A DNA stretch of 64,000 nucleotides from Trichlorobacter ammonificans (GTDB lineage Bacteria > Desulfobacterota > Desulfuromonadia > Geobacterales > Pseudopelobacteraceae): NCBI RefSeq assembly GCF_933509905.1, contig NZ_OW150024.1, positions 1,662,001 through 1,726,000 of the forward strand, in the 5' to 3' direction. Positions 1 to 64,000 of the stretch are shown in pieces (the first letter of the stretch is position 1; every line of letters starts with the position of its first letter). The translations under genes were made by a program, and so were the position numbers. Under the pieces are notes generated by a model. That model was not told the origin of the DNA and searched no databases. It worked only from the letters and a program-made list of their open reading frames with translations.

Positions 1-1
1 G

Positions 2-625
2 CGGAACATGTTCAGAATCGCCCGGATCGCCGTCATCCTGATGGTTGTCGCCCTCCCCTTCGCCACCCAGCAGTATCTGGAGCGGATGAACACCATGACC
101 GGCGAGGGGGGGTTCGAGCAGTCGGCACGGGATCGCATGGCCATGTGGCAGGCCGGGCTGCTGATTTTCGCGGACAACCCGCTGGTGGGCACGGGCTTTT
201 TGACCTTCCCCGAGGCCAAGATGAGGTACCAGGATCATTTCCAGCACCTGGACGAGGAGTTCCGCGCCTCTCTCTTCCGGGTCGAGAACAAGAAGGTGAC
301 CCATAACACCTACATCCAGCTTTTGGCCGATACCGGGCTGCTGGGAGCGCTTCCCTTCTGCCTGCTGGTGGCCGGCGGGATCGTACTCGGCCTGAAGGCC
401 CGCCGGCTGCTGGCAGGAGCGGGAGAGCTGCGCCGCGAACTGCTCTGGATCAGCGGACTCTGCGCCGGTATCGCCGGCTTTGCCGTCTGCATCCTTTCCA
501 TCGACGCCGCCATGTCTCTTGAACTGTACGTCCAGCTCATCCTGGCGTCCATCCTCTACCGGATAACCATGGAACGGCTGCGCGGCGCACTGCCGAAGAC
601 CACCCCCCTTGGGGCGACGTCATGA
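2..625 (+). CDS. O-antigen ligase/polymerase family membrane protein (Wzy_C type), 5' truncated
   Basis: C-terminal part of an integral membrane polysaccharide ligase or polymerase. The frame is open to the window edge, so the gene starts upstream; the first Met is at 8. The visible part has the family's periplasmic signature, with FADNPLVGTGF near the start and HNTYIQLLADTGLLG about 35 residues later, followed by two hydrophobic helices (around residues 110-130 and 150-185). This matches the Wzy_C/WaaL layout, in which a large outward loop carries the catalytic Arg/His. It is followed with a 4-base ATGA overlap by a kinase-like gene and then a CPBP protease, so it belongs to the exopolysaccharide operon of an exosortase locus. 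Whether it polymerises exopolysaccharide or ligates to lipid A cannot be decided from this fragment. Confidence 0.8.
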   Translation, partial: RNMFRIARIAVILMVVALPFATQQYLERMNTMTGEGGFEQSARDRMAMWQAGLLIFADNPLVGTGFLTFPEAKMRYQDHFQHLDEEFRASLFRVENKKVTHNTYIQLLADTGLLGALPFCLLVAGGIVLGLKARRLLAGAGELRRELLWISGLCAGIAGFAVCILSIDAAMSLELYVQLILASILYRITMERLRGALPKTTPLGATS

Positions 626-2010
626 CCCTCTCCCAGCTCGAACGGAACCTGCTGGTTTTTCTGGACCCCACCTGCCGCTGGGGCGAGGATGCCTGGGCAT
701 TTGGCGAAGCGGAACAGCCGGCAACGACTGAGGACGGCCCGCGCCATCGCGTACGATGCTTCGGACGCAGCGACCTGCTGGGATACCTGCGCTGCTCCCT
801 GGCCGCCGGCCTGACGGCCCGCAGGGAAGGCGCAACGGTACGGCGGGTGCTCTACCTGAACGACGGCCTGCTTTCCTCCCTGTTCGACAGCCGCAACAGC
901 TCCGGCTACCGGGCCTTTGCCCGTGCCCACCTTCCCCGTCCCCAGGGAATACGCCGGCGACTGGCGACACTCATCCCCCCCTTCTGGCGGGCCGAGCGAC
1001 GTTTCGTGGTCACCGAGCAGCGGGGAACGCCATACCGCCCGCCGGTGACGGACCGCCTGGAAGAACTCGACTACATGTTCTTTTCCAACCCGGCGGGCAA
1101 GCTGATGCTGACCAGGGCCGCGACCCTTGTCTCCGGCAGCGGCACCCTCTATAAGACCACCGCCAGCCCGGGCTATATCGCCAGCCTGCAGCATGAGCAG
1201 GCAATCGTCACCGGCATCAGCCGCCGCCTGCGGGAAGAGGGACTGCTGCACGGCCCCGTTCGCCTGCTGGCGGTGGGGGGACGGCGCTATTTCGGCGAAC
1301 AGTACCTGTCGGGAGAGAACCTGCGGGAAGTGCTGCGTCTGCTGGGACGGGAAAAAGCCGGCGCCGACGCCTGCCTCATGCTGGACCGGCTCGACCTCTG
1401 GTTCGCGACCTACCGGTCGGCATTCAGCGGCAGCAGACGCAGCATTTCCTGTCTGTACGAGCCGATGTTACGGACCTTTGCGGCACTGCCCGGACGGCTG
1501 CCCGGCCACGACACCCTGCTCCAGCTCGCCCGCAGCCTGCTGGCCGGCCTGGACCGGAACCACGGGGGGATCGTGCCGGTGACGGCGCACAACGACCTCT
1601 GGCCGGGGAACTTCCTGCTGCGGGGAGGGCGGTTGACCGCCATCGACTGGGAGCGCTCCACCCACCGCAGCACCCCCTTCTTCGACTACTTCTGGATGAT
1701 CATTTCCGCCACCATGGAATACCTGGTGGGCAGCAGCGGCAGCCAGGACTACTCCACCGCATTCAGACGTTTTCTGACGCAGGACGATATCGTCTGCCGT
1801 CACGCCGTGCGACGCCTGGAGCAGTTCCTGGCCGACCTGGGCTTTGAACGGACCCGGCGTCCGCAGTTCATGCTGCTCTTTCTCATGGAATGGTCGCTGC
1901 AGGGATTCAGAGCCCTGGGCAGGGTCACCGCCATGGACCGGCTGGCCCAGGACGAACTTGCCGCCTATCTGACGGTTGCTCCGTCGGCGGACCGGGGGAC
2001 ATTCTCATGA
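622..2010 (+). CDS. APH-fold phosphotransferase (aminoglycoside phosphotransferase/choline kinase superfamily)
   Basis: A 462-residue protein with a protein-kinase-like C-terminal half. HNDLWPGN at about residues 323-330 is the catalytic loop (HxD...N), and AIDWE about 14 residues later supplies the metal-binding Asp. The N-terminal 200 residues are not recognisable from motifs. Proteins of this superfamily phosphorylate small hydroxylated substrates, often sugars or choline. Because the gene is translationally coupled (4-base overlaps) to the ligase before it and the protease after it, the substrate is more likely a saccharide or lipid-linked sugar of the exopolysaccharide pathway than an antibiotic. 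Substrate unknown. Confidence 0.75.
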   Translation: MTLSQLERNLLVFLDPTCRWGEDAWAFGEAEQPATTEDGPRHRVRCFGRSDLLGYLRCSLAAGLTARREGATVRRVLYLNDGLLSSLFDSRNSSGYRAFARAHLPRPQGIRRRLATLIPPFWRAERRFVVTEQRGTPYRPPVTDRLEELDYMFFSNPAGKLMLTRAATLVSGSGTLYKTTASPGYIASLQHEQAIVTGISRRLREEGLLHGPVRLLAVGGRRYFGEQYLSGENLREVLRLLGREKAGADACLMLDRLDLWFATYRSAFSGSRRSISCLYEPMLRTFAALPGRLPGHDTLLQLARSLLAGLDRNHGGIVPVTAHNDLWPGNFLLRGGRLTAIDWERSTHRSTPFFDYFWMIISATMEYLVGSSGSQDYSTAFRRFLTQDDIVCRHAVRRLEQFLADLGFERTRRPQFMLLFLMEWSLQGFRALGRVTAMDRLAQDELAAYLTVAPSADRGTFS

Positions 2011-2693
2011 ACAGCGCCATCCTGCCGCGGGTGGCCCCTTTTGCCCTGTTCATGGCCTGTGTCGGTCTGGAGGAGGGGGGGCGATTCCTGATCGAACGGG
2101 GACTTTTGCCCCTGGATCAGCAGGATCTGCAGTACCTCTACCCGCTGAAGATCGCGGCGGTGGCACTGCTGCTGCTGCGGTTTGCCCGGCACTACACCGA
2201 ACTGGAGCCGAAGCAACTCGCCAACCTGCGCCACCTGGCCCTTTCCGTCGGTTGCGGCGTGATGGTTTTCCTGCTCTGGATACCATTGGATATCCGGTTG
2301 AACCCCCTGGGCATCACGGGGGGCTTCAATCCGCTCCTGTTTCAGGAAGGGACGGAGCGTATCCTGATGATTGCCGCCCGCCTGGCGGGAGCAGTGCTGG
2401 TGGTGCCGCTGATGGAGGAGCTGTTCTGGCGCTCCTTCTTCATTCGCTACCTGATTGCCCAGGATTTCAGCCAGGTGGAAATCGGCCGGACCACCCGTTC
2501 GGCCTTCCTGATCACCGCCCTGCTCTTCGGTCTTGAACACAACTTTTTCATTGCCGGCGTCATGGCCGGCTGCGCCTACAACTTCCTGCTCCATGCCACC
2601 CGCAGCATCATCCACTGCGTGCTGGCCCACGCCGTTACCAACCTGCTGCTGGGGCTCTACGTCCTGACTACGCAGCAGTGGCAGTTCTGGTAA
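2007..2693 (+). CDS. CPBP (CAAX-like) intramembrane metalloprotease, exosortase-associated
   Basis: An intramembrane protease of the CPBP/Abi family, about 228 residues, almost entirely hydrophobic. The three active-site motifs are present: EELFWR (E137, E138, R142), H178 in GLEHN, and HAVTN with H208 and N212. The frame is open further upstream to 1890, but the ATG at 2007 overlaps the previous stop as ATGA and gives the normal family length. Members of this subfamily recur in exosortase/PEP-CTERM loci; a role in processing or maturation of surface proteins has been proposed but I know of no proven substrate. It is the last gene of the operon; the next 214 bases hold a regulatory region. Confidence 0.85.
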   Translation: MNSAILPRVAPFALFMACVGLEEGGRFLIERGLLPLDQQDLQYLYPLKIAAVALLLLRFARHYTELEPKQLANLRHLALSVGCGVMVFLLWIPLDIRLNPLGITGGFNPLLFQEGTERILMIAARLAGAVLVVPLMEELFWRSFFIRYLIAQDFSQVEIGRTTRSAFLITALLFGLEHNFFIAGVMAGCAYNFLLHATRSIIHCVLAHAVTNLLLGLYVLTTQQWQFW

Positions 2694-2728
2694 CCCATGC
2701 CCCGTTTCATCGCCTCTCCATCGCCACT

Positions 2729-2764
2729 GTAATCTTTCGCACAGAATCTGTCGGCGAAGATTAC
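2729..2764 (+). promoter_or_regulatory. Candidate enhancer (upstream activator site) for the PEP-CTERM gene
   Basis: An inverted repeat, GTAATCTTTCGC (2729-2740) and GCGAAGATTAC (2754-2764), perfect apart from one extra T. It ends about 60 bases upstream of a sigma-54 -24/-12 element, the usual place for an NtrC-type activator. The obvious activator is PrsR, encoded at 22.7 kb. Binding is inferred from position and symmetry. Confidence 0.55.
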
Positions 2765-2824
2765 ACTTTTTCATCCCGCCAAGCCAAACACCAATCTTTC
2801 CAATCAATTTCAAATACTTACAAC

Positions 2825-2841
2825 TTGGCACTCCTATTGCT
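2825..2841 (+). promoter_or_regulatory. Sigma-54 (-24/-12) promoter of the PEP-CTERM protein gene
   Basis: TTGGCACTCCTATTGCT matches the RpoN consensus: GG at 2827-2828 and GC at 2839-2840 are exactly 12 bases apart, with TGGCAC and TTGCT both intact. It predicts a start near 2852 and a leader of about 55 bases before the ATG at 2908. Confidence 0.85.
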
Positions 2842-2907
2842 ATACCTTGACCATCGACAGTTTCGGCTCTCCCGGCAGCGTAAAACGAACAGGAGGAGGA
2901 AAAGACC

Positions 2908-3495
2908 ATGAAAAAGAGCGCGTATCGTTCGGCAATGGCGGCATTCAGTCTGGGACTGATGCTGTTCTTCGGCAGCAGTTCCGCATTCGCCCTGAACCTG
3001 GTGACCAACGGCAGTTTCGACACCGGCGACTTCACGGGATGGGTAAAAAACGGTTCGTACATGTATGTAAACGGAGCCAACTCATTCAGTGCTCCGTTTG
3101 CGGCCACGCTGGGAACTCCGGGGGCCTTGGGATCCCTGACCCAGTCCATCGCCACCCAGCCCGGCTTTGTGTACGAACTGAGTTTTGCCCTGGCAACATC
3201 CGGCGGAGCCCCCAGCGAGTTCTATGCACTCGTCAACGGGACCTCCCTGTTCTCGCTGACCAATGAAGGCAATCACCCCTACGAGGGAGTCTCGCTGTTC
3301 TTTACGGCCGGCGCCTCCCCGACCCAGATCGCCTTCCTGGCACGGAACGACGTCGGCTCCTTCTTCCTCGACAACGTGTCGGTGGATCTGGCGCCGGTAC
3401 CTGAACCCTCAACCTTGCTGCTCCTGGGCATCGGGTTGCTGGGGGCCGGTTTCCTCAGGAAAAGAACCCAGCGGAAAGCTGCAGCGCTCACCTGA
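2908..3495 (+). CDS. PEP-CTERM sorting domain protein
   Basis: A 195-residue secreted protein. It has a Sec signal peptide (KKS... hydrophobic core, SSAFA cleavage near residue 28) and a C-terminal exosortase sorting signal: VPEPSTLLLLG, a hydrophobic stretch, then the basic tail RKRTQRK. The middle begins with LVTNGSFDTGDFTGW and ends with FFLDNVSVDL, typical of beta-sandwich carbohydrate-binding-like PEP-CTERM proteins. The exosortase encoded at 29.2-30.0 kb should recognise and cleave the tail. A strong Shine-Dalgarno (AGGAGG) precedes the start; expression should depend on sigma-54 and probably PrsR. A terminator follows at 3525. Precise function is unknown; surface or matrix localisation is the family expectation. 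Confidence 0.93.
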   Translation: MKKSAYRSAMAAFSLGLMLFFGSSSAFALNLVTNGSFDTGDFTGWVKNGSYMYVNGANSFSAPFAATLGTPGALGSLTQSIATQPGFVYELSFALATSGGAPSEFYALVNGTSLFSLTNEGNHPYEGVSLFFTAGASPTQIAFLARNDVGSFFLDNVSVDLAPVPEPSTLLLLGIGLLGAGFLRKRTQRKAAALT

Positions 3496-3524
3496 CCTGA
3501 TGAAACCAGCCGGATGTTGTTCGG

Positions 3525-3554
3525 AAGAGAGCCGGTATCCGGCTCTCTTTTTTT
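3525..3554 (+). terminator. Rho-independent terminator after the PEP-CTERM gene
   Basis: A perfect 10-bp stem AGAGAGCCGG/CCGGCTCTCT with a 3-base loop, followed by a run of T to 3554. It makes the PEP-CTERM gene monocistronic. Confidence 0.9.
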
Positions 3555-3721
3555 GTTCAGCTCAATTTCTGACACCCGACACAATCGCAACATTGTCGCA
3601 CGGCGGCCGTTTTATGCCCGTTTTTACCGCCCCGCCGTACGGGGGCGCCTGATCGTTAACAGCGCCCGCCCCGCACAAAAACCATAACACATTGATATCA
3701 CGCACAAACTTTTCTGGCGGT

Positions 3722-3739
3722 CTGGCATGGTTCGTGATT
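3722..3739 (+). promoter_or_regulatory. Sigma-54-like element shared with the exosortase operon
   Basis: CTGGCATGGTTCGTGATT lies 45 bases before the ATG of the glycosyltransferase operon. A copy identical at 16 of 18 positions precedes the exosortase gene on the other strand (30085-30102). The -24-like TGGCATG is good, but the -12 position has GA where RpoN sites normally have GC, so it is either a weak sigma-54 promoter or a different shared operator. Confidence 0.45.
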
Positions 3740-3783
3740 GATTCCTCCAGCAGGATCTGACACCCCACAAGGAATCCGCCCCT

Positions 3784-5955
3784 ATGAAAACACTGGTTCT
3801 CTCCTCCCAGTACCCGCTGCCCGAAGTTGGCGGCAACCGTATCAGAACCATGAACTTTGTCCGCTATTTCCGGAAACACGGCGAGGTGGATCTGGCCTGG
3901 TACCAGGATGACGCCACACAGGCCGCTGCCGAAACCCCGCTCTTCAGGCGACAGTTCCCCCTCCCCCGCACGGATGACGGTACCAGGCAGGGCAGACTTG
4001 CCGGACTGTACGACCAGCTCCGCCATCAGAAGCCCTGGATCGTCTGCGGCTACGGCCCGGCGTCGGTACGGGCCCTGAACGACCTGATCGAACAGGAGGA
4101 ATACGATCATATCGTCTGCCGCTACGCGGTCAGCGCCTACCCGCTGCAGTTTCTCTCCCGGCGGAACCGGCGAAAAGTGATCGTTGATATCGACGACCTC
4201 ATGACCCCGGAACTGTACGAGGCGATCAACGGCAGCTCCCGCGGTCTGCGCCGTCTCAGGGCGCGCCTTGATCTGGAGCTGTACCGGGCCTTCCAGGCCA
4301 ACTGCGCCCGCATCGGCACGGCACTGGTCTGCTCCGCGGACGACCTGCGGCTGCTCGGCGAACGGGTACCGTCGGCCGATCTCCACGTCGTTCCCAACGT
4401 GGCCCCTGAACTGCAGCTGCCCGACAGCTACCGGCACGACGGCTTCAACAATCTCGACACCCTGCTCTTTGTGGGCAACCTGGCCTATCCCCCCAACGTG
4501 GACGGTCTGGAGTGGTTCGTCGGCAGCATCTTCCAGCGACTGGTCAACGACTATCCAAACCTGAAGCTGATTGTGGCGGGCAAGGACCCGGTCGAGCGGG
4601 TGCGTACCCTCTGCGGGCTGCATGAGCGGATTGAGCTGGTGGAAAATCCGCCGGACCTGGTCCCCCTCTACGAGCGGGCCGGAGCGGTGGTGGTGCCGCT
4701 GCTCTCCGGCGGCGGCACCCGTATCAAGATACTGGAGGCGGGACTGGCCGGGCGGCCGGTGTTTGCCACCGCCATCGGCGCCTACGGCCTTTCGCTGCAT
4801 GACCGTCTGACCTTCCTCTGCATGCACGACTACGACAGCTTCGCCGAGCGCTACGTCTGGCTGCGCAACCGTGCCGCCTACGGCAGAGTGGCCGGCGCCA
4901 TGCGGGGCTTTGTTGAGGAATACTTTACCGTGAGCAGCTTCGAACAGGCCCTGGACCGGATCATAACGCCGCCGGCACAGCCTCCCGCCAGGGTTCTCCC
5001 CGGCCTGGTTTCCGTGATCGTGCCGGTCTACAACCGGGCCCACCTGGTGGGCGCAACCCTGGACAGCATCCTTGCCCAGACCTACCGGAACATCGAAGTG
5101 ATTGCCGTCAACGACGGCTCCACGGACGGCTCCCTTGAGGTTCTGCAAGGGTATGCCGAACGCCATCCCGGCAGGGTGCGGGTGATCGACCAGCCCAACA
5201 GCGGTCAGGTGCGGGCACGCAACGCCGGCATCCGCCAGGCGAGAGGCGAATTCATCGCCTTCCTGGACAGCGACGACACCTGGGCGCCCGAGAAACTGTC
5301 GGCGCAGCTTCCCCTCTTCAGCCCCGGCGTGGGGCTGGTCTACTGCGCCATTCACGAAGTTGACCCGGAGGGGCGGGTTATTCGCACGGTGGCCGGTGAG
5401 CCCGGCATGCGGGGAGACATCTACCGGCATCTGCTGGTCAGGAACCGGATGACCGGCGGCTCGGTGGTGGTGACCCGACGGGCGCTGGACCGGGCGGGGC
5501 TGTTCGACGAATCCCTGCCCGCGGCGGAAAACTGGGATCTCTGGATACGGATCGCCCGGGATTTCACGGTGGAGTATCTGGACCGCCCGCTGGTGCGCTA
5601 CCTGCGCCACCCGGGCAACCTCTCCGCGGACAACGAGCGGATGGCGCTGGCAACCCTGGCGGTGCTGCAGAAACATCTCTCCGTCGATCCCGGGGGAGAG
5701 CTCGCCCGGACCCGCACCCTGGCCTACGCCACCTTCCACTACAACCGGGCCGTTGTCCAGTTCAGCGCCGGCAACTACCGGCAGGCCCGCCGTTCATTCC
5801 TGAGCTGCTGGCACTACCGGCCGTTTTACCGGGATTCGGTGCTGCGGATGCTGCGCAGCCTGCTGGGCAGGAACCTGAACCGGCTGCTGGCATGCCTTAA
5901 GAGCAAACTGCAGCCGCTCCTGACGGGAAGGCGCCATGAACCGGCGACTTGCTGA
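3784..5955 (+). CDS. Bifunctional GT4-GT2 glycosyltransferase
   Basis: A 723-residue fusion of two glycosyltransferases. Residues 1-400 are GT-B: the N-terminal LPEVGGNRIRTMNFV loop, then LLFVGNLAYPPNVDGL and GGGTRIKILEAGLAGRPV, the donor-binding pattern of GT4-like sugar transferases found in exosortase loci. Residues 408-720 are GT-A/GT2: VSVIVPVYNR, VNDGSTDGS, and the metal-binding FLDSDD. No membrane helix is apparent, so it probably acts at the cytoplasmic face on lipid-linked intermediates. It starts an operon with the next two genes (20-base overlap downstream). The fusion suggests two consecutive sugar additions by one polypeptide; sugars unknown. Confidence 0.88.
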   Translation: MKTLVLSSQYPLPEVGGNRIRTMNFVRYFRKHGEVDLAWYQDDATQAAAETPLFRRQFPLPRTDDGTRQGRLAGLYDQLRHQKPWIVCGYGPASVRALNDLIEQEEYDHIVCRYAVSAYPLQFLSRRNRRKVIVDIDDLMTPELYEAINGSSRGLRRLRARLDLELYRAFQANCARIGTALVCSADDLRLLGERVPSADLHVVPNVAPELQLPDSYRHDGFNNLDTLLFVGNLAYPPNVDGLEWFVGSIFQRLVNDYPNLKLIVAGKDPVERVRTLCGLHERIELVENPPDLVPLYERAGAVVVPLLSGGGTRIKILEAGLAGRPVFATAIGAYGLSLHDRLTFLCMHDYDSFAERYVWLRNRAAYGRVAGAMRGFVEEYFTVSSFEQALDRIITPPAQPPARVLPGLVSVIVPVYNRAHLVGATLDSILAQTYRNIEVIAVNDGSTDGSLEVLQGYAERHPGRVRVIDQPNSGQVRARNAGIRQARGEFIAFLDSDDTWAPEKLSAQLPLFSPGVGLVYCAIHEVDPEGRVIRTVAGEPGMRGDIYRHLLVRNRMTGGSVVVTRRALDRAGLFDESLPAAENWDLWIRIARDFTVEYLDRPLVRYLRHPGNLSADNERMALATLAVLQKHLSVDPGGELARTRTLAYATFHYNRAVVQFSAGNYRQARRSFLSCWHYRPFYRDSVLRMLRSLLGRNLNRLLACLKSKLQPLLTGRRHEPATC

Positions 5956-7300
5956 ACAGACGCTCATCTATCCGCTGCACTATCTGCGGCAGGAGCGGAT
6001 CGGCGCCTGGCTGAGCGAGGTCAGGGCGGTGAACGGTGCCAGCCGCGCCGACATCGCCCGCTACCAGCGGACCCGGCTCTGCGAGGTGGTCCGGACCGCC
6101 CGGCACAGCCCTTCTCCCGGCTACGCCCCGTTGCGCGGCGCGACGGATCAGCTCACGGAGGAGCGGATCATCGGCCTTCTGCACGACTTCCCTCCCCAGT
6201 CCAAGGAGGCGATGCGCGCCACGGTGGCGGCCGGGGGCCGTCCCCGGGGCATGGCCTCGGACTACCGCTCCACCAGCGGCTCCACCGGGCTTCCCTTCCA
6301 GTTCTACAAGGACCGCTACGCCACCGGCTTCATGGATGCGGTGCTCTATGCGGCCTACGCCTGGCACGGCATCGCTGTCGGCGACCCCCAGGCCCGCTTC
6401 TGGGGAATGCCGCTGACCCCCAGGGGGGCTGCCGTGGCGCGGATCAAGGACCTGCTGAAGAACCGGCTCAGATTTTCCGCGTTCGATCTGAGCGAGGGGG
6501 CCAGGGAATCCTACTACCGGAGTCTGCACCGCTTCCGTCCCGCCTACTTCTATGGCTATCCGAGCCTGATGGCCACGTTCTGCGGTCACCTGCTGGAACA
6601 GGGCCGCACCCTGCGTTCCCTTCCGCTGAAGGCGGTGATCGGCACCGGCGAATATCTCTACCCGCAGGAGCGGAAGCTGGTGGAAGAGGCCACCGGCGTC
6701 CCCTTTGTCAACGAATACGGTTGCACCGAAGTGGGAATTATCGGCTTCGAATGCCCCCGGCAGAACCTGCACGTCATGTCCGCCAACATCTACCTGGAAG
6801 TGTTGAAGGACGGCAGGCCGGTGCTGGATGAAGCCGGGGATATCCACGTGACCGAACTGCATACCCGCTCCACCCCCTTTATCCGCTACAGCCTGGGGGA
6901 CCGGGGCATCCTCTGCAGCGCCCCCTGCCCCTGCGGCAGTTCCCTGCCGGTCATGCAGGTACTCTCCGGCCGCAAGGACGACTACGTGCTCACCCCGGAT
7001 GGCCGGAAAGTGTACGATGCCATCTTCGCCTACACCCTGAAGCGGGGGGTGAGCCGCTTCAGGGCGGTCCAGACCGCCGTGGACCGGATCGAGATCGCCA
7101 TTGTGCCCGGCACCGACTATTCGCCGGAGCTGGGCAGTCGCTACGTCAGGGAGTTGCAGAGGCACCTGGGTGCAACCGTGACCATTGCCATTTCCCTGGT
7201 GGATACCATTGAGCGGGAACCGTCGGGCAAGCTGCGCTATTTCCGCAACGCCATGGCAGCCCGGACCGGCCGTATTCCAGAGGAGCACGGACAACCATGA
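5936..7300 (+). CDS. PaaK/CapK-like adenylate-forming enzyme
   Basis: A 454-residue member of the phenylacetate-CoA ligase-like branch of the ANL superfamily. The phosphate-binding motif STSGSTGLPFQF is at about residues 112-123, and the adenylate-binding EYGCTEVG at about 261-268. A Cys pair (SAPCPCGS) occurs near residue 325, as in many PaaK-like proteins. Members encoded in capsule and exopolysaccharide loci are annotated CapK and are thought to activate a carboxylate for acylating or aminoacylating a sugar; that is family-level inference. The gene overlaps both neighbours (20 bases upstream, 4 downstream), so it is tightly co-translated with the glycosyltransferases. Confidence 0.82.
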   Translation: MNRRLAEQTLIYPLHYLRQERIGAWLSEVRAVNGASRADIARYQRTRLCEVVRTARHSPSPGYAPLRGATDQLTEERIIGLLHDFPPQSKEAMRATVAAGGRPRGMASDYRSTSGSTGLPFQFYKDRYATGFMDAVLYAAYAWHGIAVGDPQARFWGMPLTPRGAAVARIKDLLKNRLRFSAFDLSEGARESYYRSLHRFRPAYFYGYPSLMATFCGHLLEQGRTLRSLPLKAVIGTGEYLYPQERKLVEEATGVPFVNEYGCTEVGIIGFECPRQNLHVMSANIYLEVLKDGRPVLDEAGDIHVTELHTRSTPFIRYSLGDRGILCSAPCPCGSSLPVMQVLSGRKDDYVLTPDGRKVYDAIFAYTLKRGVSRFRAVQTAVDRIEIAIVPGTDYSPELGSRYVRELQRHLGATVTIAISLVDTIEREPSGKLRYFRNAMAARTGRIPEEHGQP

Positions 7301-9648
7301 GCCATCCTACCGTATCGATCATCATCCCCGCACGCAATGAGGCGCAGAACCTTCCCGGCGTACTGGCCGCCCTGCGGGCGGCTGTTGCCGAGTATCCGGG
7401 ACGGTGTGAGCTGCTGCTGATCGACAACGGTTCCACCGACGCCACCCGGGAGGTCGCGGCGGCCCACGGCTGCGCGGTCTACGAGGACCGAACCGCCTCC
7501 ATCGCGCGACTGCGCAACATCGGGGTCGAAAAATCGACGGGAACGATCGTTGCCTTCCTGGACGCCGACTGCCTGGTCCATCCCCGCTGGCTTCATTCCT
7601 GCGTGGCGAAGCTCGGCAACGACGCCATCGGCCTCACCGGAACCCGCGCCGTTCCCGACTTCAAGAACGCCACCTGGGTGGAGCTGGCTTGGTACCGGCT
7701 GGTCTCCGGCGTGGAGCGGCCGGACCATCCCCCCTGGATCGGCTCTTCCAACATGGTCATCCATCGCGACCTGTTCCGGGCCGTGGGCGGCTTTGACGAA
7801 CACCTGACCACCGCCGAGGATGTGAACCTCTGCCACAAGGTACGCCAAAGCCACCTGGTCTGCCTGAACAAGGAGATCGACACCATTCATCTGCGGGAGT
7901 CCAAGACCTTGGGCAACCTGCTCAGGCGTGAACTCTGGCGCGGCGCCGGGAGCATCCGCCAGTTCCGGGACAGCAGGCGCAAGCGGGACGACGCGCCGAG
8001 CGTGCTAGTCCCGACCCTGCACCTGGCAGCCATCTGCACCCTGCCGCCGCTGCTGCCGTTCAGCATGACGGCGACGGGACTGCTGTTCGCCCTGCTGCTG
8101 CTCCTGCCACTGGCCCTGATCCACCGGAAAAAGGCGCTGGTGGGCGGTATCGCCGATTTTGCAGCAGTCTACCTGGTGGCCTCCGTGTTCCTCCTGGCAC
8201 GGGCCCTGGCCGTTGGAGTCGAACTGGCCGCCATGACCGCGGCAGCGGCAACGAAGCTCTCCCCCGGCCTGTTCGCCCCGGGGCGCGCCACGGTACGCTC
8301 CCTGCTGCTGCTACTGCTCATCCTGGGCAGTGGCCCGCTCTGCTTCGGCGAGATTCTCTTCGAAGAGAACTTCGACGCCCAGCCGGACTGGAACGTCACC
8401 AACAGCTACACCGCCGAATGCGCCGGCGCCTGCGCCACCGCACCGCCCAACTGGTCCAACTACCGCACCGTGCCCGGCACTGCCGCCCTTGCCAACCCCA
8501 CCGGCTCCATCCGGCGCCTGCCGGGCTCCCTGCCGGACCATGGCGGCGGCACCGGCAAGGCCTACATCGTCTACAACCAGTCGGTGGCCGGTGTGAACTG
8601 GCCCGGCGACGCCACCCTGGTCAAAGTGCTGCCCCGTGACTACCCGGAACTGTACATCCGCTTCTGGATACGGACCCAGGACAACTGGCAGACCGTGCCC
8701 AATGCCCAGTCAAAAATCTTTCGGGCCTACCACTGGGACCGTACCGGCAACCTCTTCCAATTTTTCAGCACCGGCACCGTGAACCCGGCCTACATCTGGG
8801 ACTGGTCCACCAACAGCGCCAACAGCGCCACCTACATGAACGCCTACCGGTGCGACCCCCAGGAGACCAACTACTACTGCACCGCCCCCGGCGTTCCCTC
8901 CTACCAGTTAAACGACTACTACCAGCGTTGGGGCAACGGCCCGGCCGGCAACGTCTATGCCGACGGCCGCTGGCACCGCTACGACGTGCACCTGAAGATG
9001 AACGACATCGGCAGCAACAACGGCATTCTTGAGTGGTGGTGGGACGGCGTGCTGATAGAGAGCCGCCGGGATGTGCAGTGGAAGGGGGCAACCGGCTCCG
9101 ATCCGGTAATCGGCTGGAACACCATCGCCATCGGCGGCAACAGCAACAACACCTTTTCCGGCGCAGTTCCCGCCGACCAGTGGTATGCCATCGACGACCT
9201 GGTGGTGAGCAGCACCCCCCTGGTCACCCCCTCGGCCGGGACCGGCAGCAGCATCAGCCCCGCCGCCGTCCAGAGCCCCGCCCAGGGCGGCAGCGTCACC
9301 TTCAGCGTCACTGCCCTGCCGGGCTACGGCATCGTCGCGGTCAGCGGCTGCAACGGCACCTTGAACGGCACCAGCTACACCACCGGTCCCCTTGACGGCA
9401 ATTGCAGCGTAAACGTCAGCACCGCGGCACGCACCGCCAGGACCGAGGGAAGCCCGCTGCCGACGGAGAATGACTTGCTGCGCCTGCTGGGGGCGGCCAC
9501 CGGCAGCCTCACCCTGGGGCCGGACGACAGCATCCGCTACGACGTGGCCCCCCTGGGGAGCGACGGCATTCCCCGGGGCAACGGCCGGGTGGACAGCGCC
9601 GACCTGATACTGGCGGCCCGCCGCAGCATCGGCATCGGCAGCTGGTAA
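7297..9648 (+). CDS. GT2 glycosyltransferase fused to an exported lectin-like region with dockerin-like tail
   Basis: A 783-residue chimera. Residues 1-235 are a GT2 catalytic domain (VSIIIPARNEA, IDNGSTDA, FLDADC, then TTAEDVNLCHKV). Residues 245-310 hold membrane helices. A leucine-rich helix at about 331-350 reads like a signal peptide ending in CFG and leads into about 280 residues (EENFDAQ...DQWYAIDDLVV) that closely match the N-terminal part of the secreted protein at 20004. A bacterial repeat with GYGIVAVSGCNGTL follows, and the last 35 residues (GNGRVDSADLILAARRS) look like one dockerin-type calcium loop. An internal ATG near 8232 could start a separate secreted protein, so this may be two genes fused in frame. 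Overlaps the previous stop by 4 bases. Confidence 0.75.
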   Translation: MSHPTVSIIIPARNEAQNLPGVLAALRAAVAEYPGRCELLLIDNGSTDATREVAAAHGCAVYEDRTASIARLRNIGVEKSTGTIVAFLDADCLVHPRWLHSCVAKLGNDAIGLTGTRAVPDFKNATWVELAWYRLVSGVERPDHPPWIGSSNMVIHRDLFRAVGGFDEHLTTAEDVNLCHKVRQSHLVCLNKEIDTIHLRESKTLGNLLRRELWRGAGSIRQFRDSRRKRDDAPSVLVPTLHLAAICTLPPLLPFSMTATGLLFALLLLLPLALIHRKKALVGGIADFAAVYLVASVFLLARALAVGVELAAMTAAAATKLSPGLFAPGRATVRSLLLLLLILGSGPLCFGEILFEENFDAQPDWNVTNSYTAECAGACATAPPNWSNYRTVPGTAALANPTGSIRRLPGSLPDHGGGTGKAYIVYNQSVAGVNWPGDATLVKVLPRDYPELYIRFWIRTQDNWQTVPNAQSKIFRAYHWDRTGNLFQFFSTGTVNPAYIWDWSTNSANSATYMNAYRCDPQETNYYCTAPGVPSYQLNDYYQRWGNGPAGNVYADGRWHRYDVHLKMNDIGSNNGILEWWWDGVLIESRRDVQWKGATGSDPVIGWNTIAIGGNSNNTFSGAVPADQWYAIDDLVVSSTPLVTPSAGTGSSISPAAVQSPAQGGSVTFSVTALPGYGIVAVSGCNGTLNGTSYTTGPLDGNCSVNVSTAARTARTEGSPLPTENDLLRLLGAATGSLTLGPDDSIRYDVAPLGSDGIPRGNGRVDSADLILAARRSIGIGSW

Positions 9649-9656
9649 CGGCAGCG

Positions 9657-10205
9657 ATGGCTACGATACCTCGTCTGGGCCGAATCCTGCCGGCAACCCT
9701 TCTGCTGCTTCTGCTGGCCACCGCCTGCAGCGGTGGCGGTGGCGGAGGCGGCACAAGCAGCAGCTCCGGCGGCTCTCCAGCTGAACCGCCGCCGGATGCT
9801 ACGAGCGCCAGGGTGACGGTCACCCTGGCCCTGAACGGCACCCTGCCCCCGCAGGCTGCCATTGCCGGTGTTGCCTTCACGCTCCGTTTTCCCGGCATAC
9901 CGGCCGGGACGGCTTCTGCGGCGGTAACCCCGGCAGGCATCCTCCGGAACGGCCTGTTGCTGCCGCCGGTCTACACGGCCGCCGGCAACGGCGGCAGCCT
10001 GCAGGTAGTGCTGGCGGACACCACCGCCGGTGGCCTCAGGGCAACCGGTCCCGTTGCCGCCGTTAGCCTGGTGGTGCCGGGAACCACGGTGCCGCCGCCG
10101 GAACGGTTTGCGGTTGAGAACGGCACGGTGGTGGATCTGCTGGGGAATGCCGTGGCCGGAGCGGGCATCGTGGTGAGCGCCGTCAACGGGCAGCCGTCCC
10201 CGTAG
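9657..10205 (+). CDS. Small lipoprotein with cohesin-like domain
   Basis: A 182-residue protein with a lipoprotein signal peptide (LLLLLLATAC, Cys near 24) followed by a glycine/serine linker and one beta-rich domain. The domain order VTVTLALNG, AIAGVAFTLRFP, LQVVLADTTAG, GPVAAVSLVVPG and AGIVVSAVNG follows the cohesin pattern (a strand with aromatic before the loop, then a strand leading to VNG). It starts 8 bases after the gene whose product ends in a dockerin-like loop, so a membrane-anchored cohesin holding that partner is an attractive guess. Cohesin assignment rests on pattern reading. An IS481 element sits 15 bases after the stop and may have removed its natural terminator. Confidence 0.6.
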   Translation: MATIPRLGRILPATLLLLLLATACSGGGGGGGTSSSSGGSPAEPPPDATSARVTVTLALNGTLPPQAAIAGVAFTLRFPGIPAGTASAAVTPAGILRNGLLLPPVYTAAGNGGSLQVVLADTTAGGLRATGPVAAVSLVVPGTTVPPPERFAVENGTVVDLLGNAVAGAGIVVSAVNGQPSP

Positions 10206-10213
10206 GGACTTGG

Positions 10214-10247
10214 AACGTGCTGTAGTGTGATGGTATTCACCTGACAG
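10214..10247 (+). repeat. Left end of IS481 element: 7-bp target duplication plus terminal inverted repeat
   Basis: AACGTGC (10214-10220) is the left target duplication. The inverted repeat spans 10221-10247, begins TGTA and ends GTATTCACCTGACAG; it pairs with 11407-11433 at all but a few internal positions. Confidence 0.9.
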
Positions 10248-11433
10248 TTGGCCATTTTCAGTTGGTGGCCATACTGCCCTTGAATGGTAAAAGATGAAGT
10301 TGCTCAGACTAAATCTTTCCATCAAGGAGAACAGTATGACCACCGCCGAGAAAGTATCACGAAGAAAGCTCAGTTTGCTAGAGTTGGCCGCCGATCTTTC
10401 GAATGTCAGCAAAGCCTGCAAGCTCATGGGTTATTCGCGGCAGCAGTTCTATGAAATCCGTCGAAACTATCAGACCTACGGTTCAGCCGGTCTGGTTGAT
10501 CGGATGCCCGGAGCCAGAGGCCCGCATCCTAACCGAGTCGATGAATCTGTAGAGCAGGCGATTCTTGAACACTGCCTGGCTCATCCCGGTCATGGCCCGC
10601 TACGGGTTGCCAACGAGTTAGCTCTTAAAGGTACCCAGGTTAGCTCAGGAGGCGTTCGCGGAGTCTGGAGCAGGCACAACCTGCTGACCAAACAGGAACG
10701 GATGCTGCGACTTGAAAAGAGCGTCCGGGAACAAGCCTTCGAACTGTCAGATGAGCAGATCAGGGCCTTGGAACGGTTCAGCCCTGAGTTCAGGGAGCGT
10801 CACATCGAAACCAGCCACACCGGCGATCTCGTAGCAGTGGACACCTTCTTTGTCGGCACCCTGAAAGGCGTCGGCAAAGTCTACCTGCAATCGGTCATTG
10901 ATTGCTACTCACGCTACGCCTGGGGCAAGCTCTACACCAATAAGCTGCCGGTCACTGCTGTGCATGTGCTTAATGAAGACGTACTGCCGTTCTTTGAAGA
11001 ACATGACGCCCGGATCAGCACCATCCTCTCGGATAATGGCAGGGAGTTCTGCGGCAGGCCGGACAATCATCCCTACGAGCTGTTCCTACAGCTTGAAGAG
11101 ATCGAGCACCGCACCACCAAGGTCAGACGTCCGCAGAGCAATGGCTTTGTCGAACGGCTGCACAGAACCTTGCTTGACGAACACTTCCGGGTAATGGGCC
11201 GCACCAAGTGGTACGAGTCGTTGGACGAGATGCAGACCGATCTGGACACCTATCTCAAGACTTACAACTACGACCGCCCACACCAAGGCAGAAACATGCT
11301 TGGCAGGACGCCATACACGGTTTTCATAGACGGCTTGCCAAAGAACGACGATTCAGATACTGAGGACTACAAACTGGCAGCGTAAATCACGACCCATTCA
11401 AGGGCACTGTCAGGTGAATACTATCTCTGTACA
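10221..11433 (+). mobile_element. Complete IS481-family insertion sequence
   Basis: A 1,213-bp element with 27-bp terminal inverted repeats beginning TGTA, one transposase gene and a 7-bp direct target duplication (AACGTGC) on each side. The intact transposase, matching ends and perfect duplication indicate a recent, probably still mobile insertion. It sits immediately downstream of the cohesin-like lipoprotein gene and at the edge of the restriction island. Confidence 0.93.
10336..11385 (+). CDS. IS481-family transposase
   Basis: A DDE transposase of 349 residues. The N-terminal helix-turn-helix region (NVSKACKLMGYSRQQFYEIRR) is followed by an integrase core: D in VAVDTFFVG, D in ILSDNGREFCG, and E in QSNGFVERLHRTL. 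It carries out cut-and-paste or copy transposition of its own element. ATG 10336 is preferred over the upstream ATG at 10294 because AAGGAG lies 8 bases before it. No frameshift or stop is visible. Confidence 0.93.
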   Translation: MTTAEKVSRRKLSLLELAADLSNVSKACKLMGYSRQQFYEIRRNYQTYGSAGLVDRMPGARGPHPNRVDESVEQAILEHCLAHPGHGPLRVANELALKGTQVSSGGVRGVWSRHNLLTKQERMLRLEKSVREQAFELSDEQIRALERFSPEFRERHIETSHTGDLVAVDTFFVGTLKGVGKVYLQSVIDCYSRYAWGKLYTNKLPVTAVHVLNEDVLPFFEEHDARISTILSDNGREFCGRPDNHPYELFLQLEEIEHRTTKVRRPQSNGFVERLHRTLLDEHFRVMGRTKWYESLDEMQTDLDTYLKTYNYDRPHQGRNMLGRTPYTVFIDGLPKNDDSDTEDYKLAA

Positions 11434-11440
11434 AACGTGC
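11407..11440 (+). repeat. Right end of IS481 element: terminal inverted repeat plus 7-bp target duplication
   Basis: Inverted repeat at 11407-11433 (starts CTGTCAGGTGAATAC on the + strand) followed by the target duplication AACGTGC at 11434-11440. Confidence 0.9.
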
Positions 11441-11778
11441 TAATATACCATTTTACATCTCATCTTCAGTCCATATTTGCCACCCCTTCAATCGCAAAAT
11501 CCTCTGCGTTGCTCTGCGGTTTTGCTCAATCAGAGATGACAAACCTGACCTAAATCTGAGCGTAAATCTGGTACATCAGCAAATTCCAACCCCCTTAGCA
11601 GCCTGCTACAGAGTTTCGCCATCGTTTGTGTCCATTTTGTTCTTGTCTTTCCATCTATCCAAAGCTACCTTTTTTACCGTTTTATCATCATCAATCTCTT
11701 CCCCTGACCATTGATGAGGGGGGAGAAGATCGGCCAGTGGATGAAAGCGCACGCGGTTGACACATGGAGAATAAAGGG
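11441..11778. other. Intergenic stretch before the restriction operon
   Basis: AT-rich, with stops in all frames and no convincing gene. It must hold the promoter of the restriction operon, but no clear -35/-10 pair or hairpin stands out. The sequence joined the lipoprotein gene directly before the IS insertion. Confidence 0.5.
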
Positions 11779-14010
11779 ATGAGTGATTTACAGATTAAGC
11801 GCGACGAGAAGAAGGGGAAAATCTGGAGCCATGTGCGCAGCAAGTGGCTGGTGGAAACGCCCGAAGAAACGGTGCGTCAGGAATACTTACTGCTGTTGGT
11901 CAACGAATATGGTTTTTCCCTTGATCAGATTGCCGAAGAGATGGACTTGACCGGTCGGGGCTCGGCCTCCGCCCGTGCAGACTTTGTCATCTGGCGCACC
12001 GCTCAAGACAAGGCCGACGACAACGCCCCCTTCATCATCGTCGAATGCAAATCCGATAATGTCACCATCAAGCCGCAGGATTACGGCCAGGGCGAAAACT
12101 ACGCCCGCATCTGCGGCGCTCCGTTTTTCGTCACTCACAACTCGCGGGAAACCAAATACTGGCGAGTCAAGAAAGACAAGGTACCGGGCTACACCGAAGA
12201 GATCGAGAACATTCCTCATGGCGACGCCTCCGACAAAGACATCGAGGAGTTGCTTTCCAAGCTCCGTGCCTTCAAAGAAAAAGAGTTCGCCGACCTGCTG
12301 CACAAGTGTCACAACATCATCCGCAACCGGGAGAAAAAAGATCCGGCCGCTGCCTTCGATGAAATCGCCAAAGTGCTGTTCATCAAGGTCTACGTGGAAC
12401 GCCAGTTATTAACACGACGCAACAAGACCAACCTGTTTACCGTTGATGTACTGAAAAATCAGATCGCCGAAAACCCGTTGGACAACCTCTTTCAAGAAAC
12501 CAAGCGGGCTTACGCCACCGATAAAATTTTTGAAGATGACGAGCGTATTAATCTCAAACCGGCCACAGGAGAGGCCATCGTCAAGGAGTTGGAGAAATAC
12601 AACCTTTCCGACACCAGCGAGGACGTGAAAGGTGTCGCCTTCGAACGCTTCCTTGGCCGTACCTTCCGGGGCGAGATCGGCCAGTTCTTCACCCCGCGTA
12701 CTATCGTTGAATTTATGGTGCACATGGTCGATCCCCAGGAAGACGACATTGTCTGCGACCCGGCCAGCGGTTCAGGCGGGTTTCTGATCCGGGTTTTTGA
12801 AATCGTGCGTGAAAAAATTCTTGCCGACGCTGATCGAGAGTACAGCGCCTTCAAGGCCGAAGTGGAGAAAGACAAGTCGCTCACCGAGGAGCAGCGGGCC
12901 AAAAAGCTTCAGGACAAATTCACCGAGGTGCAGGCGCTCATCGACCAGAAGCGCGAAGGTTCTCGTCTGTGGAAGCTTTCCAATCGCTGCATCTACGGTA
13001 CCGACGCCAACGACCGCATGGCCCGCACCAGCAAGATGAACATGATTATGCACGGCGACGGCCACGGTGGTGTTCACCACCACGACGGCTTTTTGAACGT
13101 CAACGGCATCTTCGAGGGGCGCTTTGACATCATCCTCACCAATCCGCCCTTCGGCGCTAATGTCGAGCCCACCGACAAGGTGCTGGAGGTGGATATTACC
13201 GTTAACCCGGCGGCGCAAGAGCGATACACAAAAGAATACGGCGACCTCTACCGCGAGGCCCAGAATCGGGTGAAGGCGGCGCTTAATCAACCCATAGCCA
13301 AGTTATTTGAATTACCCAAAAGCTCTGTGAACAGTAAAGGTGAAGCAACATACGGCAAGATTAAAACCGAGGTGCTGTTTATCGAACGTTGCCTTGACCT
13401 GCTCAAGCCCGGCGGCCGCCTTGGCATTGTCCTGCCGGAAGGCATTTTCAACAACCCATCCCTCGCCTACGTGCGCGAGTTCACTGAAGACCGCGCCTTC
13501 CTCCGCGCTGTGGTCAGCCTGCCGCAGGAGACCTTTGTCAGCTCCGGGGCCAGCGTGAAATGCTCGTTGCTCTTTCTGCAGAAATTCACTGAAGAGGAAC
13601 AGCAGAAGTTTGACAAGACTTATGCCACGGCCAAGGCGGAGGTAGAAGCCCGGTATGCCGACGAGATCAAAGCGGAACGGGAGCGGTTGGAAAGCGAAAT
13701 CGAGGCGGCCAAGCAGGCCAAGGACACAGAAAAGCGCAAGGCCCTGCAAACGGAACTCAAGGACTACCTAAAGGCGATGGAAGTCCGGCAGATCACCGAG
13801 GCGCGGCAACTGCTCAAGGAACGTTTCGACTATCCCATCTTCATGTACGAGGCGGAAAAGGTCGGCATCTCCGCCACCGGCGAGGAGGATAAGAACGAAC
13901 TCTACCCCAACGCCAACCAGCCTGCCGATTGCGACAAGACCTGCCTGGAGTGGTATCGGGAGTTTCTGGCCGACCCGAGCGCCTTTGCCGTTGCTGGAGG
14001 TACTGAGTAA
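11779..14010 (+). CDS. Type I-like/BcgI-like restriction-modification subunit: nuclease fused to N6-adenine methyltransferase
   Basis: A 743-residue protein combining cleavage and methylation. The N-terminal about 150 residues resemble the HsdR N-terminal PD-(D/E)XK nuclease (ARADFVIW, then IIVECKS with the E-x-K pair). The methyltransferase core has SAM motif DPASGSGGFL at about residue 327 and catalytic NPPFGA at about 454. A coiled-coil rich in Lys/Glu (about 620-680) precedes the end. No separate HsdR is present, so this A-type subunit plus the next gene's specificity subunit would form a complete enzyme, as in type IIB BcgI-like systems. ATG 11779 is chosen over 11764 because GGAG lies 9 bases before it. 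The stop overlaps the next start (TAATG). Confidence 0.85.
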   Translation: MSDLQIKRDEKKGKIWSHVRSKWLVETPEETVRQEYLLLLVNEYGFSLDQIAEEMDLTGRGSASARADFVIWRTAQDKADDNAPFIIVECKSDNVTIKPQDYGQGENYARICGAPFFVTHNSRETKYWRVKKDKVPGYTEEIENIPHGDASDKDIEELLSKLRAFKEKEFADLLHKCHNIIRNREKKDPAAAFDEIAKVLFIKVYVERQLLTRRNKTNLFTVDVLKNQIAENPLDNLFQETKRAYATDKIFEDDERINLKPATGEAIVKELEKYNLSDTSEDVKGVAFERFLGRTFRGEIGQFFTPRTIVEFMVHMVDPQEDDIVCDPASGSGGFLIRVFEIVREKILADADREYSAFKAEVEKDKSLTEEQRAKKLQDKFTEVQALIDQKREGSRLWKLSNRCIYGTDANDRMARTSKMNMIMHGDGHGGVHHHDGFLNVNGIFEGRFDIILTNPPFGANVEPTDKVLEVDITVNPAAQERYTKEYGDLYREAQNRVKAALNQPIAKLFELPKSSVNSKGEATYGKIKTEVLFIERCLDLLKPGGRLGIVLPEGIFNNPSLAYVREFTEDRAFLRAVVSLPQETFVSSGASVKCSLLFLQKFTEEEQQKFDKTYATAKAEVEARYADEIKAERERLESEIEAAKQAKDTEKRKALQTELKDYLKAMEVRQITEARQLLKERFDYPIFMYEAEKVGISATGEEDKNELYPNANQPADCDKTCLEWYREFLADPSAFAVAGGTE

Positions 14011-15398
14011 TGGGTGAAGTGGCACAAGCCAGACTACGAGCCTTTAGCATCGGCTTCGGAGGTTTGCAGACCTGGAGCGTTGCAGCTCAGTTCGCTATTA
14101 ACTGGAACTGGCCTGATGAGGTCATCAAACCGTTGGCCAGCATCATCAGACGTCGAAACGAAGCCGCTTTGGAGACGCTAGCTCCGGAATCCATGGTTAC
14201 CCTGCTGACCATTCGTTTTGATGGCTCGATTGAGCCGCGCGAGCCGGTCCACATAAAGGACATCAAAGGACGGCTGTTTCGTGTCTACCCCGGCGATGTG
14301 GTTTTTTCAAAAATTGATGTGCGCAATGGAGCAATCGGACTTGCTCCCGATGACATTGAGTGCATGTGTGTCACCTCCGAATTTCCTGTTTATTCCGTCG
14401 ATTTCCAAAAAACAGATTCGGGATACGTGAAACTCCTGTTCCGAACAGTTGCGTTCAAGAGATTACTGAATTCGATGATTAGCGGTGCATCGGGCCGAAA
14501 ACGGATTCAGCCAACCCAGCTTGAGGGGGTAAAAGTCCCAATCCCCGCGCTGCCGATCCAGCAGAAAATTGTGGCCCATTGGGAGGCGGCGCTAACTAAA
14601 GCCAATGACCTACTGGCCCAGGCAGACCAATTGCCTGGTAAATTGGAAAACCAAGTATTGGGAGAGCTTGGGCTCAAAAAAAAGAAACGAAAAACCATGC
14701 CAAAGGTAATGGTTACAAATTGGGCGGAGCTGACCAAATGGAATCAACGGTCCACCTATCTATTAGGCCAGGCACCGGACCTGGGCAAAGGCATCTACCC
14801 CGTTGTAAACGGACGAGAGTGCATAGCGGAGGTGAAGCATGGGTGTTCGGCGAGTCCTAGCAGTAAGCCAACAACTCTCAAGGTGCTAAAACTTAGTGCC
14901 GTCACAAGCGGTCACTTCCTGCCTTCCGAAGCGAAATTCATTGCAGACAAGAAGCAGTTTCGGGAGAACTTCGACCTTATAAAGGGCGACATTCTCATGT
15001 GCCGGACTAACGGGACACTTGCCTATGTTGGTCGCCCAGCGATTTTGGAGAAGGATTATCCCGAGCTGATTTTCCCGGACAAACTGATGCGAGTTCGATG
15101 TAAGGCCAACATTCTCCCTGAATACCTCGAATACATATTGAGCAGCAGCATCGCTCGCCCTCAACTTGAAGCAAACGCCAGAACGGCCGTAGGCAATCAT
15201 GCCATCGGCAATGAGGATGTGTTCAATGTGGAACTGCCACTCCCACCGATTTCTGTGCAAAATATACTCATCAAGATAGTTCAAGAAGCAAGAAGTGATA
15301 TCCAGCATGCTAAGGGAGAGGCACTCAGCTTACAAAGGAATGCTGAACAAGAAATCGAAAAAATGATTCTCGGCACCCGCCCGGTGGAGGTGCACTGA
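14010..15398 (+). CDS. Restriction-modification specificity subunit (HsdS-like)
   Basis: A 462-residue DNA-specificity protein with two target-recognition domains. The first ends with LEGVKVPIPALPIQQKIVAHWEAAL, followed by a helical spacer. The second contains LKVLKLSAVTSGHF, GDILMCRTNGTLAYVG and ends NVELPLPPISVQNILIKIV, again followed by a helix. This half-repeat design (TRD-helix-TRD-helix) is standard for HsdS and for BcgI subunit B. It is translationally coupled to the methyltransferase-nuclease. Recognition sequence cannot be read from the protein. Confidence 0.88.
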   Translation: MGEVAQARLRAFSIGFGGLQTWSVAAQFAINWNWPDEVIKPLASIIRRRNEAALETLAPESMVTLLTIRFDGSIEPREPVHIKDIKGRLFRVYPGDVVFSKIDVRNGAIGLAPDDIECMCVTSEFPVYSVDFQKTDSGYVKLLFRTVAFKRLLNSMISGASGRKRIQPTQLEGVKVPIPALPIQQKIVAHWEAALTKANDLLAQADQLPGKLENQVLGELGLKKKKRKTMPKVMVTNWAELTKWNQRSTYLLGQAPDLGKGIYPVVNGRECIAEVKHGCSASPSSKPTTLKVLKLSAVTSGHFLPSEAKFIADKKQFRENFDLIKGDILMCRTNGTLAYVGRPAILEKDYPELIFPDKLMRVRCKANILPEYLEYILSSSIARPQLEANARTAVGNHAIGNEDVFNVELPLPPISVQNILIKIVQEARSDIQHAKGEALSLQRNAEQEIEKMILGTRPVEVH

Positions 15399-15399
15399 T

Positions 15400-17037
15400 A
15401 TGTCCCGTGGCCGCCAATACATTGAATTCGAGGGACTGTTTTCGGAAAGCGTGCTGGGTATCTTCCGCATCATCAGAGGTTTTGCCGACCTGCGCGATTT
15501 GGCGGCTGTCTCCGTGCCCTACAAGATGGAGGACGGTGAGCAGGGCTTTCGGGTGGTCGGCCATCAACGGGTGGAATCGGCCAAGCACGCTGAAGAGATC
15601 AAAAACTACCTGGAAAAGAGCGAGAACCGTTTCCTCCCGGAAGTGATCCTTTCCGTTCGTTCACCAGTAAAACTGATGGTCAACCGAGGTGAGATAGACC
15701 CCGACGAGTTGGGGCTTGGCGAGACGGTATTCGGTGTCAAAGGCGAGAGTGGTGGTCTGGTCGATATCTCTCGTCGGTATTCGAGCCCAACCATGCGCAT
15801 GCAACGGTTGCGCGTGCGGTGCAACAACCTGGAACAACTCAAACAAGATAAAATCATCCGACGCATCGATGGCAATCACCGCCTGCATCTAGCCGAACAA
15901 CTCACCGAAGATCAACATCGTCCAACGAAATATTTGGCTCCGTTTTGTTTTGTATTACTCGGGCCGCCAGGCAACAGCTATGATGACTATGCTGAATCGC
16001 TAATTTTCCATACTATCAACAGTACCGGTCTGCCACTGGAGTCGGAACACAGTCTGCGGCTGCTGCTAGGACAGGATCCGGCGCACGCCATGACGCCGGA
16101 TAACGAATTCGCCTACAACCCTGCGCTGCACCTCACGAGGCTCTTGTCTGACCGGCTGCGCGGACTGCCGCAACCCGCCCGACAACGCTTCGGTGAGCGA
16201 CCGTTGTCGGCGCTATGGGAGTCGGCCCGCAATCTGATCGCCATGGACGGAAGTATCGCCCAGAACCGCCAAACTTTGACTACCTTTGCCTATGACCTGT
16301 TTGCAGCGCTGGCCGACATCGCCACCCTACTGACCGTCAACCATCCATCGCTATGCGGCACTTACGGTTTCTTCGAGCTGGCGGCGCGGGTCTGGCGTGA
16401 AGCAGAAGGAGAAAATCACGAGCAAAGAGTCCACTGGTCGGTGAACTATCTCGACCGCATCGGGCATTGGCTCGGCGGTCAGGGCATCACCAGCCTGCTT
16501 GATCCACTCTCTCCTGCCGAGCAGTTGCTCAAAACCTTCAAGGCGGCACTGTCCCGTATTCCCAAACGGGTCTTTCTCGCCCGTTGGTATCCAAGTCAGC
16601 AGCATGGTGCAACCGAGGCCGATGTCACAAAGGCAACATTACGGCTGCAACAGTTCCGACAAACTCTGACAAATCTCCAACAGCAACACGGCATCGGCCT
16701 AGAGTTGATCGACATGGGCACGGAAGAAGGGGGCACGTTTCCGATTCACAGCCGGATGTACGAGGCTATCGCCTCCTCGGACATCATCATCTGCGACCTG
16801 ACCGGCCATCGGCCCAATGTTTACGTGGAAGCGGGCTACGCCCTGAAACATCACGAGAGCAATCGGCTTATTTTCCTGTTCGAACCAACCGATGCCGACG
16901 ACCGGGTGCCATTCGACCTGAGCACTTTTAAGTATGTGCCCATCACCCAGGCAGCGGAAATCCCTAACCGTTTGAGGCCGGAACTTGAATCGATCTTGCA
17001 AAGTGCTGGTGCTTTACTCAGAGGAACTAGGGTATGA
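15400..17037 (+). CDS. DGQHR-like domain protein fused to a TIR/deoxyribosyltransferase-like C-terminal domain
   Basis: A 545-residue protein lying 1 base after the specificity gene. The N-terminal half resembles the DGQHR/DndB-like fold: GFRVVGHQRVESAKHAEEIKNYL, FLPEVILSVRSP, then RRIDGNHRL with the signature at residues 157-161. The C-terminal part (about 388-520) reads as a Rossmann-like effector: RVFLARWYPS, then SSDIIICDLTGHRPNVYVEAGYAL and RLIFLFEP. The NVYVEAGYA motif, with a candidate catalytic Glu at 477, is the pattern of nucleoside 2-deoxyribosyltransferase-like and TIR-like glycosidases. I infer a DNA-state sensor wired to an NAD- or nucleotide-cleaving effector. Not a gene I recognise as characterised. 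Confidence 0.6.
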   Translation: MSRGRQYIEFEGLFSESVLGIFRIIRGFADLRDLAAVSVPYKMEDGEQGFRVVGHQRVESAKHAEEIKNYLEKSENRFLPEVILSVRSPVKLMVNRGEIDPDELGLGETVFGVKGESGGLVDISRRYSSPTMRMQRLRVRCNNLEQLKQDKIIRRIDGNHRLHLAEQLTEDQHRPTKYLAPFCFVLLGPPGNSYDDYAESLIFHTINSTGLPLESEHSLRLLLGQDPAHAMTPDNEFAYNPALHLTRLLSDRLRGLPQPARQRFGERPLSALWESARNLIAMDGSIAQNRQTLTTFAYDLFAALADIATLLTVNHPSLCGTYGFFELAARVWREAEGENHEQRVHWSVNYLDRIGHWLGGQGITSLLDPLSPAEQLLKTFKAALSRIPKRVFLARWYPSQQHGATEADVTKATLRLQQFRQTLTNLQQQHGIGLELIDMGTEEGGTFPIHSRMYEAIASSDIIICDLTGHRPNVYVEAGYALKHHESNRLIFLFEPTDADDRVPFDLSTFKYVPITQAAEIPNRLRPELESILQSAGALLRGTRV

Positions 17038-18077
17038 GCGCAAAATCTATCTACCAGCCTCCCTACACCATCACCACGGAAATTCTCAACCGGGTCGCCG
17101 CCATCAGCGAGGTCATCGGGCGGCTGACCGTGCTCACCGACCAGTCCAGAGCATTGCGGCTGCGGCGTATCAACCGCGTCCGCACCATCCACGGTTCGCT
17201 GGCCATCGAGGGCAACACCCTGAGTGAGGCGCAGATTACCGCGATTCTGGAGGGTAAGCGGGTGATAGCCCCGCCCCGCGAGGTACAGGAGGTGAAAAAC
17301 GCCCTGGCTGCCTATGACCGTTTTGACGCGTGGCACCCGGAAGCGGAAAAGGATCTGCTGGAGGCGCATCGCCTGCTGATGTCCGGCCTGATCGATGAAG
17401 CGGGAACATACCGGCGCGGCGGCGTGGGGGTGATGGCAGGCCGACAGGTCATCCACATGGCGCCGCCTGCGGATCGGGTGCCGCAGCTGATGGGCAACCT
17501 TTTCCGCTGGCTGACCACCACCGACGCCCATCCGCTCATAGCCAGTTCGGTCTTTCACTATGAGTTCGAATTTATTCATCCCTTTGCTGACGGCAACGGC
17601 CGCATGGGGCGGTTATGGCAAAGCCTGATCCTTGCCCGCTGGAATCCCCTTTTTGGCGACATCCCGGTGGAAAGCCTGATCTTTGAGCACCAGGCCGAGT
17701 ATTATCAGGCGTTGCAGGAGAGCACCCGTCAGACCGATTCCGCGCCTTTCATCACCTTCATGCTGCGGATGATCCTGGATACCGTAGCCTCTTCCGCCCC
17801 CCAAGTCGCCCCTCAAGTCACCCCCCAAGTCGGCGAGCTGGTAGCCGTGCTACAGGGAGAGATGGGCCGCGAGGCGTTACAGTCGGCTCTCGGCCTGCTG
17901 GACCGCAAATCCTTCCGCGAGCGCTACCTCAAACCGGCCTTGGCCCACGGCCTGATTGAGATGACCGTTCCAGATAAACCCAACAGCCGCCTGCAGAAAT
18001 ACCGCCTTACCGACAAGGGCCGTCAGCAGCGTATGCACCTTGGCGATGGCTACCATCACATCGACTCCGGTCAGTAA
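17034..18077 (+). CDS. Fic/DOC family protein (predicted AMPylase) with N-terminal inhibitory helix
   Basis: A 347-residue Fic protein. The catalytic loop HPFADGNGRMGR is complete (residues 182-193; His182). An inhibitory motif of the S/T-xxx-E-G type occurs at SLAIEGN (Ser55, Glu59), which places it in class II, autoinhibited by its own N-terminal helix. A short Q-V-A/T-P repeat (about 255-266) links to a C-terminal winged-helix-like region with LMxxxKSFRERYLKPAL-type sequence. Fic enzymes transfer AMP to hydroxyl groups of target proteins. The 4-base overlap with the upstream gene puts it in the restriction operon; Fic genes are recurrent passengers of restriction loci. Confidence 0.92.
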   Translation: MSAKSIYQPPYTITTEILNRVAAISEVIGRLTVLTDQSRALRLRRINRVRTIHGSLAIEGNTLSEAQITAILEGKRVIAPPREVQEVKNALAAYDRFDAWHPEAEKDLLEAHRLLMSGLIDEAGTYRRGGVGVMAGRQVIHMAPPADRVPQLMGNLFRWLTTTDAHPLIASSVFHYEFEFIHPFADGNGRMGRLWQSLILARWNPLFGDIPVESLIFEHQAEYYQALQESTRQTDSAPFITFMLRMILDTVASSAPQVAPQVTPQVGELVAVLQGEMGREALQSALGLLDRKSFRERYLKPALAHGLIEMTVPDKPNSRLQKYRLTDKGRQQRMHLGDGYHHIDSGQ

Positions 18078-18559
18078 TACTCGGTGAGGTTGCTGAACTC
18101 CCCCCAGGCCAGGAAGGTATGGGGAGCCAGCATGTAGCTGTAGATGTTGTCCATAACCGTGAAATGCTTCTTCTCCTCCTCAGCGATCCGCTGGAACAGC
18201 CCGGAGACAGCCGGCTCGGTTTCCAGCCGCGCCGCTTCTTCGTAGAACTTCACGCTCCGGGCCTCAATAGTCATGGCGTGCCGGTAGGCCAGAAGTTCCG
18301 TCGACGGAGCCGGACTGTTCCTCTTTTCCTCCACAAGCTCCCGGAAGATGCCGCGGGCATCCTCCAGCACTGCGGAATCGGCCATGCCGACACTGCCCAG
18401 GCCGCGTATAGCCAGGATGGTGTCGTAGTGTTTCTGTTCGTCGGCGGCGAGACCGAGAAAGACCTTCTTCAGCCCCGGCTGCGACGTTTCTCCGGCGAGG
18501 TTCTCGTAGTAAGCCTTGCCGTCCAGTTCCATGCTCAATGCGAATTCGAATGCATCCAT
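18071..18559 (-). CDS. Rubrerythrin-like ferritin-family diiron protein
   Basis: A 162-residue four-helix protein. Two E...ExxH-type half-sites are visible: MELDGKAYYENLAGE...ADEQKHYD, and IEARSVKFYEEAA...IAEEEKKHF, as expected for a ferritin-like diiron centre. There is no C-terminal rubredoxin domain, so it is an erythrin-type member. Such proteins reduce peroxide or handle iron in anaerobes. The ORF extends upstream, but ATG 18559 has GGGAGGGAG just before it and gives the normal start MDAFEFALSMEL. It converges on the Fic gene, overlapping its end by 7 bases, and follows the dienelactone hydrolase gene on the same strand. Confidence 0.85.
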   Translation of the reverse strand: MDAFEFALSMELDGKAYYENLAGETSQPGLKKVFLGLAADEQKHYDTILAIRGLGSVGMADSAVLEDARGIFRELVEEKRNSPAPSTELLAYRHAMTIEARSVKFYEEAARLETEPAVSGLFQRIAEEEKKHFTVMDNIYSYMLAPHTFLAWGEFSNLTEYY

Positions 18560-18593
18560 GGCAGCTCCCTCCCCTACTGTCTCGGATTTCCGC

Positions 18594-19400
18594 TCATTCC
18601 GCCTTTTTGAAAATCTCGTGCAGGAACTTCCGCAGCTCCGTCCATGAATTGAAGTCGGCCCGCCGGTCATAAGCCAGTGGCAATCCGAACTTTCTGGCAT
18701 AGTTGTCCGACTCCGGGTTGGTGAAGCCGTGCTTCGCCCCCTGGTAGGCGATATAGCGGAAGGAGGCGCCGGCAAGGGTCATCTCGTCCAGGAATGCCTG
18801 CACCTGGGCCGGCGGAACCAGCGTATCCCGGTCGCCGCCCAACACCAGGAGATTGGCCCTGACCTCACCGGGCAGGGCGGGGGTGTCGGTGGCCAGACTG
18901 CCGTGAAAACTGGCCGCTCCCTTCAGGTCGCTACCGCTGCGGGCCATCTGCAGCACCACAGTACCGCCGAAACAGTAGCCGACGGCGGCGATCCGGGCGG
19001 GGTCCACCAGTGGCTGCTGTTTCAGAACCGCCAGGGCGGCATTGAACCGCTCCTCGGTGACCTGCCGGTTTTTCAGCACCGTTCCGGCAAGTTTTTCCGC
19101 TTCATCGGGGTAGCGGGCCGTCTTGCCGTCGCCGTACATATCCACTGCCAGGGCGACGTAGCCCAGCTCCGCCAGCATCACGGCCCGACGGCGCACGTAC
19201 TCGTCATGCCCCCACCATTCGTGTACCACCAGCACGGCCGGACGCTTGGTCTTCAGGGCCGTATCCTCGGCCAGAAACCCCTTGAAGACCGTTTCTCCCA
19301 CCCGGTAGTCCACCAGGCGGCCGACGACGTTCGCTCCGGCTGCTTCTGCGGTGGCCAGCAGCGCCAGCAGGCACAGTACCGACAGGATACGCGATTTCAT
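18594..19400 (-). CDS. Exported dienelactone hydrolase family protein
   Basis: A 268-residue alpha/beta hydrolase with a Sec signal peptide (MKSRILSVLCLLALLATAEA). Family landmarks: VVHEWWGHDEYVRRRA, nucleophile Cys in GYCFGG, Asp in GGDRDTLVPP and His in GAKHGFTNP, a complete Cys-His-Asp triad. Dienelactone hydrolase relatives hydrolyse lactones or esters; the periplasmic location and the substrate here are unknown. The frame is open back to 19592, but ATG 19400 has AAGGAGG 6 bases upstream and begins the signal peptide. It is divergent from the riboswitch-controlled gene. Confidence 0.88.
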   Translation of the reverse strand: MKSRILSVLCLLALLATAEAAGANVVGRLVDYRVGETVFKGFLAEDTALKTKRPAVLVVHEWWGHDEYVRRRAVMLAELGYVALAVDMYGDGKTARYPDEAEKLAGTVLKNRQVTEERFNAALAVLKQQPLVDPARIAAVGYCFGGTVVLQMARSGSDLKGAASFHGSLATDTPALPGEVRANLLVLGGDRDTLVPPAQVQAFLDEMTLAGASFRYIAYQGAKHGFTNPESDNYARKFGLPLAYDRRADFNSWTELRKFLHEIFKKAE

Positions 19401-19577
19401 GGCCACCTCCTTGCCCGCCGGCTTTGGGCAGCTATATCCCATCAAAAAACAGACCAAAATATTTCTCCATTTATTACGGCAAGTTGGCGATGCTGCGTCT
19501 CTCATCGGCAGGGCAGATGTAATGAATCCCGACACAAACCGGTGCCGGGTGTCGACGGGGGCGACAGGTGCGATTTC

Positions 19578-19593
19578 TGTGACGATCGTCACA
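19578..19593. promoter_or_regulatory. Perfect CRP-type palindrome
   Basis: TGTGACGATCGTCACA is a perfect 16-bp palindrome and an exact match to the CRP consensus TGTGA-N6-TCACA. Its centre (19585.5) is about 41-46 bases upstream of the start expected from -10-like hexamers TACAGT (19615) or TACAAT (19620), the class II activator position for the downstream riboswitch transcript. A CRP/FNR-family protein is the likely binder. Confidence 0.7.
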
Positions 19594-19640
19594 TTTTTCC
19601 GGGGGGGATTGGGCTACAGTACAATCACAACTGAATAGAA

Positions 19641-19717
19641 CGAACCGATAATACTCAACCATCCGCGAGGGTGGGGCGGAAAGCCTACAGGGTCTCACCG
19701 AGACAGCCGGGTTGCCG
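19641..19717 (+). promoter_or_regulatory. GEMM-I riboswitch 1, A20-type (candidate cyclic AMP-GMP sensor)
   Basis: The aptamer has the GEMM-I layout: P1b stem CCATCC-GCGA-GGGTGG with a GNRA loop, the GGCGGAAAGCC strand, a second hairpin and the closing AGCCGGGTTGCCG strand. Aligned to the Vc2 c-di-GMP aptamer, the base equivalent to G20 is A (in ATACTCAACC), and positions 21 and 46 are C and G where Vc2 has G and C, a covariation that supports the alignment. A20 aptamers of this class in Geobacter are known to respond to 3',3'-cGAMP. The 3' strand is shared with a terminator. Confidence 0.85.
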
Positions 19718-19760
19718 AAGATCAAATGATGCTTTTGATTACCGGCGCCCGTTTTTTTTT
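19708..19760 (+). terminator. Riboswitch 1 expression platform: ligand-gated terminator
   Basis: CGGGTTGCCG (19708-19717), which is the aptamer's closing strand, can pair with CGGCGCCCG (19743-19751) followed by nine T residues. The loop between them holds its own hairpin (ATCAAA/TTTGAT). Aptamer and terminator are mutually exclusive, so ligand binding should prevent termination (an ON switch). Confidence 0.75.
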
Positions 19761-19830
19761 GCAGCGCCGCAATGAAGGACAAGGAGGTGACACCGTATAC
19801 CCGGGACGTGCTGCGGCACGGACCACCTGT

Positions 19831-19915
19831 TTCCGACAACGGTAAACCCAGCGCAAGCTGGGGGCACAAAGCCACGGGTCCCGAAGATTGCACAGCCGGG
19901 ATAGCCGGGCTGCCG
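19831..19915 (+). promoter_or_regulatory. GEMM-I riboswitch 2, G20-type (candidate c-di-GMP sensor)
   Basis: A second GEMM-I aptamer in tandem. P1b is CCCAGC-GCAA-GCTGGG, followed by GGCACAAAGCC and the closing strand AGCCGGGCTGCCG. In the same alignment the Vc2 G20 position is G (in AACGGTAAACC) and the 21/46 pair is G-C, so c-di-GMP specificity is expected, unlike riboswitch 1. The spacing of every element equals that of Vc2 through the AAAGCC strand. Confidence 0.85.
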
Positions 19916-19965
19916 AAGAAACAGATTCTCCCTTGGTTTACGCATCAACGGATGATCTGTTTCTT
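19916..19965 (+). promoter_or_regulatory. Leader hairpin after riboswitch 2
   Basis: AAGAAACAGAT (19916-19926) pairs perfectly with ATCTGTTTCTT (19955-19965). No T-run follows, so it is not a classical terminator. It may be an anti-terminator arm or a translation-control stem; the ribosome binding site (AGGGAGAAG) lies at about 19991-19999. Confidence 0.5.
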
Positions 19966-20003
19966 GATCACGCACACGCAAACCTTACAAAGGGAGAAGA
20001 ACC

Positions 20004-22634
20004 ATGAAACCCAACGTGTTGAAACAAAAATTGCTGACATACCTGCTGACCCTGTCATGCCTGGTACTGACGGCGATCCCCTCCCACGCCGGGGTCATTT
20101 TCGAAGAAAGCTTCGATGCCCAGGCCGACTGGAACGTCAACAACATCTACAAAACCGAATGCGCCGGCACCTGCACCACCGCACCGGCCAACTGGTCCAA
20201 CTACCGCACCGTGCCCGGTACCTCCGCCCTCACCAACCCCACCGGCTCCATCAGGAAACTGCCCGGCTCCCTGCCCGACCGTTCCGGCAGCGGCAAAGCC
20301 TACATCGTCTACAACCAGTCGGTGGCCGGCGTGAACTGGCCCGGCGATTCTACCCTGGTAAAAGTGCTGCCCCAGGACTACCCGGAACTGTACGTCCGTC
20401 TCTGGATCAAAACCCAGGCCAACTGGAAGACCGTGGCCAATGCCCAGTCCAAGGTGTTCAGGACCTATCACTGGGATCGTAGCGGCAACCTGTTCCAGTT
20501 CTTCAGCTCCGGCACCGTGAACCCGGCCTACATCTGGGACTGGTCCACCAACGGCAGCAATAACGCCAGCTACATGGACGCCTATCGCTGCGACCCGCAG
20601 GAGACCAACTACTACTGCACCGCCGGCGGCGTGCCGTCCTATCAGCTGAACGACTACTTCTACGCCTGGGGCAGCGGCGGCGCCACCACCAAGTACGCTG
20701 ACGGCCAGTGGCACCGCTATGACTTCCACCTGAAGATGAACGACATCGGCAAGAACAACGGCGTCATGGAATGGTGGTGGGATGGCGTGCTGATGGAAAG
20801 CCGCACCGACGTGCAATGGAAGGGTGCCTCCGGTTCCTCCGCATCAATCGGCTGGAACACCGTCTCCATCGGCGGCAACAGCAACAACACCTTCTCCGGT
20901 TCCACCCCGGCCGATCAGTGGTATGCCATTGACGACCTGGTGGTGTCCACCACCCCGATCCCGGCCGACTACGCCATTGGCGGCGGCAGCAGCTCCACCG
21001 CCGATACCACGGCGCCAACGGTGTCCCTGGCCGCGCCGGCCAATAACGCCAGCGTGAGCGGCAGCGTTTCCCTGACCGCCAACGCCGCCGACAATGTGGG
21101 GGTGAGCAAGGTTGAATTTTATCTGGACGGCGCCCTGCTGGCAACGGACAACAGCGCTCCCTACCAGTTCTCCTGGGACAGCTCCAGTGCCGCCGCCGGC
21201 AGCCACACCGTGATGGCCAAGGCGTTCGACGCCGCCGGTAACGTGGGACAGTCCGCAACGGTGACCGTCAACGTGGTGCGGGACACCACGCCCCCCACCG
21301 TGTCGCTGACCTCGCCGGCCAATAACGCCACCGTGAGCGGCAGCGTATCGCTGACCGCCAGTGCCACCGACAACGTTGGGGTGAGCAGGGTCGAATTCTA
21401 CAGCAACGGCACGCTGCTCAGCGCCAGCAACCAGGCTCCCTACAACTACACCTGGAGCCCGGCCGCCGGCAGCTACAGCCTGAGCGCCAAGGCATTCGAC
21501 GCGGCCGGTAACGTGGGGCAGTCCTCCACCGTGTCGGTGACCGTGGCAAGCGCCCCTGCCGCCGACACCACCGCCCCGACGGTTGCCATCACCTCGCCCG
21601 CCAACAATGCGGTGGTAAACGGCACGGTGCAGAACACCGTAGCCGTGGCCGACAACGTGGGCGTGACCAAGGTTGAGTACTATGTGAACGGCGGCCTGGA
21701 CTACAGCAGCACCACCGCACCGTTCAGTTACAGTGTGGCCACCACCGTTGCCCACAACGGTACCTACACCATGTACGCCAAGGCCTATGACGCCGCCGGC
21801 AACGTGAAGCAGTCGTCCACGATCACCTTCACGATCAAGAACGGCACCACCACCGCCGACACCACGGTGCCGACCGTGGCGCTTACCGCCCCGGCCGCCA
21901 ATGCAACGCTCAGCGGCAGGGTGAATGTGACTGCATCCGCCTCCGACAACGTGGGGGTGAGCAAGGTTGAGTTCTACCTGAACGGCGCACTGAAAAGCAC
22001 GGCAACCGCCGCTCCCTACAGCTTTGCCTGGGACACCACCACGGTTGCCGACGGAAGCCACACCCTGCTGGTGAAAGCCTCTGACGCGGCAGGCAATACG
22101 GCGCAATCCAGCGTATCGGTGACCGTAAAGAATGCGGTACAGGCCGCCAGCTCCCTCTGGTCTGCCGGCGACCTGCCGAGCATCATCGACGTGGGCCCGG
22201 ACAGCCCGGTGGAACTGGGGGTGAAATTCCGCTCCGACGTGGCCGGCTACATCACCGGTATCCGCTTCTACAAGGCAGCCGCCAACACCGGTACCCATGT
22301 GGCCAACCTCTGGTCCAGCAGCGGCAGACGGCTGGCAACCGCCACCTTCAGCAACGAGACCGCTTCGGGGTGGCAGCAGGTTACCTTCGCAACACCGGTA
22401 GCCATCAGCGCCAATACCGTCTATGTGGCCTCCTACCACACCCGCACCGGCCACTACAGCGGCAGCCTGAATTTCTTCACCGGCAAGGCACAGATAAGCG
22501 CACCGCTGCGTGCCCTGGCCGACGGCGAATCAGGTTCCAACGGCGTCTATGCCTACGGCAGCGCCGGCTCCTTCCCCAGAAACAGCTGGAAAGGGAGCAA
22601 CTACTGGGTTGACGTGGTCTTTAAGGCCAAGTAG
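20004..22634 (+). CDS. Secreted multidomain protein: lectin-like region, four Ig-like repeats, DUF4082
   Basis: An 876-residue exported protein. A signal peptide (ending IPSHAG, about residue 31) precedes about 300 residues (EESFDAQADWN...DQWYAIDDLVV) that are a close paralogue of the exported region of the gene at 7297. Then come four Ig-like repeats starting DTTAPTVSL or similar, each with DNVGVSKVEFY and a closing HT/Y...AKAFDAAGNV, typical of bacterial extracellular adhesion or matrix proteins. The last 160 residues (ELGVKFRSDVAGYITGIRFYK, then NYWVDVVFKAK) are a DUF4082 domain. No anchor is visible, so it is probably released or bound to polysaccharide. Expression is governed by a CRP-type site and two tandem cyclic-dinucleotide riboswitches, which points to a biofilm or surface role. 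Confidence 0.88.
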   Translation: MKPNVLKQKLLTYLLTLSCLVLTAIPSHAGVIFEESFDAQADWNVNNIYKTECAGTCTTAPANWSNYRTVPGTSALTNPTGSIRKLPGSLPDRSGSGKAYIVYNQSVAGVNWPGDSTLVKVLPQDYPELYVRLWIKTQANWKTVANAQSKVFRTYHWDRSGNLFQFFSSGTVNPAYIWDWSTNGSNNASYMDAYRCDPQETNYYCTAGGVPSYQLNDYFYAWGSGGATTKYADGQWHRYDFHLKMNDIGKNNGVMEWWWDGVLMESRTDVQWKGASGSSASIGWNTVSIGGNSNNTFSGSTPADQWYAIDDLVVSTTPIPADYAIGGGSSSTADTTAPTVSLAAPANNASVSGSVSLTANAADNVGVSKVEFYLDGALLATDNSAPYQFSWDSSSAAAGSHTVMAKAFDAAGNVGQSATVTVNVVRDTTPPTVSLTSPANNATVSGSVSLTASATDNVGVSRVEFYSNGTLLSASNQAPYNYTWSPAAGSYSLSAKAFDAAGNVGQSSTVSVTVASAPAADTTAPTVAITSPANNAVVNGTVQNTVAVADNVGVTKVEYYVNGGLDYSSTTAPFSYSVATTVAHNGTYTMYAKAYDAAGNVKQSSTITFTIKNGTTTADTTVPTVALTAPAANATLSGRVNVTASASDNVGVSKVEFYLNGALKSTATAAPYSFAWDTTTVADGSHTLLVKASDAAGNTAQSSVSVTVKNAVQAASSLWSAGDLPSIIDVGPDSPVELGVKFRSDVAGYITGIRFYKAAANTGTHVANLWSSSGRRLATATFSNETASGWQQVTFATPVAISANTVYVASYHTRTGHYSGSLNFFTGKAQISAPLRALADGESGSNGVYAYGSAGSFPRNSWKGSNYWVDVVFKAK

Positions 22635-22661
22635 CCAGGTGACAACAGCACCGGCAGCAAC

Positions 22662-22692
22662 AAAGCCGCCCCTCCATCGGAGGGGCGGCTTT
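22662..22692. terminator. Bidirectional terminator between the secreted protein gene and prsR
   Basis: A perfect 14-bp stem AAAGCCGCCCCTCC/GGAGGGGCGGCTTT with a 3-base loop. It lies between two convergent genes and should serve both. Confidence 0.9.
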
Positions 22693-22705
22693 CTGCGTTG
22701 CGGTG

Positions 22706-24091
22706 TCAGACCGGAGCAACCGGCTTCTCGATGCGGTGTTTCCTGGTCAGGTCGTAGAGGGTGGGCCTGCTGATCCCCAGGGCTTCCGCCGCCTTGGCCA
22801 TGTTATGCTTCTGGCTTTCGATGGCCGACAGGATCATTTCCCGCTCGATCATCTCCCGGGCATCCCGCAGCGTCAGCCTGCTGAACGCCTGCAGCGCCTC
22901 CCGGGGCGGTGCGCGCAGGGAGAAATCCAGCGCCTCCGGCTCCACCAGCGGCGAATCGGACATGATCACCGCCCGCTGTACCCTGTTTTCCAGCTCCCGC
23001 ACGTTGCCGGGCCACTCGTAGGTCTCCAGCAGCGTGACCGCCTCGCTGCTGAAGCCCCGCATCTTCTTGTGGTTTTCAGCGGCGAAGCGTTTCAGGAAGG
23101 CCTTTGCCAGCAGCATGATGTCCCCTCCCCGTTCCCGCAGCGGCGGCAGGCTGATCCTGACCACCGAAATCCGGTAGTAGAGGTCCTCCCGGAAGCTCCC
23201 CTCCTCCGCCTCCTTGGTGATGTTCCGGTTGGTGGCGGCGATGATCCGCGTATCAACGGCAATATCCTCCCGTCCCCCCACCCGCTGCAGTTTCTTTTCC
23301 TGGAGAAAACGGAGCAACTTGACCTGCAGGTTCAGCGGAAGCTCGCCGATTTCGTCGAGGAACAGGGTTCCCTTGTGGGCGTACTCAACCTTCCCCTGCA
23401 CCCGGCTGTGGGCGCCGCTGAAGGCTCCCTTCTCGTAGCCGAACAGCTCGGCCTCGATCAGGTTTTCGGGGATGGCGCCGCAGTTGATGGCGATGAACGG
23501 TCCCTGCCTCCTGCCGCTTAACGCGTGGATCGCCTTGGCCACCAGCTCCTTGCCGGTACCGCTTTCACCGGTGATCAGTACCGACGCGTCACTGGCCGCC
23601 ACCTTGCGGATGGCGGCATAGACCTCGTGCATGCCGGCTGACTGGCCGATGATGCCGCCCGGCGCATGGTTCTGTCCCTCGGCAACGGCGAACAGGCGGG
23701 CCTGCTCCCGCTCGATGGCCGCAAGGTTGAAGGCCCGCTGCAGGATCACCTTGAGCACCGGGATCTCCAGCGGCTTGCAATAGTAGTCACAGGCACCGTC
23801 GCGGACCGCCCGCAGGGCATGCTCCCGTTCAGCGCTGCCGGTGATCATGATCACCTTGGTGGCCGGGGCCATGCGCAGCACCTCCTCCAGGCAACGGAAC
23901 CCCTCTGTCGAGCCGGATTCGTCGGGCGGCAGCCCCAGGTCCAGGGTCATCACCGCCGGCTGGTGCTTCTTGAACAGCGACAGCGCCTCCTGCCGGTTTG
24001 CCGCCGAGAGCGTCTCGTAGCAGCCGGCCAGTCCCCAGCGCAACTGGCTGCGGATCTCCTCACGGTCTTCAACAATGAGCAGCTTTTCCAT
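22706..24091 (-). CDS. prsR: PEP-CTERM-box response regulator, sigma-54 activator
   Basis: A 461-residue NtrC-family regulator. Receiver domain with phospho-acceptor D51 (MTLDLGLP), AAA+ domain with Walker A GESGTGKE (175-182) and the sigma-54 contact loop GAFSGA (222-227, Ser replacing the usual Thr), and a Fis-type helix-turn-helix at the end (KAAEALGISRPTLYDLTRK). This is the PrsR family that accompanies PrsK in exosortase loci and is thought to switch on PEP-CTERM genes. The real start is ATG 24091, giving MEKLLIVED; it overlaps prsK by 23 bases. Likely targets in this window are the promoter at 2825 and perhaps the elements at 3722 and 30085. Confidence 0.93.
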   Translation of the reverse strand: MEKLLIVEDREEIRSQLRWGLAGCYETLSAANRQEALSLFKKHQPAVMTLDLGLPPDESGSTEGFRCLEEVLRMAPATKVIMITGSAEREHALRAVRDGACDYYCKPLEIPVLKVILQRAFNLAAIEREQARLFAVAEGQNHAPGGIIGQSAGMHEVYAAIRKVAASDASVLITGESGTGKELVAKAIHALSGRRQGPFIAINCGAIPENLIEAELFGYEKGAFSGAHSRVQGKVEYAHKGTLFLDEIGELPLNLQVKLLRFLQEKKLQRVGGREDIAVDTRIIAATNRNITKEAEEGSFREDLYYRISVVRISLPPLRERGGDIMLLAKAFLKRFAAENHKKMRGFSSEAVTLLETYEWPGNVRELENRVQRAVIMSDSPLVEPEALDFSLRAPPREALQAFSRLTLRDAREMIEREMILSAIESQKHNMAKAAEALGISRPTLYDLTRKHRIEKPVAPV

Positions 24092-26168
24092 AGTCCGCTT
24101 CCTGCCAGAGGCTGTCGGGCTGCATTTTGGGCAGCCGGACGGTGAATTCGGTCCCGCAGCCGCCATTGCTCGTCACTTCAATGGTGCCGCCGTGGGCTTC
24201 GACGATCTGCTTGCTCTGGTACAGCCCGATCCCCAGCCCATGCTGTTTCGTACTGCTGAAGGGACGGAACAGTCGCTGCCGCAGATACGCCTCCGGAATG
24301 CCGCAACCTTCGTCCGTCACACGGAAGTAGGGGGTTTCCTGCTCCCCCACCTCCACCGTCACCGGTTTGCCGTCGCCGGTGGCCTCCATGGCGTTCATCA
24401 CCAGGTTGAGAGCCACCTTCTGCAGTTCCTCCCGGTCGCCGGAGGCAATGGCCGTCGTGCCGGTCACGCGTAAACAGGGCTGCTTCAGCAGGGCCACGGT
24501 CTCATGGGCCACCTGCAGCAGGTCCACCGGAGTGCGCCGCAGGTTCTCCCGCTCCGGCAGGGGGCGCAGACGGGAGATCAGCCCCTGCATCCGCTCCACG
24601 GTGCTCCCCAGGGTGGTCAGCAGCTCCTGCTGAAACTCCGGCAGCGCGATATACTGGCGGGCGTTCTCCAGGGAGAGTGAAACCGCCGAGACCAGGTTTT
24701 TCAGATCATGCACCACGAATCCCGCCACTTTGCCGATGGCCGCCAGCTCCCGCGAGCAGGCCAGTTGCTCGGACAGCCGCAGGTTGAGCAGCGCAAAGGA
24801 GGCCTGCCCCGCCAGGGTCCGCATCAGATCGAAATCCTCGTAGGTATACAGTTCCTCCGGGTTGAGCTGCCTGCCCAGCAGGATGAAACCGTCCAGGTCA
24901 CCTTGACGGGACAGGGGCACCAGGAAGCAGGCCCCCTGTTCCTCGAAATACCCCCGATAACAGCTTCGGTCCAGCTCGGTCACGTTGTCGCGCAGGTCAA
25001 GAATCCAGCGGCTTTCCGCCAGGGAGCGGATCAGCGGGTCTCCGGCATCGAAGCTGAGGCCGCACTCCGTTTCACCGCCTCCGGCACCGTGCTGATACGC
25101 GTCCCGCTCCTGGTTCAGCACGAACAGCACGCCGCTCCCCATGCCGAAGGTATCGCAGAATCCGCACACGATGGCCCGGAGCAGCTCATCGCTGCTGGTG
25201 GCCGCGGAGAGCCGCTCCGTAAAACCCAGCCACTGGTGCCGGTAATCGTACTTGTTGCGATAGAAGTTCTTCTGGATGCAGATGCGGATTCTGCGTCGCA
25301 CCGCCTCGGACAGGAAGATGGCCAGGAGTCCCAGCCCCGCCAGCAGCAGCATGGCCAGGAAGAGGGAACGCTGGAATCCGCCGCCGACGTACCGCATCCC
25401 CTCCCCCGCGATGCCGAGACCGGTTACGTACAGGCCCACGGCAAGCAGCACCACCGACTTGTAGGCCAACTGGGGCGAGACCTGCACCGTGCCGCCGCTT
25501 CCCCGCCTGAAGCGCGAATAGGCGATCAGCGCCATCGCCGCCAGCAGCACCAGGGCGCGGGTGGTGGTTACCTGCATGTCCAGAGCGCGGAAGATGAAGG
25601 CTTGGCTGTAGTAGACGATCAGCACGGCCAGCAGCACCCCGGCCCCCAGCAGCTCGAATTTCATCCGCCAGCGCAGTGCCGGCGGCGTATGCACCAGGGT
25701 CAGCTCCAGGTTGACCAGGGCAACCACCAGCGCCATCAGCAGCACCAGGTAGAAGCTGAACCCCGCCTGCCCCAGGAAGAGGATCTGCTCCACGGCAAAG
25801 TCGGGGGAGTAAATGAAGGAGCGTATCGGCAGCAACAGGGCCCAGGCCGGCAGCGCCAGCGCCAGGAGCGGCACCAGGCGAGCCCGCAGGGGGAGTGCGC
25901 GCAGCCGTTCCTCCCGACCGCAGGTAAGGGAATAGAGCAGCCAGGCCGGTGGCAGCAGCCCCTCCGTCACCAGGGCGCACTTCTTCCAAAGGTACATCTG
26001 TCCCGGCCAGGTGAGGGCCAGCAGGTCGAAAAGCTCCAGGGCCAGGACCACGGCAATGGCCGCCGCCAGGGGATAGGGGGTAGAGGCCCCCTGTTCCCGC
26101 CGCAGGACAAGGGCCAGCAGAAAGGCCAGCCCCCCCGTGATTGCGCTGATGGCGACGATCTGCAGCAT
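24069..26168 (-). CDS. prsK: XrtA/PEP-CTERM system histidine kinase
   Basis: A 699-residue membrane histidine kinase. The first about 300 residues are a multi-helix membrane sensor; a GAF-like region follows (SDELLRAIVCGFCDTFGMGSGVLF), then the H-box FVVHDLKNLVSAVSLSLENA and an ATPase domain with N-box NLVMNAMEAT, DEGCGIPE and GLGIGLYQSK. The unusual HDLKN H-box and polytopic sensor are hallmarks of PrsK. It should phosphorylate PrsR, whose gene overlaps its end. The ORF begins with GTG at 26171; ATG at 26168 is the likelier start. Lies 15 bases after the epimerase gene in the same operon. Confidence 0.93.
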   Translation of the reverse strand: MLQIVAISAITGGLAFLLALVLRREQGASTPYPLAAAIAVVLALELFDLLALTWPGQMYLWKKCALVTEGLLPPAWLLYSLTCGREERLRALPLRARLVPLLALALPAWALLLPIRSFIYSPDFAVEQILFLGQAGFSFYLVLLMALVVALVNLELTLVHTPPALRWRMKFELLGAGVLLAVLIVYYSQAFIFRALDMQVTTTRALVLLAAMALIAYSRFRRGSGGTVQVSPQLAYKSVVLLAVGLYVTGLGIAGEGMRYVGGGFQRSLFLAMLLLAGLGLLAIFLSEAVRRRIRICIQKNFYRNKYDYRHQWLGFTERLSAATSSDELLRAIVCGFCDTFGMGSGVLFVLNQERDAYQHGAGGGETECGLSFDAGDPLIRSLAESRWILDLRDNVTELDRSCYRGYFEEQGACFLVPLSRQGDLDGFILLGRQLNPEELYTYEDFDLMRTLAGQASFALLNLRLSEQLACSRELAAIGKVAGFVVHDLKNLVSAVSLSLENARQYIALPEFQQELLTTLGSTVERMQGLISRLRPLPERENLRRTPVDLLQVAHETVALLKQPCLRVTGTTAIASGDREELQKVALNLVMNAMEATGDGKPVTVEVGEQETPYFRVTDEGCGIPEAYLRQRLFRPFSSTKQHGLGIGLYQSKQIVEAHGGTIEVTSNGGCGTEFTVRLPKMQPDSLWQEADYGKAAHC

Positions 26169-26183
26169 CACACCGTCCGTTTC

Positions 26184-27212
26184 TCAGTTCCGGTCCTTCA
26201 GGTACCAGCCCATGGCCGCATCCAGTCCCCGGTCAAGGGTGTAGGCCGGTTCATACCCCAGAAGCTGCTGTGCGCGGCTGATGTCGGCCTGGGAGTGCAA
26301 CACGTCTCCGGCCCGGAATTCGCCGTAGAGCGGACCGGTTGTCGGAAGCGGGGCGCCGTGGTCGCTCAGCCGCTCGGCAAGGGCCCGGTACAGCTCGTTT
26401 AAGCTGGTGCGCTGGTTGAGCGCCACGTTGTAGACCTGGTTGAGGGCGGCCCGGTTGCTGGTTACTGCCGCCAGCAGGTTGATCTGCACCACGTTCTTGA
26501 TGTAGCAGAAGTCCCTGCTGGTCTCGCCGGTGCCGTTGATCCGCACCGACTCCCCCCTGCCCAGGGCCGCAATCCAGCGCGGAATGACGGCGGCATAGGC
26601 ACCGTCGGGGTCCTGGCGGGGGCCGAAGACGTTGAAATAGCGCAGCCCGATGGTCTCCAGGCCGTAGAGCTGCGCAAACACGCCGGCGTACAGCTCGTCG
26701 GCCAGCTTGCTCACCGCATAGGGAGAAAGCGGACTGCCGCAGGTTTCCTCCACCTTGGGCAACCCCGGATGATCGCCGTACACGGCGCTGCTGGAGGCAT
26801 ACACGAAGCGGGGCACACCGGTTTCGCAGGCTGCCTTCAGCAGGGTCAGCGTGCCGGAGACGTTGTTCTCGTTGCAGCCCAGGGGGTCCTCGATGGAACG
26901 CGGCACCGAACCGAGGGCGGCCTGGTGCAGGATGACATCAGCTCCCCGGCAGACCAGACGACAGGTGTCACGGTGCCGGATATCCCCCTCGATGAACGTG
27001 AAGCGTCGCCACTGTTTTTCACTGACCAGGCCGTTCACCTCCGCCAGGTTTTCCGGCTTGCCGGTGGAGAAGTTGTCGAGCCCCACCACCTGCTGATCCA
27101 GGTGCAGCAGTTCTTCCAGCAGGTTGGAACCGATAAAACCGGCCACGCCGGTGATCAACCAGCGTTTCGGCCTGCTGCGCAGCTCGTTTTTCAGCTCGTC
27201 GTACACTGACAT
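26184..27212 (-). CDS. UDP-N-acetylhexosamine 4-epimerase (WbpP/TviC type)
   Basis: A 342-residue extended short-chain dehydrogenase/reductase. NAD-binding [15 protein letters not shown] near residue 26, DNFSTG, catalytic Ser in [18 protein letters not shown] with the YxxxK pair, and [25 protein letters not shown]. The N-terminal extension before the NAD motif and the sequence style fit the WbpP/TviC group, which interconverts UDP-GlcNAc/GlcNAcA and the Gal-configured forms. ATG 27212 is favoured by GGAGGG upstream; a GTG at 27242 overlaps the previous stop and is an alternative. With the dehydrogenase before it, it would supply a UDP-N-acetylhexosaminuronic acid for the polysaccharide. Confidence 0.85.
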
Positions 27213-27238
27213 GGCGCCATCCCTCCGGTTCGTGGTTA

Positions 27239-28525
27239 TCACAGCTGCCAGACCCTGATGCCGGCATGCTGCAGGGAGGCGGCATCAAAGGTTCCCTTGA
27301 CATCGATCAGCACCGGATTGTCGGCCAGCAGGGGAAACAGTCTCTCCGGCGACCAGTTCCGGTAGGTTTCATGGGCAACGGCGGAGATCAGCGCCGCAGC
27401 CGGCTGCATGTTCTCCAGCTCCAGCAGGGGCACGCCGTACTCCCGCAGCGCCTCCTCCGGGTCGGCCAGGGGATCGTGCACCTGCACGGTGACGCCGTAC
27501 TCCTGCAGTTCGCGGATGATGTCCATTACCTTGGAATTGCGCAGGTCCGGACAGTTTTCCTTGAAGGTCAACCCCAGCAGGCTGACCACGCTGCCGGCAA
27601 CCCGGTGGCCGGCATGGATCATCTCCTTGATGGTGCGCTGGGCAATGAACTTGCCCATGCCGTCATTGATCCGCCGCCCCGCCAGGATCACCTGCGGCAG
27701 GTAACCGATCTTCTCCGCCTTGTGGGTCAGGTAGTAGGGATCGACACCGATGCAGTGCCCCCCCACCAGCCCCGGCTTGAAGGGGAGAAAGTTCCACTTC
27801 GATCCCGATGCTTTCAGCACTTCTCCCGTATCAATTCCCAGCCTGTCGAAGATCAGGGCCAGCTCGTTCATCAGGGCGATGTTCAGGTCCCGCTGGGTGT
27901 TTTCAATCACCTTGGCCGCCTCGGCCACCATGATGCTGGGGGCCCGGTGCACACCCGCCGTCACCACCGAACCGTAGGTATCGGCGATGATCTCCAGGGA
28001 CTCGGCATCCTGGCCGGCAACCACCTTGGTAATGCGGGTAAAGGTATGCTCCCGGTCCCCCGGATTGATCCGCTCCGGGCTGTAGCCGATCTTGAAGTCG
28101 CGCCCCCCGGTAAGCCCCGACACCTGCTCCAGCACCGGCAGGCACTCCTCTTCGGTGGCTCCGGGATAGACGGTTGACTCGTAGACCACGATATCCCCCG
28201 GCTTCAGGATCTGCCCCACCGTCCGGGAGGCGCTGCGCAGCAGGGAAAGATCCGGCTGGTTGGCGTCGTTCACCGGCGTGGGCACGGCAACGATATGAAA
28301 GTCAGCCTGCCGCAGATCGTCTATCTCACTGGTGAAACGGATATCCGCCGCAAACAGCTCCTCGCCCCCCACCTCGCCGGTCCGGTCGTAACCCCGGCGC
28401 AACTCCTGGATGCGGGTCGGGTTGATGTCGTAACCGATGGTGCGGGCGCGCCTGCCAAAGGCAACCGCCACCGGCAGTCCCACGTAGCCGAGTCCCACAA
28501 CGGAAACAGTGCGTTGCTTCTTCAT
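27239..28525 (-). CDS. UDP-N-acetyl-hexosamine 6-dehydrogenase (WbpO/TviB type)
   Basis: A 428-residue nucleotide-sugar dehydrogenase. NAD motif [15 protein letters not shown] at the start, [48 protein letters not shown] and the catalytic Cys loop [15 protein letters not shown]. The ...NDANQPDL and ERINPGD features match the TviB/WbpO group, which oxidises UDP-GlcNAc or UDP-GalNAc to the uronic acid. The frame is open upstream to 28705, but ATG 28525 with AGAGGTG ahead gives the standard [11 protein letters not shown] start. It acts together with the epimerase downstream. Confidence 0.9.
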
Positions 28526-28562
28526 ACGGACACCTCTGGTTGGGCAGTCGTGCGGCAGGCCG

Positions 28563-29195
28563 TCATGACGGCAGAAACCGGCAGAGCTGCGGATAGACTG
28601 CACGGATGAAGCTGATGCCGTCGGCGGCGGCCTGCTGCTCGTCCCCCGTGAACGGCACGGAAATGCGGATGAAGCTGGCATCCTTGCGCCCATGGGCAAG
28701 GGCACCGCTGATGCCGGCCAGTTTCAAACGGTATTCGTCGGCCAGGGTTTCTCCGCGCACCTGGAACCAGTAAAAAAACAGCTCTCTCGTTTCTCCCCGC
28801 TGGTAGACCGCCCGGGCCAGGTTGATGGTGCCCCGGGGCTGCGCCAGGGCCAACCGGTCCGCTGAAAGCTGCTGCCAGCCGGTACCGGGCAGGCAGTGGC
28901 GGGGAGAGTGGATTTCGCCGCTTTCGCTGCCGCCGTCGTGGTAGCCGACGTAGAGTCTGATCCGGCGACCGTCGGCCGACTCGTAGCGCCGGGAGAGATA
29001 GTCGCTGGGACGCAGGATGGCCAGCACATCGCCGCCGAAGGTATCCTGCGAGACCATCCGCCACTCCCCCAGGCTCACCGGGAATTCGGCCAGGGGACGG
29101 GCGACCGGCACCGACGGCATGCTGCGGAACCCGAGGAAGATGCCGGTGACGGCCAACAGCAGCCAGAGGCCGATGAAGCGGCTGCGGGCGATCAT
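28563..29195 (-). CDS. epsI: Exosortase-associated EpsI family protein
   Basis: A 210-residue protein with one N-terminal membrane helix (residues 8-25) and a soluble extracytoplasmic domain. The family motifs are visible: FPVSLGEW near the start, YLSRRY...LYVGYHDGG, and HSPRHCLPGTGW, with the C and H of the EpsI/DUF3485 family. EpsI-type domains accompany exosortases, sometimes fused to them, and are needed for exopolysaccharide production in related systems; the biochemical role is not settled. It overlaps the exosortase stop by 4 bases. Confidence 0.9.
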   Translation of the reverse strand: MIARSRFIGLWLLLAVTGIFLGFRSMPSVPVARPLAEFPVSLGEWRMVSQDTFGGDVLAILRPSDYLSRRYESADGRRIRLYVGYHDGGSESGEIHSPRHCLPGTGWQQLSADRLALAQPRGTINLARAVYQRGETRELFFYWFQVRGETLADEYRLKLAGISGALAHGRKDASFIRISVPFTGDEQQAAADGISFIRAVYPQLCRFLPS

Positions 29196-30028
29196 GACGC
29201 TTTCCCCCGCAACAGCAGTCCCAGGGCCACCAGCATCGCCATGGCCAGGGCAAAGACCGCCAGGCCGGCAAACTCATGAAAAAATCCTTCCGCCACCCTG
29301 GCGCCGTGGTAGCTGGCCAGGATGCCGGTGATGATCACCCGCAGGGCATTGGCGGCGATGGCGATGACGATGGAGGAGAGAATGACGATCCAGCGCTTCA
29401 GCGGCGATATCTGCAGGAAGAAGGCGTAGGCGATGCTCAGGGCCAGGATGGAGACCAGTGAACGGATGCCGCTGCAGGCATCGGCCACCTCCAGGGTGAT
29501 GCCGGGAAACATGATGATGTTGCCGTCGCGCACCACCGTGACCCCCAGCAGGTGCATTACCGCCACCGACACCCGGGAGACGAACTGCTTGAGCGGAAAG
29601 GCGATCTGATCATGGATGATGTAGGGAAGCGGCACCATGAAGAGCAGGTAGCCGATGGGCAGGCGCAGGGTTCTGAACACGCCGCTTCCCCAGATGAAGA
29701 GGACGATGCCGGCAACCAGCACCACCAGGGAGGAACGGATGGTGAAGTACTCAAGCCCCACCGTGCCGATGGTCAGTTGCAGCAGGGCAACGAGGATGAT
29801 GGCCAGTCCCGCCAGCGAGGGGACCACCCGGCTGGCTTTCAGGTCGTCCCAGCGCTCGTAGATGAAGTAGCCGGCAATGAGGGGCACCAGGAAACCGTGG
29901 GCGTAATTGTCGTCCCGGTACCAGTCACCCACCATGCCGGCCACGCTGCGACCATAGAGCAGGGAAACCAGCACCAGGGTCAGGAGCAGTTCAATGCGGT
30001 ACCGATGAAGCGACTCGTAAAAGGTCAT
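29192..30028 (-). CDS. xrtA: Exosortase (XrtA/EpsH family)
   Basis: A 278-residue polytopic membrane protease/transpeptidase with about eight helices. The catalytic triad is complete: Cys185 in EVADACSGIRS, Arg230 in ANALRV and His251 in EGFFHEF. Exosortases recognise the PEP motif of PEP-CTERM proteins, such as the one at 2908, and cleave or transfer them at the outer face of the membrane. The true start is ATG 30028; the ORF extends further but includes no better site. It heads the six-gene operon xrtA-epsI-dehydrogenase-epimerase-prsK-prsR. Assignment to XrtA rather than another subtype rests mainly on the PrsK/PrsR partners. Confidence 0.9.
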   Translation of the reverse strand: MTFYESLHRYRIELLLTLVLVSLLYGRSVAGMVGDWYRDDNYAHGFLVPLIAGYFIYERWDDLKASRVVPSLAGLAIILVALLQLTIGTVGLEYFTIRSSLVVLVAGIVLFIWGSGVFRTLRLPIGYLLFMVPLPYIIHDQIAFPLKQFVSRVSVAVMHLLGVTVVRDGNIIMFPGITLEVADACSGIRSLVSILALSIAYAFFLQISPLKRWIVILSSIVIAIAANALRVIITGILASYHGARVAEGFFHEFAGLAVFALAMAMLVALGLLLRGKAS

Positions 30029-30084
30029 GGGCCACGCCTCTGGAAATGGTTTGTCCGGCAACATCCGCAGCGTTGACCGGAGAG

Positions 30085-30102
30085 AATCATAAACCATGCC
30101 AG
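30085..30102 (-). promoter_or_regulatory. Sigma-54-like element upstream of the exosortase operon
   Basis: On the - strand, CTGGCATGGTTTATGATT, 57 bases upstream of the exosortase ATG. It differs from the element at 3722-3739 at only two positions, and both precede polysaccharide operons. The -12 position is GA, not GC. Confidence 0.45.
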
Positions 30103-30298
30103 GGACGCCAAAACAAAATCGCAATAATTACAAAGCCCTACAAAACCAGCATGGACGCTGGCCGGTCGTGAAAATGTCACGAACCGGAATTGATCTGGCC
30201 CGCTCCGCTCCGGAAGTGATAGAGTGCTGCCAGCTTTTGCCGCACATGTCATGATTGTTGCCGCTGTTAACTTTGGAGATGGGGAAAGGGGGCAGACG

Positions 30299-30553
30299 AT
30301 GAGCCCGGCACCCGATACGCCACAGACGCCGCACGCACCGGACAGCGCCGCCGGGCTGCTGGAACTGGCAACGGCGCGGATGCCTTTCGGCAAATACCGG
30401 GGGCAACTGCTGATCGACCTGCCGGAACCGTACGTGGTCTGGTTTGCGAACAGGGGATTTCCTGCGGGAAAACTGGGGGAGCTTTTGCGGACGGTCTACG
30501 AGATCAAGGTGAACGGCCTGGAATACCTGTTTACGCCGCTCCGGCGGGGGTGA
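30299..30553 (+). CDS. DUF3820 family protein
   Basis: An 84-residue protein carrying the DUF3820 signature MPFGKYRGQLLIDLPEPYVVWF and ending GLEYLFTPLRR. The N-terminal 25 residues are Pro/Ala-rich linker. ATG 30299 follows AAAGGGGG; the ORF could start at 30224, but the family homology begins only after the linker. Function of the family is not established. It is divergent from the exosortase operon. Confidence 0.8.
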   Translation: MSPAPDTPQTPHAPDSAAGLLELATARMPFGKYRGQLLIDLPEPYVVWFANRGFPAGKLGELLRTVYEIKVNGLEYLFTPLRRG

Positions 30554-30823
30554 ACACAACTGTGGCACTATACCACAGGAGCGGCTTGCAAAAACAGACT
30601 GTTTCTTCGGAGCGTAACCGGGTACAGTAAAACCAAGGTAGCGCTACCTGAATCACAAACGCGAACGAAAGGTTGAAAACAGGGACTACAGCAGGTTATC
30701 AGGAACCAGACAGGAGATGCACGTATGACCGAGGACACTCCGCCCGGCTCTTCAGACCACATAGGCAGTATTCGCGGGGCGTCGTAAACGCCCGATCCCC
30801 GTGAAAGGGGAAAACGATTCAGC
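30554..30823. other. Non-coding stretch between DUF3820 gene and the next terminator
   Basis: Contains the inverted repeats TGTGG-N7-CCACA (about 30562) and GGTAGCGCTACC (about 30641), a possible 20-codon ORF and a CCCC-GTGAAA-GGGG hairpin near 30797-30810. No known RNA family is recognisable. Confidence 0.4.
30725..30787 (+). CDS. Possible 20-residue small protein
   Basis: ATG 30725 follows AGGAG at a plausible distance and opens MTEDTPPGSSDHIGSIRGAS. It is followed by a hairpin and a strong terminator, so a short transcript is conceivable. No homology is recognisable; it may be a chance ORF. Confidence 0.2.
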   Translation: MTEDTPPGSSDHIGSIRGAS

Positions 30824-30849
30824 AAAGGCCCGCCAATTGGCGGGCCTTT
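30824..30849. terminator. Bidirectional terminator
   Basis: A perfect 11-bp stem AAAGGCCCGCC/GGCGGGCCTTT with loop AATT. It sits 27 bases beyond the stop of the - strand sensor gene at 30876 and can also end + strand transcription. Confidence 0.85.
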
Positions 30850-30875
30850 CACGTTTGAGGCAACCGGCGCGGCCG

Positions 30876-33785
30876 TCAGACCGGGGTTTTCTTGAACTGC
30901 TGGTTCAACAGCGACTGCAGCCGGGTGACCGTGGCGAAGATCTTCTTGATCAGACTGATGTCCAGGTCGGTCAGCTCCCGGATGTCGATCAGGTTGTCCG
31001 GCGGCAGCCCCCGGTCGGCCATGGCGATCTGGTGCCGGTAGCGCAGCTGCATCAGGTAGCCGTAGCCGAAGAGCACCTCCCGCAACTCCCGGTCGGAAAG
31101 CACCCCTTCCCGGTTGAGCAGCGTCAGCCGCTCCACGGTGCCGGTGGCGTCGATCTGCTTGTACAGGGCAAAGATGCGGGCGAACATCACCATTGGCGTG
31201 ATGGCGTATTTCAGGTCGAACAGCTCCCGGTTCTCCCGTTTCTCGGTGGCAATGCTGCCGGTGATCTTCACCGCCGACTTGAATCCCAGCACATTCTCGG
31301 CAAAGTTGTAGAAGAAGAGCTGCTTGTCCCGCACCACCCGGTTCACTTGGCGACGCAGCTCCTCCGCCAGCTCGAAGCTGCCGTACACCGGCCTGAAGTC
31401 GAAGAAGATGGAGACATCCAGGATGTTCTGCGGGTCGGGGGTATCCACCCAGGCGCTGACGTAGCTCTTCCAGGCGGACAACGGCACGCACCAGCGGGGA
31501 TTTTTGGCCATGACGTTGCCCCGGCAGTAGCTGAAGCCGGCCTCGTGCAGGCCGTCGCAGACGGCAGCGCTCAGGCGGGCGAAGTACTCCCGCACCGCTG
31601 CCGCCTGCTCTTCCGGCACATCCTCGTAGATGATGGCGTTGTCCTGATCCGTTTCCAGGGTCTGTTCCCGGCGCCCCTCGCTTCCCAGGGTCACGAAGGC
31701 AAACGCCACCGGCGGCGTCCCCAGGTCGTCGATGCTCAGCTCGAAGATCCGGCCGGTGATCCGGGCGGAGATGGCGGCGATCAGGCGGCCGATGGTGGGG
31801 GCCTGGACCTGCTGCTCGATCAGGGGACGGGCGATGGCAACGACCTGCCTGAACAGGTGGCGCAGCTCGTCAACGGAGCCGGCCGCGGCGATCCGCTGCT
31901 CGATGGCCCGCTGGCTGCGGCAGAAGGCGCGGGGGATGTCGCCGACATGCACCACCCCGGCCACGGCGTGATGATCGTCCCGCACCACCAGGTGGTCGAT
32001 GCCGCGCTCCGAGGCCAGCAGCACCACCTCGCTGACCGGGGCGGAGCGCTCCACCGTCAGCACCGGTGCGCTCATCACCCGGAACACCGGCGTGTCCGGC
32101 GGAAGGCCGGCGAAGACGGCCCGCTGCCGGATATCGGCAAAGGTAACGATCCCCACGAGCTCCCGGTTCTCCCCCTCCACCGCCAGCACGTCGGTCTTTC
32201 TGGCCGCCATCATCTTTTCGGCCCGGGCCACGGACTCATGCAGGGGGATACCGGCCAGCTTCTGCATCCAGTGGGCGGCCGGCTGCTCCATGAACAGACC
32301 CGCTATCGTGGTCTCCGCGATCAGGGCATCGGTTTCACGCTGACGGCGCAGTGTGTCCGTGACATCCTCGATGATCCCCTCGCAGACCATCTGCCCGCCC
32401 TCCCCCGCCACCGCTGTCAGGGCCACGGCCAGGGTCACCTCGCTGCCGTCCCTGCGCAGCAGCGGCAAGGCGCTCTCCTGCAGCCGTCCGCTGTTCATCA
32501 GGGTGCTGCGGAACCGTTTCCCCCGCTCCTGCCCGGCAAACAGCGTGACAACGGGGACGCCGGCCAGCTCCTCCGGCGACGCGTACCCCAAAAGCCGCGC
32601 AACCGGCTCGCCGGCCTCCACAATACGCCCCTTGGCGTCCAGCACCAGCCGGAGCGGGGCAAGGCCGAAGCCGCCGATCATCTGCCGGTACTCCGCCGCG
32701 TCCAGGCTGTGCCGCTCCCTGACGGTCACATCCTTGAGGATCAGGATGGTGCCGCTGCGCTCGGACAGGGCAATGGGGGAGACGGTCACCAGCATCTCCC
32801 GGCGCTCCCCTTCCCTGCTCTTCAGCAACAGCTCGAACTGCCCCTCCGCCGGCACGCCCCGGCGGAAAAGCCGCGCCGCCTCGCCGCTGTCGGCATCGTC
32901 CAGCAGCATGGCCAGTTCCTGCCCCACCAGCTCCTCCGGACCGTAACCGGTCATCTGCCGGACCCGGTCGTTGGCAAAGGTAATCCGGTTGTCCAGCACC
33001 ATCAGCAGCCCTTCAGTGGCGGCCTGCACCAGGGTCCGGTACTTTTCCATGGACTCCAGCAGGTCGTTCTCCGCCGCCACCCGCGCCTCCTCGATCCGGA
33101 TGCTCTGCTGCATGATCAGGGACAGCAGGAGCACCATAACCAGCGAAATTGCCAGCGAAATCAGGATCAGGTTATGGGTGAGGGAGCTGATGTTCTTCTT
33201 CACATCCTCCACGTAGATACCGGTTCCCACGATCCAGCCCCAGGGCTCGAACCCCTTGACGTAGGAGAGCTTGGGCACGATCTGCCGGGAGTCGTCCTTC
33301 CACTGCCAGAAGTACTCCACATACCCCTCGCCCTGGGCCTTCACCACCCGCACGAACTCCAGGAACAGCTTCTTGCCGTGGGAATCGCTGAACTGTTCCA
33401 GGCTTGTGCCCTGCAGGTCGCTGCGGTAGGGGTGCATCACCATGTTGGGATGCAGGTCCGATATCCAGAAGTAGTCCTTGTGCTCCCCGCCGTAGCGCAG
33501 GTGGCGGATCTGCTCCACCGCCTGCTTCTGGGCCTCGGCCCGGCTCATCAGCCCCTGGCGCTCACGGGCTTCGAACTCTTCCAGCACGCTGACCGCCGTG
33601 TTGGTCAGCTCCTTGATCATCACCCGCTTCTCGTCCATGATCGAGGCGCGGAAACGGGGGATGATGATCAGGAAAATGGTAAGGAGAAACAACAGGATGG
33701 TCACCAGGGTGGGCACCAGAATCCTGGTGGTGAACTCCCGCTTGCGCTTCCTGACCACGGTGTAGGTATAGTCGGCTCTGTTCAT
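30876..33785 (-). CDS. Cache-PAS-CBS-DUF294 signalling protein (putative nucleotidyltransferase)
   Basis: A 969-residue membrane sensor. Two helices (about 22-44 and 205-230) flank a Cache_2-type periplasmic domain (DYFWISDLHPNMVMHPY, PWGWIVGTGIYVEDV). Then follow two PAS domains (YRTLVQAATEGLLMVLD and RLVLDAKGRIVEAGE), a CBS pair (DVLAVEGENRELVGIVTF and HLVVRDDHHAVAGVVHVGD), and a C-terminal DUF294 module with the GlnD-like nucleotidyltransferase motif LGSEGRREQTLETDQDNAI. This looks like a GlnD-style switch linking an external ligand and an adenosine-nucleotide signal to an unknown target. It lies downstream of the OFA transporter gene on the same strand; DUF294 proteins often accompany carboxylate uptake systems. 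ATG 33785 follows GGAG. Confidence 0.85.
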   Translation of the reverse strand: MNRADYTYTVVRKRKREFTTRILVPTLVTILLFLLTIFLIIIPRFRASIMDEKRVMIKELTNTAVSVLEEFEARERQGLMSRAEAQKQAVEQIRHLRYGGEHKDYFWISDLHPNMVMHPYRSDLQGTSLEQFSDSHGKKLFLEFVRVVKAQGEGYVEYFWQWKDDSRQIVPKLSYVKGFEPWGWIVGTGIYVEDVKKNISSLTHNLILISLAISLVMVLLLSLIMQQSIRIEEARVAAENDLLESMEKYRTLVQAATEGLLMVLDNRITFANDRVRQMTGYGPEELVGQELAMLLDDADSGEAARLFRRGVPAEGQFELLLKSREGERREMLVTVSPIALSERSGTILILKDVTVRERHSLDAAEYRQMIGGFGLAPLRLVLDAKGRIVEAGEPVARLLGYASPEELAGVPVVTLFAGQERGKRFRSTLMNSGRLQESALPLLRRDGSEVTLAVALTAVAGEGGQMVCEGIIEDVTDTLRRQRETDALIAETTIAGLFMEQPAAHWMQKLAGIPLHESVARAEKMMAARKTDVLAVEGENRELVGIVTFADIRQRAVFAGLPPDTPVFRVMSAPVLTVERSAPVSEVVLLASERGIDHLVVRDDHHAVAGVVHVGDIPRAFCRSQRAIEQRIAAAGSVDELRHLFRQVVAIARPLIEQQVQAPTIGRLIAAISARITGRIFELSIDDLGTPPVAFAFVTLGSEGRREQTLETDQDNAIIYEDVPEEQAAAVREYFARLSAAVCDGLHEAGFSYCRGNVMAKNPRWCVPLSAWKSYVSAWVDTPDPQNILDVSIFFDFRPVYGSFELAEELRRQVNRVVRDKQLFFYNFAENVLGFKSAVKITGSIATEKRENRELFDLKYAITPMVMFARIFALYKQIDATGTVERLTLLNREGVLSDRELREVLFGYGYLMQLRYRHQIAMADRGLPPDNLIDIRELTDLDISLIKKIFATVTRLQSLLNQQFKKTPV

Positions 33786-33924
33786 GGGCCTGCTCCGCAA
33801 CCTGCCTGCCTGAATTTTGTCCGCCCGGAAACCGGATGAGGGGGCGGCGGCCACCACCACGGTACCACCAGCCCCCCCATTCCTGTCCTCTCCCGGTGCA
33901 GCTACAACGGTGTGCTCCGTCGGA

Positions 33925-35295
33925 TCAGAACGAACTCATCTCCCGCGGCACGCGGACCGTCTCCTGCTCAAAGCCGGCAAACACCCGCATCCCCAGCTTG
34001 AATTCCGACCAGAACTCTTCCCACTGGGACGGTGCCTTGGCTTCGGCGGTCTCCGGCTTCAGCTCCGCCAGGAAAATGGTCAGGGCCGCGCCGGCGGCCA
34101 GCAGCACGCCGGAGAGCATGAACGATTTGCCTAAGCCCCCCGGCTGAGCGGAGAGCATCTCGGACACCTTGCCCATGACGAATCCCCCCACCCCCCAGGC
34201 GGTGAACAGCACGCCGTAGTTGAGGCCGTAGTTCTTGCTCCCCCAGTAGTCCTTGGCAAAGGAGGGAAACAGGCAGAGGTTGGAGCCGTAGTTGAAGCCG
34301 ATGAACGTGGCCAACAGCACCAGCAGCACCGCGCTGCCGGAATTGACCACCGCCAGGGCCGCGAACATCATCACCGCCTGCAGGGCCAGCATGATGAACA
34401 GGGTGGCACGCCGGCCGATTTTGTCGGAGAGCACCCCGGCCACCACCCGGCCGCCGGCGTTGCCCACGGCCATGATGGCCACTGCCAGAAACGCCAGGGA
34501 GCCCATGCTCTTCTTGGCTAGGCCGGCCACGCTGCCGATCACCATCAAACCGGCGCCGGAACCGATGAAGAAGGTGGCCCAGAGCACGTAGAACTTGTAG
34601 TTGCGCAGCATCTCGCTCACCGTGGCGTCCACCTTGGGCTTGCCGGCGTTCAGCTTGGCCAGGGGACCGGGATCGGCGGGCTCTGCCGGTACGTACCCCT
34701 GGGGCGGGTTGACCAGCATGAAGGAAAGGCCGCAGACCAGCGCCAGGAAGCCGATCCCCAGAAACAGCATTGATTTCGGAATCCCGTAGGCACCGATCAG
34801 CCAGGAAGCCAGCGGCGCGATGTAAACCGGCGCAATACCGAAGCCGGCCACCACGATACCGGCGATCAGGCCGGTCTTGGAGGGGGAGAACCACTTAAGC
34901 GCCGGCGGCGTGGCTGCGGAGTAACCGAAGCCGAAGCCGGAGCCGGCCAAGAGACCGAAGCCCACCACCCAGGCGGCGTAGGAGCTGGAAAAGGCCATCA
35001 GCAGGAAGCCGGCCCCCACCAGCAGGCCGCCGATCAGGGCGGTGCGGGCCGGACCGATCTTGTCCTGGCACTTGCCGGCCAGGATCATGGAAAAAGCAAA
35101 GGCCAGACAGCAGACCGCGTAGGGGTCGTTGATGGTGGCGATGTCCCACTGAAAGGCCCCCGGCCCGCCCTGCTCGATGGAGCTCTTGATGGCCCCCTTG
35201 AAAATACTCCAGGCATAGAGCACGCCCAGGGCCAGGTTGATGGCCAGACCGGCGGTTACGACGCTCCAGCCTTTGTTCTTGATGGTTTCCGACAT
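33925..35295 (-). CDS. OFA-family major facilitator transporter
   Basis: A 456-residue MFS permease with 12 predicted helices. N-terminal GWSVVTAGLAINLALGVLYAWSIFK and the FGFGYSAATPPALKWF segment are typical of the oxalate/formate antiporter (OFA) family, and the central loop (about 200-225) is the expected break between halves. Substrates of the family are small mono- or dicarboxylates; in a Geobacter-like respirer acetate, pyruvate or formate would be plausible. It is the last gene of a four-gene unit transcribed from a sigma-54 promoter at 36949-36965 and is followed by the Cache-DUF294 protein. Alternative substrates cannot be excluded. Confidence 0.87.
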   Translation of the reverse strand: MSETIKNKGWSVVTAGLAINLALGVLYAWSIFKGAIKSSIEQGGPGAFQWDIATINDPYAVCCLAFAFSMILAGKCQDKIGPARTALIGGLLVGAGFLLMAFSSSYAAWVVGFGLLAGSGFGFGYSAATPPALKWFSPSKTGLIAGIVVAGFGIAPVYIAPLASWLIGAYGIPKSMLFLGIGFLALVCGLSFMLVNPPQGYVPAEPADPGPLAKLNAGKPKVDATVSEMLRNYKFYVLWATFFIGSGAGLMVIGSVAGLAKKSMGSLAFLAVAIMAVGNAGGRVVAGVLSDKIGRRATLFIMLALQAVMMFAALAVVNSGSAVLLVLLATFIGFNYGSNLCLFPSFAKDYWGSKNYGLNYGVLFTAWGVGGFVMGKVSEMLSAQPGGLGKSFMLSGVLLAAGAALTIFLAELKPETAEAKAPSQWEEFWSEFKLGMRVFAGFEQETVRVPREMSSF

Positions 35296-35315
35296 GGGTC
35301 AACTCCTTTCCGGAT

Positions 35316-36365
35316 TCAGTGCGATTGGGAAACGGTCTTGCGGAGAGGGCCGTTCATGCGGATTGCGGCGGCAAACTCCATCCAGAACACCAGGTAGATC
35401 GAGATCATCATCGACAGCCCCACGTTGCGGTTTTCGGGGCCGAACATCTGGGCCAGAAGCGGCGAGGCGAAACCGGCTCCCAGGTCGCCGGTCAACCGCT
35501 CCAGCATGTAGAAGACCGGCAGGGTGAAGAGAGTACCCAGCACCATGATGGCGATGCCGGTGGGGCGCTTGATCCAGTATTTGGGGGAGAAGCCGTACAT
35601 GCGCATGAAAATCACCACCCAGATGATCCAGAGGGCGTAATCAACGGCCGTGTCCGGCAGGGCCAAGCGGTTTTTGAAGAGCAGCAGTTCCAGGCCGGTG
35701 ATCAGCCCCAGCAGGGTGAAGAGCCAGTTGAACTTCTCATTGGCCTGGGTCTGCCACTTGCGGCTGTCCGGAGCCAGCACCTCGCCGAAGGAATGGGTGT
35801 GGGTCCCCAGGGCGGAAAAGAGCAGGGCGAACCAGATACCGGCGGCATGGAAGAGAATCGAGGCGTGGTGGCCGGAGATGTTGGCGATGCGGGACATGGG
35901 GTCATGGGCGAAATCGGCGGTGATCCGCATCAGGAACAGGTTAACGATCACCGAGCAGCAGACGATCACGGCGATGGTGAAAATCCGCCGCGGCAGGAGA
36001 TAGGGGTCCACCCGGTCGGGAAACCCGATGATGAAGGCGAACCAGATCAGGTACATGATCAGGGCGAAGCCCAGGGAGATGCCGTAGAAGGTGTTGCCGG
36101 CAAAGTCGCCGTTCTGGGAGTAGATGGCCAGGTTGTTGTCGGGATCGTCGTCGGTGTTGAGCGCCTTGACCACGTCCTTGTTCATGTTCTTCAGATGCGG
36201 CAGGAGCCCCATGGCGTACCAGCCGTTGTCACCCCTGGTGGTGTCCACGACCCAGTACTGCTCGCCCATCATGTCGTCGAGGCCCTTGAAGAACTGCATA
36301 TTGAAGGTGGCGCAGATCACGCAGACCACCAGGAGCAGAATTGCGTTGGAAATTTTCATCGGCAT
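35316..36365 (-). CDS. Uncharacterised polytopic membrane protein
   Basis: A 349-residue protein I do not recognise. The N-terminal helix (residues 6-22) is followed by a roughly 75-residue extracytoplasmic segment with QYWVVDTTRGDNGWYAMG and DDDPDNNLA, then about seven more helices. Several His and Asp residues sit near membrane borders (SGHHASILFH, GTHTHSFGE), which could bind metal or haem, but no known motif is complete. It lies 20 bases upstream of the OFA transporter gene and is preceded by GGGGGAT. Its fixed place in this operon suggests a partner in transport or energy coupling; that is inference. Confidence 0.6.
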   Translation of the reverse strand: MPMKISNAILLLVVCVICATFNMQFFKGLDDMMGEQYWVVDTTRGDNGWYAMGLLPHLKNMNKDVVKALNTDDDPDNNLAIYSQNGDFAGNTFYGISLGFALIMYLIWFAFIIGFPDRVDPYLLPRRIFTIAVIVCCSVIVNLFLMRITADFAHDPMSRIANISGHHASILFHAAGIWFALLFSALGTHTHSFGEVLAPDSRKWQTQANEKFNWLFTLLGLITGLELLLFKNRLALPDTAVDYALWIIWVVIFMRMYGFSPKYWIKRPTGIAIMVLGTLFTLPVFYMLERLTGDLGAGFASPLLAQMFGPENRNVGLSMMISIYLVFWMEFAAAIRMNGPLRKTVSQSH

Positions 36366-36377
36366 GGCGATATCCCC

Positions 36378-36632
36378 CTATTCCTTGTGCGTGGTCCAGA
36401 ACATGGCCACGGCATTGGCGGCAAACAGTCCGTACAGCCACATCGTGTTCCAGGCCGGGCCGGACCACTGGCCGCTGCTCCGTCCTCCCCCCACGATCCC
36501 CGACGCCACCACGATGGCGATCAGCGCCGTGAAGGCAACGATGGCCACGGTGCGCAGAATGGCGCTGTTACGCCAGGTATGGCGCTCCAGATCCTCGATC
36601 CGCTGCAACAATTCCAGTTCCCGTTCACTCAT
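36378..36632 (-). CDS. Small membrane protein with N-terminal coiled coil
   Basis: An 84-residue protein: MSERELELLQRIEDLERHTWRN-type amphipathic helix, then two membrane helices (about 26-47 and 62-78) and a short THKE tail. ATG 36632 has AAAGGAG 9 bases upstream. No family is recognisable. It lies 12 bases before the 349-residue membrane protein and may be a small accessory subunit of the same complex. Confidence 0.6.
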   Translation of the reverse strand: MSERELELLQRIEDLERHTWRNSAILRTVAIVAFTALIAIVVASGIVGGGRSSGQWSGPAWNTMWLYGLFAANAVAMFWTTHKE

Positions 36633-36726
36633 CTCTCGTTCTCCTTTGCTGTAGTTTCGTTTCAGGGTGGCCCGTGGGCGGGCCGTTCTTTCCTGTCGGT
36701 GCGATATCGCTCCCGCAACCGCCGGA

Positions 36727-36921
36727 TCAGCAGGCGGCGGGCTGCAGTTCCGGAATGCCGTGGAAGCGGTCCACCAGCTCACGGTACTTGGCGCACTCCC
36801 GGTGGCGGCCGTTGCAGTAGCGGATGATCATGTTCACGTCGTGGGGTGAGATGTAGCCGCACCCCACGTCGCAGTAGTCGTCGTTTTTGCCGAAGAACGG
36901 ACAGATATCTGAAGGTGCCAT
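36727..36921 (-). CDS. Small cysteine-rich protein
   Basis: A 64-residue soluble protein with Cys at 7, 17, 21, 36, 43 and 64 in the pattern CPFF...CDVGCGYISPHDV...YCNGRHRECAKYREL, suggestive of a metal or iron-sulfur site. AAGGAG precedes the ATG and the sigma-54 promoter lies about 28 bases upstream, so it is the first gene of the transporter operon. I do not recognise the family by name. Confidence 0.65.
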   Translation of the reverse strand: MAPSDICPFFGKNDDYCDVGCGYISPHDVNMIIRYCNGRHRECAKYRELVDRFHGIPELQPAAC

Positions 36922-36948
36922 CGGTGCTCTCCTTGGTGCCGTCTCCTA

Positions 36949-36965
36949 AGCATTGATCGCGCCAA
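36949..36965 (-). promoter_or_regulatory. Sigma-54 (-24/-12) promoter of the OFA transporter operon
   Basis: On the - strand TTGGCGCGATCAATGCT: GG and GC are exactly 12 bases apart, differing from the consensus at one base in each element. It predicts a start near 36938, just ahead of the AAGGAG of the first gene. Confidence 0.7.
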
Positions 36966-37050
36966 AACGACACAACCCAAGCCAAGCGCAAATATTTCAA
37001 ATACTTACACACAAGAGCCACAAACCGCCGCCCCAACGGCAGCAGCGTTC

Positions 37051-37066
37051 TTTGCATTTTTGCAAA
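37051..37066. promoter_or_regulatory. Palindromic operator copy 1
   Basis: TTTGCATTTTTGCAAA, arms TTTGCA/TGCAAA around a 4-base spacer. It lies about 90-100 bases upstream of the reverse sigma-54 promoter, a normal enhancer position for the NtrC-type regulator encoded at 38797. Confidence 0.65.
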
Positions 37067-37188
37067 AATGTGCCATGCTCCGGTGTCGAATCAGGGGGCC
37101 ACGGCGTGCGAACCAGCGGAGCCGGCGTGGTTGTTCCGTATACAAAACCGGCATGTATTCCGGGTCTACGGCACCAGCGCCCTGCTGA

Positions 37189-37204
37189 TTCGCAAAAATG
37201 CAAC
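37189..37204. promoter_or_regulatory. Palindromic operator copy 2
   Basis: TTCGCAAAAATGCAAC, the same motif with one changed base in each arm and the same 4-base spacer. 33 bases (three helical turns) centre to centre from copy 3. Confidence 0.55.
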
Positions 37205-37221
37205 CAACAGTTCACCGGGAT

Positions 37222-37237
37222 TTTGCATTTCTGCAAA
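37222..37237. promoter_or_regulatory. Palindromic operator copy 3
   Basis: TTTGCATTTCTGCAAA, perfect arms. It lies about 30 bases before the kinase start codon, so it could also give autoregulation of the two-component genes. Confidence 0.6.
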
Positions 37238-37268
37238 CAGGACGGTACGGACACCAGGGAGGGGAACG

Positions 37269-38795
37269 GTGATCAAGGTTCTCAATGAAGTGAAACTGCG
37301 CTGGCAGCTGCTGGCCCTGGTGCTGCCGCTGGTGATCGTGCCGATCGTCGTGGTGGCCCTGGTCATCGGCTACATCGCCAACCTCCAGGCCTACCGGGGG
37401 ATCACCCAGACCAGCAAGGACGATCTGCAGCACATGGTGGCCTTCACCCGCGACCTGCTGGATGCCCACAACCGCCATTACCCCCAGCGGGCCGGCCTGA
37501 AGACCGGTGAGACGGCTGACCCTGCCGAGGAAAAGGCCTTTCTTGCCCTGAAGGCGAAAATCAAGAGCAAGCGGGTGGGGGACACCGGCTACATCTTCTG
37601 CATGGACACCAAGGGTACCCTCACCGTCCACCGGGAGGCGGAAGGGACCACCATCTACGATGTCCAGGATTCCAGCGGCTTTCATTTCATCCGGGAGATG
37701 TGCCGCAACAAGGACGGCTGGATCCGCTATCCCTGGCGCAACGTGGGGAGCACAACCCCCCGCATGAAGATCGTCCATTACGAGTATTACCAGCCCTGGG
37801 ACTGGATCGTGGCGGTAGGCTCCTACGAGGACGAGTTTTACCGCGAGGCCAACAAGATAAAAGCCCGCATCTTCTACAGCATGCTGGTGCTGATCCTGGT
37901 GGTGGCCGCCATCGCCACGGCCCTGGTGGTGCGGGCCTCGGCCATCTTCACCAGCCCCATCACCCACATGATCGAGGTGATCCGCCGGGTCAAGCAGGGA
38001 AACCTTGAGGAAAAAATGACCGTGGCGGGGCAGAACGAACTGGCGGAAATGGCCACCGCCTTCAACCAGATGACCGACATCATCCGCCGCAACAAGGAGA
38101 TGGAAGCCTCCCTGGCCCAGCAGGGGAAGATGGCCTCCCTGGGGGTGCTCTCCTCCGGGGTGGCCCACGAGATCAACAACCCCCTGGGGGTGATCCTGGG
38201 CTATGCCGGCTACCTGGAAGGGAAGATGCGCGAGGATGACCCCCACTACAAGTACATCCACGAGATCAAGCGGGAGAGCAAACGCTGCAAGAAGATCGTC
38301 CAGGACCTGCTCTCCTACGCCCGCACCCCCCGCCCCGCCCTGGAGCCGGTGGACCTGAACGAACTGCTGGCCCAGATCGTGGACTTTGCCGCCAACCACA
38401 CCGACATGCGTAACGTCACTATTGCCACCAACTTCGCCCCCGACCTGCCGATGGTGATGCTGGACGGCGACCAGATGCGCCAGGTGGCCATCAACCTGAT
38501 TCTGAACGCCGGCGGCGCCATGCCGGAGGGGGGACGGCTCACCGTCACCACCGCCGCCGTGGAGCCGGACCAGGTGATGATCACCTTCAGCGACACCGGT
38601 TGCGGCATCCCGGAAGAGAGTCTGGAAAAGATTTTTGAGCCGTTCTACACCACCAGGGAGCGGGGCACCGGCCTGGGGTTGGCCATCACCCGCCAGATCG
38701 TGGAGCGCCACCACGGCGCCATCACCATCGACAGCGCACCGGGTGCAGGAACCACCGTCAGGCTGATCCTGCCCCGGGAACATGAGGATATCTGA
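37269..38795 (+). CDS. Cache-domain sensor histidine kinase
   Basis: A 508-residue membrane kinase. Helices at about 13-36 and 197-220 flank a Cache_2-type periplasmic sensor (GDTGYIFCMDTKGTLTVH, then YYQPWDWIVAVGSYEDEFY). HAMP follows (TSPITHMIEVIRRVKQGNLEEKM), then the H-box SSGVAHEINNPLGVILGYA and an ATPase with NLILNAGGAM, DTGCGIPEES and GTGLGLAIT. It should phosphorylate the NtrC-type regulator just downstream. The chosen start is GTG 37269, preceded by GGGAGGGG, because homology begins with MIKVLNEVKLRW. Its sensor resembles that of the DUF294 protein at 30876, hinting at a common ligand. Confidence 0.88.
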   Translation: MIKVLNEVKLRWQLLALVLPLVIVPIVVVALVIGYIANLQAYRGITQTSKDDLQHMVAFTRDLLDAHNRHYPQRAGLKTGETADPAEEKAFLALKAKIKSKRVGDTGYIFCMDTKGTLTVHREAEGTTIYDVQDSSGFHFIREMCRNKDGWIRYPWRNVGSTTPRMKIVHYEYYQPWDWIVAVGSYEDEFYREANKIKARIFYSMLVLILVVAAIATALVVRASAIFTSPITHMIEVIRRVKQGNLEEKMTVAGQNELAEMATAFNQMTDIIRRNKEMEASLAQQGKMASLGVLSSGVAHEINNPLGVILGYAGYLEGKMREDDPHYKYIHEIKRESKRCKKIVQDLLSYARTPRPALEPVDLNELLAQIVDFAANHTDMRNVTIATNFAPDLPMVMLDGDQMRQVAINLILNAGGAMPEGGRLTVTTAAVEPDQVMITFSDTGCGIPEESLEKIFEPFYTTRERGTGLGLAITRQIVERHHGAITIDSAPGAGTTVRLILPREHEDI

Positions 38796-38796
38796 C

Positions 38797-40179
<1,383 letters not shown>

Positions 40180-40320
40180 CCGCTCCGGCTCCCCTCTCCT
40201 GTTACTGAAAAATGCTGGACAACACACCGGCAGTACGCTACAACGCTGCAACACTACGCCATTGACAGGAAGGCCCATGCGACAGCGGCTTCCAGAAAAA
40301 CCGAATAAATACAACCACTA

Positions 40321-40344
40321 AACCCGCCCAAAAGGCGGGTTTTT
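40321..40344 (+). terminator. Rho-independent terminator
   Basis: Stem AACCCGCC/GGCGGGTT with a 5-base loop and TTTT tail, about 140 bases after the regulator stop. It marks the edge of the GC-rich backbone; AT-rich island sequence follows. Confidence 0.8.
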
Positions 40345-40347
40345 CGT

Positions 40348-40375
40348 TTTCCACAGAGTGTGGAAAGATTTTTTC
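40348..40375 (+). terminator. Second terminator-like hairpin
   Basis: TTTCCACA-GAG-TGTGGAAA followed by GATTTTTT. It adjoins the terminator at 40321, making a tandem stop at the island boundary. Confidence 0.6.
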
Positions 40376-40503
40376 AATGGTTGCGTAACAGACTGGAATC
40401 AATACGGAAAAAAGTTGTGTAAAATTTCTTTCAATTTCAGTTTCGCATGCTGTGACAACAACTCTCCGGCACAACACAGTAGAAGACACGGAATTGAAAA
40501 AGC

Positions 40504-40537
40504 ATCTAATAATATACACCAGTATATACTATTAGAT
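40504..40537. repeat. AT-rich inverted repeat upstream of the Wadjet operon
   Basis: ATCTAATA (40504-40511) and TATTAGAT (40530-40537) are perfect arms, with ATATAC/GTATAT pairing inside and a two-base bulge. It could be an operator or a recombination scar. No integrase gene is nearby. The stretch 40376-40587 otherwise shows nothing recognisable. Confidence 0.5.
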
Positions 40538-40587
40538 AACACTCTGTGTTGTTGATTAAGTAGTTGAACACGAAAAGGAGAATGAAT

Positions 40588-40671
40588 ATGCCAGAACCAT
40601 TAACTATAGCAGCAGCAGGGTTAGCAATTCTCGGTTCGAAGGAAGTTTTGACGCTACCACGACAATTATAG
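40588..40671 (+). pseudogene. Truncated small ORF, possible remnant of a DUF4393-like gene
   Basis: ATG 40588 has a strong AAAAGGAG 7 bases upstream and opens MPEPLTIAAAGLAILGSKEVLT before stopping after 27 codons. The beginning resembles the start of DUF4393-like proteins, which are much longer, so I read it as a gene whose body was lost. A functional micropeptide is the alternative. Confidence 0.35.
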
Positions 40672-40687
40672 CTATTGGGGGAACAAA

Positions 40688-40780
40688 ATGACTAACTGGG
40701 GCTTCGTTGCTGGTGGCCCCCAACTTGGACGGCCGGCTTTTGACTACGGGCCAGACAAACCGCGCGAAGTCGGCAAGTAG
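40688..40780 (+). CDS. Possible 30-residue ORF
   Basis: MTNWGFVAGGPQLGRPAF... ending PREVGK, starting 16 bases after the preceding short ORF with weak GGGGAAC upstream. No homology is recognised; it may be another piece of decayed sequence between the island edge and jetA. Confidence 0.2.
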   Translation: MTNWGFVAGGPQLGRPAFDYGPDKPREVGK

Positions 40781-40859
40781 CAATTAAAGTCCAAATTTTG
40801 TCAAAAGGACATATTTTGACAGACCATTGCGGTATTCTGTTAACCGCGAGGAAAACCCC

Positions 40860-42323
40860 ATGAATGCTGCCAGCGCAATAACATACGCCTATATCGAGCA
40901 CCTCAAAAAGAGCAACCCCGCTGTGAGGCTGTTGTCGATCGACAGTGCGGCACTGGTTCTGAGTTTTCTTTACCAGACATTCCCGTTGGGTGTCCGCAGT
41001 CCGATTACCCACGATGAACTCGCATCAAGGCTTGGTGACTACCTCTATGCCATCAACTCAGAGTATGGCCTCGGTACCTATGAGCAAACCCCGAAACAAT
41101 ATCTGGACCAGTGGACAGGCGCGGGTTTCCTGCGGAAATACATTTCGGACCAAGACGAACAGGTCTACGAGCCGACGCCGGCCGTCGGCAAGGTGTATGA
41201 ATGGATCCACAGCCTGACCCAACGCCAGTTCATCGGCACTGAATCACGGATATTGACCATCCTGGGCCTGCTGAAAAGCATGGTGACCCAAACCTTGCAA
41301 GACCCTGTGGAAGTCGTCAACGAGCTGGAACGGCAAAAGGCAGAAATCCAGGCCCGTATCGACCGGATTAAACAGGGAGGGATTGAGCCCCACGACCCGA
41401 CAAGGATCATTGAACAATTTTATCAGGTCGAGGATGCGGTATCCCAACTACTGAGCGACTTCAGCCAAATCGACAAAAACTTCCGGGACCTGAACCAAAA
41501 AACCAAACAGACCATCGCTACCAGCCACCTGCCCAAAGGTGCTCTGCTCACAGAAGTGTTCGGTGATCACGAACAGATCTGGAAAACTTCTCAAGGAAGG
41601 ACATTCAAGGCATTCTGGGAACTGATGATGTCCCCGGAAATGCAGGCTGAGATGGACAAAAACATCCAGCACATTTACTCCCTCCCCGAAATCAAAGAAC
41701 TGGCCCCCACCAAGCTGGTGTTCAAAACCAGGCAACGGCTGCTGGAAGAAGGTGGGCACGTCTATAAAAGCAACAGCAAGCTTGCAGAACAACTGCGCAG
41801 ATATCTGGACACACGGGTTCAGGCTGAAAACCGGCTTATCATGGAACTCATGCGTCCGATCGAGGAGAAGGTCCTTGCCATCTGCCTGGATGAGGCGCTT
41901 CTCCCCGCCAGGGAAACATTCATGGAGATACCAGACACTGGTATCCAGTGTGATCTGTTCATGGCACACCACCTTTACCCCATCCCGGTGCCGCAATCCA
42001 TTGACAGTTCCAGTGTACAGGCTGGAGAGGGGACCGATGCCGACGCCCTGCTGCTCTTTCAGCAAAAGTTCATAGACCGTGAGCAGTTGCGTCAAAACAT
42101 AGGCCAAGCCCTTGAACGGCAATCGCAAATCACCTTACCCAGGCTTCTTGAAGAATTCCCGCCTGAACACGGTGTGGCCGAGATTGTCACCTACCTGGAT
42201 ATCGCTCACACCTCCGGTGGCAAGCATATTGTAGACACCACCACCAAGGACACCGTGCTGGTACATCGGCCCGACGGCACAACCAAAGCAGTCACCATGT
42301 ATCGTATCATCTTCTCAAGATAG
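40860..42323 (+). CDS. jetA: Wadjet anti-plasmid system protein JetA (DUF3375)
   Basis: A 487-residue kleisin-like subunit of the Wadjet (type I) defence complex. The opening AITYAYIEHLKKSNPAVRLLSIDSAALVLSFLY and later GALLTEVFGDHEQIWKTSQGRTFKAFWELMMSP are typical of DUF3375. In known Wadjet systems JetA bridges the JetC SMC-like ATPase, and the complex extrudes and then cleaves circular plasmids. ATG 40860 is preceded by GAGG and begins MNAASAITYAYIEH; the upstream Met at 40827 lacks a ribosome site. It is the first gene of a four-gene operon in canonical order and is AT-richer than the surrounding backbone. Confidence 0.92.
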   Translation: MNAASAITYAYIEHLKKSNPAVRLLSIDSAALVLSFLYQTFPLGVRSPITHDELASRLGDYLYAINSEYGLGTYEQTPKQYLDQWTGAGFLRKYISDQDEQVYEPTPAVGKVYEWIHSLTQRQFIGTESRILTILGLLKSMVTQTLQDPVEVVNELERQKAEIQARIDRIKQGGIEPHDPTRIIEQFYQVEDAVSQLLSDFSQIDKNFRDLNQKTKQTIATSHLPKGALLTEVFGDHEQIWKTSQGRTFKAFWELMMSPEMQAEMDKNIQHIYSLPEIKELAPTKLVFKTRQRLLEEGGHVYKSNSKLAEQLRRYLDTRVQAENRLIMELMRPIEEKVLAICLDEALLPARETFMEIPDTGIQCDLFMAHHLYPIPVPQSIDSSSVQAGEGTDADALLLFQQKFIDREQLRQNIGQALERQSQITLPRLLEEFPPEHGVAEIVTYLDIAHTSGGKHIVDTTTKDTVLVHRPDGTTKAVTMYRIIFSR

Positions 42324-42334
42324 GAGCGCCCGGC

Positions 42335-42928
42335 ATGGCACTTTCATATGCTGATTCACCCGAAATAAGGTCCGTCACCATCCACCTACTAAAAACCATT
42401 CTGTACAAGGACACTCACCCAAAACTGTGGATTGCCATGCTCAACAACATGGTATCGCTTGAGAACTACTTCCAGATCATCGGTCTGCGTCTGTACGTCG
42501 ACGAAGCAGAGGGGCATGCATACCTAAAGCAGGACTACCGCGAAGATGATTCTGGCCAACCAGTAACGACGCTTATCAGAAAGCAGCCATTGACGTTTAG
42601 CCTGAGCCTTATGTGTGTTCTTCTGAGAAAAACGCTCGTCGAGCACGAAGCTTCAAGCACGGAGGCCCGCCTGATTCTCGGCAAAAACGCGATCAGAGAA
42701 TTACTATTGGCCTACTACCCGGAACAACTCAACCAAGCGAAGCTGATCGGCAAGATCGACGCTGACATAAAGAAGCTTATCGACTACGGAATCTTGCGCG
42801 AACTCAAGATCGAGGGAGAGCAGTACGAGGTCATGCGGATACTGAAATCGTTCTTAAACGCTCAATGGCTTGCAGACTTCAACCAAAGACTAGAGGAGTA
42901 CACCAATCATGCCCGAGCAGCCGCTTGA
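42335..42928 (+). CDS. jetB: Wadjet anti-plasmid system protein JetB (DUF4194)
   Basis: A 197-residue KITE-like winged-helix subunit. SVTIHLLKTILYKDTHPKLW at the start and ENYFQIIGLRLYVDEAEGHAYLKQ fit DUF4194. It starts 11 bases after jetA (ATAGGAGC upstream) and overlaps jetC by 20 bases. In the complex it binds the JetA kleisin near the SMC heads. Confidence 0.92.
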   Translation: MALSYADSPEIRSVTIHLLKTILYKDTHPKLWIAMLNNMVSLENYFQIIGLRLYVDEAEGHAYLKQDYREDDSGQPVTTLIRKQPLTFSLSLMCVLLRKTLVEHEASSTEARLILGKNAIRELLLAYYPEQLNQAKLIGKIDADIKKLIDYGILRELKIEGEQYEVMRILKSFLNAQWLADFNQRLEEYTNHARAAA

Positions 42929-45900
42929 AGCATCCGCTGTAAGCAACGTAGCCGGCTTTCGGCTGAAGCGTTTTGAAGTCCTCAACTGGGGCACCTTCAG
43001 CCATAAGGTTTGGAACATTGAACCAGGCGGCAACAACTGTCTAGTGACCGGCGATATTGGCTCCGGCAAGACCACCTTGGTGGACGGCCTTCAGACCGTG
43101 CTGGTGCCACCCGGCAAGACCCGCTTTAACAAGTCAGCATCCAGTGATGCGAGTGGCGGTTCGAAAGAACGTAGCAGCTATACCTACATCCGGGGCCTTT
43201 ACAAAAACATCCGAGGTGATGAATCATCAAAAAAGGAGGCGGTGTATATCCGCGGCGAGGATGTCTATTCTGTGCTGCTCGCGACATTCTACAACCATGG
43301 GTACGAGGAGACTGTTTGCCTTGCTGTTGTATTCTCGATCCGTAATCACAAACCTGAATCGTTTTTTGTCACGGCAACCCGTCCTCTCAACATCTTGGGG
43401 GACTTCACCGACTTCGGAAATGACTCCCGTAACCTGAAAAAACGACTGAACCAGACGCCTGACACCGAGACCTTCGACGACTTCGGCCCCTACAGCGATC
43501 GGTTCCGCCGGTATTTTGGCGGGCTTTCGCGCGAAGCTCTGCTCCTGTTCAGGGACACCATCTCAACCAAGAAAATCGAGAACCTGACCAGCTTTGTCCA
43601 GTCTCTCATGCTGGAGAAACCTGAGAAGATCGACACCACTATCAATGATTTGTACAACAACTTTGACAACCTGAACCACGCCCACAAGGCGGTCCTGAAG
43701 GCCAAGAACCAAATTGAGATGCTGCAGCCCGTCAGGACACAAGGTTTGGCCTATGCAGCCATGGTTGAGGAGCGGGGAAAACTGCTCGACCTCAAAGCGG
43801 TCCTCCCGTCGTATATCGCACACCAGAGCAAGGTTCTTCTTGAAAAAGAGATAGCTGCGCTGGGGCAAAAACTTAAACAAACCCAGTCTCGTTATAGCCA
43901 GGTTAAATTGAGCCTTGAACGCGCCCAAACCACAGCCAAAACGCTGCAGCGGAACATTGACTTGAATGGTGGTGGCGCGATCGAGGAGCTGTCCCGGCAA
44001 ATCAAGCACCTCGAAGAGCAGAAAACCAGAAAACAGCAAAAATGGGACAAGTACAACTCCCACCTTGAAAAGGCCGGACTCAACCCCGTTTCATCCGCTG
44101 AAGACTTTTCTGCTACACAGACGGAAGCTCAAAAACGTTTGGATGAAGTCGAACAAGAGCGGGCAGCATCTTTCGACTGCCTCGCAGAGGCCAAGGGGCT
44201 TCAAAAAGAGGCCAATGAAAAACTGACTGGACTGACCAGAGACGTTGCCTACCTTGAAACCCGGAAAAGCAATATCCACGGACGTCCTTCTGAGATCAGG
44301 GCCGACATATGCTCAGCCCTTGGTGTGAGCGAAGAGGCGTTGCCGTTCGCCGGCGAACTGATTAAGGTCGCCGACCAGGAGAAGGAATGGCAGGGCGTCA
44401 TTGAAAGGGTGCTGCACAACTTCGGTTTGAGCTTGCTGGTTTCCGATTCCCTGTATCAAAAGGTCAGCGACTATGTGAACAAAACCAACCTGCGTGGCAG
44501 GCTCACCTACTTCTACGTCAAAAAGGACAAAGCGCCCACGGTAACCATCAGTAAAGAAACCGACCCGGACTCCCTTTACCGGAAACTTGAGATTCGACGT
44601 GAATCGGAATTCTTCAGCTACCTGAACGGCAGGCTCACCCAGATGTTTGGCGATTATATCTGCTGCCGGACAATGGAAGAATTCCGCTCTAAACCGATGG
44701 CCGTTACGCTGCAGGGGCAGATCAAGTCCGGCGGTAACAAGCACGAAAAAGACGACAGACGTGATCTGAACGACAGCAGCACCTTTATCCTCGGATGGAA
44801 TAACCAGGACAAGATCAAGGTGATGCGGGCAGAGGCCGATCGACTGTTTGTCATCCGGTCCGGTCACGAAAAAGAAATAACACGCCTTGAAGGTCTTTTG
44901 CGCTCACTTGAAGCGACGCGTGACGCCCTGAAACAACTGGAAGGGGTTGGCTCTTACAGCGACATAGATTGGCAGTCGATCACAAGGGAGATCGCCCAGC
45001 TGAACGACAACCTGCTCGAGATTGAATCAAGCTCCAACATCCTTGCCACCATGCGCCATGAACTTAAGCAGGTTGAGATTGACATCCAGCAAAACTCAGA
45101 GAGCTTGGAAAAACTGGCTGTTGAAAAAGGTGGGCTGGAAAACGGGTTAAAGGAGGCGCAGGAACAGTACCAAACTGCCGTAGCCAACATCAATCCAGAC
45201 CAGGAAAATTTGTGGCCTGCTCTTGATTCGTTCAGGGCGGAGCGCCAGATCAGGGTCCCACAGAATATCAAGGAGACCGGCGGGGCAGAACGTTCCATCG
45301 GCGCCATGCTGGACCAGGAGTCTGAGGCGCTGGGTAAAAAGCTCAATGAAAAATCCCAACAAATAGTGCAGGCGATGACCAAGTTTACCTCGACATACGA
45401 AGCGGAGTGCAAGGAAGTCACCGCCACCATGAATTCGTTCGATGAATTCTGCCGGATGCTTGAAAAGCTTGAGGCTGAGGACTTGCCACGCCACCAGGTC
45501 ACTTTCAAAACGATGCTGCGCGAGCAGACCATCAACGGCATATCGCTGCTTATCAACGAGCTTGAGCGCAACAAGGACGAAATCGTTTCCCGAATTGAGA
45601 ACATCAACACATCCCTGAGGGAGATTGAGTACAACCCCAGCAGATACATTGAACTGGTCCCGGAAGCCCGGTTTGACCGTGACGTAGACCTCTTCAAAAG
45701 TGCCCTCAAGGACTGCATGTACAACGCCACCCAGGAGGATGACCGCTACAACGAGGAGCGCTTCATCAAGGTCAAGGACCTAGTGGAAAAGCTCCGCGCT
45801 GAAACGGCCTGGACCAGAAAGGTCACCGATGTCCGCAATTGGTTTTCATTTCTTGCTCGGGAGGCATACCGAGACACCGGTGAGGAGCACGAAATTTACG

Positions 45901-46310
45901 ACGACTCGCTGGGGAAATCAGGCGGCCAGCAAGAAAAGCTTGCCTACACCATTTTGGCATCGGCGCTGGCATACCAGTTCGGCCTGAACTGGGGAGAAAA
46001 ACGATCTCGGGCCTTCCGCTTTATTGCGATTGACGAAGCCTTTGGCCGCATGTCTGAGGAAAGTACTAGGTACGGCATGGAGCTGTTCAAAAAGCTCGAT
46101 CTGCAATTCATGCTGATTACGCCCCTGCAAAAACTGAACATCATCGAGGACTATGTCCAGTCGATCCATTACATACACAACTATGAGGGAAAGAATTCGG
46201 TCGTCCGGAACATGACAGTCGCGGAGTACCGGGCCAAGAAGGAAGAATTCCTGTTGGAGACAAACACAGCACAAGCGGTAACTGTCGAGGAAACCAATGC
46301 TTACGCCTGA
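42909..46310 (+). CDS. jetC: Wadjet anti-plasmid system SMC-like ATPase JetC
   Basis: A 1,133-residue SMC/MukB-like motor. Walker A GDIGSGKT at residues 48-55, a long coiled coil (about 290-460 and 640-960) around a hinge-like middle, the ABC signature LGKSGGQQEK near residue 1000, and Walker B FIAIDEAFG near 1037. It hydrolyses ATP to extrude DNA loops so that the complex measures circle size. The gene overlaps jetB by 20 and jetD by 14 bases. All ATPase motifs are intact, so the system looks functional. Confidence 0.95.
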   Translation: MPEQPLEASAVSNVAGFRLKRFEVLNWGTFSHKVWNIEPGGNNCLVTGDIGSGKTTLVDGLQTVLVPPGKTRFNKSASSDASGGSKERSSYTYIRGLYKNIRGDESSKKEAVYIRGEDVYSVLLATFYNHGYEETVCLAVVFSIRNHKPESFFVTATRPLNILGDFTDFGNDSRNLKKRLNQTPDTETFDDFGPYSDRFRRYFGGLSREALLLFRDTISTKKIENLTSFVQSLMLEKPEKIDTTINDLYNNFDNLNHAHKAVLKAKNQIEMLQPVRTQGLAYAAMVEERGKLLDLKAVLPSYIAHQSKVLLEKEIAALGQKLKQTQSRYSQVKLSLERAQTTAKTLQRNIDLNGGGAIEELSRQIKHLEEQKTRKQQKWDKYNSHLEKAGLNPVSSAEDFSATQTEAQKRLDEVEQERAASFDCLAEAKGLQKEANEKLTGLTRDVAYLETRKSNIHGRPSEIRADICSALGVSEEALPFAGELIKVADQEKEWQGVIERVLHNFGLSLLVSDSLYQKVSDYVNKTNLRGRLTYFYVKKDKAPTVTISKETDPDSLYRKLEIRRESEFFSYLNGRLTQMFGDYICCRTMEEFRSKPMAVTLQGQIKSGGNKHEKDDRRDLNDSSTFILGWNNQDKIKVMRAEADRLFVIRSGHEKEITRLEGLLRSLEATRDALKQLEGVGSYSDIDWQSITREIAQLNDNLLEIESSSNILATMRHELKQVEIDIQQNSESLEKLAVEKGGLENGLKEAQEQYQTAVANINPDQENLWPALDSFRAERQIRVPQNIKETGGAERSIGAMLDQESEALGKKLNEKSQQIVQAMTKFTSTYEAECKEVTATMNSFDEFCRMLEKLEAEDLPRHQVTFKTMLREQTINGISLLINELERNKDEIVSRIENINTSLREIEYNPSRYIELVPEARFDRDVDLFKSALKDCMYNATQEDDRYNEERFIKVKDLVEKLRAETAWTRKVTDVRNWFSFLAREAYRDTGEEHEIYDDSLGKSGGQQEKLAYTILASALAYQFGLNWGEKRSRAFRFIAIDEAFGRMSEESTRYGMELFKKLDLQFMLITPLQKLNIIEDYVQSIHYIHNYEGKNSVVRNMTVAEYRAKKEEFLLETNTAQAVTVEETNAYA

Positions 46311-47517
46311 TCAAATAAAGGAGAAATGCCTGCGTATCTGGCAGTCTGACGGGTTTTGGCGCGAGGTTTCCTGTGCCCTGGAATTCACGCCCATAAGCAT
46401 ATCGCTTGGCAAGCCATCTCCAAGAGAACTACTTGAAAGGTTCCCGGATGTCTCCGCATGGTCGCGCTCATTACAGACGGCCAGTAAGGCGGCCAAGGGA
46501 TACGGTTATGTGATCAGGTTTACCGAATCGGCCCATCGTCAGCTGGGTCAGCAGCAGATCCCTACGTCTGCGGAGTTCGAGACGCTTGACGATTTTTTGA
46601 GGTTCACGGGTAAGACCAAAGACTTCAGCACATACCAGGGCCTCATGGAGGTCACCCGTGAAACAGCTTTGGCCCCTGATCAAATCACGGAATGGATCAA
46701 AGGGCACCCTCTCAAAACGATTGACGCTGCAACCGTTTGGCCACGTATTATTGTCGCTTGCAACAACTTCATGGAAAACCCGAGTCGAAACCTTTATCTG
46801 CGCCAACTGGACATTCCAGGGATAGACACGAAATTTATCGAGAACAACAAGGCGCTTCTGCGGGATCTGCTCGACATTATTCTGCCGACCAAGGCTATCA
46901 ATCACGCTGTTTCCGGGCTGGCCGGCAGCGGGTTTGAGCGACGTTATGGGCTAAAACATGATGAAACGCTGATACGCTTCAGGATACTGGACAAGAGCCT
47001 ATCCCCATGGCCAAGCGCAACCGATATGTCACTCCCCGCCTCGGAGTTTTGTTCCCTTGACCTCCCATGTGAGCGGGTGTTTTTCACTGAGAACAAGATT
47101 AACGCCCTGAGCTTCCCTGAACATGAAGGTGCAATAGTGGTATTCGGGGGCGGATATGGGGTGTCAGCGATAAAAAATGCTGAGTGGCTGAAAAAAAGAG
47201 AGCTTTGGTATTGGGGCGACATCGACACCCATGGTTTTTCGATTTTGTCGCAGTTCAGAGCTTATTTCCCTGGTGCGAAATCGTTGTTCATGGATCATGC
47301 AACCTTAATAGCATTCAAGCCCCTCTGGGGAAAAGAGGAAGACCAGAAAAGATGCATGAGCAACGTGCCGAATCTCACCGAGTCTGAGGGAAAGCTTTAC
47401 AGGGCGCTCCAGCAGAATGTATATGGCCAGAATGTTCGCCTTGAACAAGAACAGATCGGTTTTTCGTACGTGACTGCAACATTGTCTAAATTATACCGTA
47501 AGCGTAAACTTCCCTAA
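46297..47517 (+). CDS. jetD: Wadjet anti-plasmid system nuclease JetD (DUF3322/DUF2220, TOPRIM)
   Basis: A 406-residue protein. The N-terminal half (LEFTPISISLGKPSPRELLERFPDV) is the DUF3322 arm-like region. The C-terminal half is a topoisomerase VI-like TOPRIM: FFTENKINAL with the catalytic Glu at about residue 265, and YWGDIDTHGF with the Asp pair at about 308-310. JetD cuts plasmid DNA after loop extrusion. The last gene of the operon; it ends 57 bases before an IS3 orfA remnant, so the island continued as a target for insertion. Confidence 0.93.
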   Translation: MLTPDQIKEKCLRIWQSDGFWREVSCALEFTPISISLGKPSPRELLERFPDVSAWSRSLQTASKAAKGYGYVIRFTESAHRQLGQQQIPTSAEFETLDDFLRFTGKTKDFSTYQGLMEVTRETALAPDQITEWIKGHPLKTIDAATVWPRIIVACNNFMENPSRNLYLRQLDIPGIDTKFIENNKALLRDLLDIILPTKAINHAVSGLAGSGFERRYGLKHDETLIRFRILDKSLSPWPSATDMSLPASEFCSLDLPCERVFFTENKINALSFPEHEGAIVVFGGGYGVSAIKNAEWLKKRELWYWGDIDTHGFSILSQFRAYFPGAKSLFMDHATLIAFKPLWGKEEDQKRCMSNVPNLTESEGKLYRALQQNVYGQNVRLEQEQIGFSYVTATLSKLYRKRKLP

Positions 47518-47574
47518 AACGAAGCCATGTTAAAAGTAGAGCTTTCTGGCATTATTAAGCGCCAGGAGGTTCAG

Positions 47575-47919
47575 ATGAAGAAGAGCCGTTTCACCGAAAC
47601 CCAGATTATCGCGATTCTCAAAGAGGTTGAGTCCGGCATGCTGGTAAAGGATGTCTGCCGCACGCACGGAATCAGTGATGCGACCTACTACAACTGGAAG
47701 TCCAAGTACGGCGGTATGTCGGTTTCCGATCTCAAGCGGATGAAAGAGATGGAACAGGAACTCAGCCGTCTCAAACGCATGTACGCTGACATGGCTCTTG
47801 AAAATCGTGCCATGAAGGATCTGATTGAAAAAAGGGGATGTCCCTATTTTCTGAAGAGTTCAGCACACTCTATATTATATACAAACCTACAAGCCCATCC
47901 CTACGAGGTCTCGGCGTAA
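47575..47919 (+). pseudogene. IS3-family (IS407-like) OrfA, truncated element
   Basis: AGGAGG precedes ATG 47575. The first about 88 residues are a typical helix-turn-helix OrfA: MKKSRFTETQIIAILKEVESG, HGISDATYYNWKSKYGG, then the leucine-zipper-like LKRMKEMEQELSRLKRMYADMAL. Homology ends around MKDLIEK (about 47838); the remaining 27 codons are unrelated. The DDE-bearing OrfB and the right end are absent, so the element is dead. No inverted repeat or target duplication is visible. Confidence 0.8.
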
Positions 47920-47956
47920 GCTGAATATTATTTGGCTTGGCTACCGGAGCTTTCTC

Positions 47957-47986
47957 TTGACAAACTGATTTTCTGTTGTGTATACA
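47957..47986 (+). promoter_or_regulatory. Sigma-70-type promoter of the candidate RNA
   Basis: TTGACA (47957-47962) and TATACA (47981-47986) with an 18-base spacer. It points to a start near 47993 and has no good ORF directly after it. Confidence 0.7.
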
Positions 47987-47992
47987 CCTCAA

Positions 47993-48228
47993 GCTCTCAA
48001 AAACATTCAAAAGCAGGCAGAATATATTCTCCAGAGTTTCCTGTACCAAGATTGCCATTCCCTGATGCCGTATCAACATCTTGGATTTTGGCAGGAAGAT
48101 CATATGCGACTTCATCCCCGCTTTTTCAAGAGAAGACGTTTGAGGCCAAGCAACAATACTATGCATTGTGTGCATGCTCGGAAACGCCGTATATCCATAG
48201 CTTCTTAGGATATACGGCGTTTTTTTTT
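47993..48228 (+). ncRNA. Candidate structured small RNA, about 235 nt
   Basis: A promoter at 47957 and a strong terminator at 48182-48228 bracket a stretch without a convincing ORF. The RNA can fold into a long rod: CCTCAA near the 5' end pairs with TTGAGG before the terminator, CTCT with AGAG next to it, and internally TTCCTG with CAGGAA and CCAAGAT with ATCTTGG. The rod with an internal bubble recalls 6S RNA, but no conserved 6S sequence is obvious, so the family is open. It lies between the IS3 remnant and the lipoprotein operon. Confidence 0.5.
48182..48228 (+). terminator. Strong Rho-independent terminator
   Basis: A perfect 15-bp stem (AAACGCCGTATATCC with GGATATACGGCGTTT), 11-base loop, then T to 48228. 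It ends the candidate RNA 42 bases before the first lipoprotein gene, so that operon needs its own promoter or read-through. Confidence 0.93.
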
Positions 48229-48270
48229 ACGATTCCCGCCGGTACTTACCACACTTGGAGGATGATACAT

Positions 48271-49503
48271 ATGTCAAGAATCAGGCTTGCCGTTTTTGCC
48301 GTCTTTCTGTTGCTAGCCGCAGGATGTGTTACAACGCGCATCGAACCGGACACTCAGGTTGTCATGGATACTCCATCCCAGTTATCTGGCATTCCGGCTG
48401 GTTCGACCGTACAGATCATCTCTCTTGATCGGGGCAATAACTGCAGGTATGCCTCTGCAGACAAATTGCGAACTAGATTGGAAGAACTAATGAAAAAAGT
48501 GCAGGAAACCGCACCTGAACATGCTTTCCGCATTGTGAGTGGAAACACTGCGAATGCCGATTACCTTATGAATGTTGATCTGTTTTGCTCCTATCGCCAG
48601 GATTCGACGGCAGATACAAGGTTTAACACGGTTACCCTAAAGCAAGAGAAAGAGATTACCAACAGCAATGGCGAACCAATTAACGGTTATGAGTATCTGG
48701 TGACGGAAACCACCAAGTCGGCCACAGGTTCTTTCATTGCCTCTGTTTCAATATACGAACGCAAGAATCTTATCCCCATAGGCTATTTCAATGTCATTGC
48801 CTATGATACATCGACCACACCGCAAAACGGCAAGCCTGCCGAAGCTACCGTGCTATTGGGACAGCTTGGTCAGCAGGTTGTTGCCAAGGTGAAAGATATG
48901 GTGAATCGCGACAAAAAACCGGTGGGCGCATTTATGCCAGAGCGGTCCAATGAGAATCTGAAGAAAATGGTCCTCTCCGGACCGACCCCGACGCTCCTTT
49001 CGAAAATCTCTTCTCTACTGCCAATGGAGCCAGCTTCCATCCCGGCAAAACTGAACCTTGAATATTACAACAGCCTAAAGCTTGCCAATGAAGAACGACG
49101 AAAAAAGGGAGAGAAAGACGTAATCGATCGTTCCATGGAGCTTGATTTGAGCAACTACTATCTTTTTCTGACCGTCAAGGAAGCGCTTGATGTATCACCG
49201 TCATCCATTCTTGAAGTATTCGAGGGGCATTCTCGCATACTCGGGTTAACAGCTGATGACGGACTGGTACGCGCCTCTGCCCACGCGTTGGGACGACTTG
49301 AAGTAAATGCACGGCGTCTGGGTATAAAGCTTGGTGACAGCGGGACGGAACTGGCGCTCAACGAATTATCGCCGGAGGAACTGGTCCAACATGCCGAAGA
49401 AATCACAACGGCAGAGACTGTTCCCATCAGCCCATCGGTAAAGCTGGCCAACACGGGTGAGCAACCATCCACCAAATCTCAAAAACGTTCAAAGAAAAAA
49501 TAG
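48271..49503 (+). CDS. Uncharacterised lipoprotein, first of a four-gene envelope operon
   Basis: A 410-residue lipoprotein: signal peptide MSRIRLAVFAVFLLLAAGC with lipobox Cys19. The ORF is open from 47932, but ATG 48271 has TGGAGGAT upstream and opens the signal. The middle has SIYERKNLIPIGYFNVIAYD and GQLGQQVVAKVKDMV; the C-terminal third is helical (LKLANEERRKKGEKDV, NYYLFLTVKEAL). No named domain is recognisable. The IISLDRGNNCRYASADKLRTRLEE segment looks like the beta-alpha start of CsgG-like lipoproteins, but this is weak. Base composition is clearly more AT-rich than the core genes. Linked to three further exported proteins. Confidence 0.7.
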   Translation: MSRIRLAVFAVFLLLAAGCVTTRIEPDTQVVMDTPSQLSGIPAGSTVQIISLDRGNNCRYASADKLRTRLEELMKKVQETAPEHAFRIVSGNTANADYLMNVDLFCSYRQDSTADTRFNTVTLKQEKEITNSNGEPINGYEYLVTETTKSATGSFIASVSIYERKNLIPIGYFNVIAYDTSTTPQNGKPAEATVLLGQLGQQVVAKVKDMVNRDKKPVGAFMPERSNENLKKMVLSGPTPTLLSKISSLLPMEPASIPAKLNLEYYNSLKLANEERRKKGEKDVIDRSMELDLSNYYLFLTVKEALDVSPSSILEVFEGHSRILGLTADDGLVRASAHALGRLEVNARRLGIKLGDSGTELALNELSPEELVQHAEEITTAETVPISPSVKLANTGEQPSTKSQKRSKKK

Positions 49504-49518
49504 TGAAAGGTTGTCATC

Positions 49519-50811
49519 ATGCAGACAAACGAAACACGACTTTATACAAATGCACCAATGCACACTCTCTTGTTTATTATCCTGGTTGCTATCGTAACAA
49601 TGTTGAGCGGCTGTGCCACGGAACGTAAACTTTTTGCCACCTACACCATGCCTCCTCAAATCGTTAGTAATGTCTCTGATGTTGCGAAGGTGGTCATCAT
49701 GCAACCCAAGGTGAAAGTACAATCGAATGTACCGGGCCGTTTTGATGACCTATCTGCTGCTTACCTAAAAGAGCGTTTAAGTGCCAAGATATACAATGAA
49801 CAGTATATTAAGGTCGCTGATGATTTGTACGGAAATGGTGGAGCAAAACTGAACAGCCTGACCGGGAGGCTGCCCGGCAGCTTCGGTCTGCGGCATGCCA
49901 GTTCAGAAAAAATGCTGGGAGCGCAAATCTCTATAGTTTCCGACCTTACGTTCCGTGAAAATCGAGGTACTGACGTGGTTAGCGTTGAATTAAAAACCGT
50001 TCCCTATGTCATTAAATACAGCAAAAAAGGCGTTCCCTCATCATCCGCAGACACCAAAAATGCTTCTGTCCGTCGCAAGGAAACAAAGGTTGATTATCGT
50101 GAACATACACTTGAAGGGAACCTTGACGTATCAATCAGAGGAGCCGACGGAAAGGTTTTGTATGCTAATCGATTTGAAAACCTAAAGGTAAACAGAAAAA
50201 CAGGAGGAGATACTCTTCAGGAAACCTCGCTACCGCTTTTCTCGCAATTGATGGCAGAGCTGATCGATGACTCCCTCGATACCGTGGTTAAGTCCATTAG
50301 TCCCTACAAGGAAACTCGCCCGCTTGTACTGAACGACAAGGGAGACCCGAAATCAATTACCCTGATGAAAGCAAGCGCCTACAGCGAAGCCATGGAAGCC
50401 TTGCAGCCGCTTGTTAAATCTTTTGAGGCAAAGCAGAAATCCGTAGAAGAAAGTATCAACAAGGCCTACGAAGACGAGTTGCGCAAACTTGAACAGACCA
50501 TCAAGGATCCCAAGGAGCTTGCCGCCGCAAGTATAAAAGCAAAGGCTGACAAAGATGCGAAGATCAAGGACGCAGGCAAGCCATTTGTGGCTGATTTTGA
50601 AAATATAGGTACATTGCATGAAGTTATGGGAGATCTTGAATTTGCTCATGAATATTACCGTAAATCGCTGGATCTCGACTCAACAAACATCCAGGTAGAA
50701 CAAAAGCTTGCCCAACTTGTTGCGATTAAAGACAAAGTCAAGGATATGAAGTTGAAAAAGCCTGAAAAAAGAACGACTGATTTTGACAGTAAAGAAAACA
50801 AAAGAAGGTGA
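49519..50811 (+). CDS. Uncharacterised lipoprotein with C-terminal TPR-like region
   Basis: A 430-residue lipoprotein; the lipobox is TMLSGC with Cys at about 32, after a longer N-terminus (an internal Met at 49558 would give a standard signal). Segment VAKVVIMQPKVKVQSNVPGRF...LKERLSAKIYNEQYIKVADDLYG again hints at a CsgG/LPP-like fold. A later part NKAYEDELRKLEQTIKDPKELAAASIKAKADKDAK is helical, and EVMGDLEFAHEYYRKSLDLDSTNIQVEQKLAQL reads as one TPR. The tail is strongly basic. Second gene of the operon, 15 bases after the first; it overlaps the third gene's ORF region and is followed 5 bases later by the preferred ATG. Confidence 0.7.
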   Translation: MQTNETRLYTNAPMHTLLFIILVAIVTMLSGCATERKLFATYTMPPQIVSNVSDVAKVVIMQPKVKVQSNVPGRFDDLSAAYLKERLSAKIYNEQYIKVADDLYGNGGAKLNSLTGRLPGSFGLRHASSEKMLGAQISIVSDLTFRENRGTDVVSVELKTVPYVIKYSKKGVPSSSADTKNASVRRKETKVDYREHTLEGNLDVSIRGADGKVLYANRFENLKVNRKTGGDTLQETSLPLFSQLMAELIDDSLDTVVKSISPYKETRPLVLNDKGDPKSITLMKASAYSEAMEALQPLVKSFEAKQKSVEESINKAYEDELRKLEQTIKDPKELAAASIKAKADKDAKIKDAGKPFVADFENIGTLHEVMGDLEFAHEYYRKSLDLDSTNIQVEQKLAQLVAIKDKVKDMKLKKPEKRTTDFDSKENKRR

Positions 50812-50816
50812 TTACT

Positions 50817-52259
50817 ATGCGCTCTTGCATGAAGAAAATGTTGATGCTGAGTTTAATGCTAGTTATGGCGGGGTGCGCCACCCCCACTACCAAAATAGCT
50901 ATCAAGCAACCAGGTGAGCTGAAGCTGACCGGTGTGAGCAAAATTGCCATTGCCGGATTCAATACCGTTGATAACCGCGAAATGGGGCGCTATGCGGCAA
51001 GCGACGACATGGTGAAGCTTGCGACTAAGGCGGTGCATGACATCTTTTATAAAAGCCCCTTCTATTCACTCGCTGACCCAGGCATTGAAAAGTACATTCT
51101 TTCAACGTCACGTGGTGGTGTTAAGGTGAAGCAGAAGATCGATGCGTTTGTCTATGGAAAATTGTGGTGGGAAGTTGCCCCACATGGAGAAGGCGAGTAT
51201 CACAACATCATTCCCAGCAAGGAAACTCTGGAAAGCTGGAAATACGTACGGTATCAATCCGGCACGACTAAGGATGGCAAGCCGGTTTACAGTACCGCTA
51301 GGCTAACCACGCAAATGAAGGATGAACCGATCGTCATCCCGTATCGTTCCGTCAATGCCGCGCTCATAATGAGTATTTCCATTTACCGTATGAATACGCA
51401 GGGTAAAATTGAAAAAATTACCCAGCTTTTTGAGATAAGTCGTGATGAAGCAATTCTGAAAAACGGCAAGTTGCTGTTAAAATCAGAGTTGGTTGGAAAA
51501 AAAGAGGCCCGGGACAAGGCGGCAATGCTGAAGACAAAGGAAGAGTCCGCCATAACTTCATTTTTTAATACGCTGGCAGGAAAGCAAGAGAGCATAAAAG
51601 TGACCGGCGATGTTACAGTTTCCAGAAACCTCACCACTATTCCTTCGTTGCTGAATTACCATATCAACTCATCTGAGCAAGCGATGAAGGAATTTAACAA
51701 AAAGGTGGTACCCCATGATGAGGAATTTGAGTTGGAGGTAAAGGCACCGGACAAAGTTACCAGGGAATTGATTCTGTATTCAGCCTATACTGCCAACATC
51801 AAATACATTGTTGAAAAAATTCTAACCCAGGAAATTAGCGAAGCAATGGCGCCGATATATGAGCGTCTGGATTTTAGAAAAGGAGTTGCCGAGGCCCTGA
51901 CCCGCAAACATAAACTTGACTTTGAACGGGAAAACGCTCTGAAGCCCCCCCAAGACCGCAAGCCCTACGTAGCTCCGGAACCTAGAAAAATTGAGGCCGA
52001 CGCTGAAGCCTACCTGGCGGCACGGGTCGACTATTTGTATAATCTTGCTCTTTCAGAAGAGGCGCTTGGAAACTTCGAACGTGCCTTACAGGTCTGGCGT
52101 TTTGCCTTCCACCACTATCGCCCAACCGACCTTTCATTTGCCGACGGGATCGGGCGGTGCCTCTTAGCCCTTGACATGGCTGACAAGCTTTCAGAGGCCA
52201 ACCTTGCGAAGATAGAAGCGAATAAAGGTGCATACAGCACCACCGGAGGGAGTAAATGA
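50817..52259 (+). CDS. Uncharacterised lipoprotein, CsgG-like N-terminal feel
   Basis: A 480-residue lipoprotein with signal MRSCMKKMLMLSLMLVMAGC (Cys20). After it, LKLTGVSKIAIAGFNTVDNREMGRYA resembles the opening strand of CsgG-type outer-membrane lipoproteins (IAVAxF), followed by KAVHDIFYKSPFYSLADPG. The C-terminal part has a TPR-like stretch (LYNLALSEEALGNFERALQVWRFAFHHY). ATG 50817 is chosen over 50808 because AAGAAGG ends 9 bases before it. The gene's end overlaps the next start by 4 bases, so the operon is translated as a unit. Function unknown. Confidence 0.7.
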   Translation: MRSCMKKMLMLSLMLVMAGCATPTTKIAIKQPGELKLTGVSKIAIAGFNTVDNREMGRYAASDDMVKLATKAVHDIFYKSPFYSLADPGIEKYILSTSRGGVKVKQKIDAFVYGKLWWEVAPHGEGEYHNIIPSKETLESWKYVRYQSGTTKDGKPVYSTARLTTQMKDEPIVIPYRSVNAALIMSISIYRMNTQGKIEKITQLFEISRDEAILKNGKLLLKSELVGKKEARDKAAMLKTKEESAITSFFNTLAGKQESIKVTGDVTVSRNLTTIPSLLNYHINSSEQAMKEFNKKVVPHDEEFELEVKAPDKVTRELILYSAYTANIKYIVEKILTQEISEAMAPIYERLDFRKGVAEALTRKHKLDFERENALKPPQDRKPYVAPEPRKIEADAEAYLAARVDYLYNLALSEEALGNFERALQVWRFAFHHYRPTDLSFADGIGRCLLALDMADKLSEANLAKIEANKGAYSTTGGSK

Positions 52260-53503
52260 AGATAGTATGCAATATTTTGGGCTTTTTTTTGTTGACACAG
52301 GCATTCTTAGTGACGACAGCTCCGGCAGCTGTCCTGGTGTCTCAGAATGTCATGGTTACCGTTGGCTCCGGCGAGACCCGGTACAGCGCTAAAAAGCATC
52401 TTGACGAACTGGCCCGCAAGGAAGCCGTACGCACCTACATAAAACGGCTAAACAGCGCGGTCAGCGAGTCAGTCCTGAAGGAAATGTCCGAAGCTCAGGC
52501 ACAATACGTTGTCTCTACAGTTCCGGGAGACCTAGTGGCCGATGGTGACGGCTACAGGATGCAGTTTACCGTACACCTGCATGAAGAGCGGATTGCCAGG
52601 GATCTGAGGAAGGCCGGCGTGGAGGGAGATGGCGGCTGGAGCCGGCGGCTGCTGGTGCTGGAGAGTCCGCCCTCCACCGGCAAACAGGAGCGCCTCTTTC
52701 AAAAGACCGGAGCCGGGGTGCGCTATACCAAACTTGTTCAGTATTACACCGACATCCAGCGCATCATCAAAAGCATTATCGTCAAAAAAGCCCAGGATCG
52801 CGGCATTTCAGTCGAGGATTTGACTAATCGTGACGGTTACCGGGAGTTTACCAGCAAAGACCGGCATCTGGTCGGAGTATTTTTTGACGCTACCTCATTT
52901 GATTTCAGGATCGACCACCAGCTTATCGACCGGATCAAGCAAGACATGCCTGACTCCCTGGTGCTTGAATACCGCATTGATGAACTGTTTCTTGATGAAC
53001 AAAATAGTACCGTCACGGCTGCCATATCAATGGATATCCGCAACCTGAAATACAACACGATGACCTCCCTGGGAGCACCGGCCCGTGATACACAGCCGGT
53101 TGCTTCGTTACAGGAAGAAGCTGTTTTATCCGCATTGCAGGTGGTTGTGGAAAATGCCATCAGTTCTCTGATGCATGAAGAGGGCGGTAAAACAATCACT
53201 GCCATGATCATGGCAGCAAACCGTGAAAGTGAGAACGCACCGGTATCGGTGAGCATTATAGGAGGGACGGCTCCCAAGCTATATCAGATCAAATCCGGCC
53301 TGGTGAAAAGCGGCATCGTGACGGCAACAGCGGCCGAAATTACTGGCAACCGTCTGAATTTGAAAATCTCCGGCAACAACATCAAAAGCGCAGACCAGTT
53401 TATTTTCGAGCATCTGTATCCTCTTTTCGAGACACTAAAAATCAGGCAACCTGGTGAAAAGCAGCTGGAGCTGTCAGGCAAGCGTGCCGTCGTTCGGCTC
53501 TGA
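52256..53503 (+). CDS. Uncharacterised exported protein, fourth of the envelope operon
   Basis: A 415-residue protein with a Sec signal (CNILGFFLLTQAFLVTTAPA) and no lipobox, so it is probably soluble in the periplasm or extracellular. The early segment VMVTVGSGETRYSAKKHLDELARKEAVRTYIKRLN resembles FlgT/LPP20-like N-terminal folds, in which an alpha-helix rich in conserved Ala/Arg follows a strand. Further on, DATSFDFRIDHQLIDRIKQDMP and EYRIDELFLDEQNSTVTAAISMDI alternate strands and helices. No catalytic motif was found. Together with three lipoproteins it may form an outer-membrane or trans-envelope assembly; this is inference from co-occurrence only. Confidence 0.65.
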   Translation: MKIVCNILGFFLLTQAFLVTTAPAAVLVSQNVMVTVGSGETRYSAKKHLDELARKEAVRTYIKRLNSAVSESVLKEMSEAQAQYVVSTVPGDLVADGDGYRMQFTVHLHEERIARDLRKAGVEGDGGWSRRLLVLESPPSTGKQERLFQKTGAGVRYTKLVQYYTDIQRIIKSIIVKKAQDRGISVEDLTNRDGYREFTSKDRHLVGVFFDATSFDFRIDHQLIDRIKQDMPDSLVLEYRIDELFLDEQNSTVTAAISMDIRNLKYNTMTSLGAPARDTQPVASLQEEAVLSALQVVVENAISSLMHEEGGKTITAMIMAANRESENAPVSVSIIGGTAPKLYQIKSGLVKSGIVTATAAEITGNRLNLKISGNNIKSADQFIFEHLYPLFETLKIRQPGEKQLELSGKRAVVRL

Positions 53504-53528
53504 CTGATTGTTCCGGAGGCATTAGATT

Positions 53529-53690
53529 GTGTGGTACGCCGAGAAACTGTGAAGGAGCAGTGGGGGTAAGTCCCACCTAACAAAGGCCTAGCAAGCTATG
53601 CTGGTCCCGAGTCATGTGTGTATTCCGTGAGGTATTCCTGGAATCATAAACAAGTCTACCGTGTCCACTGCGAGTTGCGTCTCAATTAGA
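53529..53690 (+). other. Possible 5' fragment of a group II intron
   Basis: The stretch begins GTGTGG, fitting the GUGYG 5' end of group II introns, and contains GGGGGTAAGTCCCACC, AACAAAGGCCTAGCAAGC, CCGAGTCATG and CCGTGAGG, which resemble domain I of bacterial group II introns. There is no reverse transcriptase and no 3' end. Assignment is from memory of motif style. Confidence 0.35.
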
Positions 53691-53711
53691 AACGGCAGGC
53701 CAAGAAACGCT

Positions 53712-53876
53712 TACCAAAACGGTTCCGGCAGGCTGGATGGGCTGCATGCCGTATCCATCACTACTTCCTACCGGCTCGTGCTGGACTTCCTGATCTGCGA
53801 GCAGGAGAGCGTGCCGGTGAATATTGTGAAAATCATGAAACAGCATACGAAACATGTATCCGGAGAAGCCGAATGA
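53712..53876 (+). pseudogene. Possible RelE/HigB-like toxin remnant
   Basis: The frame ending at 53876 encodes GRLDGLHAVSITTSYRLVLDFL and VPVNI, the strand pattern of the C-terminal half of RelE/ParE-type toxins (LxGxxxxSIxxxYRLxF...VxxVxI). No N-terminal half or antitoxin is present and the end is atypical. It follows the intron-like scar and abuts the next gene, so it is probably debris. Confidence 0.35.
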
Positions 53877-55138
53877 CCACTCCAGACGGTTCCCTGCATG
53901 AACTTGACCGGACGCTGCGGGAAGGGGTGGCGCTGCACGATGCCGGTCGTTTCGAGGGGGCGCTGGCGCTGTACGACACTGCCCTGATCCGCTGGCCGGA
54001 AGCACCGCTGCTCTGGAACAACCGGGCCACCACCTTGCTGGAAACGGCACGGTTCGAGGAGGCTGCCGCCAGCTACCGCATGGCGTTGCAGCTGGTCCCG
54101 AAGTTGCACGACGCCCGGGTGGCGCTGGCCACCTGTCTGCAGGCCCTGGGCCGGGTGGAGGAGGCGCTGGCGGAAACGGAGACGGTACTGGCCCAGGCGC
54201 CGGACCATGCCGAAGCCCACTGGAACCGGGCACTTGTGCTGCTGCTCACCGGCCGGTATGCCGAGGGGTGGCGGGAGTACGAGTGGCGCTGGCGAAAGCG
54301 GCGCTTCACCTCGCCTCCGCGCCGTTTCGTACAGCCCGTCTGGCAGGGGGAAGATCCGGCGGGCAGGACCATCCTGATTCATGCCGAACAGGGGTTTGGC
54401 GACACGCTGCAGTTCTGCCGCTACCTGCCGCTGCTCTGCGAGCGGGGCGCCACGGTGCTGTTCGAGTGCCACCCGCCGCTGGCCCCCCTGATGGCCACCC
54501 TGGACCCGCGGATTCAGGTCTACCCCATGGGGAGCCCGCTCCCTGCCTTTGACTGTCACCTGCCGCTTTTGTCCCTGCCGCTGTGGTTCAATACCACCGC
54601 CACCACCATTCCGGCCGCCATCCCCTACCTGACGCCGCCGGCCGACCGCCTCCCCTTCTGGCGCAGCCTGCTGCCGCAGGATGGTTCACTGCGGGTCGGC
54701 CTCTGCTGGGCCGGCAAACCCTACCCCGATCCGGGGCGCAGCATTCCGGCGGATTTGCTGGCTCCCCTGGCCGCTCTCCCCGGCATCACCTTCGTTTCAC
54801 TGCTGATCGGCGAGGGGCAGACCGCGCCCCCCCTTCCCCTGACCGACCTGACTGTGCTGATCCGGGACTTTGCCGACACGGCGGCGCTGATCGCCCAGCT
54901 TGATCTGGTGGTCACCATCGACACGGCGGTGGCGCACCTGGCCGGTGCCCTGGGCAAGCCGGTTCTGGTGCTGCTTCCCTGTGCGCCGGACTGGCGCTGG
55001 GGGCTGGCCGGAGAACAGTGCCCCTGGTACCCCACGGCGCGGCTGTACCGGCAGGAACGGCGCGGAGCGTGGAGCGACGTTCTGGAACAGCTGGTCAGGG
55101 ATCTGCGACTGCTGCGGCAAACTCGGCAGGGGTGTTGA
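53873..55138 (+). CDS. TPR-repeat protein with glycosyltransferase-like (GT9/GT41-type) C-terminal domain
   Basis: A 421-residue protein. Residues 10-120 are TPR repeats (LREGVALHDAGRFEGALALYDTAL, LWNNRATTLLETARFEEAAASYR, then HDARVALATCLQALGRVEEALAE). From about 165 comes a GT-B type domain: HAEQGFGDTLQFCRYLPLL, VGLCWAGKPYPDPGRS, DLVVTIDTAVAHLAGALGKPVLVLLP and CPWYPTARLY. This architecture is common for bacterial TPR glycosyltransferase-like proteins related to heptosyltransferases and O-GlcNAc transferases; acceptor unknown. Codon use returns to the GC-rich backbone here. It converges on mobA with a 44-base overlap. Confidence 0.85.
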   Translation: MTTPDGSLHELDRTLREGVALHDAGRFEGALALYDTALIRWPEAPLLWNNRATTLLETARFEEAAASYRMALQLVPKLHDARVALATCLQALGRVEEALAETETVLAQAPDHAEAHWNRALVLLLTGRYAEGWREYEWRWRKRRFTSPPRRFVQPVWQGEDPAGRTILIHAEQGFGDTLQFCRYLPLLCERGATVLFECHPPLAPLMATLDPRIQVYPMGSPLPAFDCHLPLLSLPLWFNTTATTIPAAIPYLTPPADRLPFWRSLLPQDGSLRVGLCWAGKPYPDPGRSIPADLLAPLAALPGITFVSLLIGEGQTAPPLPLTDLTVLIRDFADTAALIAQLDLVVTIDTAVAHLAGALGKPVLVLLPCAPDWRWGLAGEQCPWYPTARLYRQERRGAWSDVLEQLVRDLRLLRQTRQGC

Positions 55139-55739
55139 GGTTCAGGAAGCTGCGCCGGGCACCGGGAAGGGAAACCAGTTCCTCCCAGGGCAGCATGCGG
55201 CTCTGCACCCGGTTGAGCAGGTCCCGTATCCGTTTTTCGCCGTTCTCCAGCATCCGCTCCATCACCGGCAGGCAGCTGGTACGGTAGAGGGCGTGCAGCG
55301 GCTCGATGCCGTCCGGACTGAGCGGCACCACGGCATCGTATCCCGGGGCCAGGCCGCAGATATGCCGTACCAGTTCGGGACTCACAAAGGGCATGTCGCA
55401 GGCAACCACGAAGACCAGGTCGGTGGGGGCGTGATGGAGGGCGGCGTGGATGCCGGCCAGGGAGCCTTCTCCGGGATAGAGATCCGGCACGGCGGGACAG
55501 GGAAGGAAGGAGTACCGTTCGGGGTTGTTGGTCACCAGCAGGGTGCTGGCGAACAGGGAGGCCATGGGCTGGTACACCCGCGCCAGAAGCCGTTCCCCCG
55601 CCAGCTCAAGCAGGGCCTTGTCGGTACCCATGCGGCTTGAGGCGCCACCGGCCAGGATGGCGCCGGTGATGCCGGGAAGAGACGAAACGGGGATGCCGGA
55701 TTGTCCGGCATCCCCGTTGATGTGGGCAGCAAGCGGCAT
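55095..55739 (-). CDS. mobA: Molybdenum cofactor guanylyltransferase
   Basis: A 214-residue nucleotidyltransferase. LAGGASSRMGTDKALLEL is the GTP-binding signature, VVACDMPF the second motif, and the C-terminal FLNLNTPAEFA is typical. MobA adds GMP to molybdopterin to make the cofactor for DMSO-reductase-type enzymes such as formate dehydrogenase, which fits a selenium- and molybdenum-using anaerobe. The first 23 residues precede the family core and may be a start too early. It begins 9 bases after lysC on the same strand. Confidence 0.93.
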   Translation of the reverse strand: MPLAAHINGDAGQSGIPVSSLPGITGAILAGGASSRMGTDKALLELAGERLLARVYQPMASLFASTLLVTNNPERYSFLPCPAVPDLYPGEGSLAGIHAALHHAPTDLVFVVACDMPFVSPELVRHICGLAPGYDAVVPLSPDGIEPLHALYRTSCLPVMERMLENGEKRIRDLLNRVQSRMLPWEELVSLPGARRSFLNLNTPAEFAAAVADP

Positions 55740-55748
55740 TGCGGAGAA

Positions 55749-56963
55749 TCAGCCGGCCAGGCCGAACTCCTCGTGCAGCACCCGCACGGCCAGTTCGGTG
55801 TACTTCTCGTCGATCACCACCGAAATCTTGATCTCGGAGGTGGAGATCATGCCGATGTTGATGTTGTTCTTGGAGAGAGCGGCGAACATGCGGGTGGCCA
55901 CACCGGCATGGCTGCGCATTCCCAGACCGACGATGGATATCTTGGCGATGTTCTCGTCGGCCTGTACTTCCTTGGCCTGAACTTCCTTGGCCGCCTCGCT
56001 GGTGATCAGGAGCGCCTTCTTCAGGTCGGCCTTGGTGACGGTGAAGGTAAAGTCGGTGAGACCGTCGTGGCTCACGTTCTGAACAATCATGTCCACCGAA
56101 ATGGCTGCGTCGGACAGCGGGGTCAGCAGACGGGCGGCGATGCCCGGCTTGTCGGGTACCCCCAGAACGGCAATCTTTGCCTCGTTCTTGTCGTAGGCAA
56201 CTCCTGAAACCAGAATTCCTTCCATATCCGTATCCTCCCTGGTAACCATGGTACCGGTATTGTCGTTCAGGCTTGAGCGGACATGCACGTCCACGTTGTA
56301 TTTCTTGGCAAACTCAACGGAGCGGATCTGCAGGACCTTTGCCCCCAGGCTGGCCAGCTCCAGCATTTCGTCGTAGGAGATCTTCTCCACCTTGCGGGCA
56401 TCCTTGCAGACGTTGGGGTCGGTGGTGTAGACGCCGTCCACGTCGGTATAGATTTCGCAAACATCGGCCTTCAGGGCCGCCGCCAGCGCCACCGCCGAGG
56501 TGTCGGAACCGCCCCGCCCCAGGGTGGTGACGTTGCCGTCCTTGTCCATGCCCTGGAACCCGGCCACGATCACGATGCAGCCATCCTTCAGGTCGGCGCG
56601 CATCTTTGTGTCGTCAATGCTTTCGATCCGGGCCTTGGCATGGGTGCTGTCGGTGATGATCGGTACCTGCCAGCCCTGGTAGGACTTGGCCTTGTACCCC
56701 AGCGACTTGAGATGCATGGCCAAAAGGCCGATGGTCACCTGCTCGCCGGTGGCCACCACCACGTCGTACTCGCGGTTGTCCGGGATGTCGCACATTTCAT
56801 TGGCCAGGGCCACCAGCTTGTTGGTCTCGCCGGACATGGCGGAAACTACCACCACCACTTCGTTGCCGGCTTCGTAGGTTTTGATGATCCGTTTGGCAAC
56901 ATTTTTGATACGGTCCGTCGTACCCACCGATGTGCCGCCGTATTTCTGGACTACCAGTGCCAT
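55749..56963 (-). CDS. lysC: Aspartate kinase
   Basis: A 404-residue enzyme. VVQKYGGTSVG at the N-terminus, VVVVSAMSGETN, FQGMDKDGNVTTLGRGGSDTSA with the catalytic region, and DVDGVYTTDPN. Two ACT domains close the protein (AKIAVLGVPDKPGIAARLL and AKISIVGLGMRSHAGVA), indicating feedback control by lysine or threonine. It phosphorylates aspartate for the lysine, methionine, threonine and diaminopimelate pathways. ATG 56963 has AAGGAG 6 bases upstream; five codons upstream are also open. Confidence 0.96.
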   Translation of the reverse strand: MALVVQKYGGTSVGTTDRIKNVAKRIIKTYEAGNEVVVVVSAMSGETNKLVALANEMCDIPDNREYDVVVATGEQVTIGLLAMHLKSLGYKAKSYQGWQVPIITDSTHAKARIESIDDTKMRADLKDGCIVIVAGFQGMDKDGNVTTLGRGGSDTSAVALAAALKADVCEIYTDVDGVYTTDPNVCKDARKVEKISYDEMLELASLGAKVLQIRSVEFAKKYNVDVHVRSSLNDNTGTMVTREDTDMEGILVSGVAYDKNEAKIAVLGVPDKPGIAARLLTPLSDAAISVDMIVQNVSHDGLTDFTFTVTKADLKKALLITSEAAKEVQAKEVQADENIAKISIVGLGMRSHAGVATRMFAALSKNNINIGMISTSEIKISVVIDEKYTELAVRVLHEEFGLAG

Positions 56964-57029
56964 GCTGCGCTCCTTCACATGATTATTCTGTTACGGTACA
57001 AAGGTCGCCAAAAATACCAGAAACCCCTG

Positions 57030-57554
57030 TCAGGATACAAGTTTTTTCTTACGCTCGTCGCGCAGCAGCGCAAGAAGTTTTCTGCTCCGTTCTCCGTGGG
57101 CCGACAGGGTGATCCGGCGGTACTCCTCCCCCAGCCACTGGAAACTGGCGGCAAGATACTCCCCCGCTATGACACCGGGAATCCGTTCCGGCCACTCCAG
57201 CAGGCAGATGGCGTCTCCCCCCAGGCGGTCCAGCAGCCCCAGCTCCAGGGCATCATCGGCGCCCCGCAGGCGATAGCAGTCGTAATGCAGGATCGGCACG
57301 GTGCCCGGATATTCGTTAAGGATGGCAAAGGTGGGAGAGGCCACCAGGTTAGCCGCCTCCGGCGAGGCGCCGGCCACCACTCCCCTGACGAAACAGGTCT
57401 TGCCGCCCCCCAGTTCACCGGAGAGGGTAACGATATCGCCCGCCAGGAGCAGCCGTCCCAGGGAGGCGCCCAGGGCCTCCGTCTCAGCGGGGGAGACGGT
57501 TTCGAATTCGATTTCCTCGCCCCTGTCCGTGTGCAGGGGCTCCCGAGCGGTCAT
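57030..57554 (-). CDS. tsaE: tRNA threonylcarbamoyladenosine biosynthesis ATPase
   Basis: A 174-residue P-loop protein. Walker A GELGGGKT at residues 46-53, VASPTFAILNEY and HYDCYRL fit TsaE, which works with TsaB/TsaD to form t6A37 on ANN-decoding tRNAs. It is slightly long because of an N-terminal extension. It lies 6 bases after the CBS protein gene and 66 bases before lysC. Confidence 0.93.
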   Translation of the reverse strand: MTAREPLHTDRGEEIEFETVSPAETEALGASLGRLLLAGDIVTLSGELGGGKTCFVRGVVAGASPEAANLVASPTFAILNEYPGTVPILHYDCYRLRGADDALELGLLDRLGGDAICLLEWPERIPGVIAGEYLAASFQWLGEEYRRITLSAHGERSRKLLALLRDERKKKLVS

Positions 57555-57560
57555 ACGCGC

Positions 57561-58006
57561 CTACCCCAGCAGGGTGCGGATGATGTCGATCCGCGCCACG
57601 ATCCCCAGCAGCCGGTTATGCTCCACCACCGGCAACGCATTGACGTGGTGGCTGCTCATCAGGTCCGCCGCCTCGCTGATATCGGCGCCGGGAGCGATGG
57701 TGATCACCTCGTGCTGACAGATGTCGGCAACGGTCTTGCCCCCCATCTTCTTCAGCTCCCGCTCCAGCACTTTTTCCGACTCAAGGTAGATCACCCAGTC
57801 GAACAGGCTGATCACCGTGGGCAGATGCAGGCTCTTGCCCAGTTCGATCAGGTCCGACTCGGTGACGATTCCCACCAGGGCACCTTCGGCATCCAGTACC
57901 GGCACGGAACCGATCCGTTTGCTCACGAACAGGTCGGCCAGTTCGCGGATGGAGGTCTGGGGGGTGACGGTCACGACGTCGCGGGTCATGATATCGGCAA
58001 CGGTTG

Positions 58007-58010
<4 letters not shown>
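57561..58010 (-). CDS. CBS-domain pair protein
   Basis: A 149-residue protein with two CBS motifs (MTRDVVTVTPQTSIRELADLFVSKRIGSVPVLD and CQHEVITIAPGADISEAADLMSSHHVNALPVVE). Such stand-alone pairs bind adenosine nucleotides and modulate partners; the partner is unknown. It overlaps the nnr gene by 4 bases and precedes tsaE. Confidence 0.93.
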
Positions 58011-59595
<1,585 letters not shown>

Positions 59596-59599
<4 letters not shown>

Positions 59600-59976
59600 G
59601 CTGTCTCCAGAACCACCATGGCAACGGCATTGCCGCCGTCATGGGACAGGGAAAGGTGAACGACGGTCGCCCCCCGTTCTTCGAAAATCTGCCGGGAACA
59701 GCCGGACAGATGCAGCTCCGGTTTGCCTGCGGCTGTAGAACGGACTTCGATTTCCGTCCAGGAGAGGCCATCCCGCAGACCGGTGCCCAGGGCCTTCACC
59801 AGCGCCTCCTTGGCGGCGAAGCGGGCCGCATAGCTGGCCGCCGCCTGTTTGCGGGGAGCGCAGTATGCCTGCTCCGCCGGGGAAAACAGCCGGTCCAGCA
59901 GCCCCTGGTTCCCCTCATCGATGAACCGCTGGAAGCGGGCTATTTCAACCGTATCAACACCGATGCCGAGAATCAT
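59596..59976 (-). CDS. acpS: Holo-[acyl-carrier-protein] synthase
   Basis: A 126-residue enzyme that transfers 4'-phosphopantetheine from CoA to acyl carrier protein. MILGIGVDTVEIARFQR holds the metal-binding Asp, RFAAKEALVKALGTG the catalytic Glu/Lys, and HLSLSHDGG the C-terminal His motif. The ORF runs to 60021, but the family begins with MILGIG at 59976. Heads the run acpS-nnr-CBS-tsaE-lysC-mobA. Confidence 0.95.
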
Positions 59977-60194
59977 GTCACACCCGTTCCCTTCACGCCC
60001 CGACGGAGTACGGCCCGTCACGCACAGCTCCCTATATACTGCATCCCGGCGTAATTATCCACGGCGTTCCGTCAATGACGCTGCAGCGGGATTGCACGGC
60101 AGCGCACCAGCAGCGGATCGACCGGCGACAGACCGGAGAACGGCGTAACGGCAGTGGCGATCAGCCGGCTCCTGAAACGCGGCGGCCCGTTGGC

Positions 60195-60623
60195 CTACGG
60201 TCCCGGATACGGTACGGTCGGCAGACCGGCCCTGATCCAGGGGATGATGCCCTGGCTCACGTTGTAAACGGTTGCGTAGCCCGAGTCGGTCAAAAACTTC
60301 GCGGCAGGCGCGGTGCGGTTGCCGCTGCGGCAGATCAGGATAACCGGCTTGTCCGGTGGTGCCACCGCCCTGACCTTCTTCAGCCATCCTTCCGGATCAA
60401 CCACCCTGCGGGCCTCGTCAAACAGGGTAAGCAGGTGGCTGCCGGCAATAATACCGGTCTGCCGCCATTCCGGCTCGGTACGGATATCGATGACCGGTAC
60501 CCCCTTTTTCAGCAGGGCGGCCAACTCCTCGTTATTGACGCCTATCACGCCCGCCTCCGCAGGCAGGACACGCCCCCAAAGCATCATACATGCGACCACG
60601 ACATACCACACCAGTCTGACCAT
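60195..60623 (-). CDS. Exported rhodanese-like domain protein
   Basis: A 142-residue protein with a signal peptide (MVRLVWYVVVACMMLWGRVLPAEA) and a single rhodanese domain. PVIDIRTEPEW is the conserved first strand and Cys98 in LICRSGNRT is the persulfide-forming nucleophile, in a 6-residue loop. These proteins move sulfur or thiol groups in the periplasm. An in-frame GTG at 60629 is an alternative start. The upstream neighbour is a SelW-like selenoprotein 49 bases away, suggesting a shared redox theme. Confidence 0.88.
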   Translation of the reverse strand: MVRLVWYVVVACMMLWGRVLPAEAGVIGVNNEELAALLKKGVPVIDIRTEPEWRQTGIIAGSHLLTLFDEARRVVDPEGWLKKVRAVAPPDKPVILICRSGNRTAPAAKFLTDSGYATVYNVSQGIIPWIRAGLPTVPYPGP

Positions 60624-60672
60624 ACACACCCATCCCTTCTTTGCGTCCTAACGTTTCAGCCGCACCGGACCA

Positions 60673-60912
60673 TCACAGATTATCGTCACGCTCGCGGTAA
60701 CGCGCCACGATCTCCTTCGCCTCCGGATAGCGCAGCTGCTCAAGCCGGGAAAATACCTGCGCGCTGTCGATAAAAACCGCAAACTCGCTTTGTCGCTTGC
60801 CCGGCTCCACGGTCACCGTCGCGTCAGCGAGGTTCCTTTCAAGTTCGGCGGCAAGACCTGCCGCCCTGGGCTGCTGCCCTCAGGATGCACAATACTGGAT
60901 CAGGATATTCAT
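60673..60912 (-). CDS. SelW/SelT/SelH (Rdx)-family selenoprotein, TGA read as selenocysteine
   Basis: A 79-residue thioredoxin-like protein that conventional ORF calling misses because of an in-frame TGA at 60880-60882. It reads MNILIQYCAS-U-GQQPRAAGLAAELERNL: the CxxU redox motif is at residues 8-11, where relatives have CxxC or CxxU. The remaining sequence, ATVTVEPGKRQSEFAVFIDSAQVFS, follows the family pattern with no other stop until 60673. A perfect AGGAGG lies 9 bases before the ATG. A hairpin with the bacterial SECIS loop AGGTCT follows the TGA at a suitable distance. Function in the family is redox or detoxification of thiols; the precise substrate is not known. Divergent from mutS. 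Confidence 0.88.
60847..60865 (-). promoter_or_regulatory. Bacterial SECIS element
   Basis: On the - strand GGCGGCAGGTCTTGCCGCC: a GGCGGC/GCCGCC stem with loop AGGTCTT, containing the AGGTCT apical sequence of the E. coli fdhF SECIS. The stem begins 14 bases after the TGA (11 in fdhF). It recruits SelB for selenocysteine insertion. Confidence 0.85.
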
Positions 60913-61011
60913 GACCACTGTCCTCCTGTGCCGATCTGACCATCACTTCCTGTATACCGCCTCTCCCCGCTTCCTTGCAATGCCCTTCGACGCTATGCTA
61001 CAACCGTCCCC

Positions 61012-63624
61012 ATGAGTTCAGCCCTGCACACCCCCATGATGAAGCAGTACCTGGAGATCAAGTCCCGGCATCCGGACAGCATCCTGTTCTTCCGCATGGG
61101 CGATTTCTACGAGATGTTCCTGGAAGACGCTCTGTTGGCGTCGAAACTCCTGGACATCACCCTTACCTCCCGCAACAAGGGGGGAGCCGACGAGATCCCC
61201 TTCTGCGGCGTCCCCTACCACTCGGTCCAGCCCTACGTCGCCCGCCTGATCGAGGCGGGCCATCGGGTAGCCATCTGCGAACAGGTGGAGGACCCGAAAC
61301 AGGCCAAGGGGATCGTGAAGCGGGACGTGGTCAAGGTGGTTACCCCGGCCCTGGTGACGGAGGCCGAATCCCTGGCGCCGGAGGAAAACTCCTACCTGCT
61401 CTCCCTCTGCCCCTCCGGTCCGCGCTGGGGAGCCGCTTGGCTTGATCTCTCCACCGGTGAGTTCAAGGTATCGGAACTGGAGAGCCTGAGCGCCACCGCG
61501 GCCCTGGCTGCCTCACTTGCCCCCCGGGAACTGCTGCTTCCCGAGGCAGTGAAGCGCGAGCCGCCCGCTGAACTGGCCCTGGTCATGGGGGACCGCCCCC
61601 GCTCCACCGTGCCCGACTGGGTACTGGACCGGGAATACGCGGCCCGGCTGGTCTGCGACCGCTTCGGCGTGGCACTGCCGGAGGCCCTGGGGCTTTCCCC
61701 CGCTGCCGCCGCTCTACCGGCAAGCGGGGCGATTTTGCACTACCTGCAGGAGAACCGGCACGCCACCCTCCCCCACCTGCGGGATCTTACCGTGGTCAGC
61801 CAGACCGACTACCTGGCCCTGGACCCGGTTACCCGCCGCACCCTGGAACTGACCGCCACCATGGCCGAGAACAAGAAGGCCGGCTCGCTTCTGGGCTGCC
61901 TGGACCGCACCGTGACCGCCATGGGGGCCCGTACCCTCAAGCAATGGATCGCCCATCCCCTGGTGCGTACCCCTGAGATCGTCCGTCGTCTCGATGCCGT
62001 GGAGGAACTGGCCCGGGCCGGCGAGCTGCGGGACGAGCTGGCCCGCCTGCTCAAGAATATCCACGACCTGGAGCGGCTGAACGGGCGGATCGCCATGGCC
62101 GGCGCCAACGGCCGGGATCTGCGCTCCCTGCTGGACTCGCTGGAACAGATACCGGTCATACAGCGGTTGCTGGTCGACACCCGGTCAGAGTTGATCCGCG
62201 AGTGCAGAGACTCCCTCGATCCCCTGGACGACCTGCGGGACCGGATCGGCCGGGCCATTGTCCCCTCCCCGCCCTTCTCCCTGCGGGAAGGGGGGATCAT
62301 TGCCGAGGGCTACCATGCGGAGCTGGACGAACTACGCACCATCAGCCGCGAGGGCAAGGGATTCATCGCCCGACTGGAGGCCCGGGAGCGGGAGCGGACC
62401 GGCATCGGTTCCCTCAAGATCCGCTACAACCGGGTGTTCGGCTACTACATCGAGATCACCAAGTCAAACCTCTCCGGCGTGCCGGCCGACTACATCCGCC
62501 GCCAGACCGTGGCCAATGCGGAGCGGTTCATCACCGAAGAGCTGAAGAACTACGAAGAAAAGGTGCTGGGGGCGGAGGAACGGATCTGCGACCTGGAGTA
62601 CAGCCTGTTCCAGGAACTGCGGGAAGAGGCGGCGGCCCATGGGGCGGCCCTCAGCCGTACCGCCGCCGGCCTGGCGCTGCTGGACATCCTGCAGGGGCTG
62701 GCCACGGTGGCGGTGGAGCGGAACTACTGCCGCCCCACCGTGGACGACGGCGACCGGATTGAAATCATCGAAGGGCGCCATCCGGTGGTGGAGGCCATGA
62801 ACCTGGGGGAGCGGTTCGTGCCCAACGACACCCTGCTGGACGGCGAAGCTCACCAAATTCTGATGATCACCGGCCCCAACATGGCCGGTAAGTCCACCTA
62901 CATGCGCCAGACCGCCCTGATCGTGCTGATGGCCCAGATCGGCTGTTTCGTGCCGGCAACCTCGGCCCGTATCGGCATCGCCGACCGGATCTTCACCCGG
63001 GTCGGGGCCGGCGACAACCTGGCCCGGGGCCAGTCCACCTTCATGGTGGAGATGATGGAAACCGCCCACATCCTGCGCAATGCCACCCCGAAAAGCCTGG
63101 TGGTGCTGGACGAGATCGGCCGGGGCACCTCCACCTTCGACGGCCTTTCCATCGCCTGGGCCGTGGCCGAATACCTGCACGACACCGAACAGTGCCGGGC
63201 CCGCACCCTGTTCGCCACCCACTACCACGAACTGGCCGAGTTGGCGGCCAGCAGGGAGCGGATCACCAACCTGACCGTGGCGGTGCGGGAGTGGAACGAT
63301 CAGGTGATCTTCCTGCGTACCATCGTCCCCGGCGCCGCCTCCCACTCCTACGGCATCCAGGTGGCCCGGCTGGCCGGCATGCCGGCGGATGTCATCGAAC
63401 GGGCCAAAGAGGTGCTGAAGAACCTGGAGGAGGGGGAATTCGAGCAGGGAGCGCCCCGCATCGCCAAATCGCACCGTAAGACGGCAATCCCGGACAGCCG
63501 GCAGTTTTCCCTCTTTGAACCGCAGGGGGATCTGTTGCGGGAACGGTTGAAAAAACTGAACATTTCTGGTATGACCCCTCTGGAAGCTCTCAATCTGCTG
63601 GACGAACTGAAAAAAATGGTCTGA
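61012..63624 (+). CDS. mutS: DNA mismatch repair protein MutS
   Basis: An 870-residue mismatch-recognition ATPase. The N-terminal domain has the mismatch-reading FYEMF motif ([13 protein letters not shown]). The ATPase has Walker [10 protein letters not shown] at about 620-628, the [12 protein letters not shown] Walker B, and FATHYHEL. It dimerises, binds mispaired bases, and recruits MutL. Length and motifs are complete. No Shine-Dalgarno is obvious before ATG 61012; the start fits the family (MKQYLEIK). The stop overlaps the next ATG by 1 base. Confidence 0.97.
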
Positions 63625-64000
63625 TGATCCACTACCTGCGTTACATAGCGCTGCTCTGCGCCCTGCTCCTGTTCTGCAGCGGCGTGGCGGCCGCAGCTCC
63701 CCGGAAGGCGCCATCCCCGCATCCTGCCGCCACCGTCACCAAAGCTCCCCCCACAGCCTCACCGGCCCACGTTCAGGAAATCAAGTACTGGTCCAACCCC
63801 GACTACACCCGCATCGCCATCGCCCTCGACCGTGACACCACCTGGAAAAGCAATGAACTGGACAAGGGAAGCGCAGGCAAGCCGGGACGGATTTTCATCG
63901 ACATCCAGAACGCCAGGCTCGGCCCGGCGGTCAAGGATATCCCGATCGGCGACGGCCTGCTGAAAAAGGTACGGGTCGCCCAGTTCAAGCCCGGGGTGGT
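63624..64000 (+). CDS. AMIN-domain protein, probable N-acetylmuramoyl-L-alanine amidase (3' truncated)
   Basis: Only the first 125 codons are in the window. A signal peptide (IHYLRYIALLCALLLFCSGVAAA) is followed by a Pro/Ala/Thr linker and the start of an AMIN domain: VQEIKYWSNPDYTRIAIALDR, GRIFIDIQNARL and KKVRVAQFKPGVV. In this family an Amidase_3 domain normally follows and cleaves septal peptidoglycan; it lies beyond the window. The ATG overlaps the mutS stop (ATGA-type coupling). Confidence 0.85.
   Translation, partial: MIHYLRYIALLCALLLFCSGVAAAAPRKAPSPHPAATVTKAPPTASPAHVQEIKYWSNPDYTRIAIALDRDTTWKSNELDKGSAGKPGRIFIDIQNARLGPAVKDIPIGDGLLKKVRVAQFKPGV

Follow-up and report, generated by a model that had tools for sequence, protein, structure and literature searches.

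The messengers cGAMP and c-di-GMP are distinguished by a single base and come from related GGDEF enzymes, and how a cell keeps them apart is an open question. The locus studied here, in a 64,000-nt stretch of the Trichlorobacter ammonificans genome (hereafter the window), poses this question within a single leader, in which two GEMM-I aptamers that differ at nucleotide 20 stand in tandem before one gene. An earlier note on this DNA had proposed that the leader reads both messengers, possibly as a logic gate, behind a CRP site. Based on our results, we consider it probable, without being able to call it firm, that this leader is a two-messenger gate working in two steps, aptamer 1 turning transcription ON with cGAMP and aptamer 2 turning translation OFF with c-di-GMP. 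Papers cited below by PMC number were covered in part only, and what we take from them is limited to the portions covered.

Two GEMM-I aptamers with different bases at position 20

Rfam cmscan was run on both strands of the whole window (one overlapping lower match of the same clan was omitted by the tool), and apart from two GEMM-I aptamers on the forward strand (Table 1) it gave no match above the gathering score on either strand. The covariance alignment, together with a coordinate check, places A at nucleotide 20 of aptamer 1 and G at nucleotide 20 of aptamer 2, as had been claimed for this tandem; another base at that position of the first aptamer would have refuted the claim. The flipped 21/46 pair invoked in support of the alignment is also real, being C/G in aptamer 1 and G/C in aptamer 2. 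In an alignment of 17 sequences, pairs 21-46 and 22-45 show standard pairing in 100% of cells with both sides varying, and the register is secure because these columns pair throughout while both of their sides change.

Nucleotide 47 is A in both aptamers. Aptamer 1 passes the criterion for the GEMM-I fold as well as that for A20, and aptamer 2, in whose alignment C92 is present, passes the c-di-GMP-I criterion of a GEMM-I fold with G20, A47 and C92. The top-scoring model for aptamer 2 was RF03167 (c-di-GMP-I-GGC), an identity that we rejected because nucleotide 47 is A and not G; we took G47 as the pocket criterion of this family from its printed consensus, from which the meaning of the name "GGC" was also inferred. 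Outside the pocket, aptamer 2 resembles RF03167. A20 is the published determinant of cGAMP recognition. We infer that aptamer 1 is of the cGAMP type and aptamer 2 of the c-di-GMP type, with neither binding nor expression data at hand.

Table 1. Features of the leader and of the gene behind it (positions within the window)
Feature	Position	Strand	Basis
CRP-like dyad TGTGACGATCGTCACA, centre 54 nt before the first aptamer match	19578..19593	.	0 mismatches; not beyond chance in the window alone
-10-like TACAGT	19615..19620	+	Coordinates; same element and spacing in G131 by eye
Aptamer 1, GEMM-I, A20 (19653), C21-G46, A47; inferred cGAMP-type (GEMM-Ib)	19643..19719	+	RF01051 41.2 bits (cut-off 35); coordinates; A3 group alignment
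Intrinsic terminator, stem 19708-19751 and U run 19752-19760 (nine T)	19708..19760	+	Folds, coordinates
SD-like AAGGAGGTGA between terminator and aptamer 2	19781..19790	+	Coordinates; G131 motif; similar in other mixed arrays by eye
Aptamer 2 P1, 5' strand CUGUUUC	19827..19833	+	Folds, coordinates
Aptamer 2, GEMM-I, G20 (19841), G21-C46, A47; inferred c-di-GMP-type	19832..19918	+	RF03167 72.1 bits (cut-off 59); RF01051 67.8 bits
Competing hairpin, AAGAAACAGAUU (19916-19927) with GAUCUGUUUCUU (19954-19965), no U tract	19916..19965	+	12 bp, folds
Aptamer 2 P1, 3' strand GAAACAG, common to the competing hairpin	19918..19924	+	Folds, coordinates
Anti-SD UUCUCCCUU	19926..19934	+	9 bp match to SD, shuffle fraction 0.002
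SD AAGGGAGAA of the downstream gene	19990..19998	+	Coordinates, folding
Regulated gene, 876 aa: signal-like N-terminus, N-terminal domain, four Big_7 stretches, C-terminal DUF4082	20004..22634	+	Domain matches

The genome has a third GEMM-I element, with A20 and G21-C46, at G000:C1:2812200-2812278 (L002 1501-1579, minus strand), which precedes a response-regulator gene with an HD domain (HD-GYP-like). By inference, cGAMP may also act on the turnover or breakdown of c-di-GMP.

Recurrence of mixed A20/G20 arrays

In G131, a genome of the same genus, an A20-then-G20 pair stands before the orthologous gene, and the anti-SD, the SD and the competing hairpin are conserved together with the core, P2, P3 and terminator overlap of aptamer 1. 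A model built for this purpose was run on 142 sources, the window plus 141 loci with partial overlaps. The sources were mostly centred on the best-scoring GEMM-I matches, to which all matches of the genus and pattern hits were added, and because they are not a random sample the counts cannot be read as population frequencies. Of the 191 distinct aptamers found, 129 have G, 56 have A and 6 have C at position 20. Counting as an array any group of aptamers with starts less than 600 nt apart, we obtained 17 mixed arrays (13 of the form A20>G20 and four A20>A20>G20), and in every one of them A20 comes first and G20 last; the opposite order occurs in none of the 17, nor among adjacent pairs of the set up to 1500 nt apart. 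According to the tool's labels they span 15 genomes, 10 genera and 3 families; since they are related by descent they do not amount to 17 independent events, and the 10 genera are the safer figure. A pattern that itself demands the order yielded 7 of the 17, only G008 and G012 rest on it alone, and the remaining 15, window included, also came from order-neutral searches. A short-spacing pattern run over 277 genomes of the class gave three arrays, all already in the set.

Predictions on order and platform were fixed before two hold-out sets were fetched, 40 G20-centred and then 89 A20-centred loci. Known arrays were left out (in the second set the four places G054:C26, G020, G123 and G008, L251 among them), L253 and L267 duplicate the places covered earlier by L131 and L137, and two matches were dropped, a weak one in L210 (20.9 bits) and one truncated at the end of L265. 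No mixed array was found in either set (0/40 and 0/89 loci), which leaves the predictions neither confirmed nor broken; the second set contained 23 A20-only arrays and one C20>A20 array among 91 groups. Because the hold-outs held none, mixed arrays appear to be uncommon beside pure ones, an absence that is partly due to the choice of loci.

Several other arrangements were seen in these searches. Six A20...G20 pairs in genus g21 (L165, L172, L188, L190, L192, L193) were not counted as arrays; in these the distance from the A20 aptamer to the G20 pair downstream is 758-811 nt, and an open frame that looks hemerythrin-like by eye separates the aptamers in L188, in L193 and in a like pair of the hold-out locus L233. 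GEMM-I aptamers with C20, whose ligand is unknown, occur at L185 1211-1301, at L317 712-794 and in five single-aptamer groups, one of the C20 aptamers standing behind a G20 aptamer and one before an A20 aptamer. In L008 (1154-2704) and L010 (1454-3091) an open frame runs through the G20 aptamer and in frame into the main gene, and in L008 an SD and an ATG can be seen by eye between the aptamers.

The arrays also bear on the promoter. The putative CRP site is the sole zero-mismatch dyad (TGTGA-N6-TCACA) of the window, and this part of the earlier note stands as an observation. Taken for the window alone, it does not demonstrably rise above chance: two dyads with at most one mismatch are found there against 1.21 expected from shuffles. 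Its support is the recurrence in mixed arrays. Such a dyad stands 30-130 nt ahead of the first aptamer in 10 of the 17, compared with 0.4% of shuffled stretches, and in nine of these its centre is 52-60 nt from that aptamer. G008 and G012 instead have a perfect dyad in the interval between their aptamers. The -10-like element of the window is 29.5 nt from the dyad centre, and because this spacing is matched in G131 (by eye) a class-II arrangement is suggested, with an inferred transcription start near 19627 and the dyad at about -41.5. A simple scan prefers another promoter-like site at 19624-19652 (1 found, 0.5 expected) and also flags the dyad itself as terminator-like (1 found, 0.9 expected). 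The genome has two PF00211 cyclase matches and two CRP/FNR-family proteins, the latter both far below the CRP equivalog cut-off. A candidate reader of the dyad is encoded immediately after a GGDEF gene, by a cNMP-binding gene of the CRP/FNR family (L085 18-1725, G000:C1:1627550-1630735).

Downstream proteins of 10 of the 17 arrays include nine with fn3 matches (three of them below the cut-off), four with InlB-like repeats, one with Big_7 and one spore coat U protein, and, judged by their domains, the regulated proteins resemble proteins of the cell surface or matrix. The product of the gene in the window had been described as secreted and Ig/lectin-like. The signal-like N-terminus, judged by eye, and the Big_7 stretches agree with the first two terms, and "lectin-like" is weak, with a single sub-threshold Polysacc_lyase_14 match (21.3 bits, cut-off 27) to its credit. 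An AlphaFold model of the N-terminal domain (3 sequences) reached a pLDDT of 36, and 16 of 141 genomes of the order encode relatives of this domain. A paralogue in the window (7297-9648) fuses a glycosyltransferase family 2 domain to this N-terminal domain (78% identity) and lies behind other glycosyltransferase-like genes without a riboswitch; in G131 a second copy of the domain, about 81% identical, adjoins the mixed array (L057 4360-5226). Upstream of the leader, at 11764-18077, reading alone indicates type I restriction-modification-like genes (HsdM-like, HsdS-like), one further, unassigned frame and a Fic-like gene.

Platforms of the two aptamers and the predicted sign of each switch

The stem of the first terminator overlaps in folding the 3' strand of aptamer 1, and the bases that it takes are those expected to hold the ligand and P3. 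This overlap agrees with the proposal that the aptamer competes directly with a terminator; a simple terminator scan of the window did not report the site. Because the terminator takes over strands of the aptamer, aptamer 1 is predicted to be an ON switch: with cGAMP bound it would keep its 3' strand, the overlapping terminator would be blocked and transcription would continue. A precedent is pilM, described as switching transcription ON with cGAMP; its terminator sequesters the C that pairs with the ligand (PMC9262584). The SD-like motif that follows the terminator has no evident start codon in the window, and its function is unknown.

Aptamer 2 has a platform of a different kind, an anti-SD that the earlier note missed. 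The hairpin that competes with its P1 (shuffle fraction 0.000 of 500) carries in its upper stem the anti-SD, which is complementary to the SD of the gene; it has no U tract, and no terminator was found at this aptamer. When the window was folded with P1 forced, the mean unpaired probability of the SD was 0.005 and anti-SD/SD pairing 0.96, versus 0.57 and 0 with the competing hairpin forced. The arms of this hairpin are identical in G131; in unconstrained folding the window favours the competing hairpin and G131 the masked SD. Because forced P1 masks the SD and the forced competitor partly frees it, aptamer 2 is predicted to be a translational OFF switch. Bound c-di-GMP would let P1 hold GAAACAG, which would block the competing hairpin, release the anti-SD and mask the SD, as in Vc2, a translational OFF switch run by P1 (PMC9262584).

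Since aptamer 1 is predicted ON and aptamer 2 translational OFF, the gate would read "cGAMP AND NOT c-di-GMP". A CRP/FNR-family site is inferred to drive the transcript, and the secreted Ig-domain protein would be made when cGAMP is present and c-di-GMP low. The leader meets the definition of a bi-mechanism tandem, a transcriptional and a translational platform in one leader, by its anatomy only; the A AND NOT B logic is a prediction from anatomy and folding in which the responses to the ligands are inferred. With the second platform, the idea of a logic gate has gained a concrete predicted sign.

The mixed arrays also show a contrast in platforms. Terminator-like sites, called by one automatic rule for all aptamer classes, follow A20 members in 21/21 cases in mixed arrays and 25 of 31 single A20 aptamers; they follow 15/17 last members of pure G20 arrays and 54 of 69 single G20 aptamers, and only 8 of the 17 G20 members of mixed arrays. 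Four of these eight (G008, G012, G062 and G059:C78) were judged genuine by energy and place; the calls in G054, G063, G026 and G119 were discarded as weak, inside a gene or the SD hairpin itself. By our reading, an anti-SD can be assigned close behind the G20 aptamer in 13 of the 17 mixed arrays, and its match to the SD exceeds shuffles (fraction <=0.006) in 9 of the 13, is borderline in G059:C63 (0.024) and does not exceed them in G054, G023 and G119 (0.06-0.144). None of the four terminator-type arrays has a match beyond shuffles.

The P1 pairs and anti-SDs used for the SD-opening and shuffle calculations were set by hand; an automatic choice of P1 mis-assigned several helices, and only its anti-SD and competitor matches were used (in G119 its best match differs from the anti-SD set by eye). 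When a short region is folded, a formed P1 adds 2.1-7.8 kcal/mol to the cost of opening the SD in 13/13 arrays; with a longer region that includes the upstream spacer the sign holds in 12/13, G023 being reversed (-1.6). With P1 forbidden, the SD of the short region is more than 20% unpaired in two arrays only (0.48 in the window, 0.52 in G123). In the other 11 it is predicted to be mostly masked in both states, so that switching there would need co-transcriptional folding. When the stretch from anti-SD to SD was shuffled, 12/325 versions reached the observed difference (3/25 for the window alone) and the shuffled mean stayed positive in 11 of the 13 arrays. Part of the effect of P1 on the SD is thus generic. 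The 11 masked arrays and the 3/25 count slightly lowered our confidence in the proposed gate.

This calculation counts against an AND gate in which both aptamers are ON, cGAMP relieving termination and c-di-GMP exposing the SD: P1 makes the SD harder, not easier, to open. The idea has a basis in relatives of aptamer 2. In G008 and G012 its G20 homologues share its P1 (CUGUUUC/GAAACAG), and behind them comes a terminator, GAAACAG...CUGUUUC with a long U run; as that terminator shares the P1 strand, c-di-GMP should be ON in these two arrays. The window and G131 keep a competing hairpin of this type with its U run lost, which counts against the same ON design there. By eye, one can also imagine a pairing of the SD-like motif upstream of aptamer 2 with the anti-SD that encloses a formed P1. 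Folding with the spacer gave no support for this motif as an anti-SD sink, and by eye it mismatches the variant anti-SD of G023. We regard the AND gate as unlikely.

The preferred gate, cGAMP AND NOT c-di-GMP, further supposes that two messengers are read. Aptamer 1 might still answer c-di-GMP in the cell, in which case both aptamers would read this one messenger at two steps, and affinity of A20 aptamers for c-di-GMP has been reported: in D. acetoxidans one A20 aptamer gained affinity for cGAMP while its affinity for c-di-GMP fell perhaps only slightly (PMC9481103), and one Geobacter riboswitch is described as sensing both (PMC6456294). Opposite signs on a single ligand would, by inference, make little sense. 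The A20/C21-G46 group of aptamer 1 is strongly conserved, with 91% mean column identity over 22 chosen members (alignment A3), and in 130 of 141 genomes of the order a model of the group has matches, some of them possibly G20 aptamers. Moreover, 5 of 8 copies of the regulated gene family in G031, G040 and G045 are immediately preceded by A20 aptamers of this group, with no G20 partner found in the fetched stretches. In G036, two A20 aptamers near a copy of the family precede a different gene. Finally, the genome appears equipped for cGAMP: one of its 22 GGDEF matches (G000:C1:2096823-2097296) is Hypr-like, with serine in the GHxxG[D/S] position (GHLVGS) and the RxxD site kept. Its best PDB match, 6d9m, has the same GHLVGS and is by its description the T4-lysozyme-Geobacter GGDEF fusion of PMC6456294, a paper that reports on GacA mutated at S347 and on I-site inhibition by c-di-GMP. 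A single-messenger device seems to us quite unlikely on these grounds.

We are more doubtful still that aptamer 1 is vestigial, unable without P1 to outcompete the terminator and leaving aptamer 2 alone to regulate a read-through transcript. Its P1 is indeed almost absent (-1.0 kcal/mol, the same in the G131 counterpart). This measure discriminates poorly, because the median over 56 A20 members (-4.5 kcal/mol) is close to the shuffled median (-4.25). One G031 and two G040 A20 aptamers that precede members of this gene family are likewise without P1, so that the lack of it may characterize the group rather than signal decay; the published Cd1 binds its ligand without detectable P1 (PMC9262584), and G131 keeps the core, P2, P3 and terminator overlap of aptamer 1. 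That two independent GEMM-I elements merely ended up as neighbours in one leader can be rejected, even with GEMM-I elements in 136 of 141 genomes of the order and pure tandems frequent, in view of what G131 keeps, the same order in 17/17 mixed arrays and their contrast in platforms. A shared leader that reads two messengers is supported by the G131 pair, by 15 further mixed arrays and by the Hypr GGDEF, with the identity of the ligands unproven.

Comparison with known systems

If our reading is true, the leader would arbitrate between two chemically similar messengers by RNA alone, in that cGAMP licenses completion of the transcript and c-di-GMP then vetoes its translation, and two steps in fixed order would be a compact answer to the question of how cells keep the two apart. 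That this is a recurrent module of Geobacter relatives, a leader that subtracts c-di-GMP from cGAMP in fixed order, often behind a CRP-type site and before large secreted proteins of Ig or fibronectin type, is a generalization to which we lean only slightly. In G. sulfurreducens, the cGAMP synthase is moreover held in check by c-di-GMP (PMC6456294), and the loci that had mutated after 17 years on an electrode include a GEMM riboswitch located before an FNIII-domain gene (PMC13194489); whether it belongs to a mixed array is unknown.

The aptamers and the platforms are each known; their combination and fixed order we did not find described in the literature covered. No description of a mixed cGAMP/c-di-GMP tandem came up in the sources searched, and Kellenberger 2015 and Nelson 2015, which were not covered, could mention one. 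A 2022 review of tandem riboswitches counts 347 c-di-GMP-I doublets, not split by base 20 in the portions covered, and its Table 2 has no cGAMP/c-di-GMP pair, the closest entry being AdoCbl/c-AMP-GMP with a count of 1 (PMC9481103). The tandem GEMM-Ib pairs of G. sulfurreducens, for example upstream of omcAHG, also place two GEMM-I aptamers in series; unlike the mixed pair of the window, they are described as GEMM-1b, both of the cGAMP type (PMC6456294, without its supplements).

With the cGAMP riboswitches (GEMM-Ib; pilM of G. metallireducens and pgcA of G. sulfurreducens), aptamer 1 shares A20, a terminator that takes over its strand and a predicted ON response (PMC9262584, PMC6456294), whereas in the window P1 is nearly absent and a G20 aptamer with a translational platform comes next. 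Aptamer 2 is like the c-di-GMP-I aptamer Vc2 in G20, A47 and P1-driven translational control (PMC9262584), and differs from it in standing behind a cGAMP-type terminator switch in the same leader. In having two independent switches per leader, the arrangement resembles the described tandem logic gates: SAM-II/SAM-V likewise joins one transcriptional and one translational switch, and ZTP/THF-I likewise follows A AND NOT B logic (PMC9481103).
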